Shown: positions 1 to 64,000, numbered from the stretch's first letter. The stretch is DNA of 64,000 bases from Polymorphobacter megasporae (GCF_018982885.2 NZ_CP081849.1:124001-188000), one strand, 5' to 3'. Notes: generated by a model not told the origin, from the letters alone. Numbers and translations are program-made.

Positions 1-231
1 GGCGTCGAGCCGGACGTGGCCGTCGATGCTGCTGACCGTCAGGTCGTCGTCGAACGGGTAGACAAGCTCGAGCCCGTATCGTGCGCTTTCGGAGAAGGGG
101 ATGCAGTGCCATGGCTGTTCGTGGCTGCCGTCGACTCGCGGGTCCTTGCCGCCCGCCCAACCCGGGACCGTGATCCTGATTGCCTGTGGCGGCAGTCGAT
201 TGCCGTGACTGCGAAACTTGACGGTCGGCAT
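1..231 (-). CDS. Partial hypothetical protein, C-terminus outside the window
   Basis: An open frame runs from an ATG at 231 to the left edge without a stop (77 residues seen). It begins MPTVKFRSHGNRLPP and contains the stretch DGSHEQPWHCIPFSESARYG followed by LELVYPFDD. The Trp/His/Cys/Pro-rich composition looks like a real conserved protein, and the plus-strand frame over the same bases does not. The HEQPWHC part reminds me of DUF6065-type proteins, but I cannot confirm that and give no function. It is cut by the window edge, not visibly by a mutation. The IS256 element begins about 110 bp upstream of its start. Confidence 0.5.
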   Translation of the reverse strand, partial: MPTVKFRSHGNRLPPQAIRITVPGWAGGKDPRVDGSHEQPWHCIPFSESARYGLELVYPFDDDLTVSSIDGHVRLDA

Positions 232-340
232 TCCGTACCTTTCAGTAAAGATCCTCAGTCAACGGCACAATAATCCGGCCGACAACGTATCTTCCTGCGA
301 TGTCACGCCAACTCTGTGGCGAGTTTAAGTCCCAGCTGGG

Positions 341-1750
341 GTCGTGTCCCGGGTGGTGGTGTAGCTCGCGGTTGGCCATCGGCGATCTTCGGATAGGTTT
401 GGGTTGCGACACTCAACCGACGGAGATTACCGATGACCGACGATACGATGAACCTGCAGGCGCTGGTGGGGAAGAGCGCCGACTCTGATTTTCTGCGTGA
501 GATGATCGGCTTTGCCGCGCAGCGACTGATGGCCCTTGAGGTCGGCGGGCTCACGGGCGCGGCTTATGGCGAGAAGAGCGATGACCGGCTCACCCAGCGC
601 AACGGCTATCGTGAGCGCGACTGGGAGACCCGGGCCGGCACGGTCGAGCTGCGCATCCCCAAGCTCAGGAAGGGCAGCTCCTTCCCCGGCTTCCTCGAGC
701 CCCGACGCCTTGCCGAGAAGGCGCTGACCGCGGTCGTGCAGGAGGCCTACATCCAGGGCATCTCGACGCGATCGGTCGATGACCTCGTAAAAGCGATGGG
801 CGAAGCCGCCCAAGGTTCCAGGCGCGAAGCGCAAGGAATGGCGGCGGAGGGATGAGCGGCATTTCCAAGAGCCAGGTCAGCCGGTTGTGCGAAGATATCG
901 ACGTTCGCGTGAAGGCGTTCCTCGAGCGTCCCATCGAAGGCGACTGGCCCTACGTCTGGATCGACGCCACCTATCTTAAAGTCCGCCAGAACGGCCGCAT
1001 CGTCTCGGTCGCGGTCACCATCGCGGTCGGCGTTAACAGCGACGGTCGCCGCGAGGTGCTCGGCATGGCGATTGGCGCGTCGGAGGCCGAGACCTTCTGG
1101 ACCGACTTCCTACGCGGCCTCGCGCGTCGTGGCCTGCGCGGCGTGAAGCTGGTTATCTCCGATGCCCATGAGGGCATCAAGGCTTCCGTCTCCCGCGTGT
1201 TCAGCGCCACGTGGCAACGCTGCCGGGTGCACTTCTCCCGCAACGCCCTGGCGCACGCCGGCAAGAGCGGCCGCCGCGTCGTCTCGGCCTTCATTGCCAC
1301 CGCCTTCGCCCAGGAAACGCCTGACGCCGCCAAGGGCCAGTGGCGCAAGGTCGCCGACCAGCTCCGGCCGACCGTGCCCAAGCTGGCGACGTTGATGGAT
1401 ACCGCCGAGGAAGACGTCCTTGCCTACATGAGCTTTGCACCCCAGCACCGGCTCAAGCTGCATTCGACGAACCCGATCGAGCGCGTCAACGGCGAGATCA
1501 AGCGACGGACCAACGTCGTCGGCATCTTCCCCAACGAAGAAGCCATCACCCGCCTCGTCGGCGCGATCCTCCTCGAGCAGAACGACGAATGGGCGGTTCA
1601 GCGCTCGCGCTACATGACGCTGGAAAGTGTCGCCCAGTTAAGCGATGATCCGCTCGTCACGCTGCCCGCAATGGCCGCTTGATCAATCCGGCCTCGCCGG
1701 AGATCGCTGGATCAACCCCGGCGAAGCTACACCACTCTGTGGGACACGAT
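341..1750 (+). mobile_element. IS256-family insertion sequence
   Basis: The element is bounded by imperfect inverted repeats. The left end reads gtcgtgtcccgggtggtgg (341 on). The right end is the reverse complement of 1722-1749 and shares tcgtgtccc and gtggtgtagct with it. The length of about 1.4 kb and a transposase filling most of it fit the family. I found no clear 8-9 bp target duplication, so the exact ends are uncertain by a base or two. The transposase frame inside is broken, so the copy is probably not autonomous. Confidence 0.75.
433..1682 (+). pseudogene. IS256-family (Mutator-type) transposase, frame broken by a 50-bp insertion
   Basis: Two consecutive frames make one transposase. 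The first (433-855) carries the N-terminal part, including [11 protein letters not shown] and [11 protein letters not shown]. The second (852-1682) carries the DDE catalytic part: WIDATYLKV (first Asp), VISDAHEG (second Asp) and NPIERVNGEIKRR (Glu). Family members read straight from VDDLVKAMG into [13 protein letters not shown]. Here those stretches are separated by 801-850, 50 bases that belong to neither side and shift the frame. Removing exactly those bases restores one frame of about 400 codons. IS256 transposases are normally single ORFs, so this looks like damage, not programmed frameshifting. Confidence 0.8.
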
Positions 1751-1762
1751 CCGCATTCGGCG

Positions 1763-3253
1763 TTACAGGCTCTTGATTCGACGCTCCGCTGTGGCCTTGC
1801 CTTGCAGCGCGCCGAGCCTGCCCGGCGCCAGCACCAACGCGGCATCATAGGCGGACAGCGCTTCCCGCGGCTTCCCGGCGACGAGATAAAGATCGCCGAG
1901 TTGCTCGCGCGCCGGGACGATCGGCCCCGGAGTGAGCGGGAGTTTCTCGAGCCCATCCTCCTCGTCGGCGGCGGCCGTCATCGTCGCCACCGCGGCGGCG
2001 TCGTCGCCTGTCGCCGCGAAGCGCCAAGCTTGCGCCGACATGAGCAGCGCATCGGTCTGCGTCATCCAATAAATGTCGTTCGCCGCCCGCAGCGCTTCGC
2101 GGCACGCCGCGAGGCTGGCGATGTCGGCGTCGGCCGAACTTGGCGTGGCGGCGCGGAGCCTACCCAGCGCGCGCGCCCACCACACGACCGCGGCGACCTG
2201 CGGGCCGGAACCGGCAATCGGGGTCAGCTGCGACGCGGTCGCCCAGTCTCGCGTCTCGACCGCCAGCCGCACTGGCATAGCATTCCCGGCGTAGCCGATC
2301 TTGAAGCCGGTGCCGGGCGGCAGCGTCATGGCCTTGAGCGCGGCGACCTCGCGCGCGGCATCGGCGGTTCGGCCGCGCTGGAGATAGGCATAGGTCAGAT
2401 AGTCCATCGCGTGCAGCGCCTCGCCGATGTCGCCCTGCGCAAGGCCGGCATCGCGTGCCGCGATGTTGGAGGCAATCGAGTCATCCCACAGGCCGAGCCG
2501 CGTGAAGATGTGCGACGGCATGTGCAGCGCGTGGGGCGCGGACGGCGCGATCCTGGCGTAGAGCCGCGCCGCGGGCAGGCCGCGTTGCGCTAGTTCGGCA
2601 CTGTCATACGCGTGGATCAGATAGTGCGGCACACCGGGGTGTGCGGGCTGGCGCTTCCAGATCGGCTCGAGGATGTCGGCGGCCTGCTTCTGGCGCGCAT
2701 GCGTGTGATCGGTCGGTGCTGCCGTGGCGATCAGCGACAGCGCGTAGAACGTCGCGATCTCGTCGTCGGCGGGATAGTCGCGCGCCAGCGTTGCCATGGC
2801 GTCGGAGTATCGCATCGCGCGGGCAGCCGCCGGGACTTCGCCAGCGTTGGCATAATAGACGCCCAGCGCGGCGATGATCGCGCGCTCACGCGGCGTGTCC
2901 GTCGTCATCGCCGCCGCCTGCCCGATCTCGGCGACGCCGGCGGCGAGGCCGGGACCGACCGGCACGTCCCACAGCTGGTGATAATGGGTCATCGCCCGTC
3001 CCCAATGCGCCATCGCGCAACTCGGGTCGCGGGCGGCGACATCGGCGAAGCCTGCGTCCGCCTCATCATAGGTGAACGAATGCAGCAGCGCGACGGCGCG
3101 GTCGAAGGCCGGCTTTACCGGCCGCGAGCAGCTCGTTTCGAGGTGCGTCGTACCGAGATGCTCGGGCACCGGATGGTGATGATGCTCCTCCTGCGCGCGG
3201 GCCGACGTCATGAGGGCTAAAGCGATCGGAACAAGGACTATGTAGCTTTTCAT
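1763..3253 (-). CDS. Secreted tetratricopeptide-repeat protein
   Basis: 496 residues with an N-terminal signal peptide (MKSYIVLVPIALALMTSARA) followed by a His-rich segment, EEHHHHPVPEH. The rest is alpha-helical repeats of TPR type: FDRAVALLHSFTYDEADAGF near residue 50, and a last clear TPR, AREQLGDLYLVAGKPREAL, near residue 450. A central HPGVPHYLIHAYD and HALHMPSHIF segment is typical of a family of exported TPR proteins of unknown role in Proteobacteria. It probably acts in the periplasm as a scaffold. The gene ends 13 bases from the IS256 end and is intact. No operon partner is evident. Confidence 0.75.
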   Translation of the reverse strand: MKSYIVLVPIALALMTSARAQEEHHHHPVPEHLGTTHLETSCSRPVKPAFDRAVALLHSFTYDEADAGFADVAARDPSCAMAHWGRAMTHYHQLWDVPVGPGLAAGVAEIGQAAAMTTDTPRERAIIAALGVYYANAGEVPAAARAMRYSDAMATLARDYPADDEIATFYALSLIATAAPTDHTHARQKQAADILEPIWKRQPAHPGVPHYLIHAYDSAELAQRGLPAARLYARIAPSAPHALHMPSHIFTRLGLWDDSIASNIAARDAGLAQGDIGEALHAMDYLTYAYLQRGRTADAAREVAALKAMTLPPGTGFKIGYAGNAMPVRLAVETRDWATASQLTPIAGSGPQVAAVVWWARALGRLRAATPSSADADIASLAACREALRAANDIYWMTQTDALLMSAQAWRFAATGDDAAAVATMTAAADEEDGLEKLPLTPGPIVPAREQLGDLYLVAGKPREALSAYDAALVLAPGRLGALQGKATAERRIKSL

Positions 3254-3419
3254 CGAGTCCCCGGCCCTGGCCTATTCCAAAGACTGACCCAACAAGCTCT
3301 TTTCGGCAAGGTGAACTCTGCTGAGACAGGTGGTACTCAGGTCGGCTCCCTCTTGGCAGTTTGCGGCGACGGTGACAAAGGAGGCGACGCTCAGGCAAGC
3401 TTGCTCACTTCCCGAACCG

Positions 3420-3535
3420 ATCGTTCATTCAGATTCAACCAGCGATGTCGCTTGATAGCCGACCAGCGTGTAAAGACGCCGCAACAGCTTAGTGCCGATG
3501 ACGTTCGGATCGTCGGCGTCCTTGATCGAGAAGTG
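3420..3535 (-). pseudogene. Possible C-terminal gene scrap
   Basis: On the minus strand an open stretch reads FSIKDADDPNVIGTKLLRRL and then YTLVGYQATSLVESE before a stop. It looks like the tail of a protein. No start or N-terminal part can exist, because the sequence upstream on that strand is the antisense of the carboxylesterase gene. It is either a remnant or a chance reading, and I do not recognise the family. Confidence 0.25.
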
Positions 3536-3536
3536 T

Positions 3537-4271
3537 ATGTCTGAAATTGTAAACGACTCGAGCCTGCAGCCGTTGTCTGCCCGGTCTCCGAAGCAAATCG
3601 TCCTGCTGCTTCATGGCTATGGCTCGAATGGTGCCGATCTGATCACCCTCGCACCCCAATGGCAGCAAGCGTTACCTGACGCTCTGTTTCTGGCTCCCAA
3701 TGCGCCTCAGCGGTGCGCCGGGATGGCAACGGGATATCAATGGTGGCCGCTTGAGGCATTCACGCCCCAGGCGTTAGCCTCGGGTAGTGCGAGCGCTGCG
3801 CCGGCGATAAATGCTTTTGTCGAGCGGAAGCTCGTTCAATACCGCTTGTCAGATGCTGACCTGGCAATTGTTGGGTTCAGCCAAGGCACCATGATGGCGC
3901 TTTATGTCGGGCTAAGGCGCGAAAACCAGATCGCAGGCATATTGGGATATTCAGGGATGCTGACCGATGCCGCCGGGCTCGCCCATCAGAAGATCACCAA
4001 GCCGCCAGTCCTGCTCGTTCACGGTTTAGCCGATACCGTCATCCCCGTGTCATCTCTGCACGCCGCGGAACACTCCCTGCGCAGCTTGGGGATCGATGTC
4101 ACGTCGCATGTGTCGGCCGGGCTTGGTCACAGCGTTGACCCGGTCGGTCTGCGTCTGGGGGCCGAGTTCATCGGACGGGTTTTTGATCGGCGGATTGCAT
4201 GCACCGGCATAGGTAGCGTGCCTTGCCGCCCCTTGCCGACAGACGGCCTGGTAGATTTCCTTCGTCTCTGA
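3537..4271 (+). CDS. Phospholipase/carboxylesterase-type alpha/beta hydrolase
   Basis: Small serine esterase of the Abhydrolase_2 type. Visible elements are the oxyanion region VLLLHGYGSNGADL (about residue 21), the nucleophile elbow VGFSQGTM, the acid region LLVHGLADTVIP and the catalytic His in GLGHSVDP. Family members hydrolyse carboxylic ester or thioester bonds in the cytoplasm. The ATG at 3537 is chosen because it aligns with the second copy of this gene at 56.7-57.4 kb. After VFDRR the C-terminus continues for about 25 extra residues compared with that paralogue, which suggests that the original stop was lost by a small indel. Confidence 0.85.
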   Translation: MSEIVNDSSLQPLSARSPKQIVLLLHGYGSNGADLITLAPQWQQALPDALFLAPNAPQRCAGMATGYQWWPLEAFTPQALASGSASAAPAINAFVERKLVQYRLSDADLAIVGFSQGTMMALYVGLRRENQIAGILGYSGMLTDAAGLAHQKITKPPVLLVHGLADTVIPVSSLHAAEHSLRSLGIDVTSHVSAGLGHSVDPVGLRLGAEFIGRVFDRRIACTGIGSVPCRPLPTDGLVDFLRL

Positions 4272-4515
4272 GGTGCTCCGGAAAATCTGACCCAATGTCG
4301 TCATTGCGCCACGCCAACTTATTTCGACAAGCGGGCGGTCGTTCATCCTGATCCTGCCTCGCTCGGGACATTTGCCTTGGTAGGGTGTCGACGCGCCGCC
4401 GCCTGCAGCACGCTTCTGCTCGGCCAGACAGACAATCGGCGGTTAAAGTCGCAGTCATCGCCCATGTGGAACATTAAGGCGTTGCAAACTGTCATCGTTG
4501 CCTAGGAGACAAGTC

Positions 4516-5037
4516 ATGGCATCGGACGCACAGGGCGGACTTTCACCGGGATGGGCAGCAGGCATTGCCGTGGGCGCAGTTTTCGCGGCACTGCTGGCTG
4601 GTAAGCGCGCAAGCCCGGGACCTGACCATCCGCGGACACAACGATGGTACAAACGTCTCGAAAAGCCCGACTTCACCCCGCCGACGACGATCTACCCGAT
4701 CGCCTGGACCGCGATCCAAGCAGCGCTGGCCTACGGCGGCTATCGTCTCCTCCGCTCCGAACCGACGCCCGACCGCACAAAAGCTTTGGCGCTTTGGACA
4801 ATCAATCAGGTCGGTATCGGAGGGTGGAGCGAGGTATTCTTCGGTCACCGGGCTCCAGGATGGGGAACGATCGCCTCCGCCGGTCTCGGCGCCAGCGCCA
4901 TCGGTTACGTCGCTACGGCTCGGCCAACTGATAAGGTCGCAAGCGATCTCGGTGTTCCTCTCGTGGCTTGGGTCGCGTTCGCGACAGTGCTTTCAGAGGA
5001 GATCTGGAGGAAAAACGAGACTGTGACTGCGAGCTGA
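4516..5037 (+). CDS. tspO: TspO/MBR-family membrane protein
   Basis: About 173 residues with several membrane helices, including the N-terminal WAAGIAVGAVFAALLAG. Family signatures are KPDFTPPTTIYPIAWTAIQA (the usual W-x-P-P-x-x-x-F-x-x-W region) and WSEVFFGHRAPGWG. TspO proteins bind porphyrins or tetrapyrroles and affect stress and photosynthesis-gene responses in alphaproteobacteria. The start at 4516 has an AGGAG ribosome site 7 bases upstream. It is slightly divergent from classical TspO (fewer Trp residues). It stands alone between two unrelated genes. Confidence 0.75.
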   Translation: MASDAQGGLSPGWAAGIAVGAVFAALLAGKRASPGPDHPRTQRWYKRLEKPDFTPPTTIYPIAWTAIQAALAYGGYRLLRSEPTPDRTKALALWTINQVGIGGWSEVFFGHRAPGWGTIASAGLGASAIGYVATARPTDKVASDLGVPLVAWVAFATVLSEEIWRKNETVTAS

Positions 5038-5163
5038 CCCGAAACTGACCGCCGATCCAGATACTTTTCGGCGGATGCGATGGGCCCGTTCGCTGACTGA
5101 CTGCTTTCCGGCAGTGAACCATAGATAGCTGTCCGGCGAATAAACGCTAAGCATTTCGCCATT

Positions 5164-5191
5164 GCCGCGCGTCGGTTACCCGACGCGCGGC
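5164..5191. terminator. Strong GC hairpin after the His-rich gene
   Basis: A perfect 12-bp stem (gccgcgcgtcgg) around the loop ttac lies just beyond the minus-strand stop at 5200. There is no clear T-run on either side, so it may be a bidirectional hairpin separating tspO and the His-rich gene and not a classical intrinsic terminator. Confidence 0.5.
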
Positions 5192-5199
5192 GAAACGTC

Positions 5200-5463
5200 T
5201 TACTTTGGCGTCGGTTTTACATCGGTCTTGGTCATGGTCCCTGTCCCGGCGGCATCGGTCTTGGTCATCGTCGACTTATGCATCATCCGGTGGTGATAGT
5301 GATGATGGTGATGGTGATGATGAACGACCATGGGTTTTGGCTCGCTGGTTTCTTTCGTCGACATGGTGGTCGTAGTCGAGGTTGTTTTGTCCGCCATCTG
5401 CGCCATAGCAATGGCCGGCAGCCCGAGGGCAACGAAAGCAATCGTTAACAATGTCCGCTTCAT
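5200..5463 (-). CDS. Small secreted histidine-rich protein
   Basis: 87 residues: signal peptide MKRTLLTIAFVALGLPAIAMA, a Thr/Ser/Lys-rich stretch, then a His cluster VVHHHHHHHHYHHRMMH and repeated MTKTD units near the end. The His tract suggests divalent metal (Ni, Cu, Zn) binding in the periplasm; this is inference from composition. The ATG at 5463 is preferred over the TTG one codon upstream because GGGGAGA lies 5 bases before it. It is a single gene ending in a strong hairpin. I cannot assign a named family. Confidence 0.6.
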   Translation of the reverse strand: MKRTLLTIAFVALGLPAIAMAQMADKTTSTTTTMSTKETSEPKPMVVHHHHHHHHYHHRMMHKSTMTKTDAAGTGTMTKTDVKPTPK

Positions 5464-5469
5464 CAAAGT

Positions 5470-5819
5470 CTCCCCAAGTCGAAACGCCGGCCGATTATCA
5501 ACCGCGGCGTGCGCAGACTACGCTCAAAAATTATACGCGCAATCAGTCATCATGCCAGCACCGGAAGGCTACCAGATAGCTAATGGAGACTCGAAGCGAC
5601 CAAATTAGGTCTGCTACCCGTCAAGCCACTTCGACGGGTCCTTGGCTGCGATGGGGTACCCTGTTGCTCTAAAGGGGCCGAAAACAGACCGGCTGCTTCT
5701 GGTGTCTGAGTCTGAAAAGCGGACGTTCGTTCGCGCACCCGCGTTGCGCACTTGAATGGTCGGTTGGTATCACGTCTTGAGTTGCCCACCTCAGATTAAG
5801 AAAAACCCGACCGTTGCCG
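5470..5819. other. Intergenic, no gene seen
   Basis: About 350 bases between the His-rich gene and a transposase scrap. Short frames on both strands lack recognisable domains or ribosome sites. The promoter of the His-rich gene should lie in its first 100 bases, but I see no convincing -35/-10 pair. Confidence 0.4.
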
Positions 5820-5966
5820 CGCCCACAGGCCATCGACGAAACGCTGATCCCGCAGCTCTCGCCGCTGGGATGGGACCACATCAATCTCACCGGCGACTAT
5901 GTCTGGTCGGACGCCACGATGCTGGATCGGGACGGGTTTATGCCGCTTCGGTTACCCGCAGCGTGA
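5820..5966 (+). pseudogene. C-terminal remnant of a Tn3-family transposase
   Basis: The frame reads AIDETLIPQLSPLGWDHINL followed by TGDYVWSDATMLD and stops at 5964-5966. LSPLGWxHINLTGDYxW is the conserved C-terminal signature of Tn3-family TnpA. Nothing of the remaining roughly 900 residues is present upstream. About 9 bases after the stop, 5975-6012 resembles a 38-bp Tn3-type terminal repeat in the orientation expected next to the tnpA 3' end, and a similar sequence occurs at 44948-44985. Confidence 0.75.
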
Positions 5967-6291
5967 CCTTCGACGGCGCTAGCGTATATCTGTGTCCCAA
6001 TAATGCACAGGCGCGAAGACTGCTAACCTACTGATATAATCGGCAAATCCCTACCGCTACTCTGAGGGATTTCGGTACGGAAACCCTTAATAGTGTCGAT
6101 CATCTTGGTGGCTGGCGCCAGCTGCTCCAGCCCCCAGCGACGTCGCTCTACGATTGGCGGGACGGACGAGATGAGCCTCAACGAGGTCGAGCGAGCGCTG
6201 ATTTTAATTGGTTAACGTATGTTAGCGTTATTTCATGTGACGTTAAGATATGCTATTCTCGATAGACAAACATAAAGGGGATAGAATCGCC

Positions 6292-6894
6292 ATGAACCGT
6301 CTTATTTATGCCGCGTGTGTTGCTTCAATCACACTCACAGCCGCGCAAGCAGGCGCGTCGACGACGTTAATCGACTTCAATAACGGATCGGCCCCCGGGT
6401 TTTCCGGTAATTACAAGGTCACGTCGGGAACGGACGCGACGGCAGCCGCGCCAGTCATCAATGGCGTGCGCGACGAAACCAAGTATCTGGCTGTGCCTGG
6501 AACCGGTTCTTCGGGCAGCGCCTTCCTCAACGTCGGCGCACTTGGCGGTGGCAGCGTATTGACCCGTTTGAACGCCGACTGGGGCTCGATCGACAGCTAC
6601 AACACTTTGACGTTTTACGCCGGAAACACTCTCGTTCAGACGATCACCGGGAGCATGTTCCCGCCCGCAAACGGCGATCAGAGTGCAGCAGATACTAATC
6701 GTAACGTCACCCTCGATTTTAACCGCAATCTCGGGATTACTCGCGTAGGCTTCAGCTCGGGCCAGTTGGCTCTTGAACTCGACAACCTTTCAGTCGGAGC
6801 CGTTCCTGAGCCGGCAACCTGGGCCATGATGCTGCTAGGCTTCGGCATGGTCGGCGCTGCCACACGGCGTCGCTCCACAGCGGTTACTGCCTGA
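6292..6894 (+). CDS. PEPxxWA-CTERM sorting-domain exported protein
   Basis: 200 residues. It has the N-terminal signal peptide MNRLIYAACVASITLTAAQA and a Gly/Ser/Thr-rich beta-type middle. It ends in the C-terminal sorting region VPEPATWAMMLLGFGMVGAA followed by TRRR. That tripartite tail (PEPxxWA motif, hydrophobic segment, basic end) is recognised by exosortase-type systems and is typical of sphingomonads. The protein is probably surface-exposed or in exopolysaccharide. The start has AAAGGGG about 11 bases upstream, and the upstream spacer is AT-rich. It ends at a perfect hairpin (6902-6941). The specific function is unknown. Confidence 0.8.
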   Translation: MNRLIYAACVASITLTAAQAGASTTLIDFNNGSAPGFSGNYKVTSGTDATAAAPVINGVRDETKYLAVPGTGSSGSAFLNVGALGGGSVLTRLNADWGSIDSYNTLTFYAGNTLVQTITGSMFPPANGDQSAADTNRNVTLDFNRNLGITRVGFSSGQLALELDNLSVGAVPEPATWAMMLLGFGMVGAATRRRSTAVTA

Positions 6895-6901
6895 TTCAAG
6901 A

Positions 6902-6941
6902 CTGGCAGGTTGGAGCATTTCCGATCGCTCCAACCTGCCAG
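6902..6941. terminator. Bidirectional hairpin terminator
   Basis: A perfect 15-bp stem (ctggcaggttggagc and its complement) with a 10-base loop lies 8 bases after the PEP-CTERM stop and 127 bases beyond the end of the Fap-like operon on the opposite strand. A weak T-rich run follows on the plus strand. It is well placed to end transcription from both converging units. Confidence 0.7.
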
Positions 6942-7067
6942 CTATCTTACTCACTGGGCGTCTGCAGAACCAAGTTTGGCCACAAGCCGGTCCAACGTTG
7001 ACGTTGTCCTTGCTAGAGCAAAATGCCAGCTCGAGCTGCTTTTGGGTGCATGATCGACACCAGCGCG

Positions 7068-8402
7068 TCAGTTTCCGAAGGTAATTGGCAGCCGTAGCGT
7101 CGTTCTTACGTCGGCTGCGTCGCGTGTGGCACCCACTTCGACGTTCCAGTTGATCGTTGTCGCCGCTGCCGTTCGGTAGCTGACGCCGAATAAGAACCGC
7201 CCGATTTGAAGATCGCGCGTCGTCTGGTTGTAGGGTGTCGAGCCAGTCACAGCTCCGGTGCTGAAGCTCGTCTGGAGAATGCGGCCCTGGGTGCGCGTGC
7301 CAAACGACCAACTTTGGGCATAGCCAAATGACACCGCCACCCGCGGATTTAACGAGATGCCAATACCGGCGCTGCCTTGAACCGCATCGCCCGGCTTAAC
7401 ATAGTCGACCAACACGTCGTTCGCCAGCTGGACGCCATCAAAGCCGCGCCCAAAGTTGTGGGTGTATCCAAGCGATCCAAACAGCACCGCGGGATCCGAC
7501 GGCAATAGCGCTGTGATCGTTGGAGTTACGCCCCAAAAACCGCCACCGGTTGCCGAGGCGAGCGCGACGCCAGTGCCGGGGTCGCGCGGTGTCGTGAACG
7601 GATTCGTTCCAGTTGGCGAAACGACCTGCAGGCCACCGATCAAGATCGGGAAACCACGTGTCCCGCTTGTAATCTGATAACGTGCCCCAAACTCGATATC
7701 GCCGATATCGTGGCCCCGGGCCGCAACATTCGGGGTCGTTACGGCATTGGTTCCACCACCTCCGGTGGTAACAGGAGCCAAGACCGACGAGTCGGCCCGG
7801 TAAACGAACGGGGCGCGGACGTTCAGCTCAAGGCGCGAGGACAACCCGTAACGCGCTGCGATCGACGCAGTGACGATATCGGAGCGCGTCTCATTGATGT
7901 CGAACACACCGACAAGAACTGAGGTCGGTACTTCGATCCCCCGAAATATGACCGTATTGCGATCTGAGCGAGCGTATTCCAACGCGGGCTCAACGGTGAA
8001 TCGCCCGCGCCGGGTGATGATGCCGCCCTGCTCGGAAAGCACCGCCACCTCGGCTTGGCGCTCACGCGGTGCCGGGGCCTGGCCAACCGGCTGCGACTGA
8101 TCGGGCGCAGGCGCGGTCTGCGCGGTTTGCTGCGGCGAAGCCGTGCCTTGCGTCGGTGCCCCAGGGATAGGTTTGGGCGGATCAAGCTGCGCCTCTGCAC
8201 CGCGTGCACGCTGGGTGCCGAGGACCTGGTCCTCGAGTGCATGGAGCCTTGCTTTTGTTGAGGCTAGATCGGCCTCCTGACGGTCGACTTGAGCTTCGAG
8301 TGCCTGGATCTCAACAAGCGACGGCGCCGCTAAGCTAGAGGAAACGGTCTGGGCTCCCGCAGCACTGCCAGCGAGCAGGGCGGGGATAAGAATGCGATAC
8401 AT
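7068..8402 (-). CDS. FapF-like outer-membrane export pore (coiled coil plus beta-barrel)
   Basis: 444 residues. A signal peptide (MYRILIPALLAGSAAGAQ) is followed by a coiled coil near residues 25-60 (IQALEAQVDRQEADLASTKA). A Pro/Gln/Ala-rich linker comes next, and then about 320 residues of alternating aromatic/polar strands typical of an outer-membrane beta-barrel, including RFTVEPALEYARSDRN and IGDIEFGARYQITSG. It ends in a hydrophobic strand (LRLPITFGN). FapF of Pseudomonas has this layout: a trimerising coiled coil ahead of a barrel that secretes amyloid subunits. The gene is last of five on this strand, one base after the previous stop. Homology to FapF is inferred from architecture and operon position, not from alignment. 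Confidence 0.7.
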   Translation of the reverse strand: MYRILIPALLAGSAAGAQTVSSSLAAPSLVEIQALEAQVDRQEADLASTKARLHALEDQVLGTQRARGAEAQLDPPKPIPGAPTQGTASPQQTAQTAPAPDQSQPVGQAPAPRERQAEVAVLSEQGGIITRRGRFTVEPALEYARSDRNTVIFRGIEVPTSVLVGVFDINETRSDIVTASIAARYGLSSRLELNVRAPFVYRADSSVLAPVTTGGGGTNAVTTPNVAARGHDIGDIEFGARYQITSGTRGFPILIGGLQVVSPTGTNPFTTPRDPGTGVALASATGGGFWGVTPTITALLPSDPAVLFGSLGYTHNFGRGFDGVQLANDVLVDYVKPGDAVQGSAGIGISLNPRVAVSFGYAQSWSFGTRTQGRILQTSFSTGAVTGSTPYNQTTRDLQIGRFLFGVSYRTAAATTINWNVEVGATRDAADVRTTLRLPITFGN

Positions 8403-8403
8403 G

Positions 8404-9087
8404 TTAATGAACCACAATGGCGCGAGCGGCACTGGTCAGCGTCGATGCCAAGTTTGACGGCACCGGGATGCCGCGCAAATCGACACTGATCCAGGTCGTG
8501 GTGCTGATTGCTTGATTATTGCCGGTGTTTTGAATGACAGCGCCCGTCGCCTGCCCGATCATTTGCTGCACATCGAAGTTATTGCCCATAAGTTCTGAGG
8601 TAAACCCACCACTGGTCTGGCGCAACGCGACGCTGCCAAGCGCCGTGGCCACCGGCGTACCATTGGGCTGGACCGAGAGCGCAGTGCCCACGGTCGGCGG
8701 CAACGAGCCGCCAGTGCCGACGTTGAGCACGGCTGACGTCGGCGCTGGAGCCACCGTGATCAGCGTACCCGCGGCATTGCGGCTGTAGTCGACGACGGGC
8801 GCGGTGCTCCTGCTATCGGCTGCGACGGCACCGGTGGACGTCGCTGGGAGCCCGCCAGCGTAAACTTGCACCCCGGGCTGGCTTGTCGAGAACTGAGTAC
8901 GGAGCGCGACCACGCCATTGACCTGTGTTTCGATCGCCACCCCGATCGCAACATCGGTGCCGTCGGGAAGTCGGATGCCGCCGCGCATCGTCGCCAACTC
9001 GTAATCGGTGATAGTCGCGCCAAGCGGATGCGCTTCCGCGCTCGTGCCGCCAAAGAGGGTCGCAATAAGTAAGACAGCGCACTTCAT
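8404..9087 (-). CDS. FapE-like secreted protein with a double-glycine-type motif
   Basis: 227 residues. The signal peptide MKCAVLLIATLFGGTSAEA is followed at residues 26-37 by ITDYELATMRGG, which matches the LSxxELxxIxGG pattern of leaders cleaved by C39 peptidases. The rest is Ala/Gly/Thr/Val-rich and probably beta. A C-terminal block, QNTGNNQAISTTTWISVDL, resembles the ends of the two other substrates of the operon. The start overlaps the stop of the C39 peptidase gene (ATGA), implying translational coupling. In Pseudomonas the gene at this position, fapE, encodes a minor fibre component. The equivalence is inferred. Confidence 0.65.
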   Translation of the reverse strand: MKCAVLLIATLFGGTSAEAHPLGATITDYELATMRGGIRLPDGTDVAIGVAIETQVNGVVALRTQFSTSQPGVQVYAGGLPATSTGAVAADSRSTAPVVDYSRNAAGTLITVAPAPTSAVLNVGTGGSLPPTVGTALSVQPNGTPVATALGSVALRQTSGGFTSELMGNNFDVQQMIGQATGAVIQNTGNNQAISTTTWISVDLRGIPVPSNLASTLTSAARAIVVH

Positions 9088-9788
9088 ATGGCACCGGGTC
9101 CCGGTCTTGTCAGCGCGAGTGCTGCCTGGCTGATTGGCTCCATCGACAGAGTATTCCGTCCACCAGGAGATAAGGCAAGTTCAGACGCGCGACTGAACGA
9201 GGCGTGGGCTAGGTCGTCGCGACCATTAATCACAAACAGCACTCCGTTCCAGTGCTTGGCGAATTCGGCCACGGACATTCGCCGCAAACCCACGGCGGGG
9301 TCGCCGAGCAGCACTGCGGCCCCATCGATCCCCTTGAGCACGACGAAATGTTTGTAACCAAAGACATCTATCAACGCGATGCCGGGCAACCGCGCGTGTG
9401 CCACCTGCGCCAGCGTCACCTTGTAGCCGTCGGCGCTCATGTGGACACTGGCGAGAAACCGCTTCATGTCGAGCAACGAGAAGCCGAGCTTGCGGATCTG
9501 GTCTTTGTCGCCGTCGCGCCACATCCCGGCGAACGCGATTTTCTCGTCGACGGATTCGTCATAATGGTAGCGCAACAGAGTTGCCAACGCCGCCGACCCA
9601 CAGCTAAAATCATATTGCTGCCGAACGACGGTCGTGAATTTCTGCTCGAGCATTGAATGGACGGGATACCCCGCCTCGATTTGGCCACCATAGGTCATCG
9701 CCGTACCGCCCGAATTGACCTCGGCGGCGCAGCCCGGGAGCAGCGCCGCCACGGCAATAAGGGTTGTCCTACGGATGAACCGAAACAT
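9084..9788 (-). CDS. C39-family cysteine peptidase lipoprotein (FapD-like)
   Basis: 234 residues. The N-terminus ends in LLPGCAAE, a plausible lipobox with Cys20, so the enzyme is probably membrane-anchored in the periplasm. Catalytic elements of peptidase C39 are present: Cys63 in QQYDFSCGSAALATLL, His147 in GYKHFVVLKG and Asp163 in LLGDPAVG. C39 domains in peptide exporters cut after double-glycine leaders. In the Pseudomonas fap operon the stand-alone C39 protein FapD is needed for fibre export. The start at 9788 overlaps the end of the small upstream gene by 20 bases. It acts presumably on proteins of this operon. Confidence 0.8.
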   Translation of the reverse strand: MFRFIRRTTLIAVAALLPGCAAEVNSGGTAMTYGGQIEAGYPVHSMLEQKFTTVVRQQYDFSCGSAALATLLRYHYDESVDEKIAFAGMWRDGDKDQIRKLGFSLLDMKRFLASVHMSADGYKVTLAQVAHARLPGIALIDVFGYKHFVVLKGIDGAAVLLGDPAVGLRRMSVAEFAKHWNGVLFVINGRDDLAHASFSRASELALSPGGRNTLSMEPISQAALALTRPGPGAI

Positions 9789-10083
9789 TGACGTTAAGCG
9801 ATGAGCTGATCGCGACGTTGTTGCCCGTGTTGGCGCTGATGATCGCCAAGCCATTAAAGTTCGACAGCGCGTTATCGCTAATCGAGATAACGCCGGTAAT
9901 CGAGTTGCCGTTGACCTGGTTGTCGGTCAGTGTCGTAGCATTGGTCGCGCGGATTGCCTGCGCGATATCGGTCTTGCCTGCGACCTCGCCGAGTTCGGCG
10001 TCTGACACAGGCGGTCCCAATTGCGCCATCGCGGGCGCGCTCAGACCAAGGCCCGCCAACAGAATCAGTCTCAACGTGACCAT
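9769..10083 (-). CDS. Small FapA-like secreted protein
   Basis: 104 residues: signal peptide MVTLRLILLAGLGLSAPAMA, then VSDAELGEVAGK at residues 26-37. This sits at the same position as, and resembles, ITDYELATMRGG in the FapE-like protein. A repetitive Asn/Ser/Ile segment and a C-terminal ISANTGNNVAISSSLNVNV follow. FapA is thought to be a small chaperone-like protein guarding the amyloid subunits; here it could equally be a minor fibre subunit. It lies between the large repeat protein and the peptidase, 70 bases after the former. Confidence 0.65.
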   Translation of the reverse strand: MVTLRLILLAGLGLSAPAMAQLGPPVSDAELGEVAGKTDIAQAIRATNATTLTDNQVNGNSITGVISISDNALSNFNGLAIISANTGNNVAISSSLNVNVSVHP

Positions 10084-10152
10084 CTTAACGATCCTCGCGG
10101 TAGCGACGGGCGGAGTGGACCACGGCCCACTCCGCCCGCCGAGGCGTTGCGC

Positions 10153-11439
10153 TTAGCGAATGGTCAGCGTGCCGATCGACGGCGATACGTTGACCGCCGC
10201 GCTCTGCGAGGCGTTGGCGCCAGTGTTCACGTTCAGGCCCTGGATGCCGGCGAAACCGGAGAAGGACGATCCCGAGAAATTGACACTGTTGTTGACGTAG
10301 GCCCCACTGCCGCCTGCGGCCGTGCTGCTGCCAGGCGTACCCGTGCTGCTGAAGCCGGTCGTCCCCGGTGTGGCTGTGCCACCTTCACCGCCGCCGAGCC
10401 CGTACGTGACGGTGTTTCCCGTCACATAGCTCGCCAAGGTCGAAGAAGCGACCACCGAGCCGCCGCCGAACTGGTTCGACGTTGCCGCTGAACCGGCGGC
10501 GTTGGTCGTCGCCTGGCCGCCCGTCATCGACGAGTCGACATAACTCGCCGAACCGCCATTGGCGGTCGACCCACGGCCACTGTTCGAAAGACTGGTTGTG
10601 GTCGAATGGTCTGAGTTGTCAGTGGTATTGTAACCGCTGGCTCGGTTCGAGTTGTCAGTCGTGGTATTGAACCCCGTCTGGCGATTAGAGTTGTCAGTAT
10701 TGTAACCACTGGCACGGTTTGAAGCATCAGTCGTGGTATTGAAGCCGCTCTGATGGTTCGAATTGTCGGTCGCCGTGTTGTAACCGCTCGCACGGTTCGA
10801 AGCGTCCGTGCTCGTCTTCGTCGTGCTGACCGAGCGGTTACTGTTATCGGTGTTATAGCCGCTGGCGTTGTTCGAGTTGTCAGTGTTATAACCGCTGGCC
10901 CGGTTCGAGTTGTCGGTCGCAGTGTTGTAGCCGCTCGCCCTGTTTGACGCATCGGTGTTGTTCGTCGTCCGATTAGTCGTCGTGTTCACCGAACGATTCG
11001 AATTGTCGGTGTTATAGCCGCTGGCATTGTTGTTATAGCCGCTGGCGCGGTTCGAAGCATCGGTCGTTGTGTTGAACCCGTTCTTCGAGCTATTCGACGC
11101 GTCGGTGTTGGTCGACGTCGTGTTGTAGCCGCTGGCACGGTTAGATGCATCCGTGTCGGTCGTTGTGTTGTAGCCGCTTGCACGGTTCGACTGATCGGTA
11201 GCAGTCGTCGTGTTCGCGGTATTATAGCCGCTGGCGCTGTTCGCGTTGTCGTTATAGCCGCTCGCGCTATTCGAGTTGTCGGTCGCTGTCCGGTTGGTGA
11301 CAGGGTTGTACGACCCATTGGTCGAGTCATTGACCGGCTTGCTCGTGTTGTACGAGCCCGAAGTGTTGCTCGGCACCGTCTGCGCCGATGCCGCCGTAGC
11401 CAACAACGCCGCCATGGTTGTGAGAACGAATCTTGTCAT
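10153..11439 (-). CDS. Asn/Ser/Thr-rich repeat protein, candidate functional-amyloid subunit
   Basis: 428 residues. The signal peptide MTRFVLTTMAALLATAASA is followed by about 15 imperfect units of the form ASGYNTxTDxSNR (12 ASGYN and 3 GFN variants), roughly residues 50-300, then a Gly/Ser/Thr-rich part. A C-terminal block, GLNVNTGANASQSAAVNV, is shared in type with the two small operon proteins. Low complexity with regularly spaced Tyr/Phe, Asn and Gly resembles curli and Fap fibre subunits. An AGGAGG ribosome site precedes the ATG. It is the first and longest gene of the operon, as expected for the main subunit. Amyloid nature is inference. Confidence 0.7.
   Translation of the reverse strand: MTRFVLTTMAALLATAASAQTVPSNTSGSYNTSKPVNDSTNGSYNPVTNRTATDNSNSASGYNDNANSASGYNTANTTTATDQSNRASGYNTTTDTDASNRASGYNTTSTNTDASNSSKNGFNTTTDASNRASGYNNNASGYNTDNSNRSVNTTTNRTTNNTDASNRASGYNTATDNSNRASGYNTDNSNNASGYNTDNSNRSVSTTKTSTDASNRASGYNTATDNSNHQSGFNTTTDASNRASGYNTDNSNRQTGFNTTTDNSNRASGYNTTDNSDHSTTTSLSNSGRGSTANGGSASYVDSSMTGGQATTNAAGSAATSNQFGGGSVVASSTLASYVTGNTVTYGLGGGEGGTATPGTTGFSSTGTPGSSTAAGGSGAYVNNSVNFSGSSFSGFAGIQGLNVNTGANASQSAAVNVSPSIGTLTIR
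10600..11330 (-). repeat. Imperfect in-gene tandem repeats of the candidate amyloid gene
   Basis: The coding sequence is built from repeated blocks around gctggc/gctcgc..gttcga with gtgttgtagcc or gtgttatagcc on the plus strand, in units of about 39-60 bases encoding ASGYN(T)..SNR. Copies differ mostly at third codon positions, so repeat number could change by recombination without loss of frame when the unit length is a multiple of three. Confidence 0.7.
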
Positions 11440-11465
11440 GAGGACCTCCTGATTGCGTCTGCGGG

Positions 11466-11493
11466 CTATAAAAGTCCAACACGAAGAAATCAA
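11466..11493 (-). promoter_or_regulatory. Candidate promoter of the Fap-like operon
   Basis: On the minus strand TTGATT and TTATAG are separated by 16 bases. The -10 box lies 27 bases before the ATG at 11439, leaving room for a short leader with the AGGAGG ribosome site. It is the only good -35/-10 pair I see upstream of the operon. Confidence 0.4.
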
Positions 11494-11716
11494 GGTTTTT
11501 GTTAACGAATATTACCAATGAATTCAACGACAAGTAAAATGAGACTCGTAAACTGAGTGCGACTGGAGGCGTTTCCACCTAATTTATGGTTCATCGCCGT
11601 TGCGAGTCGACCTCTACCTATCGGTCGTGTCGACTATATCAAGAGATGGTAGGCCGTTATTGTTTGGCCGGTAGGTTGCTATTTATTTTGATCTGGTACG
11701 TCATTTGACTTGCTCA

Positions 11717-11959
11717 GAAACAGTTTGAGTATGGGTTGAAGCGGTGGCGCGGTCGTGATTCAAGCTTGGGATGTGGACCCGAGCGAGCCGTGGCCGGATG
11801 GCTGGATTTGAGCAGCGAGCGAAGCGCTGCCCGACCGACCTGACGGACGAGGAGTGGCGGTTTATCGAGCCGTTTCTGCCGCCCGCGCCAAAGCGAAGGC
11901 GCAAGCCGACGACGGATATTCGCGCGGTGCTCGACGCCTTGCGCTATCTTGCTCGGACG
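11717..11959 (+). mobile_element. 5' fragment of an IS5-family element
   Basis: The sequence closely matches the left end and first part of the intact IS at 59187-60083, including gattcaagcttgggatgtgg and the transposase start [20 protein letters not shown]. The frame stops matching at about 11959, where unrelated Tn3 transposase sequence begins. The left repeat is degenerate (gaaacagtttgagtatgg). Confidence 0.75.
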
Positions 11960-13092
11960 TGTGGTGCGATGGCTCCAATCTCGGGCTCGCGCGCATGGCT
12001 GAGGCGAGCCAGGGCGTCACACCCGACCAGCTCACCTGGACGCAATCGGCCTATATCCGCCCCGAGACCTACAAGTCAGCGCTCGCCCGGATCATCGACG
12101 CCCATCACGTACTGCCGATTGCGGCGGTGTGGGGCCAGGGCACCACCTCGTCGTCCGACGGCCAGTTCGTCCGCTCGGGCAAACGCGGCCAGGGAGCGGG
12201 CGAGGTCAACGCGCGCTACGGCGTCGATCCGGGCTTCTCGTTCTACACGCACGTCTCCGACCAGCACGGTCCCTACCACGTGAAGGTGATCTCGGCGGCG
12301 ACGCACGAAGCGCGTTACGTCCTCGACGGTCTACTCCATCACGGGACGGGCCTCGCGATCGACACGCATTACACCGACACCGGCGGCGCGACCGATCACC
12401 TGTTCGCGCTCTGCCGGATGCTCGGCTATCGGTTCTGCCCCCGCCTGCGCGACTTTCCCGATCGGCGTCTCGCGAGCTTCGAACCGGTGTCTCACTACCC
12501 GTCGCTCAAATCGATCATGGGGAAGCGGGTAAAGGTCGACGTGATCCGCGACCATTGGGACGAGGTCGTCCGGCTCGTCGCGTCGCTGAAGGCCGGCACC
12601 GTCTTGCCCTCGGCCATGCTGCGCAAGCTCGCCGCCTACGAACGGCAGAATCAGCTCGACCTCGCGCTCCAGGAAATCGGCCGCATCGAGCGGACCCTGT
12701 TCATGCTCGACTGGCTCGAAAGTCCGGCCCTCCGCCAACGGTGTCAGGCAGGGCTGAACAAGAGCGAGCAACGTCACGCCTTCACCGGCGCGATCTGCAC
12801 GTTCAAGCAGGGCCGCATTGCAGATCGGACCCACGAAGCGCAGCAGTTCCGCGCGTCGGGACTGAACCTCGTTATCGCCGCGATCGTCTACTGGAACTCG
12901 ACATATATCGCCGATGCGGTCGCCCACCTCCGCGCAATCGTCGAACCGGTGCCCGATGACTTGCTGGCCCATTTCTCCCCCGTAGGATGGAGTCACATCG
13001 CGTTCTCGGGCGATTTCCTGTGGGATCGCGCTGCTCGGTCCGGTGGCGGACGTCGACCGCTCAACATGTCTCGCCAACAACTTGCGGCGTGA
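11960..13092 (+). pseudogene. 3' part of a Tn3-family transposase, fused to an IS5 scrap
   Basis: From VWCDGSNLGLARMAEASQG to the stop at 13092 this is the C-terminal roughly 375 residues of a Tn3-family TnpA. Visible elements are GQGTTSSSDGQFVRSGKRG, YTHVSDQHGPYH (catalytic Asp region), HYTDTGGATDHLFALCRMLG and the terminal LLAHFSPVGWSHIAFSGDFL. The N-terminal 600 or so residues are missing and replaced by an IS5 5' end in another frame. The long reading frame that starts at 11854 inside the IS5 part is therefore an accident of the fusion. Confidence 0.8.
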
Positions 13093-13289
13093 CCTTGGCT
13101 GCGTTTGTGGAATGTTCTCGGCTAGCGTTGTTTACGGGGCATTCAATGCGATGGCCTCAGGCTGCTCGACAGGGGGCCACCGTGTTCAAAATGCGTGAAG
13201 TCAGTCGCCATAAGTCGATGGAGGTTCTGTCGGACTATGTCCGCAACCAAGAGCTGTTTCGCGATCATGCAGGGTCGGGGTTTTTATAG
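13093..13289 (+). pseudogene. C-terminal remnant of a tyrosine recombinase (integrase)
   Basis: The frame reads FTGHSMR and then, after a small deletion or frameshift, ARQGATVFKMREVSRHKSME followed by VLSDYVRNQELF and the tail DHAGSGFL. GHSxR...RHKSxExLxxYVR...DHAGxGxL is the end of a phage-type tyrosine recombinase with the second Arg/His box and the Tyr nucleophile. The preceding catalytic half is absent. It marks an old integration end beside the transposon scraps. Confidence 0.65.
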
Positions 13290-13598
13290 CCTGCAGAGAT
13301 CCTTGGCTGCCCGATCGGGGCGGCGCCGAGAGAATCGTTGGCCACCGGACGGCGAGAATTGGGCGGAAGCGGCCAAGCGACGGCGCCGAGCCCCCTGCCA
13401 GCGCATGTGTGCGCATGTTGGCAAGTGTCTGTAGTTTCGGTTCGCCCCTGATGGCATTCGCAGGGTAGCCGAGGTCGATATACGCCCTCCGATGTCATAC
13501 GCGTTGCGCAATGGCTGCGATGCTCATAGCCTCTTACTGGCTTGGAGAAGATCGCCAGCAGAGGCGCACTCGGGCCGGGCAACAGGGGACGATCGCAC
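13290..13598. other. Intergenic, no gene seen
   Basis: About 310 bases between the integrase scrap and the B12-domain regulator. I see no domain, RNA gene or obvious operator. A ggcggcgccgag motif occurs twice (13320s and 13380s), a short imperfect repeat of no evident role. Confidence 0.35.
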
Positions 13599-14441
13599 AT
13601 GGCGTCAGTGCACGAAACGTCGGGAGTCACACCTTCTGGCTTCCAGTCGTATCCGCGAGAAGCCTCGCCGATACGCATGGCGCGGCTTATTGAAGGGGAG
13701 ATCATTCCACGCCTCCTGCTTGCGCACCGAAACGACGCAGCGACGCCACTGCGGCCATTGACCGTGCCCGCCACGATCAGTCGCGCCGATGCCGAAACGA
13801 TTGCCGGCATGACCCTGAAGGTGGAAGTCTTCGAACTGGTTGCTTATGCCGAGCGCTTTCTCGAACGTGGCGTTTCGATCGACTCAATCTACCTCGATCT
13901 GCTCGCGCCAGCGGCGCGCACGCTTGGGTCGTGGTGGGACAACGATATGTGCGACTTCGTCGACGTGACGATGGGACTATGGCGCTTGCAGCAGGTCGTC
14001 CACGAGATGGGGGTGCGCGCATCGTGTACGAGTGTGCGCACCCGCGCCGACCGAAGCGTGCTGTTCACCGTGCCGCCGGGCGACCAGCACAGTTTCGGCT
14101 TGGTGATGATCGAGGAGTTCTTCCGGCGTGCTGGATGGCGTACATGGAGTGCGCCCGACGCGGGACTGGCCGCTCTAAAGGCGATCGTCGGTCGGCAGTG
14201 GTTCGAACTTATCGGCCTAACGGTCAGCAACGTGGAACATGTCGCGAATATGCCGGATTTGATCCGCGCGCTGCGTGGAGCGTCGCAGAATCCCGCTGTC
14301 GGAGTGATGGTCGGCGGGCAAATCTTCAGCGAGAATCCCGCGCTAGCGGACGAAACGGGTGCGGACGCCACGGCGGCGGACGGCGCGTCCGCGCTGGTCG
14401 CGGCGGAGCGCCTCGTTGAACAGCTCAGTCGTCGTATCTAG
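13599..14441 (+). CDS. PpaA/AerR-like cobalamin-binding regulator
   Basis: 280 residues. The N-terminal MARLIEGEIIPRLLLAHR is characteristic of the PpaA/AerR family, which bind B12 and antagonise the PpsR/CrtJ repressor of photosynthesis genes in alphaproteobacteria. A helical cap (VEVFELVAYAERFLERGV, LGSWWDNDMCDFVDVTMG) precedes a Rossmann-like B12-binding domain with GDQHSFGLVMIEEFF, the DxHxxG cobalamin motif, and NPAVGVMVGGQIFSE. ATG 13599 has AGGGGAC 10 bases upstream; internal starts such as 13677 would give a short form as known for AerR. No photosynthesis or ppsR gene lies nearby. Confidence 0.75.
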   Translation: MASVHETSGVTPSGFQSYPREASPIRMARLIEGEIIPRLLLAHRNDAATPLRPLTVPATISRADAETIAGMTLKVEVFELVAYAERFLERGVSIDSIYLDLLAPAARTLGSWWDNDMCDFVDVTMGLWRLQQVVHEMGVRASCTSVRTRADRSVLFTVPPGDQHSFGLVMIEEFFRRAGWRTWSAPDAGLAALKAIVGRQWFELIGLTVSNVEHVANMPDLIRALRGASQNPAVGVMVGGQIFSENPALADETGADATAADGASALVAAERLVEQLSRRI

Positions 14442-14776
14442 TCGACCCGCCGAAACCTTGGGTACCCTCGACAGCGACGTCGTTGGGTGGCTGACGGCGA
14501 CCGCAGGCGAACGCGCGCTAGTGGTCTAATGCCGACGGAATCATCCGCGACTGTGCGGATAACGATGCGGCGCTGCCTCCGGGAAAGGTCGCAACGCGGC
14601 ATCGCCTAGCGCGGAAGCGATGAACGTAGTTTCAGTCCTAGTCTAACTTATTGATATAATTTAGCATAATCTAGATTATCGGACTTTGGCATGACACAAC
14701 CATGCCGGAACGATCCGGCCTGCCTTAGGTCCACCACTACATATTGTACCCGCTGGCCTGCTTGAGCCAACGATCC
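14442..14776. other. Intergenic, no gene seen
   Basis: 335 bases between convergent genes. A low-GC patch around 14640-14690 (attgatataatttagcataatctagat) could be a terminator or recombination boundary at the edge of the defence island, but no hairpin with a T-run is clear. Confidence 0.35.
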
Positions 14777-15793
14777 TCAATTGAGGCCGCACAGACGAAG
14801 GAAAGCCTTCTCGAACTCGACCCTCCCACCTGCGGTGGTAGGTAGCCGGTAGGTATGCAGGCGAACCTCGCATTCCCCGATCGCTTTCACCAGCGCAGGC
14901 TGAGGCAGCGCCGGGAGGAGTAGGACGAGATCGTGGTCGCCGAGCTTCGGTAGCAGTTTGGGATACAGCTGAAGCTGCCCCATACCGCCGTAGACGTCGG
15001 CTGCCGAGTTTCCAGTCTTTATTTCGACCAGAAGTGCACCGCCGGGCGCGGCGACGACCGCGTCGACCTCGTAGCCGGCCGCGTGCCTCGGTTTGTCGAT
15101 CGCGATACCGGTCGGGCGGAGAAGCGAAGTGAGCGCCTGCCAGACTTCCCCTTGTAGCCGTCTTACCTCTAGTGGCTCTAGCGCCTCCCGAGCTCCGACG
15201 GTGTAGCTCCCCGCATCCTCGTCACGACCGAGCCCACCTATGGGTGCCGTGTCCGGCAGATCACCATCGGCCTCAGCGTAGCGAAGGCGCGCCAGCGAGC
15301 AGCGGTCGACGAAGCGGCCGGTGGCATCCAGGATCTCGTCCGGGCCGACGTCGAGCCGGGTCACGATGTGCCACTCCCGCTTCTTTCCGCTGGTATCGCC
15401 CTTGAGCACGGTAGTAGGTTTGAGGCCGGTCAAACGACTGAACTCCTCCTCGAGGATGGGACTGTTCCCGGCGACTGGCGAGTTCAGCCGCCCCTGCCTT
15501 ATCAGAAAGACGACCCCGCCTTCGTCGACCGCGATGCCAGACGTCACGTTCGCGTCGCCCGGCGTATCCGCCTCGTTGATCTGGACGGCCCAGTAGCTAC
15601 CGGTTGAGTCCGTCCCGAGCGAAGTTCGCGAGCCCAAGCGCTCGCTCCGACTGTCAGGCTGGTTGCGGAAGACAATGCGCTGCTCCGGCAAACGCCAGAG
15701 GGCGCCGTCCCTCACGCCCTTCTCAAGTAGCGCGGCCCGCCATACCTCGAAGGCGCGACCGACGACCCGAGGATCCGAACTCATGGTCAGCAT
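14777..15793 (-). CDS. PD-(D/E)XK nuclease-domain protein
   Basis: About 338 residues. The C-terminal third has GYEVDAVVAAPGGALLVEIK followed by QLQLYPKLL, fitting the D-(x)n-E-x-K core of restriction-endonuclease-like folds (Asp in the EVDAVV strand, EIK in the next, then the conserved helix with Gln). The N-terminal 200 residues are unrecognised. It is last in a minus-strand series, 93-96 bases after the AddA-like gene. ATG 15793 follows AGGAGA. Its role is probably DNA cleavage within this defence-type cluster; the substrate is unknown. Confidence 0.6.
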   Translation of the reverse strand: MLTMSSDPRVVGRAFEVWRAALLEKGVRDGALWRLPEQRIVFRNQPDSRSERLGSRTSLGTDSTGSYWAVQINEADTPGDANVTSGIAVDEGGVVFLIRQGRLNSPVAGNSPILEEEFSRLTGLKPTTVLKGDTSGKKREWHIVTRLDVGPDEILDATGRFVDRCSLARLRYAEADGDLPDTAPIGGLGRDEDAGSYTVGAREALEPLEVRRLQGEVWQALTSLLRPTGIAIDKPRHAAGYEVDAVVAAPGGALLVEIKTGNSAADVYGGMGQLQLYPKLLPKLGDHDLVLLLPALPQPALVKAIGECEVRLHTYRLPTTAGGRVEFEKAFLRLCGLN

Positions 15794-15888
15794 CACGTCT
15801 CCTCTATCGTTGACACGGTGACCGCGAAGCTGTGCGAAAGACCAGGAGAAAGTGTCAAGGATTAGATCGGAAACGCGGTTTACATCGG

Positions 15889-18800
15889 CTATACGGAGTC
15901 GGCAATCTTGGAATGGCCAACGGCGGTTGCTGACACGCGCAGCACATCACCGGTGGTCACGAACACAACTAGACCTTCCGGGATGCCGGTGACCTCCAGA
16001 TACTGACGGACCTGCGATCGGTAATGATCCGAAGCCGCTGCATTTGGAACGACGTCGCTTTTCCAGTCGATTATCAGTTCGGGCTTTCCATTCTCCCCGA
16101 TGCACAATGCGTCGACGATGCCAAAGGTGGCGAGTTTGAAGCCGTTATCGTCGGTGAGGCCGTACACCGGAAATTCGGCCATAATTCTGGGACTAAGCGC
16201 CGCGATCTCCGGCAGCTGCAGGGTCTTGGCGACCGTCCCCGCCATCTCCTCCGGAGAAAGGCCCGACATCGCGTCCGCTCCCGGCTCGCGGCCGATCGAC
16301 TGCACCAGCTCCGCCGCCCGGGCGGTGAGCGCGGTTGAATCGCCAGCTGTCTCCCCGGTCAGCACCTCTTCGAACAGCTTATGGATGACCAACCCGCGCT
16401 CGCGGCCGCCTTGCACCGCAATCGTCACGTCGGGTTCTAGCGCCTCCTCGGCTGCCACGATGATCTGCGGCTCGGTGGGCACCTTGAGCGGCCCCTGCGA
16501 ATCCTCGTCGCGGCTCGGCGCGACCCAACGCAGCCGCGTCGTCGCCGCGACCACGCGAGCCGCTTCGGCCGCAAACGTCTCGCGCGTCTGGCTGTTCTCC
16601 GGATCGCCGTCGATCGTCTCGAAACCTTCCGGATGGTGATCGATCGCAATCACCGGCAATCCATCTAGATCGAAGTCCATCAGCGCGTTCCAGCTGCTTC
16701 CTGCTGGCGCCACGTCGAGCTTGGGCAGGACGAGAAGTTCGCGCGCGCGGGTCGCGGCGACGTACCAGAGACGCACACGTTCGCGCTCGCGCTCGGCGAC
16801 TTCCGCCGCCTTGGCATCGTCATATCCGGTTGGCGGCACGCCGAAGATGGGCAGGAAGATCGTCTTCGTATCGCCCGCAATGATCGGGTCACGAACGTCG
16901 ATGCCTGACGTCATCGTGTTGATCGGCACGACAATTGGCCACTCCAGACCCTTGGAGGCGTGCATCGTCACCAGCGACACTGCCTCCTCCTGTGCATCCG
17001 GCCGACCTTCCGCCGAGCGTGTTTTTCCCTCCCAGGCCGCCGTCATCGCATCGGCGAAAGCCCTGAGACCTCGCACGCCGTATGGGTGTGCAAGGCTTAG
17101 AAAGAGGTCGACATTGGCAAGCGGGCGCTCGGCCTGGCCACCGTGGCGCTGGAGTAAAATGGGCCGCACCCGCAGAAGGTCGACCGCCTCGGCGAGCAGT
17201 TGGTGTGGCGTTGTGCCGTTGATCCCGCGCCGGAGCGCCTGCAACTTTTCCAAGATGTCGCGGGCATGAGGATCGGCGATCGCTTCGGCATTGAGGTGTA
17301 TGCTGAGCCGCGGCCGGGCGTCGGACCGCTCAGGATCACGCGGCTGGCTCCAGACGAGATCGAGCAGCTGTTCCTCGGTCAAGCCGACCAGCGGACCGCG
17401 CAGAAGAGCAACCAGCGCCAGGCTGTCACGACTATCAGCGAGCACTCGAGTGATCGCGATTAGGTCCTGAACCTCCTGGCGGCGGTAAAAGCCCTTGCCG
17501 GCCTGGGTTGCTACGGGAACGCCGCGCTTTTCAAGCGCTTCTTCGTAGCGCCACAGTTCGGTGCCGCCCGGCGCCAGCAACGCGATGTCGCCTGGTCGGC
17601 ATGGCCGCTTGGAGTTGGTCTTGCGATCGACGATGATCTGGCTGCCGATCAGCCGGCTGCACATCTCCGCCACCGCTTCGGCCTCGCAGTCGCGCTGCAT
17701 GCCCGCCTTAGCCTTGCCGTTCTCGTCGGCGCAGGCGACCGGAAGAGTTGCGACGCACAGGCCCTCACCGTGATCTGGATGGAAGCTGTCCAGAGCGGTG
17801 AAGCCGGGCTGGCCTTTTTCTTCTGCTAGGTGTGGCGCGAAGCGATCGTTCACATAAGCCAGGATCGCCGCACAGGATCGAAAATTGGTTGAGATCGAAA
17901 GTAGGTCGTCGGGGTTGAGCGCTCGGATCGCTTCGCGCGCCCGCACATAGGCAGCGACGTCGGCGCCCCGGAATCGATAGATCGCCTGTTTGGGATCCCC
18001 AACCAGAAACAGAGCGCCGGGCCGGATCCGGTAGGCGGCCCAGTCGCGCGGATCGGCATCAGGCGCAGGCTCGCCGCACAGACGCCAGAAGATCTCGGTC
18101 TGTACCGGGTCGGTGTCCTGGAATTCGTCCACCAACACATGAGCGTAGCGGCGCGATAGCGCGCGCCGGACGGCCTTATGGTCCCGCAGGAGATCGCGCG
18201 CGGAAAAGATCAAGTCGTCAAAGTCGAGTAGTGCCGCTGCGCGCTTATAGGCGCGAAAGCGGTCCGCGATCGGTTGGATGACGACGAGCAAGTCGGCCAG
18301 CACTCGCCCGGCTGCATTCTGCCGGAAGGTCGTCCAGCCATGACAGCAGGCGAGATGCAGCGCCTCGGCGCGCGCGTTCAGCACCCCGCCTTTGGCCTTG
18401 GCTAGGCCTGCGACCCTTGCTGCCGTCTCCCATTTGCCCTTCTTCTTATAGCCGCTGAACGCTCCCTTGGCGGTGCACAGCGACGGATGCGGGAGGGTCA
18501 CCAGAAGCCGTACAAGCGAGGCTGGCGACTGGTCGGTCTCGGCGGCCGCCACCGCCGCCGCCATGTCGACGAAGGCCAGAGCCCCGGCAATGCTCTCTTC
18601 CTCCTGTGCCGCGGCCCCGACCACAAAGGCGCGATATGCCTCGGCGGCGATACGGAACGCCGTCACCAGCGGCGGAATCGCACCGACCGGCGGCGGCAGC
18701 AGGACACGGTTGTCGCGCAGCGCGGCAGCTGCGGTTGCGATAAGCTCGGTTGCTTTGGTCGGGTTCTGGAAGACGAGCTCCGCGACGAGACTCTCGTCGC

Positions 18801-19302
18801 CCGCGTCAAGCGCATCGCGCAGCCAACGGTCGACGATATCACCGAATACCAGTTCGGCTTGGGCCGGGTCCATCAACGCTGCGCCCGGGTCGATATTCGC
18901 TTCGACCGGATAGGGCTTGATCAGCCGCTGGCAAAAGCCGTGAATCGTCGAGCATGTGACTTCGTCGATAGCGGCCGCCGCCTGTTCAAGATGCGCCTTC
19001 TGCTCGTCCGAAAGGCCTTTCGGCAAGGCGATCCTAAGCTCGCGTGGGACTTGGCCGTCGAGAAGCTCATCGACAAAGTCCCGGACGCGTGCGAGCAGTT
19101 CGCTGGCCGCAAGCTCAGTGAAGGTCACCGCCGCGATCGTCTTGGGCGCTGTGCCTCCGGCGAGCAGCAGCGCTAATCGACCTGCCATCACTGCGGTCTT
19201 GCCAGACCCGGCACCGGCTTCGACCAGCACTGAACGATCATGCGCCGTCATCGCAGCAAGCCGGGCGGCTTCGTCCCGCAGGAGGCGCGTCGCGTCGGTC
19301 AT
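15889..19302 (-). CDS. AddA-like UvrD-family helicase-nuclease
   Basis: 1137 residues of superfamily 1A helicase/RecB type. Visible motifs are Walker A in VEAGAGSGKTAVMAGRLALL (about residues 28-47), AVTFTELAASELLARVRDF (Ia), VLVDEFQDTDPVQTEIFW (II), LVGDPKQAIYRFRGADV (III), VSLVTMHASKGLEWPIV (V) and WYVAATRARELLVL (VI). The C-terminal nuclease domain carries FGIVDALC and LIIDWKSDV, the D-(x)n-D-x-K active site. Such proteins unwind and degrade DNA ends with an AddB partner. The start ATG overlaps the stop of the AddB-like gene by one base. Whether it replaces or supplements the housekeeping AddAB/RecBCD cannot be judged here. Confidence 0.8.
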   Translation of the reverse strand: MTDATRLLRDEAARLAAMTAHDRSVLVEAGAGSGKTAVMAGRLALLLAGGTAPKTIAAVTFTELAASELLARVRDFVDELLDGQVPRELRIALPKGLSDEQKAHLEQAAAAIDEVTCSTIHGFCQRLIKPYPVEANIDPGAALMDPAQAELVFGDIVDRWLRDALDAGDESLVAELVFQNPTKATELIATAAAALRDNRVLLPPPVGAIPPLVTAFRIAAEAYRAFVVGAAAQEEESIAGALAFVDMAAAVAAAETDQSPASLVRLLVTLPHPSLCTAKGAFSGYKKKGKWETAARVAGLAKAKGGVLNARAEALHLACCHGWTTFRQNAAGRVLADLLVVIQPIADRFRAYKRAAALLDFDDLIFSARDLLRDHKAVRRALSRRYAHVLVDEFQDTDPVQTEIFWRLCGEPAPDADPRDWAAYRIRPGALFLVGDPKQAIYRFRGADVAAYVRAREAIRALNPDDLLSISTNFRSCAAILAYVNDRFAPHLAEEKGQPGFTALDSFHPDHGEGLCVATLPVACADENGKAKAGMQRDCEAEAVAEMCSRLIGSQIIVDRKTNSKRPCRPGDIALLAPGGTELWRYEEALEKRGVPVATQAGKGFYRRQEVQDLIAITRVLADSRDSLALVALLRGPLVGLTEEQLLDLVWSQPRDPERSDARPRLSIHLNAEAIADPHARDILEKLQALRRGINGTTPHQLLAEAVDLLRVRPILLQRHGGQAERPLANVDLFLSLAHPYGVRGLRAFADAMTAAWEGKTRSAEGRPDAQEEAVSLVTMHASKGLEWPIVVPINTMTSGIDVRDPIIAGDTKTIFLPIFGVPPTGYDDAKAAEVAERERERVRLWYVAATRARELLVLPKLDVAPAGSSWNALMDFDLDGLPVIAIDHHPEGFETIDGDPENSQTRETFAAEAARVVAATTRLRWVAPSRDEDSQGPLKVPTEPQIIVAAEEALEPDVTIAVQGGRERGLVIHKLFEEVLTGETAGDSTALTARAAELVQSIGREPGADAMSGLSPEEMAGTVAKTLQLPEIAALSPRIMAEFPVYGLTDDNGFKLATFGIVDALCIGENGKPELIIDWKSDVVPNAAASDHYRSQVRQYLEVTGIPEGLVVFVTTGDVLRVSATAVGHSKIADSV

Positions 19303-21950
19303 CAGATCGCCTCCCAGACGAGGGCCGCATCGCCAAGAGCCGCGCGGGCGGGTTCGATTTTGCGCGGGCAATAGCCGTTGGGGGCGTTCGCCGGGAGCGC
19401 GAAGCTAAGATCGTCATAATCGCCGCCATTGTCCGGGCCGATCAGCGCGCGACCCGCGAGCAGGCTCGCACGCGCCGCGCGGAGATGTTCGGCAAGCTCC
19501 TCGAGAACTTCGGCCGGGGCATCGAGATGGCGAGCCTCTGTATCGCGCGGATAAAGCAGGGCCGCGTCGATCTCGACACCCTCCCCGAGCAGCGCCTTGA
19601 CCGCATAGGCATAGAGGCAGCGTTGCAGTTCCTTGCCGCCTTGTAGGATGACTGGCCTCGGCGGCATCCTGCCGCCTTTATAATCGATGACGCGCGCCTT
19701 GGCGGCGTCGCCCGTTAGGTCGAGGCGGTCGATGTACCCAGAGATTTTAAACCCGGTGTCGGCGATTTCAACAATCATGGCCGGGTCCCAGGGGATCGCG
19801 CCGTCGGACTTGGCCGCCTGTCCTCCGAAGGGCACCTCGGTATAGCTTTTCTGATCGGACAACGACGGCTCGGGATGTTGCAGCGCGTTCAACGCGGTCT
19901 GCTTGGCCTCCTCGATCGTGCGGCGCCACACGACAAGCGGAGGCACTGCCTGCTCGCCCTGCCACCGGCTTGTCACCGCCGTTGCAGCGGCCTCGATCGC
20001 CGCGATAACCTGATCCGGTCGCGCGACGGCCAGACCCCCCTCCGTTTCGAGCAACCGCACGGCGTGATCCAGGGTATCATGAAGCAGGATGCCGCTCTGC
20101 CGGGCATCGAGCACCAGCGCCTCCTCCGCGCTTTCCGGAGCCCGGATACCAAGCGCGTACGTCCAGGCGAATCCAAGCGGGTTGCGGAGCAGCTTGGCGA
20201 GCGAACTTGCCGACTGAACCCGTTCGAGCGCCGCCAGCACCGCAGGGTGGTCGGCGCGAACCAAGCCGTCATGGGCGGTGACGGTGGGACGTTGCCAGTC
20301 CTGCCAGCACGCCGCCGCCGAGGCCGCCTGCAGATAGGCGCCGAAGTCGATCGGGCGTGCCAGCAGACGATCGGTTTCGCTCATCGCGTGCGCCGGTCGC
20401 CGATTACGACGAACATAGCGCGCCTCGGGCTGGCCCCGCAGAAGCGGGCTCTTGCCGAGCAGGCGCCCTTCCCCATCGCGACGCGGTCGCGACAGGACGA
20501 CCTGCGCGCTCGTCGTACGCAGGATCGTCTCGAAGTCGCGACGATCGGCGGCGGTTACCGGCAACGGGTCCAATTCTGCTGTTGGGATGATGTGATCCGA
20601 CAGCAGCCGGTCTTCCGAGATGCGCCGCGGCCACCCGGTTGAAGTCAGGCCTAGCAGGCGGACGAACTTGCGTGGCGAGGCCGCCAGCGCCGATGCTGGC
20701 ATCCACGCGACCGACACGCAGGCCTCGCAGGCATCCTCCTGACGCAGGCCATCGATCGTGACGTCGATCGCCGCCGGGCTTCCAGCGAGCAGCGCCTTTT
20801 GCCAGATGCGCCACGCTCCGCTCGACAAAAAGGCGCGTCCGATCGCTTCAGCGTGGGCGACGCCACCCGCGAGCGTGTCGATGATCGTCCGCAACTCAGA
20901 GGCATGGTCGGTGCCGTCCGGCCACCGGTCGACTGTCAGACCGCCGAGAAGCCTTGCCCAGGCATCGGGGGAGGATAGAGGCGCCTCGGGCGGCATGATT
21001 CGCTGCCACTCATCCGGGAGCGCCTTGAAAAGGCCTGTACCAGCGAGAAGCGTTGCGAGACGCCGCAGACGCGTCTGCGAAATGCCGCGCACGAGAATGT
21101 CCGCGAGCGCGGCAGCGGTCTGACCGTCGCGCGTCATCACAACGCGGATGCTGTGGACGAAATGAAGATCGATGTTGGCGTCGGCCCGGAGCGCCATGAA
21201 TTCGTCGTCATACGCGGCGGGCGCCGCCGCCGCGATCGCGATTTCGGACGGTTTAGCCGCTCCGCTCGCAATTAGCTCGCGCGCCCAACGCAGCGCCTCG
21301 ATCGCCTCGTGATAGCCGTTAGCGGCGCTGGCCGCCTCGATCAAAGGCGTAGTCGGGCCAGAGCGAACGATCTCGACCGCCGAGCCGTCGAGCCAGGCGG
21401 GTACCGATCGCGGGCCGGCATTCCATCGTACCGGCAGGGTGTCGGCCAGGGCGGACAGCAGCTCGCGCCAGCACGGCGACAGCTCACTGATACCCTGGAT
21501 GTGGATTTCGCCGAATAGGGCGGGCGCGTGCTGGAGCCGCTTCATCGCGCGATCCGCCAGATCGACCGGCCGGAGCATGGCGCGCGGCAGAACCGCCAGC
21601 ACGGCCTCCTCGAGAGTCGCCATGGCGGCGATCCTGGGATGTTCGCCCGCGCGCGCCGATAGATCGATGCCGGTGCGCCAGACCTTGTAGAGGGTGTCGG
21701 CGCCCGCGCCGACCATGCCTGGAAGGAGCTTGATCGCGTCGAGTTCGCCAAGATTCGTGTCGGGAAGCACGCGCTGGATCGCATCGCGCAGCGCCTCCGC
21801 GTCGATCGGCTGGGCAAAGCCGCCGGCTAGTCGTGCTGCCAGTTGCTCGAAAGCCATGACCTGAGTGCCGTGATGCTGGTGGCGAGCGGCGTCGAGGCGG
21901 ATCTCACGGGATGCGAGACGGCCGTGCACGATATAGGTCTGCCGCTGCAT
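19302..21950 (-). CDS. AddB-like PD-(D/E)XK nuclease family protein
   Basis: 882 residues. The C-terminal nuclease domain includes KISGYIDRLDLTGDAAKARV then IDYKGGRMP (D-(x)n-D-Y-K), and ASSLAKLLRNPLGFAWTYAL precedes it as in AddB-type proteins. The N-terminal region is an inactivated helicase-like fold typical of AddB; I see no Walker A. The four Fe-S cysteines of classical AddB are not evident (only a lone Cys in APNGYCPRK near the end), so this is a divergent member. It is translationally coupled to the AddA-like gene and begins 210 bases after the DUF4268-like gene. Confidence 0.7.
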   Translation of the reverse strand: MQRQTYIVHGRLASREIRLDAARHQHHGTQVMAFEQLAARLAGGFAQPIDAEALRDAIQRVLPDTNLGELDAIKLLPGMVGAGADTLYKVWRTGIDLSARAGEHPRIAAMATLEEAVLAVLPRAMLRPVDLADRAMKRLQHAPALFGEIHIQGISELSPCWRELLSALADTLPVRWNAGPRSVPAWLDGSAVEIVRSGPTTPLIEAASAANGYHEAIEALRWARELIASGAAKPSEIAIAAAAPAAYDDEFMALRADANIDLHFVHSIRVVMTRDGQTAAALADILVRGISQTRLRRLATLLAGTGLFKALPDEWQRIMPPEAPLSSPDAWARLLGGLTVDRWPDGTDHASELRTIIDTLAGGVAHAEAIGRAFLSSGAWRIWQKALLAGSPAAIDVTIDGLRQEDACEACVSVAWMPASALAASPRKFVRLLGLTSTGWPRRISEDRLLSDHIIPTAELDPLPVTAADRRDFETILRTTSAQVVLSRPRRDGEGRLLGKSPLLRGQPEARYVRRNRRPAHAMSETDRLLARPIDFGAYLQAASAAACWQDWQRPTVTAHDGLVRADHPAVLAALERVQSASSLAKLLRNPLGFAWTYALGIRAPESAEEALVLDARQSGILLHDTLDHAVRLLETEGGLAVARPDQVIAAIEAAATAVTSRWQGEQAVPPLVVWRRTIEEAKQTALNALQHPEPSLSDQKSYTEVPFGGQAAKSDGAIPWDPAMIVEIADTGFKISGYIDRLDLTGDAAKARVIDYKGGRMPPRPVILQGGKELQRCLYAYAVKALLGEGVEIDAALLYPRDTEARHLDAPAEVLEELAEHLRAARASLLAGRALIGPDNGGDYDDLSFALPANAPNGYCPRKIEPARAALGDAALVWEAI

Positions 21951-22159
21951 GCAATGCTTTCGACTGTTGCCACCGGTCGAGCGTAGATGGCGGAGGAGTC
22001 TGGATCAACGACAGGCTTCCAACCTGCTGACCACCGACGATCCGAGACGCGACCTGATCGCGGTGCAAAGAGCGGGATAGCTGGATCTATCTGGGCTGAG
22101 GTCGCCACCGTCGCTCGCGCCTCACATCATCGAGGCTTGGCAATCTCCAACTGTAGCTT

Positions 22160-22561
22160 TTAATCGAGGCGCACACCGAAGCTCCGCTGGAATTGCCTCA
22201 TCATTCCGATAGCCCATGCGTGCTGCCGGTCCCAGTCCTCATCAGCGTAGCCGACATTAATCGTCGCGCGGACGGTGGTTTTTCTACGGCCGTCCTTTTT
22301 CTCCCATAGGAGCGTCTCTCCAACCTCCTCCTCGATGGTCACTCGGTCGGCGTGCAGCCTAGCGAGTTTCGTCCCTTCGTCGTCGTTCTCATTGTTGAGA
22401 TTCACTTGGATGCGGTGCCGGGTGACGCTGAGACTGACGTGGGACCTCTGGTCCAGCGGCTCTAAGGGTGACCAGTTTTTGCCTGGGTGACGGACGGGTA
22501 GGCCGGCATTCTGCGCTTTTTCCGTAAAGGCAGCGAGGTAGCAGGTGAGATTATCGCTCAT
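22160..22561 (-). CDS. DUF4268-like small protein
   Basis: 133 residues with SLSVTRHRIQVNLNNENDDE, LHADRVTIEEEVGETLLWEK and a C-terminal YADEDWDRQHAWAIGMMRQF. The alternating beta-strands (hydrophobic RIQVNL, TLLWEK) and final helix with W and F resemble DUF4268 domains, which occur beside restriction and other defence genes. Function unknown; it may bind DNA ends or a partner in this cluster. It stands 210 bases upstream of the AddB-like gene and 390 bases after the Shango-like helicase, same strand. The family call is from memory of the pattern and moderate. Confidence 0.55.
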   Translation of the reverse strand: MSDNLTCYLAAFTEKAQNAGLPVRHPGKNWSPLEPLDQRSHVSLSVTRHRIQVNLNNENDDEGTKLARLHADRVTIEEEVGETLLWEKKDGRRKTTVRATINVGYADEDWDRQHAWAIGMMRQFQRSFGVRLD

Positions 22562-22951
22562 GCTATCCGATGTCCTTTACGGACTCGCGCTCGTCAACCT
22601 GTTGGTAGTCACAGTCTATCAGACATCTGGGCCGCTCTAGGCTTTGGATCGGCGGCCTTCTTCGCGTGTCGGCGTATCGCCTGGGCGGACCCGCCAAGAC
22701 ACCTTCGGCCGCTTAGGCGTCGACCGCGCGACGGCCGTCGAACCTCGGGCGGGCGACGTTCATCAGTATGGGCGCAACAAGCCCGGGCGGGCGTCGCAGC
22801 GTAGAGGCAGTGGCACCCCATCCATCAACCCGAGATGGTCGTCGTAGATGCGCGGAGCACCGCATTCTCCGCTCCACGATTAAGCGAGGCCATTACGTGC
22901 CCGCGAGCTTCGGTGGCGGCCCTTTTTTTGAACGTTTACACGACACCGCGC
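22562..22951. other. Spacer between DUF4268-like gene and Shango-like helicase
   Basis: About 390 bases without a supported gene. It should contain the promoter of the downstream four-gene cluster. Sequence such as ggcggccttttttt near 22915 (plus strand) may form part of a terminator, but no clear stem is seen on the transcribed strand. Confidence 0.35.
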
Positions 22952-25162
22952 TTAAATACGGTCGAGTGCCGCAGCGAGAACTGTGATCGCCTCCTCCCGT
23001 ACCGGCACGTTGCGGGCTGCCCAGAGGCGCCGAAGAAGGTTCTCATCGATGAACTCGTCCAGCTTCGCTAAACGGAGGTTTTCGACAAACCCGGAGAGGC
23101 TCTCGATCGACGGGAACTCGGTGATTGACGCAAGCAGGCGGGCCAGCTCATCGGCGCAGCACTCGACCGCGACAATGCCGACGTCGTTCGCCTCGCATTC
23201 TAAACCGGCGGCCTGCACAACGATTGCTAGCAGGTCGTTCACGGCGGTCCCGGCCCACGTCATGAGGTAGGCGTCGTCGCCGGCCTCGAAGACGCTTCGC
23301 GCGTCTAGACCGAGGCTCCGGTATGCGGAACGCGCCTCCGCGAGGAAGGTCCGCACCTGTGGATCGGCGTAGCTGGGCTCCTCGCGGTCCTCGAGGATCG
23401 TTCGCATCATCGCCGAGAGCCGGCCATGGACGGCCTCGCCGGTGACCGGATCGAATTTCGGTAGCCGCCCCGAGCGGTGCGGCAGCACCTCCAGCACCTT
23501 GCCGCGGTCATCGACCGCCTCGACGCGCCAGCGCCTCCCCGCGAAGCCCACCAGCGATCCTATCCCGAGCACGTTGGCGATCGGCACCGTGCCGAGGGTG
23601 CGCCCGCTGGACACCAGTCGCCACTCGTCGTCCGTCTGGAAGACGGCGTAGAAGTCTCGTCCATCGGTCATTCGCTCCCCGGCGGCGCCGAGCATCAGGA
23701 GCCCATCAGAGGACTGTTCCAGGAGGTCCACTCCCTGCCGTCCCGCCCCGCGCAGCAGGTCGGCGTAGTCGGCCGGCTTCATCTCGAGGTAGCTGTCGCG
23801 CCCACAGATCGCGCGGTGCGCCGCGGCCGGGCGGATACTGCCCGCGGACGCGATCGTCGAGAGCGTCTGGTGCAGCGCCACCGTCGCTAGCGACGGGTCC
23901 AGCGTGGCGGGCTCCACGAACCCCTCGAGCAGCAGCCGCACGGAGGCGATCGCGCGGACCGTCCCGAGGCGGAGCTGGTCGAGCGGATCGGAGTCGGCGG
24001 CCAGGTGCTTCTCGCGGACGTAAATGCGCAGCACGGCTGGCTCGCCGCGCCTGCCACTCCGGCCGAGCCGCTGTTTCAGGCTCGCGAGCGACTTCGGCGC
24101 CCCGATCTGCGCGACCGAGGCGACGCTTCCGAGGTCGATCCCGAGCTCGAGCGTCGTCGTCGCAACGGCGGTGGTGGGCAAGTCGCCGGCCTTGAGCCTC
24201 AGCTCTAGCGTCTCGCGCAGCTCCTTGGACAGACTGCCGTGGTGCGGGAAGAACTCTTCGGGCACGTTGTTCTGGACGCAGCGCTGGCGGAGGCGGTCGG
24301 CGAGCGCCTCGACGGTCCTTCGAGAACCTCCAAAGACGAGGTTGTTCGAGCCCCGTAGGTGGCCGTAGAGATGGTCGGCGATCCGGCTCAGCGCGTCCTG
24401 AGCGCCGTCCTCCGCCAGATCGTCTACGCCGTCTGCGTTCGGCGGCTCCTCGTACCCGCGTATCTGGAGCTGGAGGCCAGGTCCCTTCGCCTCCGACCGT
24501 AGCACTACGGCAGCGTCAGGCCGGGCGGGATTGAGCCAGCGTTTCCCCGAAGTCTCGTCGCCGAGCGTCGCCGACAGGCCGACCCGGCGCGGCCGCGCGT
24601 CGCACAGCTTGTCCACCCTGCGCAGCAGCGAAGCGAGATGCAGGCCGCGCGGACCCTTCAGGAACGCGTGCAGCTCGTCGATGACGATCGAATCCAGGCC
24701 CCGGAAGAGATGTGCCGCCTCAGCCGGACGTCGCAGCAGCAGCGCCTCGATCGACTCCGGCGTAATCAGGGCGACGCCCTCGGGTCTGCCCAGCAGGCGC
24801 GTCTTGGCGCCGGCCGGCGCGTCACCGTGCCAACGCGTGAGCGGCATCTCCATCCGCTCGCACAGCAGCTCGAGGCGCCTGTATTGGTCGTTGATCAGGG
24901 CTTTGAGTGGACTCACATAGAGTACCCGCAGGCCGCCGGGCCCGGACGCAGCCGCCTGCGTGAGGAGTGGCAGGAATGCCGCCTCGGTCTTTCCCGAGGC
25001 GGTCGCCGCCATGATCACCACGTCCGATCCCGACCCGAGGATCGTCCGGATGGCAACGTCTTGGATGTCGCGCAGCCCGGTCCAACCCTGCTCGCGGATC
25101 CACCGCTGAACCTGCGGATGCAGCCGATCGAAAGAGGTGGACTCAGATCCGGAGGTCAACAA
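22952..25162 (-). CDS. sngC: Lhr-like DEAD/DEAH helicase (SngC-like, Shango)
   Basis: 736 residues of superfamily 2 helicase. Motif I is VVIMAATASGKTEAAFLP (about residues 48-65), motif II is IVIDELHAFLKGPRGLH, and motif VI is LGRSGRRGEPAVLRIYV; the motif IV region reads LVFGGSRRTVEALADRL. Lhr/BrxHI-type helicases occur in several phage-defence systems. Gene order TerB protein, BrxD-like ATPase, helicase is that described for Shango (SngA, SngB, SngC). It overlaps the ATPase stop by 20 bases and uses a TTG start at 25162 (a second TTG follows directly); no ATG lies ahead of the conserved FDRLHPQVQRW. Confidence 0.75.
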   Translation of the reverse strand: MLTSGSESTSFDRLHPQVQRWIREQGWTGLRDIQDVAIRTILGSGSDVVIMAATASGKTEAAFLPLLTQAAASGPGGLRVLYVSPLKALINDQYRRLELLCERMEMPLTRWHGDAPAGAKTRLLGRPEGVALITPESIEALLLRRPAEAAHLFRGLDSIVIDELHAFLKGPRGLHLASLLRRVDKLCDARPRRVGLSATLGDETSGKRWLNPARPDAAVVLRSEAKGPGLQLQIRGYEEPPNADGVDDLAEDGAQDALSRIADHLYGHLRGSNNLVFGGSRRTVEALADRLRQRCVQNNVPEEFFPHHGSLSKELRETLELRLKAGDLPTTAVATTTLELGIDLGSVASVAQIGAPKSLASLKQRLGRSGRRGEPAVLRIYVREKHLAADSDPLDQLRLGTVRAIASVRLLLEGFVEPATLDPSLATVALHQTLSTIASAGSIRPAAAHRAICGRDSYLEMKPADYADLLRGAGRQGVDLLEQSSDGLLMLGAAGERMTDGRDFYAVFQTDDEWRLVSSGRTLGTVPIANVLGIGSLVGFAGRRWRVEAVDDRGKVLEVLPHRSGRLPKFDPVTGEAVHGRLSAMMRTILEDREEPSYADPQVRTFLAEARSAYRSLGLDARSVFEAGDDAYLMTWAGTAVNDLLAIVVQAAGLECEANDVGIVAVECCADELARLLASITEFPSIESLSGFVENLRLAKLDEFIDENLLRRLWAARNVPVREEAITVLAAALDRI

Positions 25163-26429
25163 GCTCGTCGTCCGCTTCTTCGCCGCCTTCGTCCTCCTCG
25201 GCCTCGGGGGCTACCCCACCAATCAGCGCGCGCCAGTCGGTGCCCGGGTTTTGCTCGAGCACGGACAGGAACTGGACGAAGGCTTTGATCGTGTTGCGCG
25301 GCGTCCGGAAGTAGGCTTCCCCAATCCGCCGATTACAATGCTCCATGAAGGCCGTGAGGGCCTGATCCGGTACAAGATACGCCTCCGGGTCCTCGAGCGC
25401 GAAGACTGCGCGGATGTTTGACAGCAGGATCAACAGGTCCTCTGGCGACAGGCTTTGCAGCCTGAGAACCGGCCCGCTCATGTCCACCCGTCCCTCCGTC
25501 GCGAAACTGTTTTCGGCGAGGCGCGACTGCAGCGCTTGGTAGCTGTAGAGGCCGCGCCGGCTGTCGAGCAGGAAGTCGGGTGTGCCTCCGAGCACGAAGC
25601 CAAGCCCCTCGACGTTGCCCTGAAGCACGTCGTTAAGCATGCGGAGGATCTGCTCGTAGTTCTGATTGCGCGCCTGCGCGCTCTGTAGCTTGTAGAGGTT
25701 CACCATCTCGTCGAACACCACGAGCATACCCGCGTAGCCGGCTATACGGACGAAGCCGGAGAGTAGCTTGAAGGTGTCGTAGACGTCGGCGTCGTCGATG
25801 ATGCTGCGTACCGGTAACGCCTGTCGCGCCTCGGTCTTGGTCGCGTATTCGGCGCGAAGCCAGCGAAGCGCGGACGACTTGAGCGCCTCATCGCCCTCCT
25901 CGTGCCCCCGCCAGTAGGCCTTCAGCACGGCAGCGAAGTCGTGACCGCCGAGCATGTCGAGCAATGGGGCGAGTCGGCGGTCAATGGTTCGCTCAACCGG
26001 GCTGCCGGTCGCCTCGGCCTCGCGCACGCACTCCGTGACAAACCGCTCGACGACGCTGGGCAGCGCGCCTCCCTCCGGCCGCGTCCGGGTCGCCATGTTG
26101 CGCACGGCTTCCGCGTAGAGGCCCCTCGCCTGTCCGCCGGTGGCGTGCACGCGCCGGTCGGGAGCCAGATCGGCGTGGATGGTGACGCACTTCCTCTCGA
26201 GCGCGATGAGGCGCACTAGGTTGAGGAAGAAGGTCTTGCCGGCTCCGTACTCGCCGATGAGAAAGCGCATCGAGGACCCGCCGTCGGCGATCCGGTCAAT
26301 ATCGCGCACGAGCGCCTCGACCTCGCGGGAGCGTCCGACCTGGATGTAACGTAGGCCTGCGCGCGGGACGACGCCGGCCGATAGGGCCTGCAGAATCAGG
26401 TCGCGGTCCTTGCGGCGAATTGCGCTCAA
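25143..26429 (-). CDS. sngB: BrxD-like ATP-binding protein (SngB-like, Shango)
   Basis: 428 residues. It begins DRDLILQALSAGVVPRAGLR and has a Walker A motif FLIGEYGAGKTFFLNLVRL (about residues 57-75). A probable Walker B, GMLVVFDEMVNLYKL, lies near residues 230-245, and LQSLSPEDLLILLSNIRAVF further on. This matches the DUF2791/BREX BrxD family of P-loop ATPases. In Shango the ATPase is required with the TerB and helicase proteins. Its ATG overlaps the TGA of the TerB gene (ATGA), and it overlaps the helicase gene by 20 bases, so the three are one transcript. Confidence 0.8.
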   Translation of the reverse strand: MSAIRRKDRDLILQALSAGVVPRAGLRYIQVGRSREVEALVRDIDRIADGGSSMRFLIGEYGAGKTFFLNLVRLIALERKCVTIHADLAPDRRVHATGGQARGLYAEAVRNMATRTRPEGGALPSVVERFVTECVREAEATGSPVERTIDRRLAPLLDMLGGHDFAAVLKAYWRGHEEGDEALKSSALRWLRAEYATKTEARQALPVRSIIDDADVYDTFKLLSGFVRIAGYAGMLVVFDEMVNLYKLQSAQARNQNYEQILRMLNDVLQGNVEGLGFVLGGTPDFLLDSRRGLYSYQALQSRLAENSFATEGRVDMSGPVLRLQSLSPEDLLILLSNIRAVFALEDPEAYLVPDQALTAFMEHCNRRIGEAYFRTPRNTIKAFVQFLSVLEQNPGTDWRALIGGVAPEAEEDEGGEEADDELVDLRI

Positions 26430-28798
26430 GCTGACGCTCCCACGGGTTCAAGCTGCTCGATGACGTCGGGCGAAACCCGGACCTCGTCGTCATCGTCGAG
26501 AACCGGTTCGCCAAAGTGGTCGAAGCCCCACTCGTTTATCGTCTCAATCGCCCCGTCGGGCATCAGTCGAAGGGCAGCAGCCGCCGCGTCAAAGTCTTCG
26601 CGGCGAAGCGGGCCGGCGAGGAGCGCTAGCAGCAGCTGAGAATGAGGCCCGTCGAGGCCCTTGAAGGCACCGGCCTCGGGAACACGCGTGGCAGGTTGAA
26701 GCACCTCGGGCTCGTCCTCCACAAAAATCGTGGCGAGGAGCGCCGACACCCGGTTCGTCTCGCCCCGGATGCGCTCAAGCCTGGCGGCGTCGATCGGCAC
26801 GGAGCTACCGGACCTCTCCGGCGGGATCGGCACTATGTTTTCGGCGCCGCCGCTCGACACCGTCACAGGGCCGACGTCCTCGGCGCCGCGATGGAGCGAG
26901 GCGTAGAGCGCCGCGGCGGGAAGCCCGAGCGCCGCGTGAAGCGCCTCGAGGAACTTGACCTCGTCCGGTTGGACCGTCCCGTCCGCGAGCACGGCCTCTA
27001 CGGCGGACGCCGCCAGGAACGCGCGCTGTCCGGCCGGGACCTCTCCGACGCGCTTGAACGCCGAACGGACCTTCGGCGGGTCCGCGGCGAGGGCGCGTCC
27101 GCACGCCATGAGGCGCGCGACCTCGTGCGCCGCGAGGTCGGGATTGGATCGCAGCCGCCGTTCTACGGTGTCCAGCTCTGCATCGACAACCTCGCCGTCG
27201 GAGGCTGCCGCGAGAATACTGATCTCGACCATCGTGCGCGCGGCGGCGTAGGCGGGGCGCTCATGGTCGACGGACCCGCCGCCATTCGTCGCGAACAGCG
27301 CCACCGGCGCGTCCGCGCGTAGGGCGGAGCCCGGCCCGTACCGGCGGTCGGGCTCGCATCCGTGGTGCAGCGCATCGAGAGCGGTGACGATCTGCCTCAC
27401 CATGGCGGCGGAGAGTTTGTCGGAACCCGGTTCCGGCTCGAAGTCGAGCGTCCGGGCCAGCTCCGCGGCGGTTAGGACGCCTCGGCCAGTCCCCGACACG
27501 ATCATGGCCAGCTTCTCACGGCACGATGTAAGGCGAGCACTGGTTTCGCGCAGCTCGGGCGGCAGCAGCAAATCGGCGCGGAGCATGCCCCGCGCCTCGG
27601 GCTCCCGCCCGAGCAGGCGGCTGAGCTGGGAGAGGTCATCTATGCAGAGGTCCAGCAGCGCGCGAAGCGGCCCGAGCACGGCCGTCGTCCCCGAGACGTC
27701 CGGTAGCTCGCCAACGTTGAGACTCGTGGTGAACTTCCCGCTCGCGGCTCGATACTCATGCTTGATAGTGGCCTTGGGCCGCCTGATCGTGAGACCATCT
27801 GGATGGCGCGCCGCGAACCGCACCGACCATAGCGCCCGCAGTTCCTCGAAACATCGCTGGCCCGGCGTCCGGAGGTAGACGTCGGGCAGCGATAGCACCC
27901 AGCGCAACGCGTCGTCCGCATTAAAGGCATTCCCATCGCGAAGCCTGCGCCCGAGGCGCACGCGCACGTCGAGCGGAATCTCTAGGTCATAATTCTCAGC
28001 GGCGGCGGCCGTGGGCGGACCGTCATCCTGGTCCTCGTAAAGGGCCGACAGCGCCAGCAGCTTGGCCGCGTACGTTCGAAACGAGTGGTTATTGCCGTGG
28101 ATGGCAAGGAGACGGCGCGTCTCGGCAAAGATCGCCCAGGCCTCGTCCCTAGAGTCGTCGAGCAGCAGGCGCTGCTCTAGGCCGTAGAAGAACACGAAGA
28201 CGTAGCCGATCGGGATTTCGCGGTCGGTGCGGCCGCCCTCCAGCCACGCGATGTAAGTCGCGCGCGCTCGCGGGTCGAGGCCCTGGTAAGATGGCCAGTA
28301 GTCGAGTGTGCTGCCGTAGGGGTCGCCCCGTGGGTCGACGCGCAGCGTTGGGTCGATCCGCGACTGGTCGTGCCGGGGATCGTAGCGCAACGGCGTGCCG
28401 TGGTAGACCATGTCCGCGACGACCGACTGACCTCCCGCGGAGATCGTCTCGGGAGTCGGGATCCACCGGGGCGTCGCCCTGCCATGGGTGACCGGCGCGG
28501 CGGCCTGCATCGCCGGTGCGGGCGCTTGGGGTGTGTGCCGCCTGTCCTCGTAGTTGATCGCCTGATCCAGGGTGGAGAATGAGTACCCGCCGGAGACGTA
28601 GCGGCCGCTGGCATCGACGTGGACGCTCGGGTGACCGGCGACCGCGGTGAGCGGCTGTTGCTCAACTCCCGGCAACGGCATGTTGGGCGCCGCGGCGCGG
28701 GCGGCGCCGGGCTGGTCGGCGACGACGTCTTCTTGCCCACCCAGCATCGCGCCAAAGCGTCTCGCAACTCGCGCGAGCCAGCCTCCTGATCCTTCCAT
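26426..28798 (-). CDS. sngA: TerB-domain protein (SngA-like, Shango)
   Basis: 790 residues. The TerB-N region is STLDYWPSYQGLDPRARATY followed by GYVFVFFYGLEQRLLLD (about residues 160-215). A TerB-like helical domain around residues 520-640 reads EISILAAASDGEVVDAELDT and SAVEAVLADGTVQPDEVKFL with acidic metal-type loops. A TerB-C-like tail follows (LLLALLAGPLRREDF..). The N-terminal 100 residues are Pro/Ala-rich and probably disordered. It is the first gene of the Shango-like operon and starts 125 bases from the divergent zorA. TerB domains recur in defence systems; their exact biochemical role is unclear. Confidence 0.75.
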   Translation of the reverse strand: MEGSGGWLARVARRFGAMLGGQEDVVADQPGAARAAAPNMPLPGVEQQPLTAVAGHPSVHVDASGRYVSGGYSFSTLDQAINYEDRRHTPQAPAPAMQAAAPVTHGRATPRWIPTPETISAGGQSVVADMVYHGTPLRYDPRHDQSRIDPTLRVDPRGDPYGSTLDYWPSYQGLDPRARATYIAWLEGGRTDREIPIGYVFVFFYGLEQRLLLDDSRDEAWAIFAETRRLLAIHGNNHSFRTYAAKLLALSALYEDQDDGPPTAAAAENYDLEIPLDVRVRLGRRLRDGNAFNADDALRWVLSLPDVYLRTPGQRCFEELRALWSVRFAARHPDGLTIRRPKATIKHEYRAASGKFTTSLNVGELPDVSGTTAVLGPLRALLDLCIDDLSQLSRLLGREPEARGMLRADLLLPPELRETSARLTSCREKLAMIVSGTGRGVLTAAELARTLDFEPEPGSDKLSAAMVRQIVTALDALHHGCEPDRRYGPGSALRADAPVALFATNGGGSVDHERPAYAAARTMVEISILAAASDGEVVDAELDTVERRLRSNPDLAAHEVARLMACGRALAADPPKVRSAFKRVGEVPAGQRAFLAASAVEAVLADGTVQPDEVKFLEALHAALGLPAAALYASLHRGAEDVGPVTVSSGGAENIVPIPPERSGSSVPIDAARLERIRGETNRVSALLATIFVEDEPEVLQPATRVPEAGAFKGLDGPHSQLLLALLAGPLRREDFDAAAAALRLMPDGAIETINEWGFDHFGEPVLDDDDEVRVSPDVIEQLEPVGASA

Positions 28799-28923
28799 GA
28801 CAGCCCCCTATTTGACGATGCTGTACTATCTGTGAACGAAATTCCATAGTGTTCGGGCTTGGAGGAATTGCATCTTCTCCAGACGGAGCGTCGCGAGGGG
28901 GCGTCGCGGGGGATCGACACTTG
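28799..28923. promoter_or_regulatory. Divergent promoter region between Shango-like and Zorya operons
   Basis: Only 125 bases separate the two start codons, so both promoters must lie here. A TTGACG at 28811 (plus strand) is a possible -35 for zorA, but I see no confident -10. A shared operator would co-regulate both systems; none is obvious by eye. Confidence 0.5.
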
Positions 28924-30888
28924 ATGACGTTCTCGGAATTTCCGATCGTACCGGTTGTGGTCGCGATCACGCTGATCGGCTTCGCCTACGCATTCGTGCG
29001 CTACTTCCTGCTGCCGGCGAATGCCCTCGATGCTACCCTCGCTGACGTCGCCGGGAAGGTTGAGGCCGCCCGAGCGGCGGGCGGGCGCAACCTAACCCCC
29101 TGCTTCGCCGGAGACGAACGGCTCGGAGCGATCTGGCAGGAGTATCGCGAAACCCTCCATGCACAGAAGGCGCTCGATCCTACGACCGGCGAGCTGGTCG
29201 AGGTGGCCGTGCGCTCGACGGTGCCCGCGGAGATGTACCTGTCGCCGCACGCTGTCATCGACGGCCGGGTGCATGCCGAGTTCTTCAGGCATCTGCCGGG
29301 CATCTTCACCGGCATCGGGATTATCGGCACGTTCTTCGGCCTGCTGAAAGGCCTCTGGGTCTTCCGGATCTCGGAGGACGCCGGGGTCGTCCGCAACAGT
29401 CTTACTTTCCTGCTCCACGGCGTCAGCGAAGCGTTCGCGGTATCGGCGTTCGCGATCCTGCTCGCTATGGTGGCGACAGTAATCGAGAAGTACCGCTTGA
29501 ACGGTCTCTACGAGAAGCTCGCGCGACTGAATCACGGCGTGGACGCGACCTACGAGGCCGGCGCCGGGGAGGAGTACCTGGCGCGCCTCGTATCCTCGTC
29601 AGAGGAGTCCGCCAGCCAAACACGGATCCTGAAAGACGCGCTTGTCGCTGACCTCAAGGACATCCTCACCGACTTGGCGGAGCGGCAGATGGCCGCCACC
29701 AACGAGCGGTCTGGGGAGCTGGGCAGCTCGATTGCCACCGCCCTCACGACCGCATTGAAGGAGCCGCTCGACCAGATCGCGGGGGCGGTCGGGCGGGTCA
29801 GCCAGGACCAGTCGTCCGCGGTCACGCATCTCCTAACCGACGTCCTCGCGAGCTTCAGCGACCGGCTCGAGGGCATGTTCGGTGGGCAGCTCTCCGGCAT
29901 CGGTGAAATGCAGCAGCGGACTGTGGAGGCGATGCAGACTGCAGTCGACCGCCTTCAGGAACTTACCTCGAGCATGGAGACCGCTGGCACCCGCGCCACC
30001 GACGCCATGGCGGCCAAGCTGCTCGAGGCGGTACAGTCGGCCGAGACCCGTCAAGCCTCCATCACGGAGGAACTGCGGACGGCGCTGGGCGAGATGCGCA
30101 CGGGGCAGAGCGCGGCGCAGGATGTAACCCGAGCCCGGCTGGAGGAGATGCTCAGCGAGTTAGGCCGGAGGCTGGCCGAGGCAGTCGCCGGTGTCGAGCG
30201 TCAGGCCGACGAGCGTTCGCGCCGCCAGACCGAGCAGGACGACCGCCGGTCGGCCGACACTGCGCGTCACGTCGGCGGCATGGGGGATAGTGTGGGTGCA
30301 CTTACGACCAACGTCGACGGCATGCTGGACGCGGTCCGTGAGATGGTCTCCCGGATCGAGGCGACGACCGCGAGCGCCTTCGCGCGGCTTAACGGCGGAG
30401 CGGACACGCTCCTGGCTGCCGCCGGTAGGTTCGAAACCTCGGGCCGCGAGGCTGCCGATGGCTTCTCACGTATGGCGGCCGTGACCACGGGGCTGGCCGA
30501 TGCGGCCGGCAGCGTTGCCGGCGCCGCCCGTAGCCTGGATTCGGTGGTCACGGACTACCGCAGCGCGCGAGACGCGGTCGGCACGATGCTGGATGGCCTA
30601 CGAAAGACGGTGGAGCTCGCGTCGCGCGAGGCATCGCTGACGGCCGACGTGCTTGCGCGAATTGAGGGCGCTGCACAGAAGCTCGCGTCCGCCCAGCAAG
30701 AGGCGGACGGCTTCTTGGACGAGGTAGCCCTGGTCATCGCGACCTCTCACGAGAAGTTCTCCGAGGGCATGCGGGGGACCGTGGTCGAGGCCAACCGCCA
30801 GTTCCACCAGGAGTTGTCTCAGGCGACCGGCTTGCTGAAGGAGGCGATACAGGAGCTCGAGTTCGCGCTCCCCGCAGGAACGCGTTAG
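28924..30888 (+). CDS. zorA: ZorA, MotA/ExbB-like channel protein of type I Zorya
   Basis: 654 residues. A first membrane helix (VVVAITLIGFAYAFVRYFLL) is followed by the MotA/ExbB-type core PGIFTGIGIIGTFFGLLKGL and AFAVSAFAILLAMVATVIEK. A roughly 450-residue helical, coiled-coil tail (for example QTRILKDALVADLKDILTDL) follows and should project into the cytoplasm. ZorA pentamers with ZorB dimers form an inner-membrane rotary complex that senses phage invasion. The start at 28924 is chosen because it leads directly into the membrane helix. First gene of zorABCD. Confidence 0.85.
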   Translation: MTFSEFPIVPVVVAITLIGFAYAFVRYFLLPANALDATLADVAGKVEAARAAGGRNLTPCFAGDERLGAIWQEYRETLHAQKALDPTTGELVEVAVRSTVPAEMYLSPHAVIDGRVHAEFFRHLPGIFTGIGIIGTFFGLLKGLWVFRISEDAGVVRNSLTFLLHGVSEAFAVSAFAILLAMVATVIEKYRLNGLYEKLARLNHGVDATYEAGAGEEYLARLVSSSEESASQTRILKDALVADLKDILTDLAERQMAATNERSGELGSSIATALTTALKEPLDQIAGAVGRVSQDQSSAVTHLLTDVLASFSDRLEGMFGGQLSGIGEMQQRTVEAMQTAVDRLQELTSSMETAGTRATDAMAAKLLEAVQSAETRQASITEELRTALGEMRTGQSAAQDVTRARLEEMLSELGRRLAEAVAGVERQADERSRRQTEQDDRRSADTARHVGGMGDSVGALTTNVDGMLDAVREMVSRIEATTASAFARLNGGADTLLAAAGRFETSGREAADGFSRMAAVTTGLADAAGSVAGAARSLDSVVTDYRSARDAVGTMLDGLRKTVELASREASLTADVLARIEGAAQKLASAQQEADGFLDEVALVIATSHEKFSEGMRGTVVEANRQFHQELSQATGLLKEAIQELEFALPAGTR

Positions 30889-30902
30889 GCGGCGTGATCT
30901 GA

Positions 30903-31619
30903 ATGTTCGGACAGCGCATCAGTGTCGGCCGCAGGAGCCGCGACGAGGGCGAGAAGCCATTTTGGATCTCGTTCGCCGATCTCATGACGGCTTTGATGGT
31001 TCTGTTCCTCCTCGTGATGAGCGTCGCGCTTCTCTCGGTCACCAAGACGATCACTGAGCAGGAGCGGCTCGAGAGCCAGCGGCAACAGGCTATCGAGAAG
31101 CTTCTCGGGCGAATACAGAAGGCGGCGGAGCGGCAGCCAGGAGTCCGCGTCGATCTCAACCGAGCGGTCATAGATTTTGGCGATCGCGCCAGGTTCGACA
31201 CGTCGAGCCACACGCTGAGCCTTGATCAGGAGCGCCTGTTACGCGCCTTCGTCCCCGAGGTTCTCGCGATCGCTCGCGACGCCGCGGGCCGCCGCTGGCT
31301 CAAGCGCATCGTCGTGGAGGGCTTCACTGACCGGAGGGGCAGCTACCTCTACAACCTCAACCTGAGCCTTCAACGGAGCCAGCGGGTGCTCTGCGCGCTT
31401 ATGACGGCGCCGGGCGCGGGCGAGCGCGTTATGACTCGCTCCGAGCTGGAAGAGATCAGGCGGCTGTTTCTTGTCGGGGGCTACTCCTCGAATTCGGCCA
31501 AGGAATCGCTGGACGCCAGCCGCCGCATCGAACTCCGCCTCGAGTTCTTCGGTATCGAAGAGCCGACCGCCCGGGCCGCGGTCGCCTATGACGGGGAGTT
31601 CGGCGCATGCGCGCTTTGA
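30903..31619 (+). CDS. zorB: ZorB, MotB/OmpA-like stator partner
   Basis: 238 residues. PFWISFADLMTALMVLFLLV is a single membrane helix with Asp26, the position of the ion-binding Asp of MotB. The C-terminal OmpA-like peptidoglycan-binding domain contains IVVEGFTDRRGSYLYNLNLS and SLDASRRIELRLEFFG. It anchors the ZorA5B2 motor to the cell wall. It starts 14 bases after zorA and overlaps zorC by 13 bases. Confidence 0.85.
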   Translation: MFGQRISVGRRSRDEGEKPFWISFADLMTALMVLFLLVMSVALLSVTKTITEQERLESQRQQAIEKLLGRIQKAAERQPGVRVDLNRAVIDFGDRARFDTSSHTLSLDQERLLRAFVPEVLAIARDAAGRRWLKRIVVEGFTDRRGSYLYNLNLSLQRSQRVLCALMTAPGAGERVMTRSELEEIRRLFLVGGYSSNSAKESLDASRRIELRLEFFGIEEPTARAAVAYDGEFGACAL

Positions 31620-33298
31620 GCCCCCGCGCGGCCCGGCTCGGCGACAGCATGCGGTCGTTCGGCGAGGCGGCGCTGCGTAACGTCCCGGAGCCCGATCTCA
31701 CGGCGTTGAGGGCGGCGGCCCATCAACTGCGGGCCTTGCTCGGCGGCGCTGGCGCCGCCTCGGGGGCCGCGACGGATCGCCTGCGTGAGCAGGTCTCCCA
31801 GTTCAGGCAAACGGGCAGGCTTCCGGACGCGCGGGCTGCTCGGCTCGTTTGCTGGGGCACCACGCTGCGCGATCCGCAGGCGTCGGCGCTGATCGAGGAT
31901 TCTGACCGGTTCCCAAACCTTATCCACGAGGTCGACGGCTTCCGGGCCTCTAGGCGTCCCTATCGCAGGTGCTGGCGCGGCCTTCTCGATGGCTATGTGC
32001 GCTACGATCCGACCGAGGCTGTCGAGGCCGGACGCCGCAACTGGACGATGCTGCGCGAGTACCTGAACGATAACCTACCAACACTCGAGCGCTCGGGCAG
32101 TCCGCCGGACTGGCTTGTCACGATCGACGAGCACCCGAACCTCCTCGGCGAAAATCCCTGCGACCGATATGGGTCGGCCCTCCTTGAGGGGGACGCGGAG
32201 GTTCTCGAGCCGTTGAGGCGCGATCTGGGCGTTGGCGACTCGTCGTGGATGATGCGGCGGATTTTCGATGCGCAGATCGATGCCGCCGTCGCCTACGACG
32301 ACGCGCGCTTTAGACGGGTGATGCCGAGGGTCGTCGGTTTGATCGCTGATCACGACCTGCTGGCAGACGGCGCGCTGGCACGGGTGCTCGATCGGTATGC
32401 GAGGTGTGCTGCCGTCGAGGTAGAGCCCGCCCTTCGCGATCTCTCCGTCGCCCGCTGGGGCAATCCCTGGCTCGAGAGGAACGACACGCTTTGGACCGCA
32501 GTGGACGACGCAACGCGCCAGATGGTCTCGTCGTGGCTGAAACTGTCGCTGATCGAGAAGTTCTTCTCGCTCCTTTCCGAGGACCGGCTGAACGACCAGC
32601 GCCGGGTCGCGTTCTGGAAGGGGTACGTCGATCGTATAGACGACATGCACTTCGCGCTAGGCGAGACGGGGTACCGGAACCCGGCTGCCGACTTCCGGGC
32701 GCTCCGCAGCGCGATGGCCGGGCGGCTTCTGCGTCTCGACGATGCGGGCACCGCGCGCAACAATGCCTTCATCATGCGAATGGGTGGCCGCGTTTTCGTG
32801 GAGTTCGGCGAGAAGGGGAACGCCATGTTCGCCTTCGACGCGGCCGATGCCCCGTTCGACCTGAAGCAACCATCCATTTCTGGGAACAAGACGGCGTTGA
32901 AGCATCCCTCGCACCTCGCGCGCATGATCCACACGGACGTCGGCGGCGAGCGCTGGGAGCACAAGATCGAGCGCCGCATCGCGGAGCTGCTCGGACACTC
33001 TCCGTCGCGCGCGGCCCGCACGGCGGAGATCGCGGTCCCGCGCCCCCTGCACGCCGCGCCGCCGTGGGGCGCTGCGCCCTCCTGGGTACGTCCCGCGCTC
33101 CCCGTCGACCGACCGGTCCCCAGGACGTCGGACCCGCTCGCCGTGTTCGCGGCGCACTCCATCAAGTCGGTCGACCTGCGCGATAAGGGCGGTTCGCTCT
33201 GGGCCTACGCCCCCGAGCGCGGTCCCGCCTCCGCCGTTCTGCGGGCCCGTGGGTTCGTATGGTCGGAACGGCGCGGCGCCTGGTACCTGAAGTCGTGA
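31607..33298 (+). CDS. zorC: ZorC, EH_Signature-type Zorya component
   Basis: 563 residues, soluble and mostly helical. The region WMMRRIFDAQIDAAVAYDDA to RLNDQRRVAFWKGYVDRIDD matches the EH_Signature-type domain of ZorC in pattern. The C-terminus (DLRDKGGSLWAYAPERG, GFVWSERRGAWY) looks like a small separate beta domain. ZorC and ZorD are the cytosolic effectors of type I Zorya, with ZorC reported to bind DNA. The ATG lies inside the end of zorB. Assignment rests on gene position and size as well as on sequence. Confidence 0.8.
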   Translation: MRALSPRAARLGDSMRSFGEAALRNVPEPDLTALRAAAHQLRALLGGAGAASGAATDRLREQVSQFRQTGRLPDARAARLVCWGTTLRDPQASALIEDSDRFPNLIHEVDGFRASRRPYRRCWRGLLDGYVRYDPTEAVEAGRRNWTMLREYLNDNLPTLERSGSPPDWLVTIDEHPNLLGENPCDRYGSALLEGDAEVLEPLRRDLGVGDSSWMMRRIFDAQIDAAVAYDDARFRRVMPRVVGLIADHDLLADGALARVLDRYARCAAVEVEPALRDLSVARWGNPWLERNDTLWTAVDDATRQMVSSWLKLSLIEKFFSLLSEDRLNDQRRVAFWKGYVDRIDDMHFALGETGYRNPAADFRALRSAMAGRLLRLDDAGTARNNAFIMRMGGRVFVEFGEKGNAMFAFDAADAPFDLKQPSISGNKTALKHPSHLARMIHTDVGGERWEHKIERRIAELLGHSPSRAARTAEIAVPRPLHAAPPWGAAPSWVRPALPVDRPVPRTSDPLAVFAAHSIKSVDLRDKGGSLWAYAPERGPASAVLRARGFVWSERRGAWYLKS

Positions 33299-36200
33299 TC
33301 TGGGGGCGTAAGTCGGTTGCCGCGAAGCCAGCCGTTCCGGCGGCGCGGTACCGGGTTGAGGATACCGGCCTCGTGCTGTTGGCCGGCGCTGACGAAACTC
33401 CGCGGTCGGCCGCTGCGTCGGCGCTCGTCGAGGAGTTCTGCGACGAAGGCTTCGCCTCTGGCGTGGAGGGCGGACAGCTCCTCGCTTGGGATCATCTTTA
33501 CGGCCTGCTGGAGGACCCCGAGCGCCGGGACGAGATGGAGGTGCTCGGCCTGCCGGAGCAAATAGAGGCGGCTCCTCGCCTCGTCAGCCGCGGATCGCTG
33601 ACCGATGCCGCGTTCTCGGTCGCCATTGACGGATGGCTTGACGGTGACCGGCGCACGATCCACGCCGCACAGCTTCGCGGCGGCGTGCTCGAACTGGACG
33701 GCGTCGCGCACCTTCTTCCTCTGGACGTCTGGCGGCTGGTCGACCGCGTAAGGGCCTTCGGGCGCCGTCCGCCGGAGGAGCGGGGCGAGACGGCGCAGCG
33801 GGGTGCTTGGGGAGGCATCCGCCGTGATGCTCTCGCCGCGGGCGCGATGCTCGACGATTTCCTCTACCGAACGGTGGTCCTCACTCCCGACAAGCTCCAG
33901 CTGTCGCTGCGGCGCGAAAAGGACCTCGGCCTCGTGGAGGTCCAGCCCTGGTTCGAGGGGGCGCCGAGCCACTGGCTCGGCGCGTTCGACGCTTCGGCCA
34001 AGGTCCGCGACCGGTACGACCTCGTCACCCCGGAGGGCGTAGTGCAGGTCATCGTGTCGCCCGAGGTTGCGACTGTGCTCCGCGAAATCAAGCGGATGCC
34101 AGGGCGCCGCATTGCCGGGGAGCGGGCGCAGGCGTTTTTGGTCAATCCGGTCGCGGCGCTCGGTCCGGACGCGGCCGACGCTCTGGACACTGCGCAGTTT
34201 GAGCAGGCGAAGGAAGAGGCGGGCATCTCGTTCGACCGTTTCGCGGCGATCGTTCCGGAGACTCACGGCGAGGGCGCACTGGGGCTGATGATCGTCTCTG
34301 GCTCCGGCGAGCGGGTTGAGACCCGGCAGGTGATGCTCGACGATGTCGACGTCCGCGAATTCGTGGACCGGGTCGAGGGACACATGGCGCGAGGGCTGCA
34401 ACTGTGCGCTTGGGACGACTACGAATTCGAGCTGGACGGCGACAGCGCCCTTCACTGCGCTGCCTTGCGCCGTGCGGTCGACCGCTACGCCGCGTCGCTG
34501 ATCAGCCACGGTCAAGTCTACGACCTCACCGGCTATTCCGACCGCGTCGGGGGTATTGGCCAGGAGACCTCGTTCTACTCGCCGCAGGTCTCGCGGAAGA
34601 AAGATGGCGAGGGCTGGTTTCCCGAGAACCTCGTGCCGTTAATCGGCTGGACCGATCCCGAGACGGGCCAGCCTGTATCCATCCCTCTGACACCCGAGGT
34701 CGCGGGCCAGCTCCGCGCGGACCTCGACGAGGCCCGCCGCACCGGAAGCGACACGGTGTCCGTCACTGGCTGCCCGTCACCCATGCCCGTGGGAGAAGCG
34801 CAGGCAATACTGTCCACCTTTGCGCAGGTCGGGGCGGAGGCGCGGTCCGGCACGTTCGATCCTTCGCGGCCGCCCTCGACCCGGAAGCGTCCAACCCTCA
34901 TCCTCAAGGGGAACATTGAACAGGTCGACTACAGGGAGGAACGGTTGGCAGCGCTCGCGGCGCCTCGGGCAGCGCCGCTGCTGCCGGCCGCTCTGCGTCC
35001 GGAGATGGAGCTGAAGGAGCACCAGCTCGCCGGCTTGGCGTGGATGCAACATCTCCTAGCGCTGGCGCCTGACCGCTGTCGCGGGGCGCTGCTCGCCGAC
35101 GACATGGGGCTCGGTAAGACCGTGCAGATCCTGTCGCTCATTGCGCGCGCACGGGAAGACGATCCCGGCACTCCGCCGGCGCTCGTCGTGGCGCCGCTGA
35201 CGCTTCTGGAGAACTGGCGGGAGGAAGCCGAGAAGTTCCTGCTGCCCGGATCGCTGAAGCTGCTGACAGCGTATGGCGACGGCCTCGCCGACCTCAGGGT
35301 AAACCGTTCGGCGGTCGACGAGCAGTTGCGCCGTGAAGGCCTGGTGAGGTTCCTCAAGCCAGACTGGCGCGGCGACGCCGACGTGGTGCTTACGACCTAC
35401 GAGACGTTGCGCGACCTCGAGTTCTCCTTTGCCCGGGAACTGTGGTCGATCATGGTCTGCGACGAGGCGCAGAAGATTAAGAATCCAAACGCGGCGATGA
35501 CCCGCGCCGCGAAGAAGCAGCAGGCAGCCTTCAGGATCGCATGCACCGGCACCCCGGTCGAAAACAGCCTCGTCGATCTCTGGTGCCTCTTCGATTTCGT
35601 CCAGCCAGGGCTCCTGGGGGCACTGAACGAGTTCGGCACCGACTACCGCAGGCCAATCGAGGCGAACGGCGACGCGGAACGAGCAAAGGTAGAGGAGCTT
35701 CGCGCCATTATCGAGCCACAGCTGCTTCGACGCATGAAGTCCGAGGTGGCCGCCGACCTGAAGGCAAAGGTCGTGGATCCCGCTAGCCGCCGCCTGTCGA
35801 TGAGCGTGTCCCAGCGAAGCCTCTACGTCAGTGCCATCGAGGGGTTCCGGGCACGAGCTGACAAGGCAGGAGCGCATCTGGGCTTGCTCCACCGGCTACG
35901 CTTGATCTGTTCGGAACCCGGCGGCGGGGACGGCGCTGAGGCGTACGACACAGTCGAGGCCTACCGATCGCGGTCGCCTAAGCTGGACTGGCTGATCGCG
36001 ACCCTCGCCGCAGTGCGCGACCGCGACGAGAAGGTCATCATCTTCTGCGAATTCAAGGCGATCCAGCGCCTCCTGCGGCATTACATCAGAGAGGCCTTCG
36101 GCATCGCGGTGGATGTCATAAACGGCGACACGACGGCGGCCGGCGGCGCGGCAGACAGCCGCCAGAAGCGAATCCAGGCGTTCCAGGAGCGGCCGGGGTT

Positions 36201-36516
36201 CGGGGTGATCATCCTCTCACCGGTCGCCGTCGGGTTCGGGGTTAACATGCAGGCCGCAAACCACGTGGTGCACTTCACGCGGACCTGGAATCCCGCCAAG
36301 GAGGATCAGGCGACCGACCGCGCCTACCGGATCGGGCAGACCCGGGACGTATTCGACTACTATCCGACGGTGGCAGCCGACGACTTCAAGACCTTCGACG
36401 TCAAGCTTGACGAGCTGCTTGAGCGTAAGCGTGCGCTAGCCGGAGACATGCTGAACGGGACGGGTGAGATCGGCGGCCGCGAGTTCGACATTGAGGAGTT
36501 GCGGCCGTCCACGTGA
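33295..36516 (+). CDS. zorD: ZorD, SNF2-type helicase/nuclease of type I Zorya
   Basis: About 1073 residues. The C-terminal half is a SNF2-family ATPase: LADDMGLGKTVQILSLIARA (motif I, about residue 603), MVCDEAQKIKNPNAAM (II, about residue 722), IACTGTPVENSLVDLWCLFD (III), GVIILSPVAVGFGVNMQAAN (V) and QATDRAYRIGQTRDVF (VI). The long N-terminal part should be the regulatory region. The GTG at 33295 overlaps the zorC stop (GTGA), typical of coupling; an in-frame ATG at 33259 would add 12 residues. It is the last gene, 77 bases before a Tn3-type terminal repeat. Confidence 0.85.
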   Translation: MIWGRKSVAAKPAVPAARYRVEDTGLVLLAGADETPRSAAASALVEEFCDEGFASGVEGGQLLAWDHLYGLLEDPERRDEMEVLGLPEQIEAAPRLVSRGSLTDAAFSVAIDGWLDGDRRTIHAAQLRGGVLELDGVAHLLPLDVWRLVDRVRAFGRRPPEERGETAQRGAWGGIRRDALAAGAMLDDFLYRTVVLTPDKLQLSLRREKDLGLVEVQPWFEGAPSHWLGAFDASAKVRDRYDLVTPEGVVQVIVSPEVATVLREIKRMPGRRIAGERAQAFLVNPVAALGPDAADALDTAQFEQAKEEAGISFDRFAAIVPETHGEGALGLMIVSGSGERVETRQVMLDDVDVREFVDRVEGHMARGLQLCAWDDYEFELDGDSALHCAALRRAVDRYAASLISHGQVYDLTGYSDRVGGIGQETSFYSPQVSRKKDGEGWFPENLVPLIGWTDPETGQPVSIPLTPEVAGQLRADLDEARRTGSDTVSVTGCPSPMPVGEAQAILSTFAQVGAEARSGTFDPSRPPSTRKRPTLILKGNIEQVDYREERLAALAAPRAAPLLPAALRPEMELKEHQLAGLAWMQHLLALAPDRCRGALLADDMGLGKTVQILSLIARAREDDPGTPPALVVAPLTLLENWREEAEKFLLPGSLKLLTAYGDGLADLRVNRSAVDEQLRREGLVRFLKPDWRGDADVVLTTYETLRDLEFSFARELWSIMVCDEAQKIKNPNAAMTRAAKKQQAAFRIACTGTPVENSLVDLWCLFDFVQPGLLGALNEFGTDYRRPIEANGDAERAKVEELRAIIEPQLLRRMKSEVAADLKAKVVDPASRRLSMSVSQRSLYVSAIEGFRARADKAGAHLGLLHRLRLICSEPGGGDGAEAYDTVEAYRSRSPKLDWLIATLAAVRDRDEKVIIFCEFKAIQRLLRHYIREAFGIAVDVINGDTTAAGGAADSRQKRIQAFQERPGFGVIILSPVAVGFGVNMQAANHVVHFTRTWNPAKEDQATDRAYRIGQTRDVFDYYPTVAADDFKTFDVKLDELLERKRALAGDMLNGTGEIGGREFDIEELRPST

Positions 36517-36592
36517 CGTTGCGCGGGACTCAGCTTTGGTTGGAAACGCGATCCGTTTCGACCGTCGGTGCGCGCAGCCGCAGGTCGTACCT

Positions 36593-36630
36593 GGGGTCTG
36601 AGTAGCAGTGGAACAGAAAACCTACACAAG
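36593..36630 (+). repeat. Tn3-family 38-bp terminal inverted repeat (left end)
   Basis: Starts ggggtctgagtagcagtgga and continues gaacagaaaacctacacaag. It matches the Tn3 terminal-repeat layout (outer GGGGTCTGA, CAGTGGAAC and GAAAA in the middle). The outer GGGG faces zorD, so the transposon extends rightwards. No partner repeat was found by eye up to 45 kb. Confidence 0.8.
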
Positions 36631-36635
36631 GTCGG

Positions 36636-39600
36636 TCACGCGTCGTCGATGCCCACGGCGTTTGGATCGCGGAGCGGCCTGAGTTCGCCGCGCGCGACGG
36701 TTTCCGGCAACGTGAAGGCGTACCGGCCGAGCATATTAATATGCTTAAAGCCGAGCGGGGACAGCCGGGCGACATCTTCGGGCCGGACGTCGAAGCCTTC
36801 GGCGCGGAGGCGCTCCAGCGCCGCGTCCATGTAGATCGTGTTCCACAAGACGACGAGATTGACGACGAGGCCGAGCGCACCAAGCTGATCTTCCTGACCT
36901 CGCGATAGCGCTGCCGCAATTCACCACGCTTGCCGTGGAAGATAATCCGCGCCAGCTGGTGGCGACCTTCGCCGCGATTAAGTTGAATCAGGATGCGGCG
37001 GCGGTAACTCTCGTCGTCGATGAAGCGCAACATATAAAGCGTCTTGGCGAGGCGGCCCAGTTCCTGAAGCGCCCGAGCCAACTTGGTCGGACGATCGTTG
37101 GTCTGCAGCGTGCGGGTAATCCCAGCGGCGCGGACGACGCCCAGCTTCAGCGAGCCGGCAAGGCGCAACAGGTCGTCCCAGTGTTCGGCAATAAGCTTGA
37201 TGTTGATCCGGTGCGCGGCGAGTTCGTCGAGCGCGCCGTAATCGGCTTTGCCATCGATGCGCCAGAACCTGGCACCGCCGATGTCGGCAAGGCGAGGGCT
37301 GAACTGGTAGCCGAGGAGATGGAAGATGCCGAAGACCGTGTCGGTATAGCCGGCGGTATCGGTCATGATCTCGGTCGGCGTGAGTTCGGTTTCCTGCTCG
37401 AGCACGACGGCGAGCAAATGGAGGCTGTCGCGCAACGTGCCTGGCACCGTTACCGCATTGAGCCCGGTGAACTGATCGGAGGCGAGATTGTACCAGGTCA
37501 CGCCCCGCTTCTGGCCAAAATAATGCGGGTTCGGCCCCGAATGGATCGTGCGCACGGGCACAGTGAAGCGCAGCCCATCGGCGGACGCCACTTCGCCCCC
37601 GCCCCATGCATGGGCCAGTGGGATCGCATTCTGGGCGGCGACGAGCATGGCGTTTGCGGCGGTCAGGGTGTCGGCGCGCAGGAAGTTCTGCTTGACCCAG
37701 CTCAGTCGCGACCGGCGCAGTTCGGGCGCGTCCAATCGGACGAGAGGCTCGAAGCCGGTATTGGTCGCTTCGGCGACGAGCACCGCGCAGATCGTGGTGG
37801 CGACGTCCTCGGCCCGAGCGGCCCCTTCGCTCGCATGCGTGAAGGCTGCTGCAAAGTCCGTGCGCGCATGAACCTCCAGGATGAGTTCCGGCAAATCGAG
37901 CCGTGGCAGTAGTGCATCTACCGCGGCACGCAGAGCGATCAGGCTTGGCGGATCGTCGATCTTGTCCAGGGATTCGAGGGAGAGGTCCGCGCCTTGCTCG
38001 GACCGCACGATCGTCACCGCTGCGTTGGCTGGCAGGCGTGCTTCGGTCTCGCGGTAGGCAAGATCGAGCCGCCGCGAAAGGGCGTCGAGCTCATCATCGG
38101 ATGATGCCGACACCCCGACGGTCCGGCAGACAACCGGTCTTGCGGCTTCCCATGCGGCGCCTGAAAGCAGGCCTTTGCGCGGATCGGCATAGCGCAGCGA
38201 TCGCAACGGAAAGATGTCGCGCCGCCGGATTGCGTGACGCAACCGGTCGAGAATGCAGAGCCGATAGCCGATCAGATCGAGTGTGCCGTCCTCCTTCCGC
38301 AGCTGTCTCGCCCAGCTCTTCGGAGCAAAGGCAGTCGGTGGCGGCCCTGGACGCTTGCCGCCGGCGTGAACGACCCTCAAGAACTCGATGGCATCGAGCA
38401 AAGGCTTGCCCGCCGGCGCCGCGTCTAGTTCGAGGCCAGCCAGCAATTTAGGAAGGTAGCTAATCCTGCGCTGATGTTGGCGAAGCTCGACGAAGTAGAT
38501 GTCGTCGACAGGCTGCGCGAGAGCGCCGATGCGTTCGATCGCGGCAGCGAGCGCCTCAGGGTCGACCACTGCGAAGACGACAGAACGTACATTGGCGTCG
38601 ACGGTGGTTTCGTCCAGCAGCACCTTGCCGACAGCGCGAAGTTTGAGCGCGGCGGCATCGAGATCCCTGAGCGACCGCATGCGCGCTTCTCGTGACACGG
38701 CCTGGGCGCGAGCAAACATCGTCGTCGATACTGCATCAAACAGGTCGATGACGTCGTCGCCGGCGCTCGCTTCCAGCGTGCGGGTGAACGCGACCAGCGT
38801 CGAAGCGCGGCGATCATCTGGCAGGCGCGATACCGCTTGGGCACGCGCCGCCGATGCGAACCGCGCGAGCGCCGCTGCCTTAGCCGGCGGCACGCGGTCG
38901 AGTTCTGGAAGGCCATCTGCAAGAGCGCGGATTTCAGCAAGGCGGGCAATAGCGCGGCTGATTTCCGGACCGCTTTGTACGTAAGGCCCGTCACGCAGCC
39001 GATCGAGCGGGCTCTGGCGTTCGTTCGCCGGCACGGTAACCAGGCCGTCGAGCCGCTCGCGTTGCTCGACCGTGAGCGTTTCGGTCAGGCGTCGATGCAG
39101 ATTATTGTGCATCCGGGCTCTCACCCTGGCAACAGCACGTTCGAGCACCGAGATGCCCGGCAGAATGACCTTGGCAGCCTGCAACCAGGCGACCGCCCGC
39201 TCGAACAAAGTCGAAGGTCGGTCGGTGCCGGTCCAGCACAGCGCGTACAAAAAGCGATGAAGCCGGAAGGTGACGCCGAAATCGGTCAGGAGGCGATAGC
39301 CATAGCGTTCGCGAATGCGCGGGCCATGGCGCCAGCGTCCGGCACTCGCGACATAGGTCGCCATCAACTCGGCCGAACCCGTGATAGCCAACTGGTCGCC
39401 GGAGAAGCGGACGACCGATGCCGGCGTTAGCCCCGGGTCTTCGAGGAAGGTGCCGAGCAAGCGGATCGAGCCGAGCTGGACTGCAACTCCAAGACGGTTG
39501 TGGTCGCCGCGATGTTCGCCGACGAAGGCGCGGTCGGCGTCGTCGAGGTGAAAATGCCGCGCCAATTGTTCTGCCGTCGGATCGCCCAGGAAGCGCCCAT

Positions 39601-39640
39601 ATCGGCTTGCCTGCTCGTCGGAGAGAAAGCCGACCGGCAT
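36636..39640 (-). pseudogene. tnpA: Tn3-family transposase TnpA with a one-base frameshift
   Basis: The start MPVGFLSDEQASRYGRFLGD (39640) lies 8 bases after the resolvase stop. The core includes IHSGPNPHYFGQKRGVTWYN, EIMTDTAGYTDTVFGIFHLL and NRGEGRHQLARIIFHGKRGE. After LRQRYRE (near 36897) the frame shifts. The expected ending, LVVLWNTIYMDAALERLRAE then LSPLGFKHINMLGRYAF, continues in another minus-strand frame and stops at 36636. A single missing G in that stretch explains it. About 1000 residues before repair, as usual for the family. It is either recently inactivated or carries a sequencing error. Confidence 0.85.
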
Positions 39641-39647
39641 CGATCGG

Positions 39648-40262
39648 CTAAATTGCGCGCGTGGACTTGGTGCGCTTGCCCAACAGCGGACCGGCGAGGT
39701 CGCGCGGCTGCCCTTTGGCATCGACATAGGCGTAGAGCGTCGACACCGAGACACCGAGTTGCTTGGCGACATCGCGCGCGGCGTTGTCGCGATCGGCCAT
39801 CATTGCCATCGCGGCCTTTAGCTTCTGCTTTGTCATGACACGCGGGCGCCCTCCAGCGCGACCGCGGGCGCGAGCAGCCGCAAGACCCGCCATCGTCCGC
39901 TCGTGAATGAGATCGCGCTCGAACTCGGCCAAGGTCGCAAAGATGCCAAACACCAGGCGGCCGGTCGCGGTGGTGGTGTCGACGTCGCCGGTCAGCACTT
40001 TCAGCCCGACGCCGCGCTTCTGCAGATCGCCGACCAGTCCTACGACGTGCGGCAACGAACGGCCGATGCGGTCTAGCTTCCACACGGCCAGGGCATCGCC
40101 GTCACGAGCGACCTCAACTGCCTGGGCCAGGCCCGGACGATCGGTGGCGCGGCCTGAGCAGACGTCTTCGTACACCCGTTCGCATCCCGCGCGCTTCAGC
40201 GCGTCGCGTTGAAGGTCGAGGCTCTGCTCCCCCGTCGACACCCGCATGTACCCGATCAGCAT
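39648..40262 (-). CDS. tnpR: Serine recombinase (Tn3 resolvase)
   Basis: 204 residues. MLIGYMRVSTGEQSLDLQRD carries the catalytic Ser10; ALAVWKLDRIGRSLPHVVGL, FGIFATLAEFERDLIHERT and a C-terminal helix-turn-helix (DVAKQLGVSVSTLYAYV) complete the fold. It resolves cointegrates at a res site, expected in the roughly 220 bases upstream (40263-40485). The start at 40262 is preferred because the conserved Met-Leu-Ile-Gly-Tyr begins there. Confidence 0.9.
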   Translation of the reverse strand: MLIGYMRVSTGEQSLDLQRDALKRAGCERVYEDVCSGRATDRPGLAQAVEVARDGDALAVWKLDRIGRSLPHVVGLVGDLQKRGVGLKVLTGDVDTTTATGRLVFGIFATLAEFERDLIHERTMAGLAAARARGRAGGRPRVMTKQKLKAAMAMMADRDNAARDVAKQLGVSVSTLYAYVDAKGQPRDLAGPLLGKRTKSTRAI

Positions 40263-40485
40263 CGCCAGTTTTTGCCTCCCCACAGAATCTACAGTGAGAG
40301 GGGTTTACCGGCTACAGGTTTCTGGACGGGTTGATATAAAAAATAACACCCGTTTGGCCGCTCCGACCGACGATCGCGGACGTCACAACAAACGGCGGTT
40401 TGTTGGAGGGGAAGATCGGCAGCTTCCACCCTAGTGACGCCTGTGCCAACTTAGTACCAGGGGCCGACATGGAGCATTGGAGCCG

Positions 40486-41037
40486 ATGATGACCGAGCGG
40501 GAACAGGGACCGGGCTACTCCGAGGCAGAACTAACTCTTGCTCAAGAGCGATTTGGTCTCCGTTTCCCTCCCGACTTATCTGACCTATTTAGAAGTCGCC
40601 GTCCGTCAAAGTGGTACGACTGGCTTTTGGACGGGCACAAAATTGACGAAATGCTTGCAAAGCCAATCCAAGGCATGGTTAACGATGCCCGTTATAATTC
40701 CACTTGGTGGCCCGAATGGGGCGAACGACCACGGAGTAAGGCGGAGCAGAGCAGGATTGTTCAGAGGATGGCTAACGAAGCTCCTAAGCTAATCCCATTG
40801 TGCGGGAACCGATTTATTCCCGAAGAACCTCATGATCGCGGCAACCCCATATTCTCTGTCATGGGAGGGGACATCATCTACTACGGGTATGACCTAGAGA
40901 ATTTCCTAGAGAATGATGGACTGGACCTTCACCGAGCCAGCGATTTTCGCTTAGTAGGAAAACTCCGCCGCATTTCATTTTGGTCCGACGCCGTCGAACG
41001 CGCCTGCGACCCGGCATTCAAAATGACTGACGGCTGA
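40486..41037 (+). CDS. SMI1/KNR4 (SUKH)-like protein
   Basis: 183 residues. LAQERFGLRFPPDLSDLFRS near the start, PLCGNRFIPEEPHDRGNPIF, SVMGGDIIYYGYDLENFLEN and a late VGKLRRISFWSDAVER match SUKH-superfamily proteins, many of which are immunity proteins for nuclease-type toxins. Base composition is lower in GC than neighbours. It lies between tnpR and the IS3 element, so it is probably a passenger of the Tn3-type transposon. ATG 40486 and 40489 are adjacent; the GGAG at 40479 favours 40489. No toxin gene is visible next to it. Confidence 0.65.
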   Translation: MMTEREQGPGYSEAELTLAQERFGLRFPPDLSDLFRSRRPSKWYDWLLDGHKIDEMLAKPIQGMVNDARYNSTWWPEWGERPRSKAEQSRIVQRMANEAPKLIPLCGNRFIPEEPHDRGNPIFSVMGGDIIYYGYDLENFLENDGLDLHRASDFRLVGKLRRISFWSDAVERACDPAFKMTDG

Positions 41038-41191
41038 GCCTTGGAGCCTTGTAGTATCGCCATCTGAAGGCCGCCAGATCGTTCGCGCACAACCCTGGCC
41101 GTTGAGTGACATCGGACCCTTGCCTGAAAGCGGTTATCCGTTCAGCTCGCTTCGTCATCTGGCATGTAGGATCTGACGTGACCCCCGGCTT

Positions 41192-42097
41192 TCATCCAGC
41201 GGCAACCAGAGACCGGTTGGTGTTGTCGCGCACGAGCGCGGGCGAAGCAACGGGCGGGGTTAACCCCGCCCGTTGCTTTTCGAGGCCGGCGGCGAACGCC
41301 GCCGGGGTGGCGTAACCGAGCGAGGAGTGCGGCCGCTCGGTGTTGTAATCGTCGACCCAGCGGGCAAGGATCGCTCGGGCCTGGCCGATCGTGAAGAACA
41401 GCGTCTCGTTGAGCAACTCGTCGCGCATGCGACCATTGAAGCTCTCGACGAACCCGTTCTGCGTCGGCTTGCCCGGCGCGATGTAGTGCCAGTCGATGCC
41501 GACGTCGCCACACCAGGCCAGCACCGCGTTCGACGTCAGCTCAGTGCCATTATCGCTGACGATCATCTTGGGTGCGCCGCGCCTTGCAATCAGATCGGTC
41601 AGCTCGCGGACCACCCGTCGGCCCGAAATCGATGTATCGACCACCGCGGCCAGACACTCCCGCGTCACGTCGTCGACGATGTTGAGCACCCTGAACCGGC
41701 GCCCGGTGGCAAGCTGGTCATGCACGAAGTCGAGGCTCCAGCGCTGGTTGGGCAGCGCTATCACGGGCGCAGGTGCCCGCGCGCCAACGGCGCGCCTACG
41801 TCCTTTGCGGCGACGCACGGTCAGGCCCTCCTCGCGGTATAGGCGCTGGGTCTTCTTGCGGTTGATGGTGATGCCGTCGCGGCGGAGCAGAATGTGCAGC
41901 CGCCGGTAGCCGAACCGCCGACGCTGCTGCGCCAGCTCATGCAGCCGCGACCGCAGGTCGCTATCATCGGCCCGGCACGAGCGATACCGCATGCTCTTGC
42001 GATCCGCCCCGACGACCATGCACGCCCGCCGCTCGCTCATCCCCAACGTCGTCTGGAGGTGCGCGACCGCCTCCCGCTTCGCGGCGGGCGCTACCAT
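41192..42097 (-). CDS. IS3-family transposase OrfB
   Basis: About 301 residues. It includes the HTH_21-type region [20 protein letters not shown] and the rve integrase core: [17 protein letters not shown] (first Asp), [17 protein letters not shown] (second Asp) and [20 protein letters not shown] (Glu), then [18 protein letters not shown]. OrfB is normally made as an OrfAB fusion by -1 frameshifting; a run of seven A (42097-42103 on the coding strand) at the end of orfA is the likely slippery site. It is probably silent now because orfA is interrupted. Confidence 0.85.
41245..41278. repeat. 34-bp perfect palindrome at the 3' end of IS3 orfB
   Basis: Two 17-base halves starting aagcaacgggcggggtt, centred on TTAA, followed by two more T on the plus strand. 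It lies inside the last codons of orfB and could act as a transcription block. Its core GGCGGGGTTAACCCCGCC closely resembles the core of the palindrome in the IS21 element (44551-44592). Confidence 0.75.
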
Positions 42098-42310
42098 TTT
42101 TTTGACAGCAGATCCTTCAACCCCGCGTTGTCGAGCATCGTGTCTGCCAGCAGCCGCTTCAGCTTGCCGTTCTCCTCCTCGAGCGCCCGCAGCCGCTTCG
42201 CGTCGGACACCTCGAGGCCACCGAGCTTCGCCTTCCACGCATAATAGGTCGCGCTCGACATCGCGTGCCTGCGGCAAAGCTCCGTCACCACCGCGCCTGC
42301 CTCAGCCTCC
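42091..42310 (-). pseudogene. IS3 OrfA, C-terminal part, cut by the IS21 element
   Basis: Reads [40 protein letters not shown] and ends LKDLLSKKW. The matching N-terminal half, MKRKQFSEEQIIGILKE, is at 44657-44713. When joined across the duplicated CCTCC the codons run [14 protein letters not shown] without error. OrfA is the helix-turn-helix DNA-binding subunit. Confidence 0.85.
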
Positions 42311-42387
42311 TGTCAACGGGCACCGAAGTTTCCCTAATTGTGGGCGTTTAAAATTCCCTAGGTCGGCGGCGGGTTAGGTTTCGGTGA

Positions 42388-43248
42388 TCAACCGGGTTGG
42401 TGATCGTCACGATCCTTTTTTGGCGGGCGTCCGCGTCGCCTGGGCTCGGCGGGCAGGTTGGCGAGATGGCTGGCGCGCAGGTTCTCGGGGATGAGAGCGG
42501 CATGCTCGCGCATGCGGTAGCTCGAGCCCTCGATCTGGATGACGACGGCGTGATGCAGGAGCCGGTCGAGGAGTGCTGTGGCGACGACCGGGCTGCCGAA
42601 GATGTCGCCCCATTCGGCGAAGCCTCGGTTCGAGGTGAGGATCATCGCGCCCTTTTCGTAGCGCGCGTTGACCAGCTGGAAGAACAGGTTGCCGCCGCCG
42701 GGCGTCACCGGCAGGTAGCCGATCTCGTCGACGACGAGCAGCGACGCCCGGCACAGGAAGCGGATGCGCTCGCGCAGGGTGCCTTCGCGCTCGGCCTTGG
42801 CGAGCTGAGCGACGAGGTCGGCGAGCGGGATGAAGTAGACGAGTCTGCCGGCGCGTACTGCCTCGACGGCAAGCGCGGTGGCGAGATGGCTTTTGCCGGT
42901 GCCCGGTGGCCCGAGCAGGTGGACGACCTCAGCACGCGGGATGAAGTCGAGCCCGGCGAGCGCCATGATGCGGTTGCGGTCGAGCGATGGCTGGAACGAG
43001 AAGTCGAAGCCGGCGAGCGTCTTGACCACCGGCAGCCGCGCCATCCGCAGCGCCGCCTTGATCCGGCGGTTCTCCCGCAGCGACAGCTCCTCGAGCAGAA
43101 GCTCGTCGAGCGCTTCGATGCCGTCGATCTGGCCCTGCTCGATCCGGCGCAGCGTCGCGTCTAGCATCTCGAGCGCGCGGGGCATCTTCAGACCGACGAG
43201 GCTGCGGCGGATGTTGTCGACGCGTCCCGAGGCGGCGAGCAGGGTCAT
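42388..43248 (-). CDS. istB: IstB-type ATPase of the IS21 element
   Basis: 286 residues. Walker A is HLLGPPGTGKSHLATALAVE, Walker B is LLVVDEIGYLPVTPGGG, and SNRGFAEWGDIFGSPVVATA with LLDRLLHHAVVIQIEGSSYR follow, all IstB/DnaC-like AAA+ features. IstB assembles on target DNA and stimulates IstA. Its ATG overlaps the istA stop (ATGA). The C-terminal tail is basic (RRRGRPPKK). Confidence 0.92.
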   Translation of the reverse strand: MTLLAASGRVDNIRRSLVGLKMPRALEMLDATLRRIEQGQIDGIEALDELLLEELSLRENRRIKAALRMARLPVVKTLAGFDFSFQPSLDRNRIMALAGLDFIPRAEVVHLLGPPGTGKSHLATALAVEAVRAGRLVYFIPLADLVAQLAKAEREGTLRERIRFLCRASLLVVDEIGYLPVTPGGGNLFFQLVNARYEKGAMILTSNRGFAEWGDIFGSPVVATALLDRLLHHAVVIQIEGSSYRMREHAALIPENLRASHLANLPAEPRRRGRPPKKDRDDHQPG

Positions 43249-44507
43249 GGCCGACCTCCCGCGGCGAGCTGGCTGCCGATCGCCTGGTAGACGGCGAGCG
43301 AGCGCAGGGGCACATGATCACCGAGCCGGCCGAGCGTGATACCCGCAGCAACACCGGTACGGCGGGCGGCGCCGCTGCCGCCGGTGCGATGACTGCGGTC
43401 GATGCGATACTGCTTGCGGCCTTCAAGAACCGGGTGCTCGGCGATGACACGGCCGAGCTCGAGGATGCGGACCAGATCGGGCAGTTGCTGGACCTCGACC
43501 ACCCGCCGGGTGCGATCGGGGACGCTATAGAAGTTGCCGCCGACGGCGACGAAGCCGTCGTGGCTGACGCGGCGCTCGAGCTTGAGCACGGCATCGAAGC
43601 GGTGAACGGGCAACGTCTGCAGCTCGGGCTGCTCGGCAGCGAACGCCTCGGCCACGACACGCTGGGTCGTGCCGTGGACGCGGACGTTGGCGACGGTGGC
43701 GAGCCAGTCGGCCAGCTGGAGGTTGAGATCGTCGAGGTCGCGGAAGCGGCGGCCAAGGAAGAAGTCCTGCCGGATGTAGCTGAACGGCCGCTCGACCTTA
43801 CCCTTGGTCTTCGCCCGATACGGCCGGCAGGCGCGGGGCTGGAAGCGATAATGCCCGGCGAGCGCCAGCAGAGAGCGGTTGTAGACGATGTGGCCGGCAT
43901 CATCCTCGCCGGTGACCGCAGTCTTCATGCGGTCGTAAAGGATCTCGATCGGCGTCCCGCCGAGCGCAGCAAACGCCTGCATGTGACAGCGCAGCAGCGT
44001 CTGCAGATCCTGGTGCATGACGTACCGCGCGAAGATGAAGCGCGAGTGGCCGAGCACCAGGCTGAACAGCCAGACGATGCGGCTGGTGCCGGGATCGTCG
44101 GTGAAGTCGACGACGAAGCGGGCAAAGTCGACCTGCGCCTGTACCCCCGCCGGGGTCTCGAAGCGCACCTCGTACGGCTTGGGTCCGTTCGCCGGCCGGA
44201 TCGCAGCGAGATAGCGCTTCACCGCGGTGTAGGCGCCGGCGTAGCCGAGCTCCCGGATCTCGCGCGTCAGCCGGGCGGCGCTGAGATCGGGAAAGGCCAT
44301 CACCCGCTCGCGCAGGAAGTCCATGAACGAGCCCAGCTTGCTCGGGCGCCCGACCGAGCGCGGCCCGTAAGCCGGCGCCTCGATCCCGCGCTCGATATAC
44401 TTGCGCACGGTCTTGGGGTCGCGCCCGGTCCGCCGGGCAATCGCGGTAATCGACACGCCCTGTCGATGCAGCTCAAGGATCATCATCAGCTCTCCAAGTC
44501 GAACCAT
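43245..44507 (-). CDS. istA: IstA-type transposase of the IS21 element
   Basis: 420 residues. An N-terminal helix-turn-helix (VSITAIARRTGRDPKTVRKY) is followed by the rve catalytic core with VQAQVDFARFVVDFTDDPG, GGTPIEILYDRMKTAV and KVERPFSYIRQDFFLGRRF (D, D, E), then the C-terminal beta region VAVGGNFYSVPDRTRR. ATG 44507 is preferred because it leads into MVRLGELMMILELHRQG, the usual IstA start; an upstream ATG would add 11 residues. Confidence 0.9.
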   Translation of the reverse strand: MVRLGELMMILELHRQGVSITAIARRTGRDPKTVRKYIERGIEAPAYGPRSVGRPSKLGSFMDFLRERVMAFPDLSAARLTREIRELGYAGAYTAVKRYLAAIRPANGPKPYEVRFETPAGVQAQVDFARFVVDFTDDPGTSRIVWLFSLVLGHSRFIFARYVMHQDLQTLLRCHMQAFAALGGTPIEILYDRMKTAVTGEDDAGHIVYNRSLLALAGHYRFQPRACRPYRAKTKGKVERPFSYIRQDFFLGRRFRDLDDLNLQLADWLATVANVRVHGTTQRVVAEAFAAEQPELQTLPVHRFDAVLKLERRVSHDGFVAVGGNFYSVPDRTRRVVEVQQLPDLVRILELGRVIAEHPVLEGRKQYRIDRSHRTGGSGAARRTGVAAGITLGRLGDHVPLRSLAVYQAIGSQLAAGGRP

Positions 44508-44550
44508 CGCCGCCTCCCGTCTCCACGGAGGAACTGGCATCGATGGCGGC

Positions 44551-44592
44551 TCGGTTCATTCCGGCGGGGCTAGCCCCGCCGGAATGAACCGA
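44551..44592. repeat. 42-bp perfect palindrome upstream of istA
   Basis: Halves of 21 bases starting tcggttcattccggcggggc, centred on CTAG. It lies between the IS21 right end and istA, where it would fold into a very stable hairpin in any transcript entering from outside. It probably limits transposase expression from neighbouring promoters. Confidence 0.8.
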
Positions 44593-44656
44593 AAGGAATG
44601 CCAATCAGGGAATTTTCAAAGCCCACTTTTGCGGAGAATTGCAGGACCGATGACAC

Positions 44657-44713
44657 CTCCTTCAGGATGCCGATGATCTGCTCTTCCGAAAACTGCTTCC
44701 GCTTCATCTGTCC
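44657..44713 (-). pseudogene. IS3 OrfA, N-terminal part
   Basis: From ATG (about 44713, after GGAGGGACGGAC) the minus strand reads MKRKQFSEEQIIGILKE up to the IS21 boundary. It is the missing start of the orfA whose remainder is at 42091-42310. Confidence 0.8.
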
Positions 44714-44771
44714 GTCCCTCCAATGGGTCGGACTCTAGCTCCAGATGGAGGAAAAAACGGGGGTCACGTCA

Positions 44772-45142
44772 ACACCGCAGCAGTGAATTGTTAGATCACC
44801 GATATACGGTAGACTTCCAAAAATTCCTCACCTTTCACAGTTTTGATTAAATAGGGTTGTGAAAACGCTTCCGCGCGAGCGCGGCGACCTCGATCAGCCG
44901 GGTTTTAGACTTAGTTGTTTGTTAAACCTACCGTATATCAACGACTTGGCGCTACCGTATACTGATGTCCCAAAAATGTACGGAAGCCCTCCAGGGAGAA
45001 GCGGCTAAAGCGACTGCCAGCCCTCGCAAATCACGTGCGTCCTGACCGCCGTCTTACTCGAAGGACTCCATGATGAGAGGTCTGAAGGGTAGACAGGCGT
45101 CCGTTGGATATTGGCCGGCGAGAGGCTGCTTTTCGTTATCGC
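44772..45142. other. Intergenic with inverted and direct repeats
   Basis: The 12-mer gatatacggtag (44801-44812) recurs inverted at 44928-44939 and partly again at 44952-44961, 24 bases further. The last belongs to 44948-44985, which resembles the Tn3-type terminal repeat at 5975-6012. No gene is seen. It is likely a patch of old transposon ends. Confidence 0.5.
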
Positions 45143-45268
45143 TCACCCGTGCCCGATCCAGGCGCGCAGGATCAGCGAGACGACACCGACCGTCGCGACG
45201 CCCGCCGCCCACAAGCCGACGAACCACAGCCAGCACTTCAGTCCCGGTGGCAAAACCAGCGTCCTCAA
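45143..45268 (-). CDS. Small DUF2474-type subunit of cytochrome bd oxidase
   Basis: 41 residues, one membrane helix: LPPGLKCWLWFVGLWAAGVA then TVGVVSLILRAW. Small single-helix proteins of the CydX/DUF2474 type follow cydB in many proteobacteria and stabilise the oxidase. The only start that keeps the basic N-terminus is a TTG overlapping the cydB TGA (TTGA). It is too short for usual gene-length cut-offs. Confidence 0.65.
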   Translation of the reverse strand: MRTLVLPPGLKCWLWFVGLWAAGVATVGVVSLILRAWIGHG

Positions 45269-46263
45269 TGGTACCCTTCGTCGCCGACCTTGCCGCGAAA
45301 CACCCAGTAGGCATAGCCGGTGTACGCAAGGATGACCGGAACCATGATACCGACGCCCACCAGCATGAAGATCTGGCTCGCCGGTGGTGCGGCGGCGTCC
45401 CAGATGGTGATCGACGGCGGTACCAGATACGGGAACATGCTGATGCCGAGCCCGACGAAACTGAGCAGGAAGACGCCGAGCGCGAGCAGGAACGGGACGA
45501 GCTCGGCCCGCCGCGACAGGCTGCGGACGAACAGCAGCGCGGCAACGCCGACGAGGATCGGGACGGGCGCGGTCAGGTAGATGCCCGGTGCGCGCAGCCA
45601 GCGATCGTAATAGTTGTAGCTGAGGAACGGCGTCGCCGCGCTGACGGCGACGACCGCTGCCAGCGTCGCTCCGCCGAGCCACGGCGCGAGCCGGTAGCAC
45701 CGCTCCTGCAACGCTCCTTCCGTCCGATAGATCAACCAGCACGTGCCAAGCAGACCGTAGCCGATGACGACCGCGATACCCGTCAGCAGGCTGAACGGCG
45801 TCAGCCAGTCCCACCAGCCGCCGCCGTAACTGCGGCCGTGAACGGTGATTCCCTGCAGGATCGCGCCCAGCGTGATACCCTGTGCCAGCGCCGCCACCGT
45901 CGAGCCGAAGGCAAACGCCGCGTCCCAGATCCACAGTCGGCCGGTGCGCGCACGGAACTCGAACGCGACACCGCGGAACACCAGCCCGAGCAGCATCGCG
46001 ATAATTGGCACATAGACGGCCGGCATGATTACCGCATAGGCGAGCGGGAACGCTGCGAGCAGTCCGCCGCCGCCGAGCACCAGCCACGTCTCGTTGCCGT
46101 CCCAAACCGGGGCGACCGAGTTGATCGCTGCGTTGCGCGCCTCGCCCCTGGCGATCCACGGGAACAGAATGCCGATGCCAAGGTCGAAGCCGTCCATGAT
46201 GACGTAGGCGAACACCGCGAACGCGATGATGCCGGCCCAGACGATGGTGAGGTCGATGTTCAT
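45265..46263 (-). CDS. cydB: Cytochrome bd ubiquinol oxidase subunit II
   Basis: 332 residues with about eight membrane helices. It starts IVWAGIIAFAVFAYVIMDGF DLGIG, the usual N-terminus of CydB, and includes VWDGNETWLVLGGGGLLAAF and WDWLTPFSLLTGIAVVIGYG. With CydA it forms the quinol oxidase that reduces oxygen without proton pumping, active under low oxygen or with respiratory inhibitors. It begins 3 bases after cydA. Confidence 0.95.
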   Translation of the reverse strand: MNIDLTIVWAGIIAFAVFAYVIMDGFDLGIGILFPWIARGEARNAAINSVAPVWDGNETWLVLGGGGLLAAFPLAYAVIMPAVYVPIIAMLLGLVFRGVAFEFRARTGRLWIWDAAFAFGSTVAALAQGITLGAILQGITVHGRSYGGGWWDWLTPFSLLTGIAVVIGYGLLGTCWLIYRTEGALQERCYRLAPWLGGATLAAVVAVSAATPFLSYNYYDRWLRAPGIYLTAPVPILVGVAALLFVRSLSRRAELVPFLLALGVFLLSFVGLGISMFPYLVPPSITIWDAAAPPASQIFMLVGVGIMVPVILAYTGYAYWVFRGKVGDEGYH

Positions 46264-46266
46264 GAC

Positions 46267-47697
46267 CTATTCTGCCGGGCTCAGGATCGAGGGATCGAGC
46301 TGAGGGGCCGGCGTGATGCCGGCAGTACGGGTAACGTCGCCGCGAGACGGTCCGCTCTCGCCCGGATGCGGTGAGTGCCCCATCAGCTTGAGAATGAACC
46401 ATGTGCCGGTGCCGAACACTGCGAAATAGACGAGAACGAAGGCGATCAACGACGACGCCACCGCCGGCGCTTGCAGCGGCGACACCGACTGCGCCGTCCG
46501 CAGCAGGTGGAAGACGGTGAACGGCTGCCGCCCGCTTTCGGTCGTCGCCCAGCCGGCGATCACCGCGACGAAGCCGGTCGGCCCCATCAGCACGGCGAAG
46601 CGGTGCATCCACGGCCAGCCGTAGAGATTGCCCGTCGCCCGCGCGACGAGGCTCCACAGCCCGAGCGCGGCCATGCCGACGCCGATGGCGACCATGATGC
46701 GAAACGTCCAGAAAACGATGTTGACCGGGGCCCAATCGCGGCGCGGAAAGGCGTCGAGACCGGCGATCGGGGCATGCAGGTCGTTCTTCAGGACCAGTGA
46801 GCCGAGCAGGGGAATCTCGACCGCGTGGCGCATGACGCCGTTTGCCTGATCCGGAATGCCGAACAGCGTCAGCGGCGCGCCGTGCGGATAACTGCGGTAG
46901 TCGCCTTCCATCGCGGCGATCTTTGCCGGCTGGTAGGCGAGCGTGTTCTCGCCCTGGGTGTGGCCGGCGACGATCTGCAGCGGCGCGACGATCGCCGCCA
47001 TCCACATCGCCATCGAGAACATGACGCGGGTGCTTTCGCTCGGACCTTCGCGGTGATGGCGCTCGCGCAGCAGGTGCCATGCGCCGACCCCGCCGACGAC
47101 GAAGGCGACAGTCAGATAGGCCCCGAGGACGGTGTGCACCAATCGGTACGGCATCGACGGGTTGAAGATCACCACCCACCAGTCGAGCGGGATGAATTGG
47201 CCATGTGCGTTGACTCCATAGCCCTGCGGCGTCTGCATCCACGAATTGACGACGATGATCCAGAACGCCGAGATGAAGGTGCCGGCCGCGACCGCGAGCG
47301 TCGCGGTGAAGTGCAATTTGCGTCCGACTCGCTCCATGCCGAACAGCATGACGCCGAGGAAGCCGGCCTCGAGGAAGAAGGCGGTCAGCACTTCGTAGGC
47401 CATCAGCGGCCCGATCACCGGCCCCGCCTTATCGGAGAACACCGCCCAGTTGGTGCCGAACTGGTACGCCATGACGATGCCCGAAACGACGCCCATTCCG
47501 AAGGCGATGGCGAAGATCTTCAGCCAATATTTGAACAGCGTCAGATAGACTTCGGTGCCGGTCCGCAGCCACAGGCCCTCGAGCACCGCGAGATAACTCG
47601 CCAGCCCGATCGACAGCGCCGGAAAGATGAAGTGGAACGACACGGTGAAGGCGAACTGCGCCCGCGCGAGGTCGATCGCCGAGACGTTATCAAACAT
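46267..47697 (-). CDS. cydA: Cytochrome bd ubiquinol oxidase subunit I
   Basis: 476 residues. The N-terminal ARAQFAFTVSFHFIFPALSI holds the haem-ligand His region. Other features are GMGVVSGIVMAYQFGTNWAV, AFFLEAGFLGVMLFGMERVG, the quinol-binding loop GENTLAYQPAKIAAMEG (KxxxxE) and a C-terminal GWATTESGRQPFTVFHLLRT. The short Q-loop is of the CioA (cyanide-insensitive) type. First gene of the cydA-cydB-small-subunit operon. No FNR box was found in the spacer upstream. Confidence 0.95.
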   Translation of the reverse strand: MFDNVSAIDLARAQFAFTVSFHFIFPALSIGLASYLAVLEGLWLRTGTEVYLTLFKYWLKIFAIAFGMGVVSGIVMAYQFGTNWAVFSDKAGPVIGPLMAYEVLTAFFLEAGFLGVMLFGMERVGRKLHFTATLAVAAGTFISAFWIIVVNSWMQTPQGYGVNAHGQFIPLDWWVVIFNPSMPYRLVHTVLGAYLTVAFVVGGVGAWHLLRERHHREGPSESTRVMFSMAMWMAAIVAPLQIVAGHTQGENTLAYQPAKIAAMEGDYRSYPHGAPLTLFGIPDQANGVMRHAVEIPLLGSLVLKNDLHAPIAGLDAFPRRDWAPVNIVFWTFRIMVAIGVGMAALGLWSLVARATGNLYGWPWMHRFAVLMGPTGFVAVIAGWATTESGRQPFTVFHLLRTAQSVSPLQAPAVASSLIAFVLVYFAVFGTGTWFILKLMGHSPHPGESGPSRGDVTRTAGITPAPQLDPSILSPAE

Positions 47698-47972
47698 TGC
47701 TGACGTCTGCCCTCAAAGTGCTCTCCCAAGCGGCTAACGGCCGATCTGAAAGACTTACAAGCGCCGCTTCGCGGTGCGACGTCAGCCATCGGAAACTACT
47801 CATGCGCAGCCAACTGATCGCGCAGGGGGCGCTAACCTGCGTCAGCGTTTTGTATCGCGCTGTAAATCTGGACCATCTGGGTAGAATCCGAGCCTGTCGC
47901 TCCCGCGCTTGAAGCGCAATCTCGCGTCGCAGCCCGCCGCTTCACGGCGAGCGATGCATGAGATACGCGATG

Positions 47973-48620
47973 ATGAGCGACACGCTTTTGCGCGACACAG
48001 TCCAGACCGAGCTCGGTTGGGAGCCGCGGCTCGATGCTGGCAACATCGGCGTCACGGCCAAATCCGGTGTCGTCACCCTCACTGGCAATGTCCACTCATT
48101 TGCCGAGAAATATGCCGCGGAAACCGCGACGCGACGTGTGAGGGGCGTCAAGGCTGTCGCCGAGGAGCTCGAGGTGCACTTGCCGTTTTCGGTCAAACGC
48201 GACGACCGGGATATTGCGGCAGCCATCGTCAACCGCTTCGCGTGGGACACCCAGGTCCCACACGACCACGTTAGGGCAACGGTCGAGAAGGGCCGCGTCA
48301 CGCTGACCGGCGAGGTCGAATGGCAGTTCCAGAAAGAGGCGGCCGAAGAGCATGTCCGCTATCTGTTGGGCGTCGTCGGCGTATCCAATCAGCTTACGTT
48401 GAAAGCCCGGATCAATACGGAAAACATCCGTGATGACATTGACCATGCACTCGGCCGGTCGTGGTTCTTCGATCCGGAAACAATTCAGGTAACCGCCGAC
48501 GGCGGCAAGGTGAAGCTGACCGGCACCGCACAAAGCCCATACGACCGAATGCTTGCTGGCTCCACCGCGTGGGCAGCGCCGGGCGCGACCTCGGTCGAAA
48601 ACGACATACGCGTCGTTTGA
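47973..48620 (+). CDS. BON-domain protein
   Basis: 215 residues composed of three BON domains: VTAKSGVVTLTGNVHSFAEK, VRATVEKGRVTLTGEVEWQF and VTADGGKVKLTGTAQSPYDR. BON domains bind membranes or phospholipid and occur in OsmY and other stress proteins. No signal peptide is present, so this copy is probably cytoplasmic. ATG 47973 is one of three close in-frame starts (47958, 47970). It is divergent from cydA with a 260-base spacer. Confidence 0.85.
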   Translation: MSDTLLRDTVQTELGWEPRLDAGNIGVTAKSGVVTLTGNVHSFAEKYAAETATRRVRGVKAVAEELEVHLPFSVKRDDRDIAAAIVNRFAWDTQVPHDHVRATVEKGRVTLTGEVEWQFQKEAAEEHVRYLLGVVGVSNQLTLKARINTENIRDDIDHALGRSWFFDPETIQVTADGGKVKLTGTAQSPYDRMLAGSTAWAAPGATSVENDIRVV

Positions 48621-48673
48621 TCGCCTCGGCCCCGAGTTGGAAACCGGCGCGAGGCCATGACTTCAGGACAGCA

Positions 48674-48784
48674 ATGGGCCGCATCGTTCTCGCAATGATC
48701 GTGATGTTGTTGGTGGGCGGCTTTGCGGCCGCCCATGCCGCTCGGCCATATCTGTCGCAGCTGTTCGATGGGATATCACATTGA
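48674..48784 (+). CDS. Possible 36-residue membrane protein
   Basis: MGRIVLAMIVMLLVGGFAAA followed by HAARPYLSQLF is one hydrophobic helix with a short tail. AGGACA lies 5 bases before the ATG. It resembles short sphingomonad single-helix proteins but has no recognised family, and the frame could be chance. Confidence 0.3.
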   Translation: MGRIVLAMIVMLLVGGFAAAHAARPYLSQLFDGISH

Positions 48785-48827
48785 GAATCAACGGGAGGCT
48801 GACCGTCGCGATTTCACGATTGCGATG

Positions 48828-48956
48828 CTCGCGGCAGCGCTCGTAGAGCTCCTCACGATCGCCCCGGCCGCTGAAGTCCCCAGCTTCGCGGTGCAGACAG
48901 GCCAGCCGTGTCAGGCATGCCACGATAGCGGCCGGGCTGGATGCGCCCATTCTTAA
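48828..48956 (+). pseudogene. N-terminal scrap of a c-type cytochrome-like protein
   Basis: Reads AAEVPSFAVQTGQPCQACHD after a hydrophobic leader. The CxxCH haem motif preceded by PxFAxQTG is the start of a family of about 400-residue exported proteins, but the frame ends after 20 more residues. Likely a deletion remnant. Confidence 0.45.
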
Positions 48957-49204
48957 AGTTCAGCGCCGCCCGGCAGCCTCCCAAAACTGGACATTCGTTC
49001 AGCCGCGGCCCTTCGGCTTGGACCGGGCCGTAAGCGGTCAGGCGGTTTGGGCACGTGCCCCGGAAAAACAGCCGTTAATTCAGCGGCCCGGTGAGCAGAA
49101 CGATCAAGAGTCCGCTCCTTACTGAAACCGTACCGGCTAATGCCCGACTTCGGGGCGGATACTCTTACGCGCCGGGTTACAGCGAAATTTCTGTTTTAGG
49201 CCGA

Positions 49205-51016
49205 CTAATAAAAGGCTTTCGGTATAACCCGTCGGGTACTGCCATCCATCATCAAGAATGTGATCGGGGCGGTGCCTGAATTATCGCGGAGCAATGCAAC
49301 TCGCTCGTCCGTCCAGAGCGCCGATGCTTCGCCGTTCAATGCCGCGATTTGATCGCCAGCCTTGAACCCTGCCGCCTGCGCCGGACTACCGGGCGAGACG
49401 AACTGCACCATGAGCACGCCGTTCTCTCCCGACATGCTCAAGCCAAGGCGGTCCTTGTGGAAGGCTGACGAACCGGCATCAGCCAGCGGCACCGCGTAAA
49501 GCCGGTCCTGTGGATAATCGATCAGCAACCGGAACCTTGCCAGGACCGGAAGGCCAAGGTTGCCCACGACGCGATTTGAGTTCGATGCTGAAACGACGTC
49601 ACGGGTAAAACTCGCCGGGACATCATTAAAGGTGACGCCCGCAAACTCGATGCGGCGGAGGGTGGCTATAATTTCCGGGTGGAAGCCACCGACCGCCCCA
49701 CCAAGCACTTCGGAGCTCTTCCGGCCCGCGAGCAATTGGCGTGGTTGATAATAAGCTGGATAGACCTCCATTGGCGAGCCGTTGCCAAGGTCGAACTCAA
49801 ACTCGACGGGCGGCGCGTCTTCGACGCTGACCGGAACCGATCGGTTGCCGATGAGCCGTCTCAGCGGGACCGTGGCGGCACCTGGTGGCGGCGCCACGCC
49901 TGTCGGGTCGCGAAACGCAATCAGACGGTGCGGGAAATCGATATCGACAACCAGCTCGTTGAACAGTTCATCGCCGAGAACGAAAGGCATTGGGTGGCCG
50001 ATTCGCCGGGCGATTGGCTTCAGGTCGAGCGAGGCGACGGTCAATCCGGCGATCTTGAGGTTGCCGACTTCGACATCGACGTCACCTGCGAACCCCGCAG
50101 TATCAAGCCCGCCTGTACCCCCGGCGGTAACTCGCCCTGCGGCACTGATCCCGATTTGCTTCGCATAGTCGTTGTCGATCGTAGACACTGTCGCACCACT
50201 ATCGAGAAGCGCTAGTGTGTCATGACCATTGATCCTCGCCGGGATGAAAATGCGGTTGCCGTCGTAAAACTCGAAGTGCAGCCATCCAGTCGATGATGCT
50301 CCGCCGGTGAACGCCGTCTTCCTGATAAAGGATGGTCTGGTGAAGCTGCCCGGACCCGCAGGCTCGTTGATGTTCATGGTAATAACGCGATGCGTTTCGT
50401 TGTCGCTCGGCACAGCCCCCTCGATTGTTTTCAGAAATGGCATCCGAACCCCGTCGACGGGCCGCCAGTCGCTGAACCGCTCAATCTGCAGCTGCCGCTC
50501 TGCCGTCACTCGAATGCCGCCAAGTTCGCCGGATACCGGATCGACCAGAACATCGTAGATATCATCGTCGCCGAACGTAACCCGCACGGTGGCCCAGGTG
50601 CGGCCGCTGTCGGTAGTGGGTGCAGCAAGTTCGACTTTAGCCCCACCTCGACCACGCAACGCATCGGCAAATTGGAGGGCTGCACTGCGCCGCAACGACA
50701 GCGTGTCAATCAGGGCCATCGACTGCACTTGCGCGGCCGGGGTGACCTCCCACGCGCCATCGGGTGTCACCGCCTGGATCTGCTGCAACGGCCCCAGATC
50801 GAGGTCGACGCGACTGCGCCCGTCGCGAGCAGTGAGGATCTTCTCGGTTCCGTGAAGCCCACCGCTGTCGAGAGTATTCGACTCGCGGATTGACGACAGA
50901 TGTTCGAAAGCAATCCCACCGCGCCACACGGTGTAACGATCAATGATCGTCCTAAGATCGACCGACGCATCGACGTTTACAGGCGAAAGGAGCAAGGCGA
51001 CAAATGCTATCAACAT
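49205..51016 (-). CDS. Retropepsin-like aspartic protease with PDZ domain
   Basis: 603 residues with an N-terminal signal peptide (MLIAFVALLLSPVNVDA). Two retropepsin-like units follow: HDTLALLDSGATVSTIDNDY (D-S-G active-site motif, about residue 270) and a second, VEFEFDLGNGSPMEV (D-L-G, weaker). A C-terminal PDZ domain holds LGLSMSGENGVLMVQFVSPG. Such proteins are periplasmic; substrates are not known. It stands alone. Confidence 0.8.
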   Translation of the reverse strand: MLIAFVALLLSPVNVDASVDLRTIIDRYTVWRGGIAFEHLSSIRESNTLDSGGLHGTEKILTARDGRSRVDLDLGPLQQIQAVTPDGAWEVTPAAQVQSMALIDTLSLRRSAALQFADALRGRGGAKVELAAPTTDSGRTWATVRVTFGDDDIYDVLVDPVSGELGGIRVTAERQLQIERFSDWRPVDGVRMPFLKTIEGAVPSDNETHRVITMNINEPAGPGSFTRPSFIRKTAFTGGASSTGWLHFEFYDGNRIFIPARINGHDTLALLDSGATVSTIDNDYAKQIGISAAGRVTAGGTGGLDTAGFAGDVDVEVGNLKIAGLTVASLDLKPIARRIGHPMPFVLGDELFNELVVDIDFPHRLIAFRDPTGVAPPPGAATVPLRRLIGNRSVPVSVEDAPPVEFEFDLGNGSPMEVYPAYYQPRQLLAGRKSSEVLGGAVGGFHPEIIATLRRIEFAGVTFNDVPASFTRDVVSASNSNRVVGNLGLPVLARFRLLIDYPQDRLYAVPLADAGSSAFHKDRLGLSMSGENGVLMVQFVSPGSPAQAAGFKAGDQIAALNGEASALWTDERVALLRDNSGTAPITFLMMDGSTRRVIPKAFY

Positions 51017-51148
51017 GGGACCACCTCTAACTTCTCATTCGCCGACGACGCGCCGTATTAGGATAGCAATACAAGGCAATTGCTGTTTGATGACGGCTGC
51101 CGAAGAATTGTTACGATCTTTGTCGAAACGGCAATTTGATCGGGCGAT

Positions 51149-51745
51149 TTATCGAGCTGCGAAGACATAACGTAGGTCTAGCGAGGCCGCGATCAACTGG
51201 CTTGCAGCGCTTGCACTAAGCGCCGGCAGCGCCAGTACGACCGACGTGTCGATTTGCCGACCAGGAACGTTCCAATACGCTCGCAGGAGGGGTCCGATCG
51301 CTTCGTGCGGTACGAGGTTGAAACCGTGTCGTTTATAGAATTCAATTGCCCAGATCGCCGCTGCCCATGTTCCGATCAGACAGGGGTGATCACCAGCGCT
51401 TTGAAGATCAGCGATCAGCTTCGAGCCAACTCCGCGCCCCTGCACGTCTGGTCGAACATAGGCGTGACGAATCAGGGAGACGTTGCGTACCTGCTGGATA
51501 CCCATGACACCCACAAGTGATCCGTCTTGGACATACCCTGAGAAGACAACGCCGCCTGCCATCTCGATCCGAAGTTCCTCAACCGGCATGTACGGCTCGC
51601 GCCATCGGTCGGCTGGGATAACGCCGCGATACGCATCGGCGGCGGCATTGATCACCGCCAGAATGACAGACACGTCATTCTCGTCGCATCGTCGAATAAA
51701 CGGAGGGACCACAGTCCCAGAAGCGTGATCATCGTGAGGTCGCAT
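51149..51745 (-). CDS. GNAT-family N-acetyltransferase
   Basis: 198 residues. FIRRCDENDVSVILAVINAA starts the fold, GVMGIQQVRNVSLIRHAYVR then PDVQGRGVGSKLI is the acetyl-CoA-binding motif A (Q/RxxGxG), and AIWAIEFYKRHGF is the late conserved helix. ATG 51745 follows AGGAGA. It lies 71 bases after the AraC gene on the same strand and may share its transcript. Substrate unknown. Confidence 0.85.
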   Translation of the reverse strand: MRPHDDHASGTVVPPFIRRCDENDVSVILAVINAAADAYRGVIPADRWREPYMPVEELRIEMAGGVVFSGYVQDGSLVGVMGIQQVRNVSLIRHAYVRPDVQGRGVGSKLIADLQSAGDHPCLIGTWAAAIWAIEFYKRHGFNLVPHEAIGPLLRAYWNVPGRQIDTSVVLALPALSASAASQLIAASLDLRYVFAAR

Positions 51746-51815
51746 CGATCGTCTCCTATGGCGGACGATTGATGCCGGTGCACAAAGCGGCGGTCTTGAA
51801 CGAAATTGCAGCAGC

Positions 51816-52607
51816 TTAACGCATTGCCGCCGCGAATTTACCGGGCGTAAGGCCGTATCGCCGCGTAAATGCCCGGTGAAAGTGGCTCTGGTCTGCGAAC
51901 CCGGCGCCGATTGCCGCGTCAGCCAGTCCGACACCTTGCCGGAGCATCAATCTTGCGAGGTCGAGTCGGCGCTGTACGACATAGGCGTGCGGCGTTAGTC
52001 CCGTGAGGCGAGCGAAACCACGCAACATCTGAAAGCGGCCGGTTCCGACCTCTCGGGCCAGAGCGTCCAATGGATGATCTCCGGTCGGATCGTCATCGAT
52101 CCTGGCCTTGGCACGCGCAGTTGATGAACACACGCCCGATATCGGGCGCGGCGAATAGTCGATCATTCCCGCGATAAGCAACGTCAGGCGCTCATCAGCG
52201 GCATCTATCTCCTCCCTGTCGGTTATCGAAGCGTACGCCGCAGCAAAGCGCCCGGCGGCGCGACTATCACGCACCACAGGATTGGAAAATACGACGTCTC
52301 CGCGATCGCCGTTGTAAATATCCAAAGCAATGGTCTTCATCAGACCGGGTGCCACGTAGAGCATCGCCCAACGACGGCTTTCCCCGATCGGCGAGCCGTC
52401 GTGGACCTCGCCTGGATTGACAGTGATAACATCGCCGGCGATGGCTTCGACGGTTCCACGTCCACTCCACGACCGCTGCGCACCGGCGAGCATGACGCCA
52501 ATCCCGTACTCATCATGAGTGTGGCGGTCGAAGCTCTGTCCAGAATGCGCCTCGACTGCCGTGGGACCGCCGCTGCCTCGCTGGATCGCGAATGATCCTC
52601 TTTTCAT
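51816..52607 (-). CDS. AraC-family transcriptional regulator
   Basis: 263 residues. An N-terminal cupin (SFDRHTHDEYGIGVMLAGAQ, DVITVNPGEVHDGSPIGESR) precedes two helix-turn-helix motifs, the second GVGLADAAIGAGFADQSHFH then RAFTRRYGLTPGKF. This layout is typical of AraC regulators sensing small ligands or regulating amino-acid export. It may control the downstream acetyltransferase. Confidence 0.9.
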   Translation of the reverse strand: MKRGSFAIQRGSGGPTAVEAHSGQSFDRHTHDEYGIGVMLAGAQRSWSGRGTVEAIAGDVITVNPGEVHDGSPIGESRRWAMLYVAPGLMKTIALDIYNGDRGDVVFSNPVVRDSRAAGRFAAAYASITDREEIDAADERLTLLIAGMIDYSPRPISGVCSSTARAKARIDDDPTGDHPLDALAREVGTGRFQMLRGFARLTGLTPHAYVVQRRLDLARLMLRQGVGLADAAIGAGFADQSHFHRAFTRRYGLTPGKFAAAMR

Positions 52608-52744
52608 TTGGAGGATGATGCGCAGCTTGCAGGGAGACGCAAGTACGAAAATTTGATAGTCTGCTAACGCGGCGATCGTCGGCCCGCCGCGAACGCTTGC
52701 GACGGCTATGATCCGTGCTACGTGAACACTTTCAGCACTTCGGG

Positions 52745-53048
52745 GCCGGTTCCGGACTGGCGGCTTTCGGCAACAAGCTTAGGAAAAGCTGACATTCGCC
52801 GACGGGCGATTTTGCTGGCAGCTGCCGCCCTCAAACCCGATCGCTCAGTCTGTTTTTGCGCAATCCCGAAACCTGTCGTTCGAGCCATTCATCAGAGTCC
52901 CGTTTTTCCATGTCCGGCAGGCCATTTCGGGGAAACTCAATCGAGAATAGATTTTGAGAAAGCGGCTCGTTGGGCGATGCTGAAACTACCGTCACTTCGC
53001 GGCTTTCCTGCTGTACGTTCAATTTTGGGAAGGCTGTTCTAGCCAGCA
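52745..53048. repeat. Degenerate dispersed repeat, copy 1
   Basis: About 300 bases alignable by eye with 54550-54957. Shared blocks include ttccatgtc(c/t)ggcaggc, ggggaaact(c/t)aatcg and gaaagcggctcgtt. It overlaps the C-terminal codons of no gene and ends at the tetR stop. Confidence 0.6.
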
Positions 53049-53056
53049 CCCGGTGG

Positions 53057-53599
53057 TTAGGCGCACTCCTTTGCAAGCGCAGTCATGGCGTCGGATGCTA
53101 TGTCAGGCCGGCCAATGGCGTCGAGAAGGTACAACCCTTGCAGCGCGGCTAGGAACAGAGGTGCTGTTTGAGTAAGGCTATGAGCGTCTTGAGCCAATCG
53201 ACCTTCGATCCATGCAAGATAGCCATCGGCTATCACCCCTGAGACTTTGCGGTGCGGTTCTAAGCCTCGTGCGGCCCCTGCCGCCAAGTCGTACCAGATA
53301 CTCATGTATGGCCGGTGCTGGGGCGAAGCGAGCGCCGCCCAGACAGCGTGCAGCAACGTCCCGAACGGAAGCCGGGGTGCGATCATGTCGTTCAGATCGG
53401 CAAGGATGCGGGCTGCGATCTTCTCCAATACGGCGGCGACGAGTTCGTCCTTGTCCGCGAAATAATAGAGCAGCATCCGGTCGCTGGTTTCGGCTGCGGC
53501 CGCAAGCGGTCTGAGCGTCGCTCCCGCTAGCCCTTCCAACAAGACATGGTCTGCCATGCGATCGAGGAGGGCGTCACGACGGTCTTCCCGGCTGCTCAT
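53057..53599 (-). CDS. TetR-family repressor
   Basis: 180 residues. The N-terminal helix-turn-helix is LEGLAGATLRPLAAAAETSD then RMLLYYFADKDELVAAVLE; the ligand-binding C-terminal part has WYDLAAGAARGLEPHRKV. ATG 53599 starts 9 bases from a large double palindrome (53608-53650), which is almost surely its operator. It is divergent from the DUF1330 gene, the likely target. Confidence 0.88.
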   Translation of the reverse strand: MSSREDRRDALLDRMADHVLLEGLAGATLRPLAAAAETSDRMLLYYFADKDELVAAVLEKIAARILADLNDMIAPRLPFGTLLHAVWAALASPQHRPYMSIWYDLAAGAARGLEPHRKVSGVIADGYLAWIEGRLAQDAHSLTQTAPLFLAALQGLYLLDAIGRPDIASDAMTALAKECA

Positions 53600-53607
53600 G
53601 TTCCCGG

Positions 53608-53650
53608 TGTAGCACACGCTACATACTTATGCTATGTAGCGTGTGCTACA
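53608..53650. promoter_or_regulatory. Double-palindrome operator for TetR
   Basis: The 18-mer tgtagcacacgctacata and its exact inverted copy are separated by cttatgc. Each half itself has arms GTAGC/GCTAC around four bases, so there are two stacked operator sites. It sits between the divergent tetR and DUF1330 start codons and should control both. Confidence 0.85.
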
Positions 53651-53687
53651 TACTGATACCGGCAGGCCCTCCGGGGGAGCACCATCA

Positions 53688-53975
53688 ATGGCCGCATATC
53701 TGTTCGTCACGATCAAGGCGCACGACCTTGCATGGGCCGACGCCTACCAAGCCAATGTGCCCGGCATCATGCGAACGCATGGCGGCGCATTCGTCGCCGT
53801 TTCGGATCGCGTCACACGCTACGAAGGCACCGGTCCCGATCCGGATCGTGCCGCGCTGATGACTTTTCCCTCAATGGAGGCGGTCGAGGCATTCGTCACC
53901 GATCCGGACTATGCGCCTTACAGGGCAGCGCGGCTTGCAGCATCGGCTGGCGATGCGTTCGCCTTCAACTCTTGA
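53688..53975 (+). CDS. DUF1330-family protein
   Basis: 95 residues, ferredoxin-like fold: AYLFVTIKAHDLAWADAYQA, HGGAFVAVSDRVTRYEG, LMTFPSMEAVEAFVTDPDYA. DUF1330 proteins are small stand-alone domains related to dimeric alpha/beta-barrel enzymes. It is divergent from tetR across the shared operator, hence probably repressed by it. The DUF2867 gene follows closely. Confidence 0.8.
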   Translation: MAAYLFVTIKAHDLAWADAYQANVPGIMRTHGGAFVAVSDRVTRYEGTGPDPDRAALMTFPSMEAVEAFVTDPDYAPYRAARLAASAGDAFAFNS

Positions 53976-54005
53976 GCATGGCCCATTGGCGGAAGGCCCG
54001 TGCCG

Positions 54006-54500
54006 ATGCCGGCCGATGGCGTGCTATTGCCGTTCTACCATGGGGCGGACCTACTGGACGCCTTCGCGATTACCGTGCCGATGACAAGCTGCGACCTCGA
54101 CACCATAGCTCGTATAGCCTTCGAGCGGCCGGCTGGGTGGATACGCGCTTTAACGCGGGTGAGTGATACGGTGGTGAAGTGTGTGGGCGTCAAATCCTCA
54201 AGCACGATCGGGGCCGAGGCGGCAGCTCGTGGACCGGTCATTGGCTATTTTCCCGTGCTGTCCACTACCCCAATCGAATTGGTGATCGGCGTAGACGACC
54301 GGCATCTGGATTTGCGGGCTGGAATTCGACTGCGCGTAACTGACACGGGTGATCGCGAGTTGGTAGCGGCGACCGTGGTTCATTGCCACAACCGGCTCGG
54401 GCGGGCTTACCTCACGATCATCGCGCCGTTTCACCGTATAATTGTTCGAGCCAACCTTGAACGTGCGGTGAGAGAGCTTGAGACTCGATCGGGCCAATAG
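54006..54500 (+). CDS. DUF2867-family protein
   Basis: About 164 residues: [58 protein letters not shown] and [10 protein letters not shown] are DUF2867 hallmarks. Function unknown; the family is often linked to short-chain dehydrogenases. It starts 30 bases after DUF1330 (ATG 54006, or GTG 54000) and likely belongs to the TetR-controlled unit. Confidence 0.8.
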
Positions 54501-54549
54501 ATGCTACCCGTCACGTAGACGGGCACTGCCACTTTCCCTTTTCACCACC

Positions 54550-54957
54550 CTTTCCGGGAATGGCAGCTATCGCTACCTACCCTCTAAAAGCTGCTTGTCC
54601 ATTCACCACCCCCACCCGGCCCTGGCAGCGACAGCGCCTGGCGCCGACACGAGGGGGGGCCGGAAGCCGTCTGGCCGCTTTGAGGTGGTGACTGCGGCAA
54701 AGCTGCCGTTCGCCGACAGACGACGCTGCCGGCAGCTTCCGCTCCTCAAGGTAGGTCGTTCAGTCTGCCTGCGCACGATCCTGAAACCTACCGTTCAAGT
54801 CATCATCAGATTCCCGTATTTCCATGTCTGGCAGGCACGGGGAAACTTAATCGGGAACAGATTTTGGGAAAGCGGCTCGTTTGGCGACGATGAGACCACT
54901 GCCGCGCAGGGCTTTCCCGCTGTACGTTCGTTTGCGGAAACGGGCTAACTGGACTTG
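54550..54957. repeat. Degenerate dispersed repeat, copy 2
   Basis: The longest copy of the repeat family. Its first part (gggaatggcagctatcgc ... aaagctgcttgtccattcacc) matches 55890-56110 and its second part matches 52745-53048. The last 110 bases double as the 3' end of the serine hydrolase gene. Confidence 0.6.
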
Positions 54958-55833
54958 GTCGGTCAGGCGAGCAGGCGAGCAGGCGAGCAGGCGAGCAGCC
55001 ATCTTCTCCGCATCATTGCCGGCAGGCAAGCCCGTCCAAACCGCCGCGATCCGATCAGCGAGCGCATAGACGGCGATCCGACTACCGGGGCCTTCTCCCG
55101 TGTGACCTATGGGATGAAGTCGCGGGTTGGTAGCCGAGAGCATCACGCCAAGCCCATAGGCCGGATCAGGATGCGCCTCGCTACGATGTTGCGGCAACGG
55201 ATGCCCTTCGAGCATGGCCGATAGCGTCGATGGTTGCAGCAGCTTGCCCGACATCAAGGCATGAAGGAGGCGAGCTGCATCGGCCGCCGTTCCAGTTACC
55301 AGCCCATGATACACCCATCCCGGATCATAGCCGGCCGCCCCGCCCATCTCCACGTCGACCAAATCGTTGGCCGACATGGCGAGCCGGGCAGTTTGGAGGC
55401 GGGAAGGATCGAACACCAACGAGGAGAGTGCCGCTGCGAGCGGCAGACCCGAGCCCGTTTCAATCGCCTTCGCCACCATCAGGTAGCCGATGTTTGAGTA
55501 GGCCCAACCGGTGCCAGGAACGAACCGCAGACGATCCGCCTGCACGGCGACGAGCATCCTTGAAGCCGGCCATGGAGCCTTCCCGGCCGCTACATCCTCA
55601 TGGTAGCGATTGACCGAACCATAGTCGGGTAGGCCGGCCTCATGCCGAAGGAGCTGCCGCAGCGTGAAGGGGCGCTCCTCCATCGGGGCGTCGAGGTCCA
55701 GCGCGCCACGATCGACAAGGCTGAGCGCCGCAACAGATAGCACCGTCTTGGTGAAGCTCCACCAAGGTACGGGCGCGTCCGTTCCTCCGATCGTCGGGGC
55801 GTTCTCTCCATCGATTGTCGCGGTTGCCAGCAT
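54847..55833 (-). CDS. Beta-lactamase-family serine hydrolase
   Basis: 328 residues. VPWWSFTKTVLSVAALSLVD holds the S-x-x-K nucleophile, WAYSNIGYLMVAKAIE the Y-x-N, and LHPIGHTGEGPGSRIAV the H-T-G third motif of class C/esterase-type serine hydrolases. No signal peptide precedes it. The tail after about residue 290 is encoded by four 8-bp tandem repeats (54968-54999 region) and then by dispersed-repeat sequence, so the natural C-terminus was probably replaced. Confidence 0.8.
   Translation of the reverse strand: MLATATIDGENAPTIGGTDAPVPWWSFTKTVLSVAALSLVDRGALDLDAPMEERPFTLRQLLRHEAGLPDYGSVNRYHEDVAAGKAPWPASRMLVAVQADRLRFVPGTGWAYSNIGYLMVAKAIETGSGLPLAAALSSLVFDPSRLQTARLAMSANDLVDVEMGGAAGYDPGWVYHGLVTGTAADAARLLHALMSGKLLQPSTLSAMLEGHPLPQHRSEAHPDPAYGLGVMLSATNPRLHPIGHTGEGPGSRIAVYALADRIAAVWTGLPAGNDAEKMAARLLACSPARLTDQVQLARFRKRTYSGKALRGSGLIVAKRAAFPKSVPD
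54966..54999. repeat. Four copies of an 8-bp tandem repeat
   Basis: The unit gcgagcag/aggcgagc is repeated four times inside the 3' coding part of the serine hydrolase gene. As 8 is not a multiple of three, a change of one copy would shift the reading frame of the tail. Confidence 0.75.
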
Positions 55834-55889
55834 GATTCCTGCTATTCCATGACAATGTCACCACGATAAAGAGATTCTCGATCATCCAT

Positions 55890-56110
55890 CGTTTTGGGAA
55901 TGACAGCGATCGCCTCCGACATTCTGAAAGCTGCCTGTCCGTTCCCCAGCCCTCAGTCGCCGCTGCCGCGGCTAAGGTTCTTGGGCGGCCTCGGGGCCGG
56001 TAGGAGCCTGTCCGCTTTCTGGCATCAGACGCGGCATAGCTGCCGTTCGACAAGCGCGGATCCGATAGCGGCTTCCGCCCCAACTTTCGGAAATTACGGT
56101 TCGTCCATAT
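55890..56110. repeat. Degenerate dispersed repeat, copy 3
   Basis: Shares ggaatgacagcgatcgcc, ctgaaagctgcctgtccgttcc and gcatagctgccgttcg with copy 2. Fills the spacer between the hydrolase and the DUF3601 gene. Confidence 0.5.
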
Positions 56111-56119
56111 AGGTTGGCG

Positions 56120-56428
56120 ATGATTGGACCATTTGAGCACGGCCACTGTTCTGCCAACGGCGCTAAGCACTCGTTCGGGTCGATGATCGTCGGTGGACGG
56201 TATGTTGTCGCCGCGCCATTCGCTGATTTTGATGGCGACGTTCATCCCATTGGGGAGGCTTGGACTTTTTTGGGAGCAGCGTTCTTGCCTTATGAAGATG
56301 GGCAATCATTGTTCGTATCGCTCGATGGCGAGCGGGAATGGCATATCCGTCTCCAATGGCGAACCGAAGCACAAGGCGAGACACTCGACCATTTCGACGC
56401 TTATGTTCAACCGGTGAACGGCAGATAA
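56120..56428 (+). CDS. DUF3601-like protein
   Basis: 102 residues: GGRYVVAAPFADFDGDVHPI followed by GEAWTFLGAAFLPYEDGQSL and FVSLDGEREWHIRLQWR. This pattern fits the small DUF3601 family of unknown function. ATG 56120; an in-frame TTG two codons upstream exists. No partner gene. Confidence 0.65.
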   Translation: MIGPFEHGHCSANGAKHSFGSMIVGGRYVVAAPFADFDGDVHPIGEAWTFLGAAFLPYEDGQSLFVSLDGEREWHIRLQWRTEAQGETLDHFDAYVQPVNGR

Positions 56429-56717
56429 CCACCCCAACCCTGCCCTGCCCTGCCCTGCCGTCAGCGACGGCGCCTTGCGCGGCGACTGGTCGATTGCTGC
56501 CTAGCAGCTTTGGGGCGATCGTATGAGGATAGCGGACGTTCGTTCAGCTAACTCCGCGCTCCCCGACGACCCAAAAGTGGACGTTCAGGGCAGCGCGGGG
56601 CCTTCCCAAAAGCAGACATCTAGTCATCTTGCTACAGCGTCCGTCGGGGCAGCGCGCTCGCGCGGCTGAACCGCATTCGTTGTCGTAAAGCAATACGTCG
56701 CCTGGCCGAGGTTGAGG

Positions 56718-57386
56718 CTACGGCTCCGCCCGCTGGTCGGCGAAGGCTTTCGCCACAAACGCACCGCCAAGCCTCAGCCCTTGCGGATCGACGCTGTGGC
56801 CGAGCGCAGGCGAGACATGCTCCGAGACGGCGATGCCAACCCGCTCGAGATCGGCTTTGGCGGCGTGGAGCGCGGCGACCGGAACGATCGGATCGGCCGA
56901 TCCATGGATCAGCAGCACGGGCGGCTTGGTTATCGGCAGATGCGCGAGGTCGGCCGCACCAGTAAGCATGCCGGAATAGCCGACTATGGCGGCGACCTGC
57001 CGGGCGCGCCTGAGCCCGACGTGGAGCGCCATCATCGTCCCCTGGCTGAAGCCGACGATCGCTAGATCGGCTTCAGTAAGGCCATATTGGTCGAGCTTCC
57101 GGTCGATGAACGTGTCGATCGCGGGCGCGGCCGAGGTCGCGCCTGCCGCCAGTGCTTGCGGGCTGAATGCGGAGAGCGGCCACCATTGGTAACCGCCCGC
57201 CATTGGGCCGCAGCGCTGGGGCGCATTCGGCGCGAGGAACAAAGCGTCTGGGCAGTGCCGTTGCCAGTGCGGCGCCACCGAGATCAGGTCGGCACCGTTC
57301 GAGCCGAAGCCGTGCAGCAGCAGTACGATACTGCGCGTGGCGCCGGACAAGGGCTGGAGGCTCGAGCCGTTCACGATCTTGATCAG
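56718..57386 (-). CDS. Phospholipase/carboxylesterase-type alpha/beta hydrolase, second copy
   Basis: About 222 residues, clearly paralogous to the gene at 3537-4271: IVLLLHGFGSNGADLISVAP, LAIVGFSQGTMMALHVGLRR, LLIHGSADPIVPVAALHAAK and ALGHSVDPQGLRLGG contain the Ser, Asp and His triad. Aligning the two copies places the start at a CTG (57386), five bases after GGAGG, where the paralogue has ATG; a TTG at 57407 is the alternative. The C-terminus ends normally (FADQRAEP). Confidence 0.82.
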   Translation of the reverse strand: MIKIVNGSSLQPLSGATRSIVLLLHGFGSNGADLISVAPHWQRHCPDALFLAPNAPQRCGPMAGGYQWWPLSAFSPQALAAGATSAAPAIDTFIDRKLDQYGLTEADLAIVGFSQGTMMALHVGLRRARQVAAIVGYSGMLTGAADLAHLPITKPPVLLIHGSADPIVPVAALHAAKADLERVGIAVSEHVSPALGHSVDPQGLRLGGAFVAKAFADQRAEP

Positions 57387-57407
57387 GAGAACCTCCGCTT
57401 GTAGCAA

Positions 57408-57790
57408 AGCACTACAGCGCAGTTGATGGCGTCGGTATCGGTGCTACACAAGGTATTCAACGGAAACGCTGACGCTGAATTCGCCATTCGGACCCCTTGT
57501 CCGCTCCCCGAACCGGACATTCACTCACAACCTGACTTTAAGTCGAATGGCAACGATTCCGGACTGGCCGTTTCGGGGCAGCCGGTAGCGGAAAGCGAGA
57601 CGACGTTCCCGAGTAGTTTCCGCCTCCCTAACATCGGCCATTCGTTTACTCCGAAGCGATCAACTGGCCTAGTCTGTCCCGCTCAAGACCCGGCGCCTCG
57701 CGATCGCGCATTTTCATGCCCTCGGCGGCGCGGAGCTGACGTACACGTTCGATTACAACGCGCGTCATCGTCGCAACCAAGGGAATCTGC
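57408..57790. other. Intergenic with a degenerate repeat copy
   Basis: About 380 bases. The stretch 57545-57660 resembles the dispersed repeat (ccggactggccgtttcgg, ccattcgttta). No supported gene. A frame near 57690-57780 is probably chance. Confidence 0.4.
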
Positions 57791-58612
57791 ATGCTAATCC
57801 GGGCGGGCTTTACGATCGCCTTTCAAGCCGTACAGCCAGTGCCGATGCTGGCCAACCTCAGCGTCCACGCCTCGCGCAATCGCGACCTGCGGACGGCGCA
57901 GCGGATCATGTCGACCCCAGATGTGCCGGTGTACGACTACGTCGACCGCTTCGGAAACGTTTGCACGCGGCTGACGATGCCGGCGGGAGGGATCACGATT
58001 AATTGCGGCTTTGTTATCGAGGACCCGTTCGAGCCCGACCGCGTCGAACGCGATGCCGGGCAATCGGCAATCGAGGAACTGCCCGATGACGTTCTCGTCT
58101 ATCTGCTCGCGAGCCGCTACTGCGAAACCGACCGGCTGTTGGACACGGCATGGTTGCTGTTCGGCAGCGTCGCACCGGGATGGGCGCGGGTGCAGGCAAT
58201 CCTCGATTACGTGCACAACCAGATTCGCTTCGACTATGCGACCGCGCACCCTGGCAAGTCGGCGTGGGACGCGCATCAGCAGCGCGAGGGTGTCTGTCGC
58301 GACTTTGCCCATCTTGCAATCACCCTGTGCCGCTGCATGAACATCCCCGCGCGCTATTGCACAGGGTACATGGGCGACATGGACCTGCCGGCAATCGTCG
58401 GCGACATGGACTTCTCGGCGTGGTTTGAGGCCTATCTCGACGGCGAGTGGTACACGTTCGACGCCCGCCATAATCGCCCGCGCAAGGGCCGCATCCTGAT
58501 GGCGCGGGGCCGCGACGCGACCGACGTCGCGCTGACCACGACCTTTGGCTTGGCAACGCTCACGCGGTTCGAGGTCTACACCGACGAGGACCGGCTAGGG
58601 CTGCTGACGTGA
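57791..58612 (+). CDS. Transglutaminase-like family protein
   Basis: 273 residues. An N-terminal beta domain precedes the transglutaminase-like core: VHNQIRFDYATAHPGKSAWD, then QREGVCRDFAHLAITLCRCM with the catalytic-type Cys, PARYCTGYMGDM and MDFSAWFEAYLDGEWYTFDA. Classical members have His in the HAW position; here it is Ser (DFSAW), which I recall as normal for this bacterial subgroup, with RHN nearby. Probably a cytoplasmic peptidase-like enzyme; no partner gene. Confidence 0.82.
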   Translation: MLIRAGFTIAFQAVQPVPMLANLSVHASRNRDLRTAQRIMSTPDVPVYDYVDRFGNVCTRLTMPAGGITINCGFVIEDPFEPDRVERDAGQSAIEELPDDVLVYLLASRYCETDRLLDTAWLLFGSVAPGWARVQAILDYVHNQIRFDYATAHPGKSAWDAHQQREGVCRDFAHLAITLCRCMNIPARYCTGYMGDMDLPAIVGDMDFSAWFEAYLDGEWYTFDARHNRPRKGRILMARGRDATDVALTTTFGLATLTRFEVYTDEDRLGLLT

Positions 58613-58930
58613 GCGAAAGCCGCAACGCCTCTCCGCACGTGAAGCGGCAAGTTTTCCTACTTTTTTAGCGCCTGACCAGATTGAGTAAGGGCAAGAACGG
58701 CTATTCTCTACCAACTTGTTTCGCGGCGGCGACGACCCAAGGACGGCCATAGTGTCACTCGCAAAACGAGCGTGGCCCTAATGCGTCCGATATTCCATTC
58801 GTGGCAGCTTGGCGCTATCGCGGAACCGCGAAGGGCGGATGCGTGATCGCCAAGCGGTGAGATCGCGGCTCTCGCCCGCGAGGGCCCACATCTCGTCGAG
58901 CCACGATTTCACCGAGACCCACTAAGCAAT
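58613..58930. other. Intergenic, no gene seen
   Basis: About 320 bases between the transglutaminase-like gene and the terminator of the interrupted PEP-CTERM gene. Frames on both strands have no recognisable features. Confidence 0.4.
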
Positions 58931-58966
58931 GAAAAAAAGGGGCGCGCCTTGCGACGCACCTCTTCA
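58931..58966 (-). terminator. Intrinsic terminator of the PEP-CTERM gene
   Basis: On the minus strand aggtgcgt pairs with gcgcgcccct (one mismatch) and is followed by seven T. It lies 20 bases past the stop at 58985. Confidence 0.65.
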
Positions 58967-58984
58967 TCCTACGAGTTTCGCTAA

Positions 58985-59186
58985 CTAGGCTGCGACGGTG
59001 ACAGTGCGGCGACGGGCCGCAAATCCGACCATACCGAAACCAGCAAGCATTAGCGCCCAAGATGCGGGCTCGGGCACGGCGGCGGTGGCGAGGGCGAATG
59101 TGACGCTGCTGCCAACCGAGGCGGGCGCACCCGACGTGGTTCCGCTGTACGCGATCGTGTAGCTCTGGCCCGGAGCGAAGGTGTAA
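58985..59186 (-). pseudogene. PEPxxWA-CTERM protein, C-terminal part (cut by IS5)
   Basis: Reads YTFAPGQSYTIAYSGTTSGA and ends with the sorting signal VPEPASWALMLAGFGMVGFA followed by ARRRTVTVAA. The N-terminal part is at 60084-60436. Joining both across the duplicated TAA gives MQAYLGAYTFAPGQSY without frame error, so a single exported protein of about 180 residues was interrupted once. Confidence 0.85.
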
Positions 59187-60083
59187 GAGACCGTTTGAGA
59201 ATGGCTTGAAGGGGTGGCGCGGTTGTGATTCAAGCTTGGGATGTGGACCCGAGCGAGCCGTGGCCGGATGGCTGGATTTGAGCAGCGAGCGAAGCGCTAC
59301 CCGACCGATCTGACGGACGAGGAGTGGCGGTTTATCAAGCCGTTTCTGCCACCCGCGCCAAAACGAGGGCGTAAGCCGACGACGGATCTTCGCGCGGTGC
59401 TTGACGCCTTGCGTTATCTTGCTCGGACGGGTGGCGGCTGGCGGATGCTGCCGAACGACTTTCCGCCATGGCAGACGGTCTATTGGTGGTTTCGGCGGCT
59501 TGTGCGGCGGCTGTTGTTTCGCACGCTCCACGACGTCACGCTGATGCTGGACCGGGCACGCGAGGGTCGTGAGCAAAGCCCGAGTGCAGCAGTGATCGAC
59601 AGTCAGTCGATCAAGGCTCCGGCAGCGCAAAGCCGTGGGTTCGACGCCGGCAAGAAGGTCCTCGGCCGCAAGCGTCACATTGCCGTGGACACCGACGGGC
59701 GGCTATTGATGATCAACCTGACGACGGCGGACATCTCCGACAGCGCCGGCGCGCAGGCGATCGTTGCCGCGATCCGCAAGCGGTGGCCCTGGCTCAAGCA
59801 CCTGTTCGCCGATGGCGCCTATGACCGCACCAAGTTGATGGACGCGGCCATCTACCAGGACTTCGTCCTCGAGATCATCCGCCGCACCGACAAGGAGCCC
59901 GGCTTCAAAGTGCTGCCGCGGCGATGGGTGGTCGAGCGCACCTTTGGCTGGATGACACGATGGAAGCGCCTCGTCCGCGATTACGAACAGCGGATCGATG
60001 TCTCCGAAGCCATGATCCACGTCGCCCTCGGCAGCCTGATGCTAAGACGGATCGTCCACCCGTGAGCATTCTCAAACGGACTC
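59187..60083 (+). mobile_element. IS5-family element with TAA target duplication
   Basis: 897 bp. The 17-bp ends gagaccgtttgagaatg and gagtccgtttgagaatg (inverted) differ at one base, and TAA flanks both sides. TNA duplications of 3 bp and one transposase ORF fit the IS427-type branch of IS5. A truncated relative is at 11717-11959. Confidence 0.9.
59241..60065 (+). CDS. IS5-family transposase
   Basis: 274 residues, DDE type. [20 protein letters not shown] and [20 protein letters not shown] are the N-terminal DUF4096-type part; [34 protein letters not shown] and [20 protein letters not shown] hold the D, D and E. It is intact and fills the element. Confidence 0.92.
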
Positions 60084-60436
60084 TAAGCACCCAGATACGC
60101 CTGCATCGTGCCGCCGGCGCGCGGCACGATCGTCCCAGTTTCGAGCATGGTGCCACCGGTGCCCAAGCCCGAATACAGACCGATCGACGTGAAGTTGAAA
60201 AGGCCGGTGCCGCCCACCGCGCTGTTGGTGAAGCTACTGACACCTGATGTGTTCGGCTGAGAAATCGTGAACTCGTAATAGGCGCTGTTCATACCGTTGC
60301 TAAGGAACGAGACGCCGACCGACGACGTCTGCGTCGGCGGCACAACGATCACGCCGAGTGGCACGATGGTCGTAACGGCCGAAGCCTTCACCGCCATGAG
60401 CGCGGCCGCTGTGGCAAGTGATAAAACTTTGATCAT
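60084..60436 (-). pseudogene. PEPxxWA-CTERM protein, N-terminal part (cut by IS5)
   Basis: The signal peptide MIKVLSLATAAALMAVKASA is followed by a Thr/Ser/Gly-rich beta region (SAYYEFTISQPNTSGVSSFT, LYSGLGTGGTMLETGTIVPR). Translation now stops two codons after the insertion point. The C-terminal half with the sorting signal is at 58985-59186. Confidence 0.85.
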
Positions 60437-60743
60437 ATGACATTGCTCCAACTGAGATGCATTGAGGTCCGCCGATCCCCCATACCAGCGTGGTTAACGC
60501 TGCAAGCGGCGTGCCAATATCTCGCGACCGGATAAGCCATTGTTCTGGCTTAGGCTGGTAAATTGGGTAAATAGTGGCTTGTAAAGATCACCAACACTTT
60601 TCCTGCATTGCAGTTGTTCCAGCCTAATAGAAAGTTTATCTCAAGTTCGTTTCGTAACAGCAATAGAACTTTGCGCCCGGGTTTGAGTCATTGCATGGAC
60701 CAACCAAACTTTCGATACAATTCCGTAACTATCGGCAATATGC
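60437..60743. other. Intergenic, no gene seen
   Basis: About 305 bases of lower GC upstream of the interrupted PEP-CTERM gene; its promoter should lie in the first 100 bases. Nothing else is recognised. Confidence 0.4.
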
Positions 60744-61262
60744 TCATTTCGACCGGCAGTACTGGAACATGCCCTTTTTTTGGTCGGGGATTTCGCCCGA
60801 CCTCACGCTTATGGCCTCGAGCATCTTCTCGACGCCGTCCGACAGGGTGGTAACCGGGCAGCACCGAGATCACCGTCACGCGGTGCCGGCTATGCGTTTG
60901 GACAGCCGTCTGCGAGCGCGACGTCAGCAGTTTTGCTTATACCCTGATGGATCATGTTGACCGGGATGTTAAACGCCGATTCCGATCCCAGCATCAGGAA
61001 GCGGCCCCAGCCGTTCGCCTCCATCCCGGCAGATACGCGCGGGCAAGCCGCACGCCCGCCATGACGTTGCGCTCGATGAGAAGCGGGTGACTCTTAGTTC
61101 CTGCAAGGATGGATCAGCCCGGTGCCGGCTTGGACACGAAGACGGTGTCGCTCGGACCGGTGCCGGTGATGCGGACCCCTGCGCCGGTCGGTCAATTTTT
61201 CGGTTTCGAAGCACCTCGGCCGAGCTTGACAATCGCGGCCTCTGCGATCTTGACCGCGTCAC
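60744..61262 (-). pseudogene. Short-chain dehydrogenase (SDR) pseudogene
   Basis: The minus strand reads VRLARAYLPGMEANGWGRFL MLGSESAFNIPVN, then ISKTADVARRRLSKRIAGTG VTVISVLPG, and after a frameshift near 60862 TLSDGVEKMLEAISV. This is the C-terminal half of an SDR oxidoreductase (Ser in SESA, then IxKTA near the usual YxxxK place). The N-terminal half is replaced by unrelated sequence with stops, and the IS5 element starts at 61266. Confidence 0.6.
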
Positions 61263-61265
61263 TTA

Positions 61266-62197
61266 GAGCCTGAACGAAAAGTAGTTGAGCGATACCAGTA
61301 GGTTGTGATTCACCGTCGTTGTCGAGACGATAGGAGAAGAACTTGCCTTGGACTGATACCGCTCGCCGTCAGCATATGCGCAAGGGGGGGCGCTATCCAA
61401 GCGATTTACGGGATGCGGAATGGGCGTTGATCGAGCCGCTGTTTCCGGCAGCCCGCAGCGGCGGGCGTCGTCGCACGACCTGCCTTCGGGCGGTGATGGA
61501 TGCGATCATGTATATTGCGTCGAGCGGTTGCGCCTGGCGGATGCTGCCCAAATGCTTTCCGGCGACGTCGACAGTGCGCGGCTATTTCTACAGCTGGCGG
61601 GATAGTGGGCTGCTGACGACAATCAACCACTTGCTGGTAATGGCAGCACGCGAACAGGCCGGCCGCGAGGCCTCACCCAGTGCTGGCGTTATCGACAGCC
61701 AATCGGTCAAAACAACGGAAAGCGGCGGAATTTGCGGCTATGACGCCGGCAAGAAGGTGAAGGGCCGCAAACGCCATATCATCACCGATACCTGCGGCTT
61801 TCTGGTGTTTATCCTGGTCCATGCCGCCGACATTCAGGACCGCGACGGCGCTGTCGATGTCCTCAAAGCCATCCGTTTCCGTTTCCCGTTCCTGCGCCAT
61901 GTGTTTGCCGATGGTGGCTATGCCGGTGACAAACTCAAGGCCGCGCTTGAAGGCCATGGCAGCTGGACCCTCGAAATCATCAAGCGCTCCGATACCGCCA
62001 AGGGCTTTGTGCTTTTGCCCCGCCGTTGGGTTGTCGAGCGGACCTTCGCGTGGCTGGGCCGCTGCCGACGTCTCGCCAAAGACTGGGAGCGATCCATCGA
62101 AAGCGCCACGGCATGGGCAACCATCGCCAGCATCCGAATGCTCACACGCAGAATCGCAAGGCTCTCAACTCATTGATGTACTTTTGAATCGGGCTCT
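61266..62197 (+). mobile_element. IS5-family element with TTA target duplication
   Basis: 932 bp. The ends gagcctgaacgaaaagta and (inverted) gagcccgattcaaaagta form imperfect repeats, with TTA on both sides (61263-61265, 62198-62200). Different subgroup from the element at 59187. Confidence 0.85.
61343..62176 (+). CDS. IS5-family transposase
   Basis: 277 residues. YPSDLRDAEWALIEPLFPAA and SSGCAWRMLPKCFPATSTVR open it; VIDSQSVKTTESGGICGYDA, VFADGGYAGDKLK and [20 protein letters not shown] carry the DDE residues. Intact. Confidence 0.92.
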   Translation: MPWTDTARRQHMRKGGRYPSDLRDAEWALIEPLFPAARSGGRRRTTCLRAVMDAIMYIASSGCAWRMLPKCFPATSTVRGYFYSWRDSGLLTTINHLLVMAAREQAGREASPSAGVIDSQSVKTTESGGICGYDAGKKVKGRKRHIITDTCGFLVFILVHAADIQDRDGAVDVLKAIRFRFPFLRHVFADGGYAGDKLKAALEGHGSWTLEIIKRSDTAKGFVLLPRRWVVERTFAWLGRCRRLAKDWERSIESATAWATIASIRMLTRRIARLSTH

Positions 62198-62200
62198 TAG

Positions 62201-62427
62201 ACTTTTCCCGGCCTGGCAAGGCGACCGACAAAGCCTTTGTGGAATCGTTCAACGGTCGCTTGCGCGACGAATGCCTGAACGCGCACTAATTCCTGTCGCT
62301 GGCCTACGTCCGGGCCAAGATCGAAGCGTGGCGCAGCTTCTACAACGAGAGTCGGCCTCACCCGTCGCTTGGCTGGCTGACGCCGAACGAATATGCTGCT
62401 GCGGCGACTCTTCGGGCCGCCAAATGA
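62201..62427 (+). pseudogene. IS3-family OrfB C-terminal remnant
   Basis: Reads [27 protein letters not shown], then an in-frame stop where family members have Trp, then [36 protein letters not shown]. The Glu of the rve core is present but the first two Asp are gone. The following ctggaggaatccgggggac near 62450 looks like the IS3 right terminal repeat. The neighbouring IS5 element inserted at its edge. Confidence 0.75.
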
Positions 62428-62476
62428 AGTCCGGATGCTCACCTTCAGACTGGAGGAATCCGGGGGACCCTAATTC

Positions 62477-63394
62477 CTATTTGTGATTTCGGCTAACCTT
62501 GACAACAAAAAGGATGATGGATGCCAAAAATATGATCCAATTTTTTGGACGATGCGGCCTACTGCGGATCGCTCGGAGTGAATAGCGCATCGCCAAGGCC
62601 GGCTCATCGTGATGCAAGCATATCGAGGCCATAATCGAGTAGTGTCGCTCGATCACACTCGGCCGCGCCACCATTGATGATTGATATCGTAAAATAATCG
62701 CCTCCCGCGCTCTTACGCCGTTAAGCGGTGAGCTCGTAAGGCTGCCTGGCGTCTCGTATGCTATAGCAAGGGCTTCATCCACAAAAGCAAACTGGGTCAA
62801 TCGAGACAGTCGTATAACGAGATCCCAATCCTGGAGGCGCTTCATATGGACATCAAAGCCACCGCACCGTCGGAATAGGTCCCTCGTCATCAACAGCGTT
62901 TGAGTACTGACAAAGCTGTCCCTCAACACAGCAATTGAAATATCTCCCGACACGGAGGCCGCATCCGCAGATGGAACAACGCGCACGTTTGTAGGATAAT
63001 ATTGAATAAGCCGGCAATAGCAGGCCTCAGTTGCATGACTCTTTATAATGGCATCGAGCTGCTTAGAAAGCTTGTCCGGGAGCCAATAATCGTCGCTATC
63101 TTGGAATGCAACAAGCTGCGATCTGGCATGTTCTACGCCTACATTGCGTGCATTCGGGGCTCCGCCGTTTTCGTTTAGTTTGACCAGACGAAGTCTATGA
63201 TCTTTTATCTGCCGTAGAAGATGTATTGTATCGTCAGTCGAGCAATCATCCACCACGATTACCTCGATATTTGAAAGATCCTGAAGTAGAACACTCATTA
63301 CCGAGCGGACTACTACAAGCGAGCGATTGTAGCTTGGGATTATTACACTGACTGTCGGAACGGTGTGATCAGTTTCATGCACTAGGCTTATCAT
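62477..63394 (-). CDS. GT2-family glycosyltransferase
   Basis: 305 residues. VSVIIPSYNRSLVVVRSVMS starts the GT-A fold; EVIVVDDCSTDDTIHLLRQI and VAFQDSDDYWLPDKL give the nucleotide-sugar DxD-type motif, and RLQDWDLVIRLSRL the catalytic-base region. The C-terminus has one hydrophobic helix (WIIFLASIILFVVKV). It likely adds a sugar during surface polysaccharide synthesis. Its start overlaps the stop of the flippase gene by 4 bases. Lower GC than the left part of the window. Confidence 0.88.
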   Translation of the reverse strand: MISLVHETDHTVPTVSVIIPSYNRSLVVVRSVMSVLLQDLSNIEVIVVDDCSTDDTIHLLRQIKDHRLRLVKLNENGGAPNARNVGVEHARSQLVAFQDSDDYWLPDKLSKQLDAIIKSHATEACYCRLIQYYPTNVRVVPSADAASVSGDISIAVLRDSFVSTQTLLMTRDLFRRCGGFDVHMKRLQDWDLVIRLSRLTQFAFVDEALAIAYETPGSLTSSPLNGVRAREAIILRYQSSMVARPSVIERHYSIMASICLHHDEPALAMRYSLRAIRSRPHRPKNWIIFLASIILFVVKVSRNHK

Positions 63395-64000
63395 TTAGAT
63401 ACCACTTCCCTAATCGTAAGCGCTCGACGCAATATATGCCAGTCAAACACTGGAACACCTAAGCGCAGCCTAACAACGATAGCGGTGAACAAACCACGAA
63501 CGCAGATGGTGATGACCGTCGCTGCCGACGCTCCAACGAGGCCATATCCGCCGATCAGCCAATGACTTACTATCAAGAATGTGGCTATGTTGACCATTGA
63601 GTAGAGGTATACCCACAGTCGACTACCACTCATTACCAATATGCTCCCCAAGGGTCCGGAAGCTAGACGAATAATCTGACCAACGACCAAGACCTGTAGA
63701 GCGGAAGATCCGATGACAAACTTATGACCAAACAAGCCTAGGATGTCTTGCGGAAATATCATGATTGCAAAAACAACAGGAGACGCAAGTCCCATAGCCA
63801 GGAGCGACATTCTGGTAGAAACAATCGCAATAGACGATAAGTCACCAACCTTCCAGAGTGCCGCAAGTCTCGGCCCGATGATACTGTCAAATGCGACTTG
63901 AACAAGTCCCAACAATGCCACGATTTGCCAAGCAGTTCGAAAAACACCGACATCAACCGTCGATAAGTTTTCCGCTATTAAGACGTTCGATAGCCATTCA
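63391..64000 (-). CDS. Polysaccharide flippase (Wzx/MATE-like), N-terminus outside window
   Basis: The last roughly 200 residues of a multi-helix membrane protein: RTAWQIVALLGLVQVAFDSI, LGLASPVVFAIMIFPQDILG LFGHKF, VLVVGQIIRLASGPLGSILV MSGS and ATVITICVRGLFTAIVVRLR. The pattern is that of oligosaccharide flippases which move lipid-linked repeat units across the inner membrane. It runs off the right edge and is coupled to the glycosyltransferase, so a polysaccharide cluster continues beyond 64 kb. Confidence 0.8.
   Translation of the reverse strand, partial: EWLSNVLIAENLSTVDVGVFRTAWQIVALLGLVQVAFDSIIGPRLAALWKVGDLSSIAIVSTRMSLLAMGLASPVVFAIMIFPQDILGLFGHKFVIGSSALQVLVVGQIIRLASGPLGSILVMSGSRLWVYLYSMVNIATFLIVSHWLIGGYGLVGASAATVITICVRGLFTAIVVRLRLGVPVFDWHILRRALTIREVVSK

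Follow-up and report, generated by a model that had tools for sequence, protein, structure and literature searches.

Our analysis of a window of Polymorphobacter megasporae DNA, by which we mean the whole stretch of 64,000 nucleotides (NZ_CP081849.1:124001-188000), points to a five-gene operon that would be a secretion system for an extracellular fibre and a sister branch of the Fap system, with leader removal by FapD and a low-complexity protein, here called rep, as the bulk subunit. We give this reading a probability of about 0.7. It builds on gene order, homologies, motif conservation, a short C-terminal unit, an RNA hairpin and purifying selection, all of which were established on the sequence itself.

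Results

Five near-contiguous genes occupy positions 7068-11439 of the minus strand, the strand of all operon features given below, in the order rep, small protein, C39 peptidase, secreted protein and barrel protein. Their coordinates bear out an earlier note on this DNA, which had described them as overlapping or nearly touching: the spacings in operon order are 69 bp (rep-small), -20 and -4 bp (small/fapD and fapD/fapE, with overlapping start and stop codons) and 1 bp (fapE-fapF). The first gene (10153..11439) stands in the fapC position and encodes rep, a secreted low-complexity repeat protein of 428 aa without Pfam or NCBIfam match and the presumed major fibre subunit. The small secreted protein (9769..10083; 104 aa) has a signal peptide, a leader-like motif and a C-terminal Fap-type unit. 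Sequence and model comparisons identify genes 3 to 5 as homologues of FapD (9084..9788; a C39 peptidase of 234 aa), FapE (8404..9087; a secreted protein of 227 aa) and FapF (7068..8402; a barrel protein of 444 aa).

The evidence for these three assignments differs from gene to gene. Gene 3 matches the NCBIfam FapD profile at 7e-49 and gene 5 the FapF profile at 1.2e-45, both under the curated equivalog cut-offs (330 and 700 bits, respectively). The FapD homologue carries the Cys, His, Asp and conserved Gln residues, with the catalytic Cys/His/Asp invariant among homologues, and its lipobox LPGC suggests a lipoprotein. The FapF homologue has a PTG motif and matches the solved Pseudomonas FapF in a sequence search of the PDB (2.3e-33). 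Its predicted structure shows the helix and barrel that had been anticipated, namely a coiled-coil helix at residues 28-71, a low-confidence linker and an outer-membrane barrel from about 132 to 443, and the top PDB matches are all FapF (5o67/5o65; TM 0.84-0.86 by target length). Next come the COG4313 outer-membrane channels (4rl8), which share the barrel fold, but are uptake channels with no associated C39 peptidase reported (PMC6173800). Gene 4 alone has no family match, and the NCBIfam FapE model does not match it; an alignment of its 83 homologues matches the canonical FapE profiles with 96% probability (E 4.7e-9), at a score of 69.6, where 20 column shuffles reach no more than 17.6. The profile matches, the FapF-like model and the FapE homology together back the proposal of a Fap-like export operon.

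The operon is conserved at short and long evolutionary distances. A near-identical copy (96.9% DNA identity) is found on plasmid p29334-1 (841,599 bp) of Polymorphobacter sp. PAMC 29334, and the window itself lies on a contig of 906,785 bases. The two copies differ by zero indels, and most substitutions are silent in each of the five genes, with dN/dS values of about 0.07 for rep, 0.18 for small, 0.03 for FapD, 0.2 for FapE and 0.03 for FapF; none of the nine amino acid changes in rep falls within its last ~140 residues. Purifying selection thus acts on all five genes. The genome has a single copy each of FapD and FapF. Among the matches listed, nearly all of ~88 related loci have the set small-FapD-FapE together with FapF, collinear or convergent, and almost all have an N/S/T/D/G-rich low-complexity protein immediately upstream of small. 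The five-gene arrangement is not due to chance.

The operon adjoins mobile-element remnants. The start of an IS4/5-type transposase and a Tn3 transposase (window 11771-13092) lie ~330 bases upstream of rep, and a Mutator/IS256-type transposase broken across two frames is found at 433-1682. A PEP-CTERM sorting protein (6250-6894) is convergent to fapF, and the Polymorphobacter plasmid has four PEPxxWA-CTERM genes there. A short histidine-rich secreted protein (HHHHHHHHYHH) is encoded on the minus strand at 5200-5466, and a B12-binding protein with a weak AppA-type match lies near the operon, at 13542-14438.

An N/T/S-rich region of rep holds 14-15 [AS]SGYN units (10627..11274). A regular expression finds 14 SGY/FN units, to which one KNGFN can be added, in line with the previous count of about 15. 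This repeat type occurs in the window lineage only, among 85 rep proteins, and the corresponding region differs entirely from lineage to lineage, the conserved portion being the final ~40 residues. The ASGYN region thus looks like a fast-changing, lineage-specific spacer. The repeats are indeed unlike those of FapB/FapC, as the earlier note had it, but they are not the Fap-related part of the protein, which is a single C-terminal unit of ~32 residues (GIQGLNVNTGANASQSAAVNV; 10183..10278).

This unit recurs in the operon. Profile-profile comparisons relate the C-terminus of rep to that of the small protein (95.8%, E 7.6e-9), where the unit spans residues 67-100 (9784..9885), and the C-termini of FapE to the small protein (82%, E 1.1e-5). 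The pooled unit aligns with the canonical FapB/C repeats over 30 ungapped columns (79%, E 1.6e-5; score 20.5, maximum 11.6 in 60 column shuffles), in an alignment that was gathered by pattern (G and N.G at a fixed distance), which favours alignable sequences, and that includes nine tandem copies from a single protein described below. Without this filter, the C-terminal alignments reach 30.5% for rep (E 5e-4) and 27.3% for small (E 7e-4), in both cases still above all of their own shuffles. An HMM of the unit, built from the sequences that it was then used to scan, finds exactly one unit in 76 of the 85 rep and 88 of 89 small proteins, and zero in shuffles. In 61/85 rep proteins the tail contains the looser pattern G-x4-N-x3-G, compared with 12% of shuffled tails; the window rep has it nowhere else. 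The published minimal Fap repeat expression X15GX4NX3GX6NX7 has no match in the window rep or small protein, and an HMM of the canonical repeat gives no signal on single rep and FapE sequences, with a weak group signal in small proteins only. Because single-sequence search and the minimal expression fail, the link between the rep unit and the FapB/C repeats rests on profile-profile comparison.

These observations could also be explained if the Fap-like machinery exported a non-amyloid, low-complexity surface coat, with the C-terminal unit of rep acting as a FapF secretion or anchoring signal instead of a cross-beta layer. The presence of exactly one, C-terminal unit in most rep proteins also suits a targeting signal; the disordered-looking N/S/T/D/G-rich sequence of the remainder and a C-terminal motif common to FapE and small speak for the surface coat as well. 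Yet, the unit aligns in register with the FapB/C repeats, and in a Rhodospirillales MAG the gene upstream of a rep-type operon (L098:3229-5436) encodes 735 residues that consist mostly of nine tandem Fap-type units, which better suit a structural layer. We regard the surface coat as unlikely, although far from negligible. The nine-unit protein is the clearest bridge from the single-unit rep to the multi-repeat FapC.

A strong RNA stem-loop follows the rep stop codon (10104..10141), as judged by its folding z-score. With mononucleotide shuffles, 72 of 84 loci fold with z < -2 over the 80 bases past the rep stop (median -3.57), compared with 8/84 after small. The 3' side of fapC in canonical operons behaves similarly (z < -2 in 14/16; L146, for which another gene's 3' side had been folded by mistake, is left out). 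There is no T run after the stem in the window, which argues for attenuation or mRNA protection, the likely role of the hairpin, rather than for full termination. An Rfam search over 6500-12500 found nothing.

The small protein had been taken for FapA. This does not hold: the FapA profile is unmatched by all five operon proteins and by 39 small proteins, and a FapB/C-like unit is present instead. Its predicted model has low confidence except for a leader helix at residues 28-35.

A candidate FapD cleavage site lies at the start of FapE. The leaders recognised by C39 peptidases have L-12, E-8 and L-7, with V-4 in a hydrophobic groove, and end in GG (PMC6363468). The motif ITDYELATMRGG of the window FapE (8977..9012) agrees with this rule, with a hydrophobic residue at -12, E at -8, L at -7, M at -4 and GG. 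Homologues of FapE show hydrophobic-xxx-E-L-xxx-R-G-G shortly after the signal peptide, with G at -2 in 84/85, G at -1 in 72, R at -3 in 76 and L at -7 in 82, counts that somewhat overstate conservation as they come from the best-scoring window under a motif-like rule. Two further checks carry less bias. The strict form of the leader occurs in 25 of 85 FapE, whereas other ORFs have it in 23 of 3000 cases, shuffles in 18 of 4250 and rep proteins in 0 of 85. A MAFFT alignment of 35 FapE, whose members were selected with a relaxed version of the motif, has L31, R35, G36 and G37 as its only invariant columns. FapE bears an apparently classic cleavage site for the Fap protease. Canonical FapE has the form L-x-D-x-E-L/M-xx-L/M-R-G-K/R, as in LKDQELAQLRG-K of Pseudomonas, and the exact scissile bond is uncertain because RG is followed there by K or R. 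Isolated weak matches of FapE to bacteriocin-leader families (Lactococcin, bacteriocin-like peptide) were not taken as evidence. The small protein appears, more weakly, to have a double-glycine leader motif as well (VSDAELGEVAGK; 9973..10008): its upstream positions fit the C39 rule, but it ends in GK, with K rather than G at -1, instead of GG, GA or GS at -2/-1, and in most sphingomonad small proteins the G precedes R, Q, K or M.

Previous work left open what FapD cleaves (PMC5557850, PMC6173800). Its Cys38 is required for FapC secretion, and N-terminal peptides were missing for FapE only among the Fap proteins; Rouse et al. 2017 judged the Fap proteins to be without canonical C39 sequences, yet saw GG and GA motifs in FapE and found N-terminal processing in FapE alone (PMC5557850). 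They also raised cleavage of FapF (PMC5557850), and FapD might act there, at a GG that immediately precedes the barrel, instead of on FapE or the small protein. A GG at the border of linker and barrel is indeed conserved, under a strict pattern, in 22 of 53 rep-type FapF, but it lacks the upstream -12/-8/-7/-4 residues and the pattern is present in 0/17 canonical FapF, whereas the FapE motif agrees with the C39 rule and is the sole invariant part of FapE. Cleavage of FapF as the function of FapD therefore seems clearly improbable to us.

A scan of species genomes for relatives of FapD gave at least 80 loci, the best of them mostly in sphingomonads. The others among the matches listed come from other Alphaproteobacteria, Gammaproteobacteria, Cupriavidus, Geotalea and a few MAGs labelled Nitrospirae or Ignavibacteria. 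In some sphingomonad loci (L018, L021) a sigma-54-type activator gene precedes a convergent fapF. We built a tree from FapF proteins, with type labels taken from the substrate genes, in which a single branch of support 100 splits 53 rep-type from 17 canonical proteins; the former were sampled by FapD similarity and the latter by FapB, so that intermediate types may have been missed. The rep-type side includes proteins of Gamma- and Betaproteobacteria and Geobacteraceae. The canonical side includes those of canonical fap operons that we found in three alphaproteobacterial genomes (L014, L157 and L158). By this tree, the window operon belongs to a separate FapF clade, sister to Pseudomonas Fap, which is common in sphingomonads and extends well beyond them.

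The tree bears on the idea that the operon is merely a canonical Fap operon that diverged in Alphaproteobacteria. Both types share the C-D-E-F order, homologous D, E and F proteins and a hairpin past the main subunit gene, as this idea would predict. But the alphaproteobacterial canonical operons, from the same class as the host of the window operon (L014 and L157 even from its family), have FapF in the canonical clade, the FapB, FapC and FapE of L014 are recognised by NCBIfam, and one genome (G558) has both systems together, which makes simple divergence very unlikely. Finally, the Acinetobacter-type Fil system (a putative pilus) shares a C39 peptidase beside a FapF-like barrel, and its FilB and FilC profiles do match the operon (1e-32 and 2.5e-12). 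Kinship with Fil is nevertheless almost certainly not the explanation, since these matches are far weaker than those of FapD and FapF, ten FilC proteins cluster on their own as a third group beside the two Fap types, and five Fil loci are without FapE, a convincing Fap-type unit or the leader motif.

Discussion

The product of the operon is probably a sticky fibre of the cell surface or of biofilms, exported by a Fap-type pore in the outer membrane. Secretion, proteolysis and the formation of fibres and amyloid are expected by analogy with the studied Fap system. All five products would reach the periplasm through Sec signals. Rep, small and FapE may cross the outer membrane unfolded, through a pore that the FapF homologue would form, with its coiled coil in the periplasm. 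FapD, as a probable lipoprotein, would recognise a leader helix in FapE (I-TDY-EL-AT-M-R-GG), perhaps also the one in the small protein, and removal of the leader may license or start export. Rep would be the bulk subunit, with its C-terminal unit as the likely stacking layer. The small protein has this unit as well and could serve to nucleate or cap the fibre. The ASGYN region would be a variable spacer that sets surface properties, and the hairpin past rep may ensure that more subunit than machinery is made.

The window operon and the Pseudomonas fapABCDEF operon agree in the order of their FapD, FapE and FapF homologues, with the main subunit gene upstream, and share Sec signals, a pore with coiled coil and barrel, and the hairpin past the main subunit gene; the C-terminal unit of the window operon is related to the FapB/C repeats. 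In contrast, the window operon is without FapA, a gene also absent from many canonical operons (PMC3792158), and where the canonical main subunit has three repeats its own combines a single unit with a lineage-specific spacer. Between this gene and fapD lies an additional one for a small protein with one unit, the FapE leader ends in GG rather than GK or GR, and FapF belongs to a separate clade. The bacteriocin-exporter C39 proteases LahT and ComA have the same peptidase family and leader rule (PMC6363468), but FapD is a stand-alone exported protein, outside any ABC transporter.

A bolder reading may be drawn from these comparisons. The operon would represent a second widespread Fap branch in which each subunit has a single layer and a freely evolving spacer, and FapE and the small protein would carry true double-glycine leaders that FapD cuts off, canonical Fap (RG then K/R) included. 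We hold this reading tentatively, at somewhat less than even odds. If true, it identifies the long-sought substrate of FapD, in canonical Fap as well. The C39 leader motif conserved near the N-terminus of FapE offers a direct test at little cost. A subunit made of one unit and an exchangeable spacer would, moreover, be a simple model from nature for engineering amyloid materials.

In a 2013 survey (PMC3792158), Fap was confined to Beta-, Gamma- and Deltaproteobacteria, and co-located fapD and fapF homologues were noted in five further phyla in 2018. Within the literature that our search covered, there was no paper on alphaproteobacterial Fap and none on Fil amyloid. The earlier note had seen here an alphaproteobacterial version of Fap with a new repeat. 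The Fap-like character stands, but the operon belongs to a separate and widespread FapF clade, and Alphaproteobacteria have canonical Fap too. Because the rep-type clade is widespread, its occurrence in Alphaproteobacteria is not unusual in itself. The Fap-type secretion family extends far past the three proteobacterial classes named in 2013.
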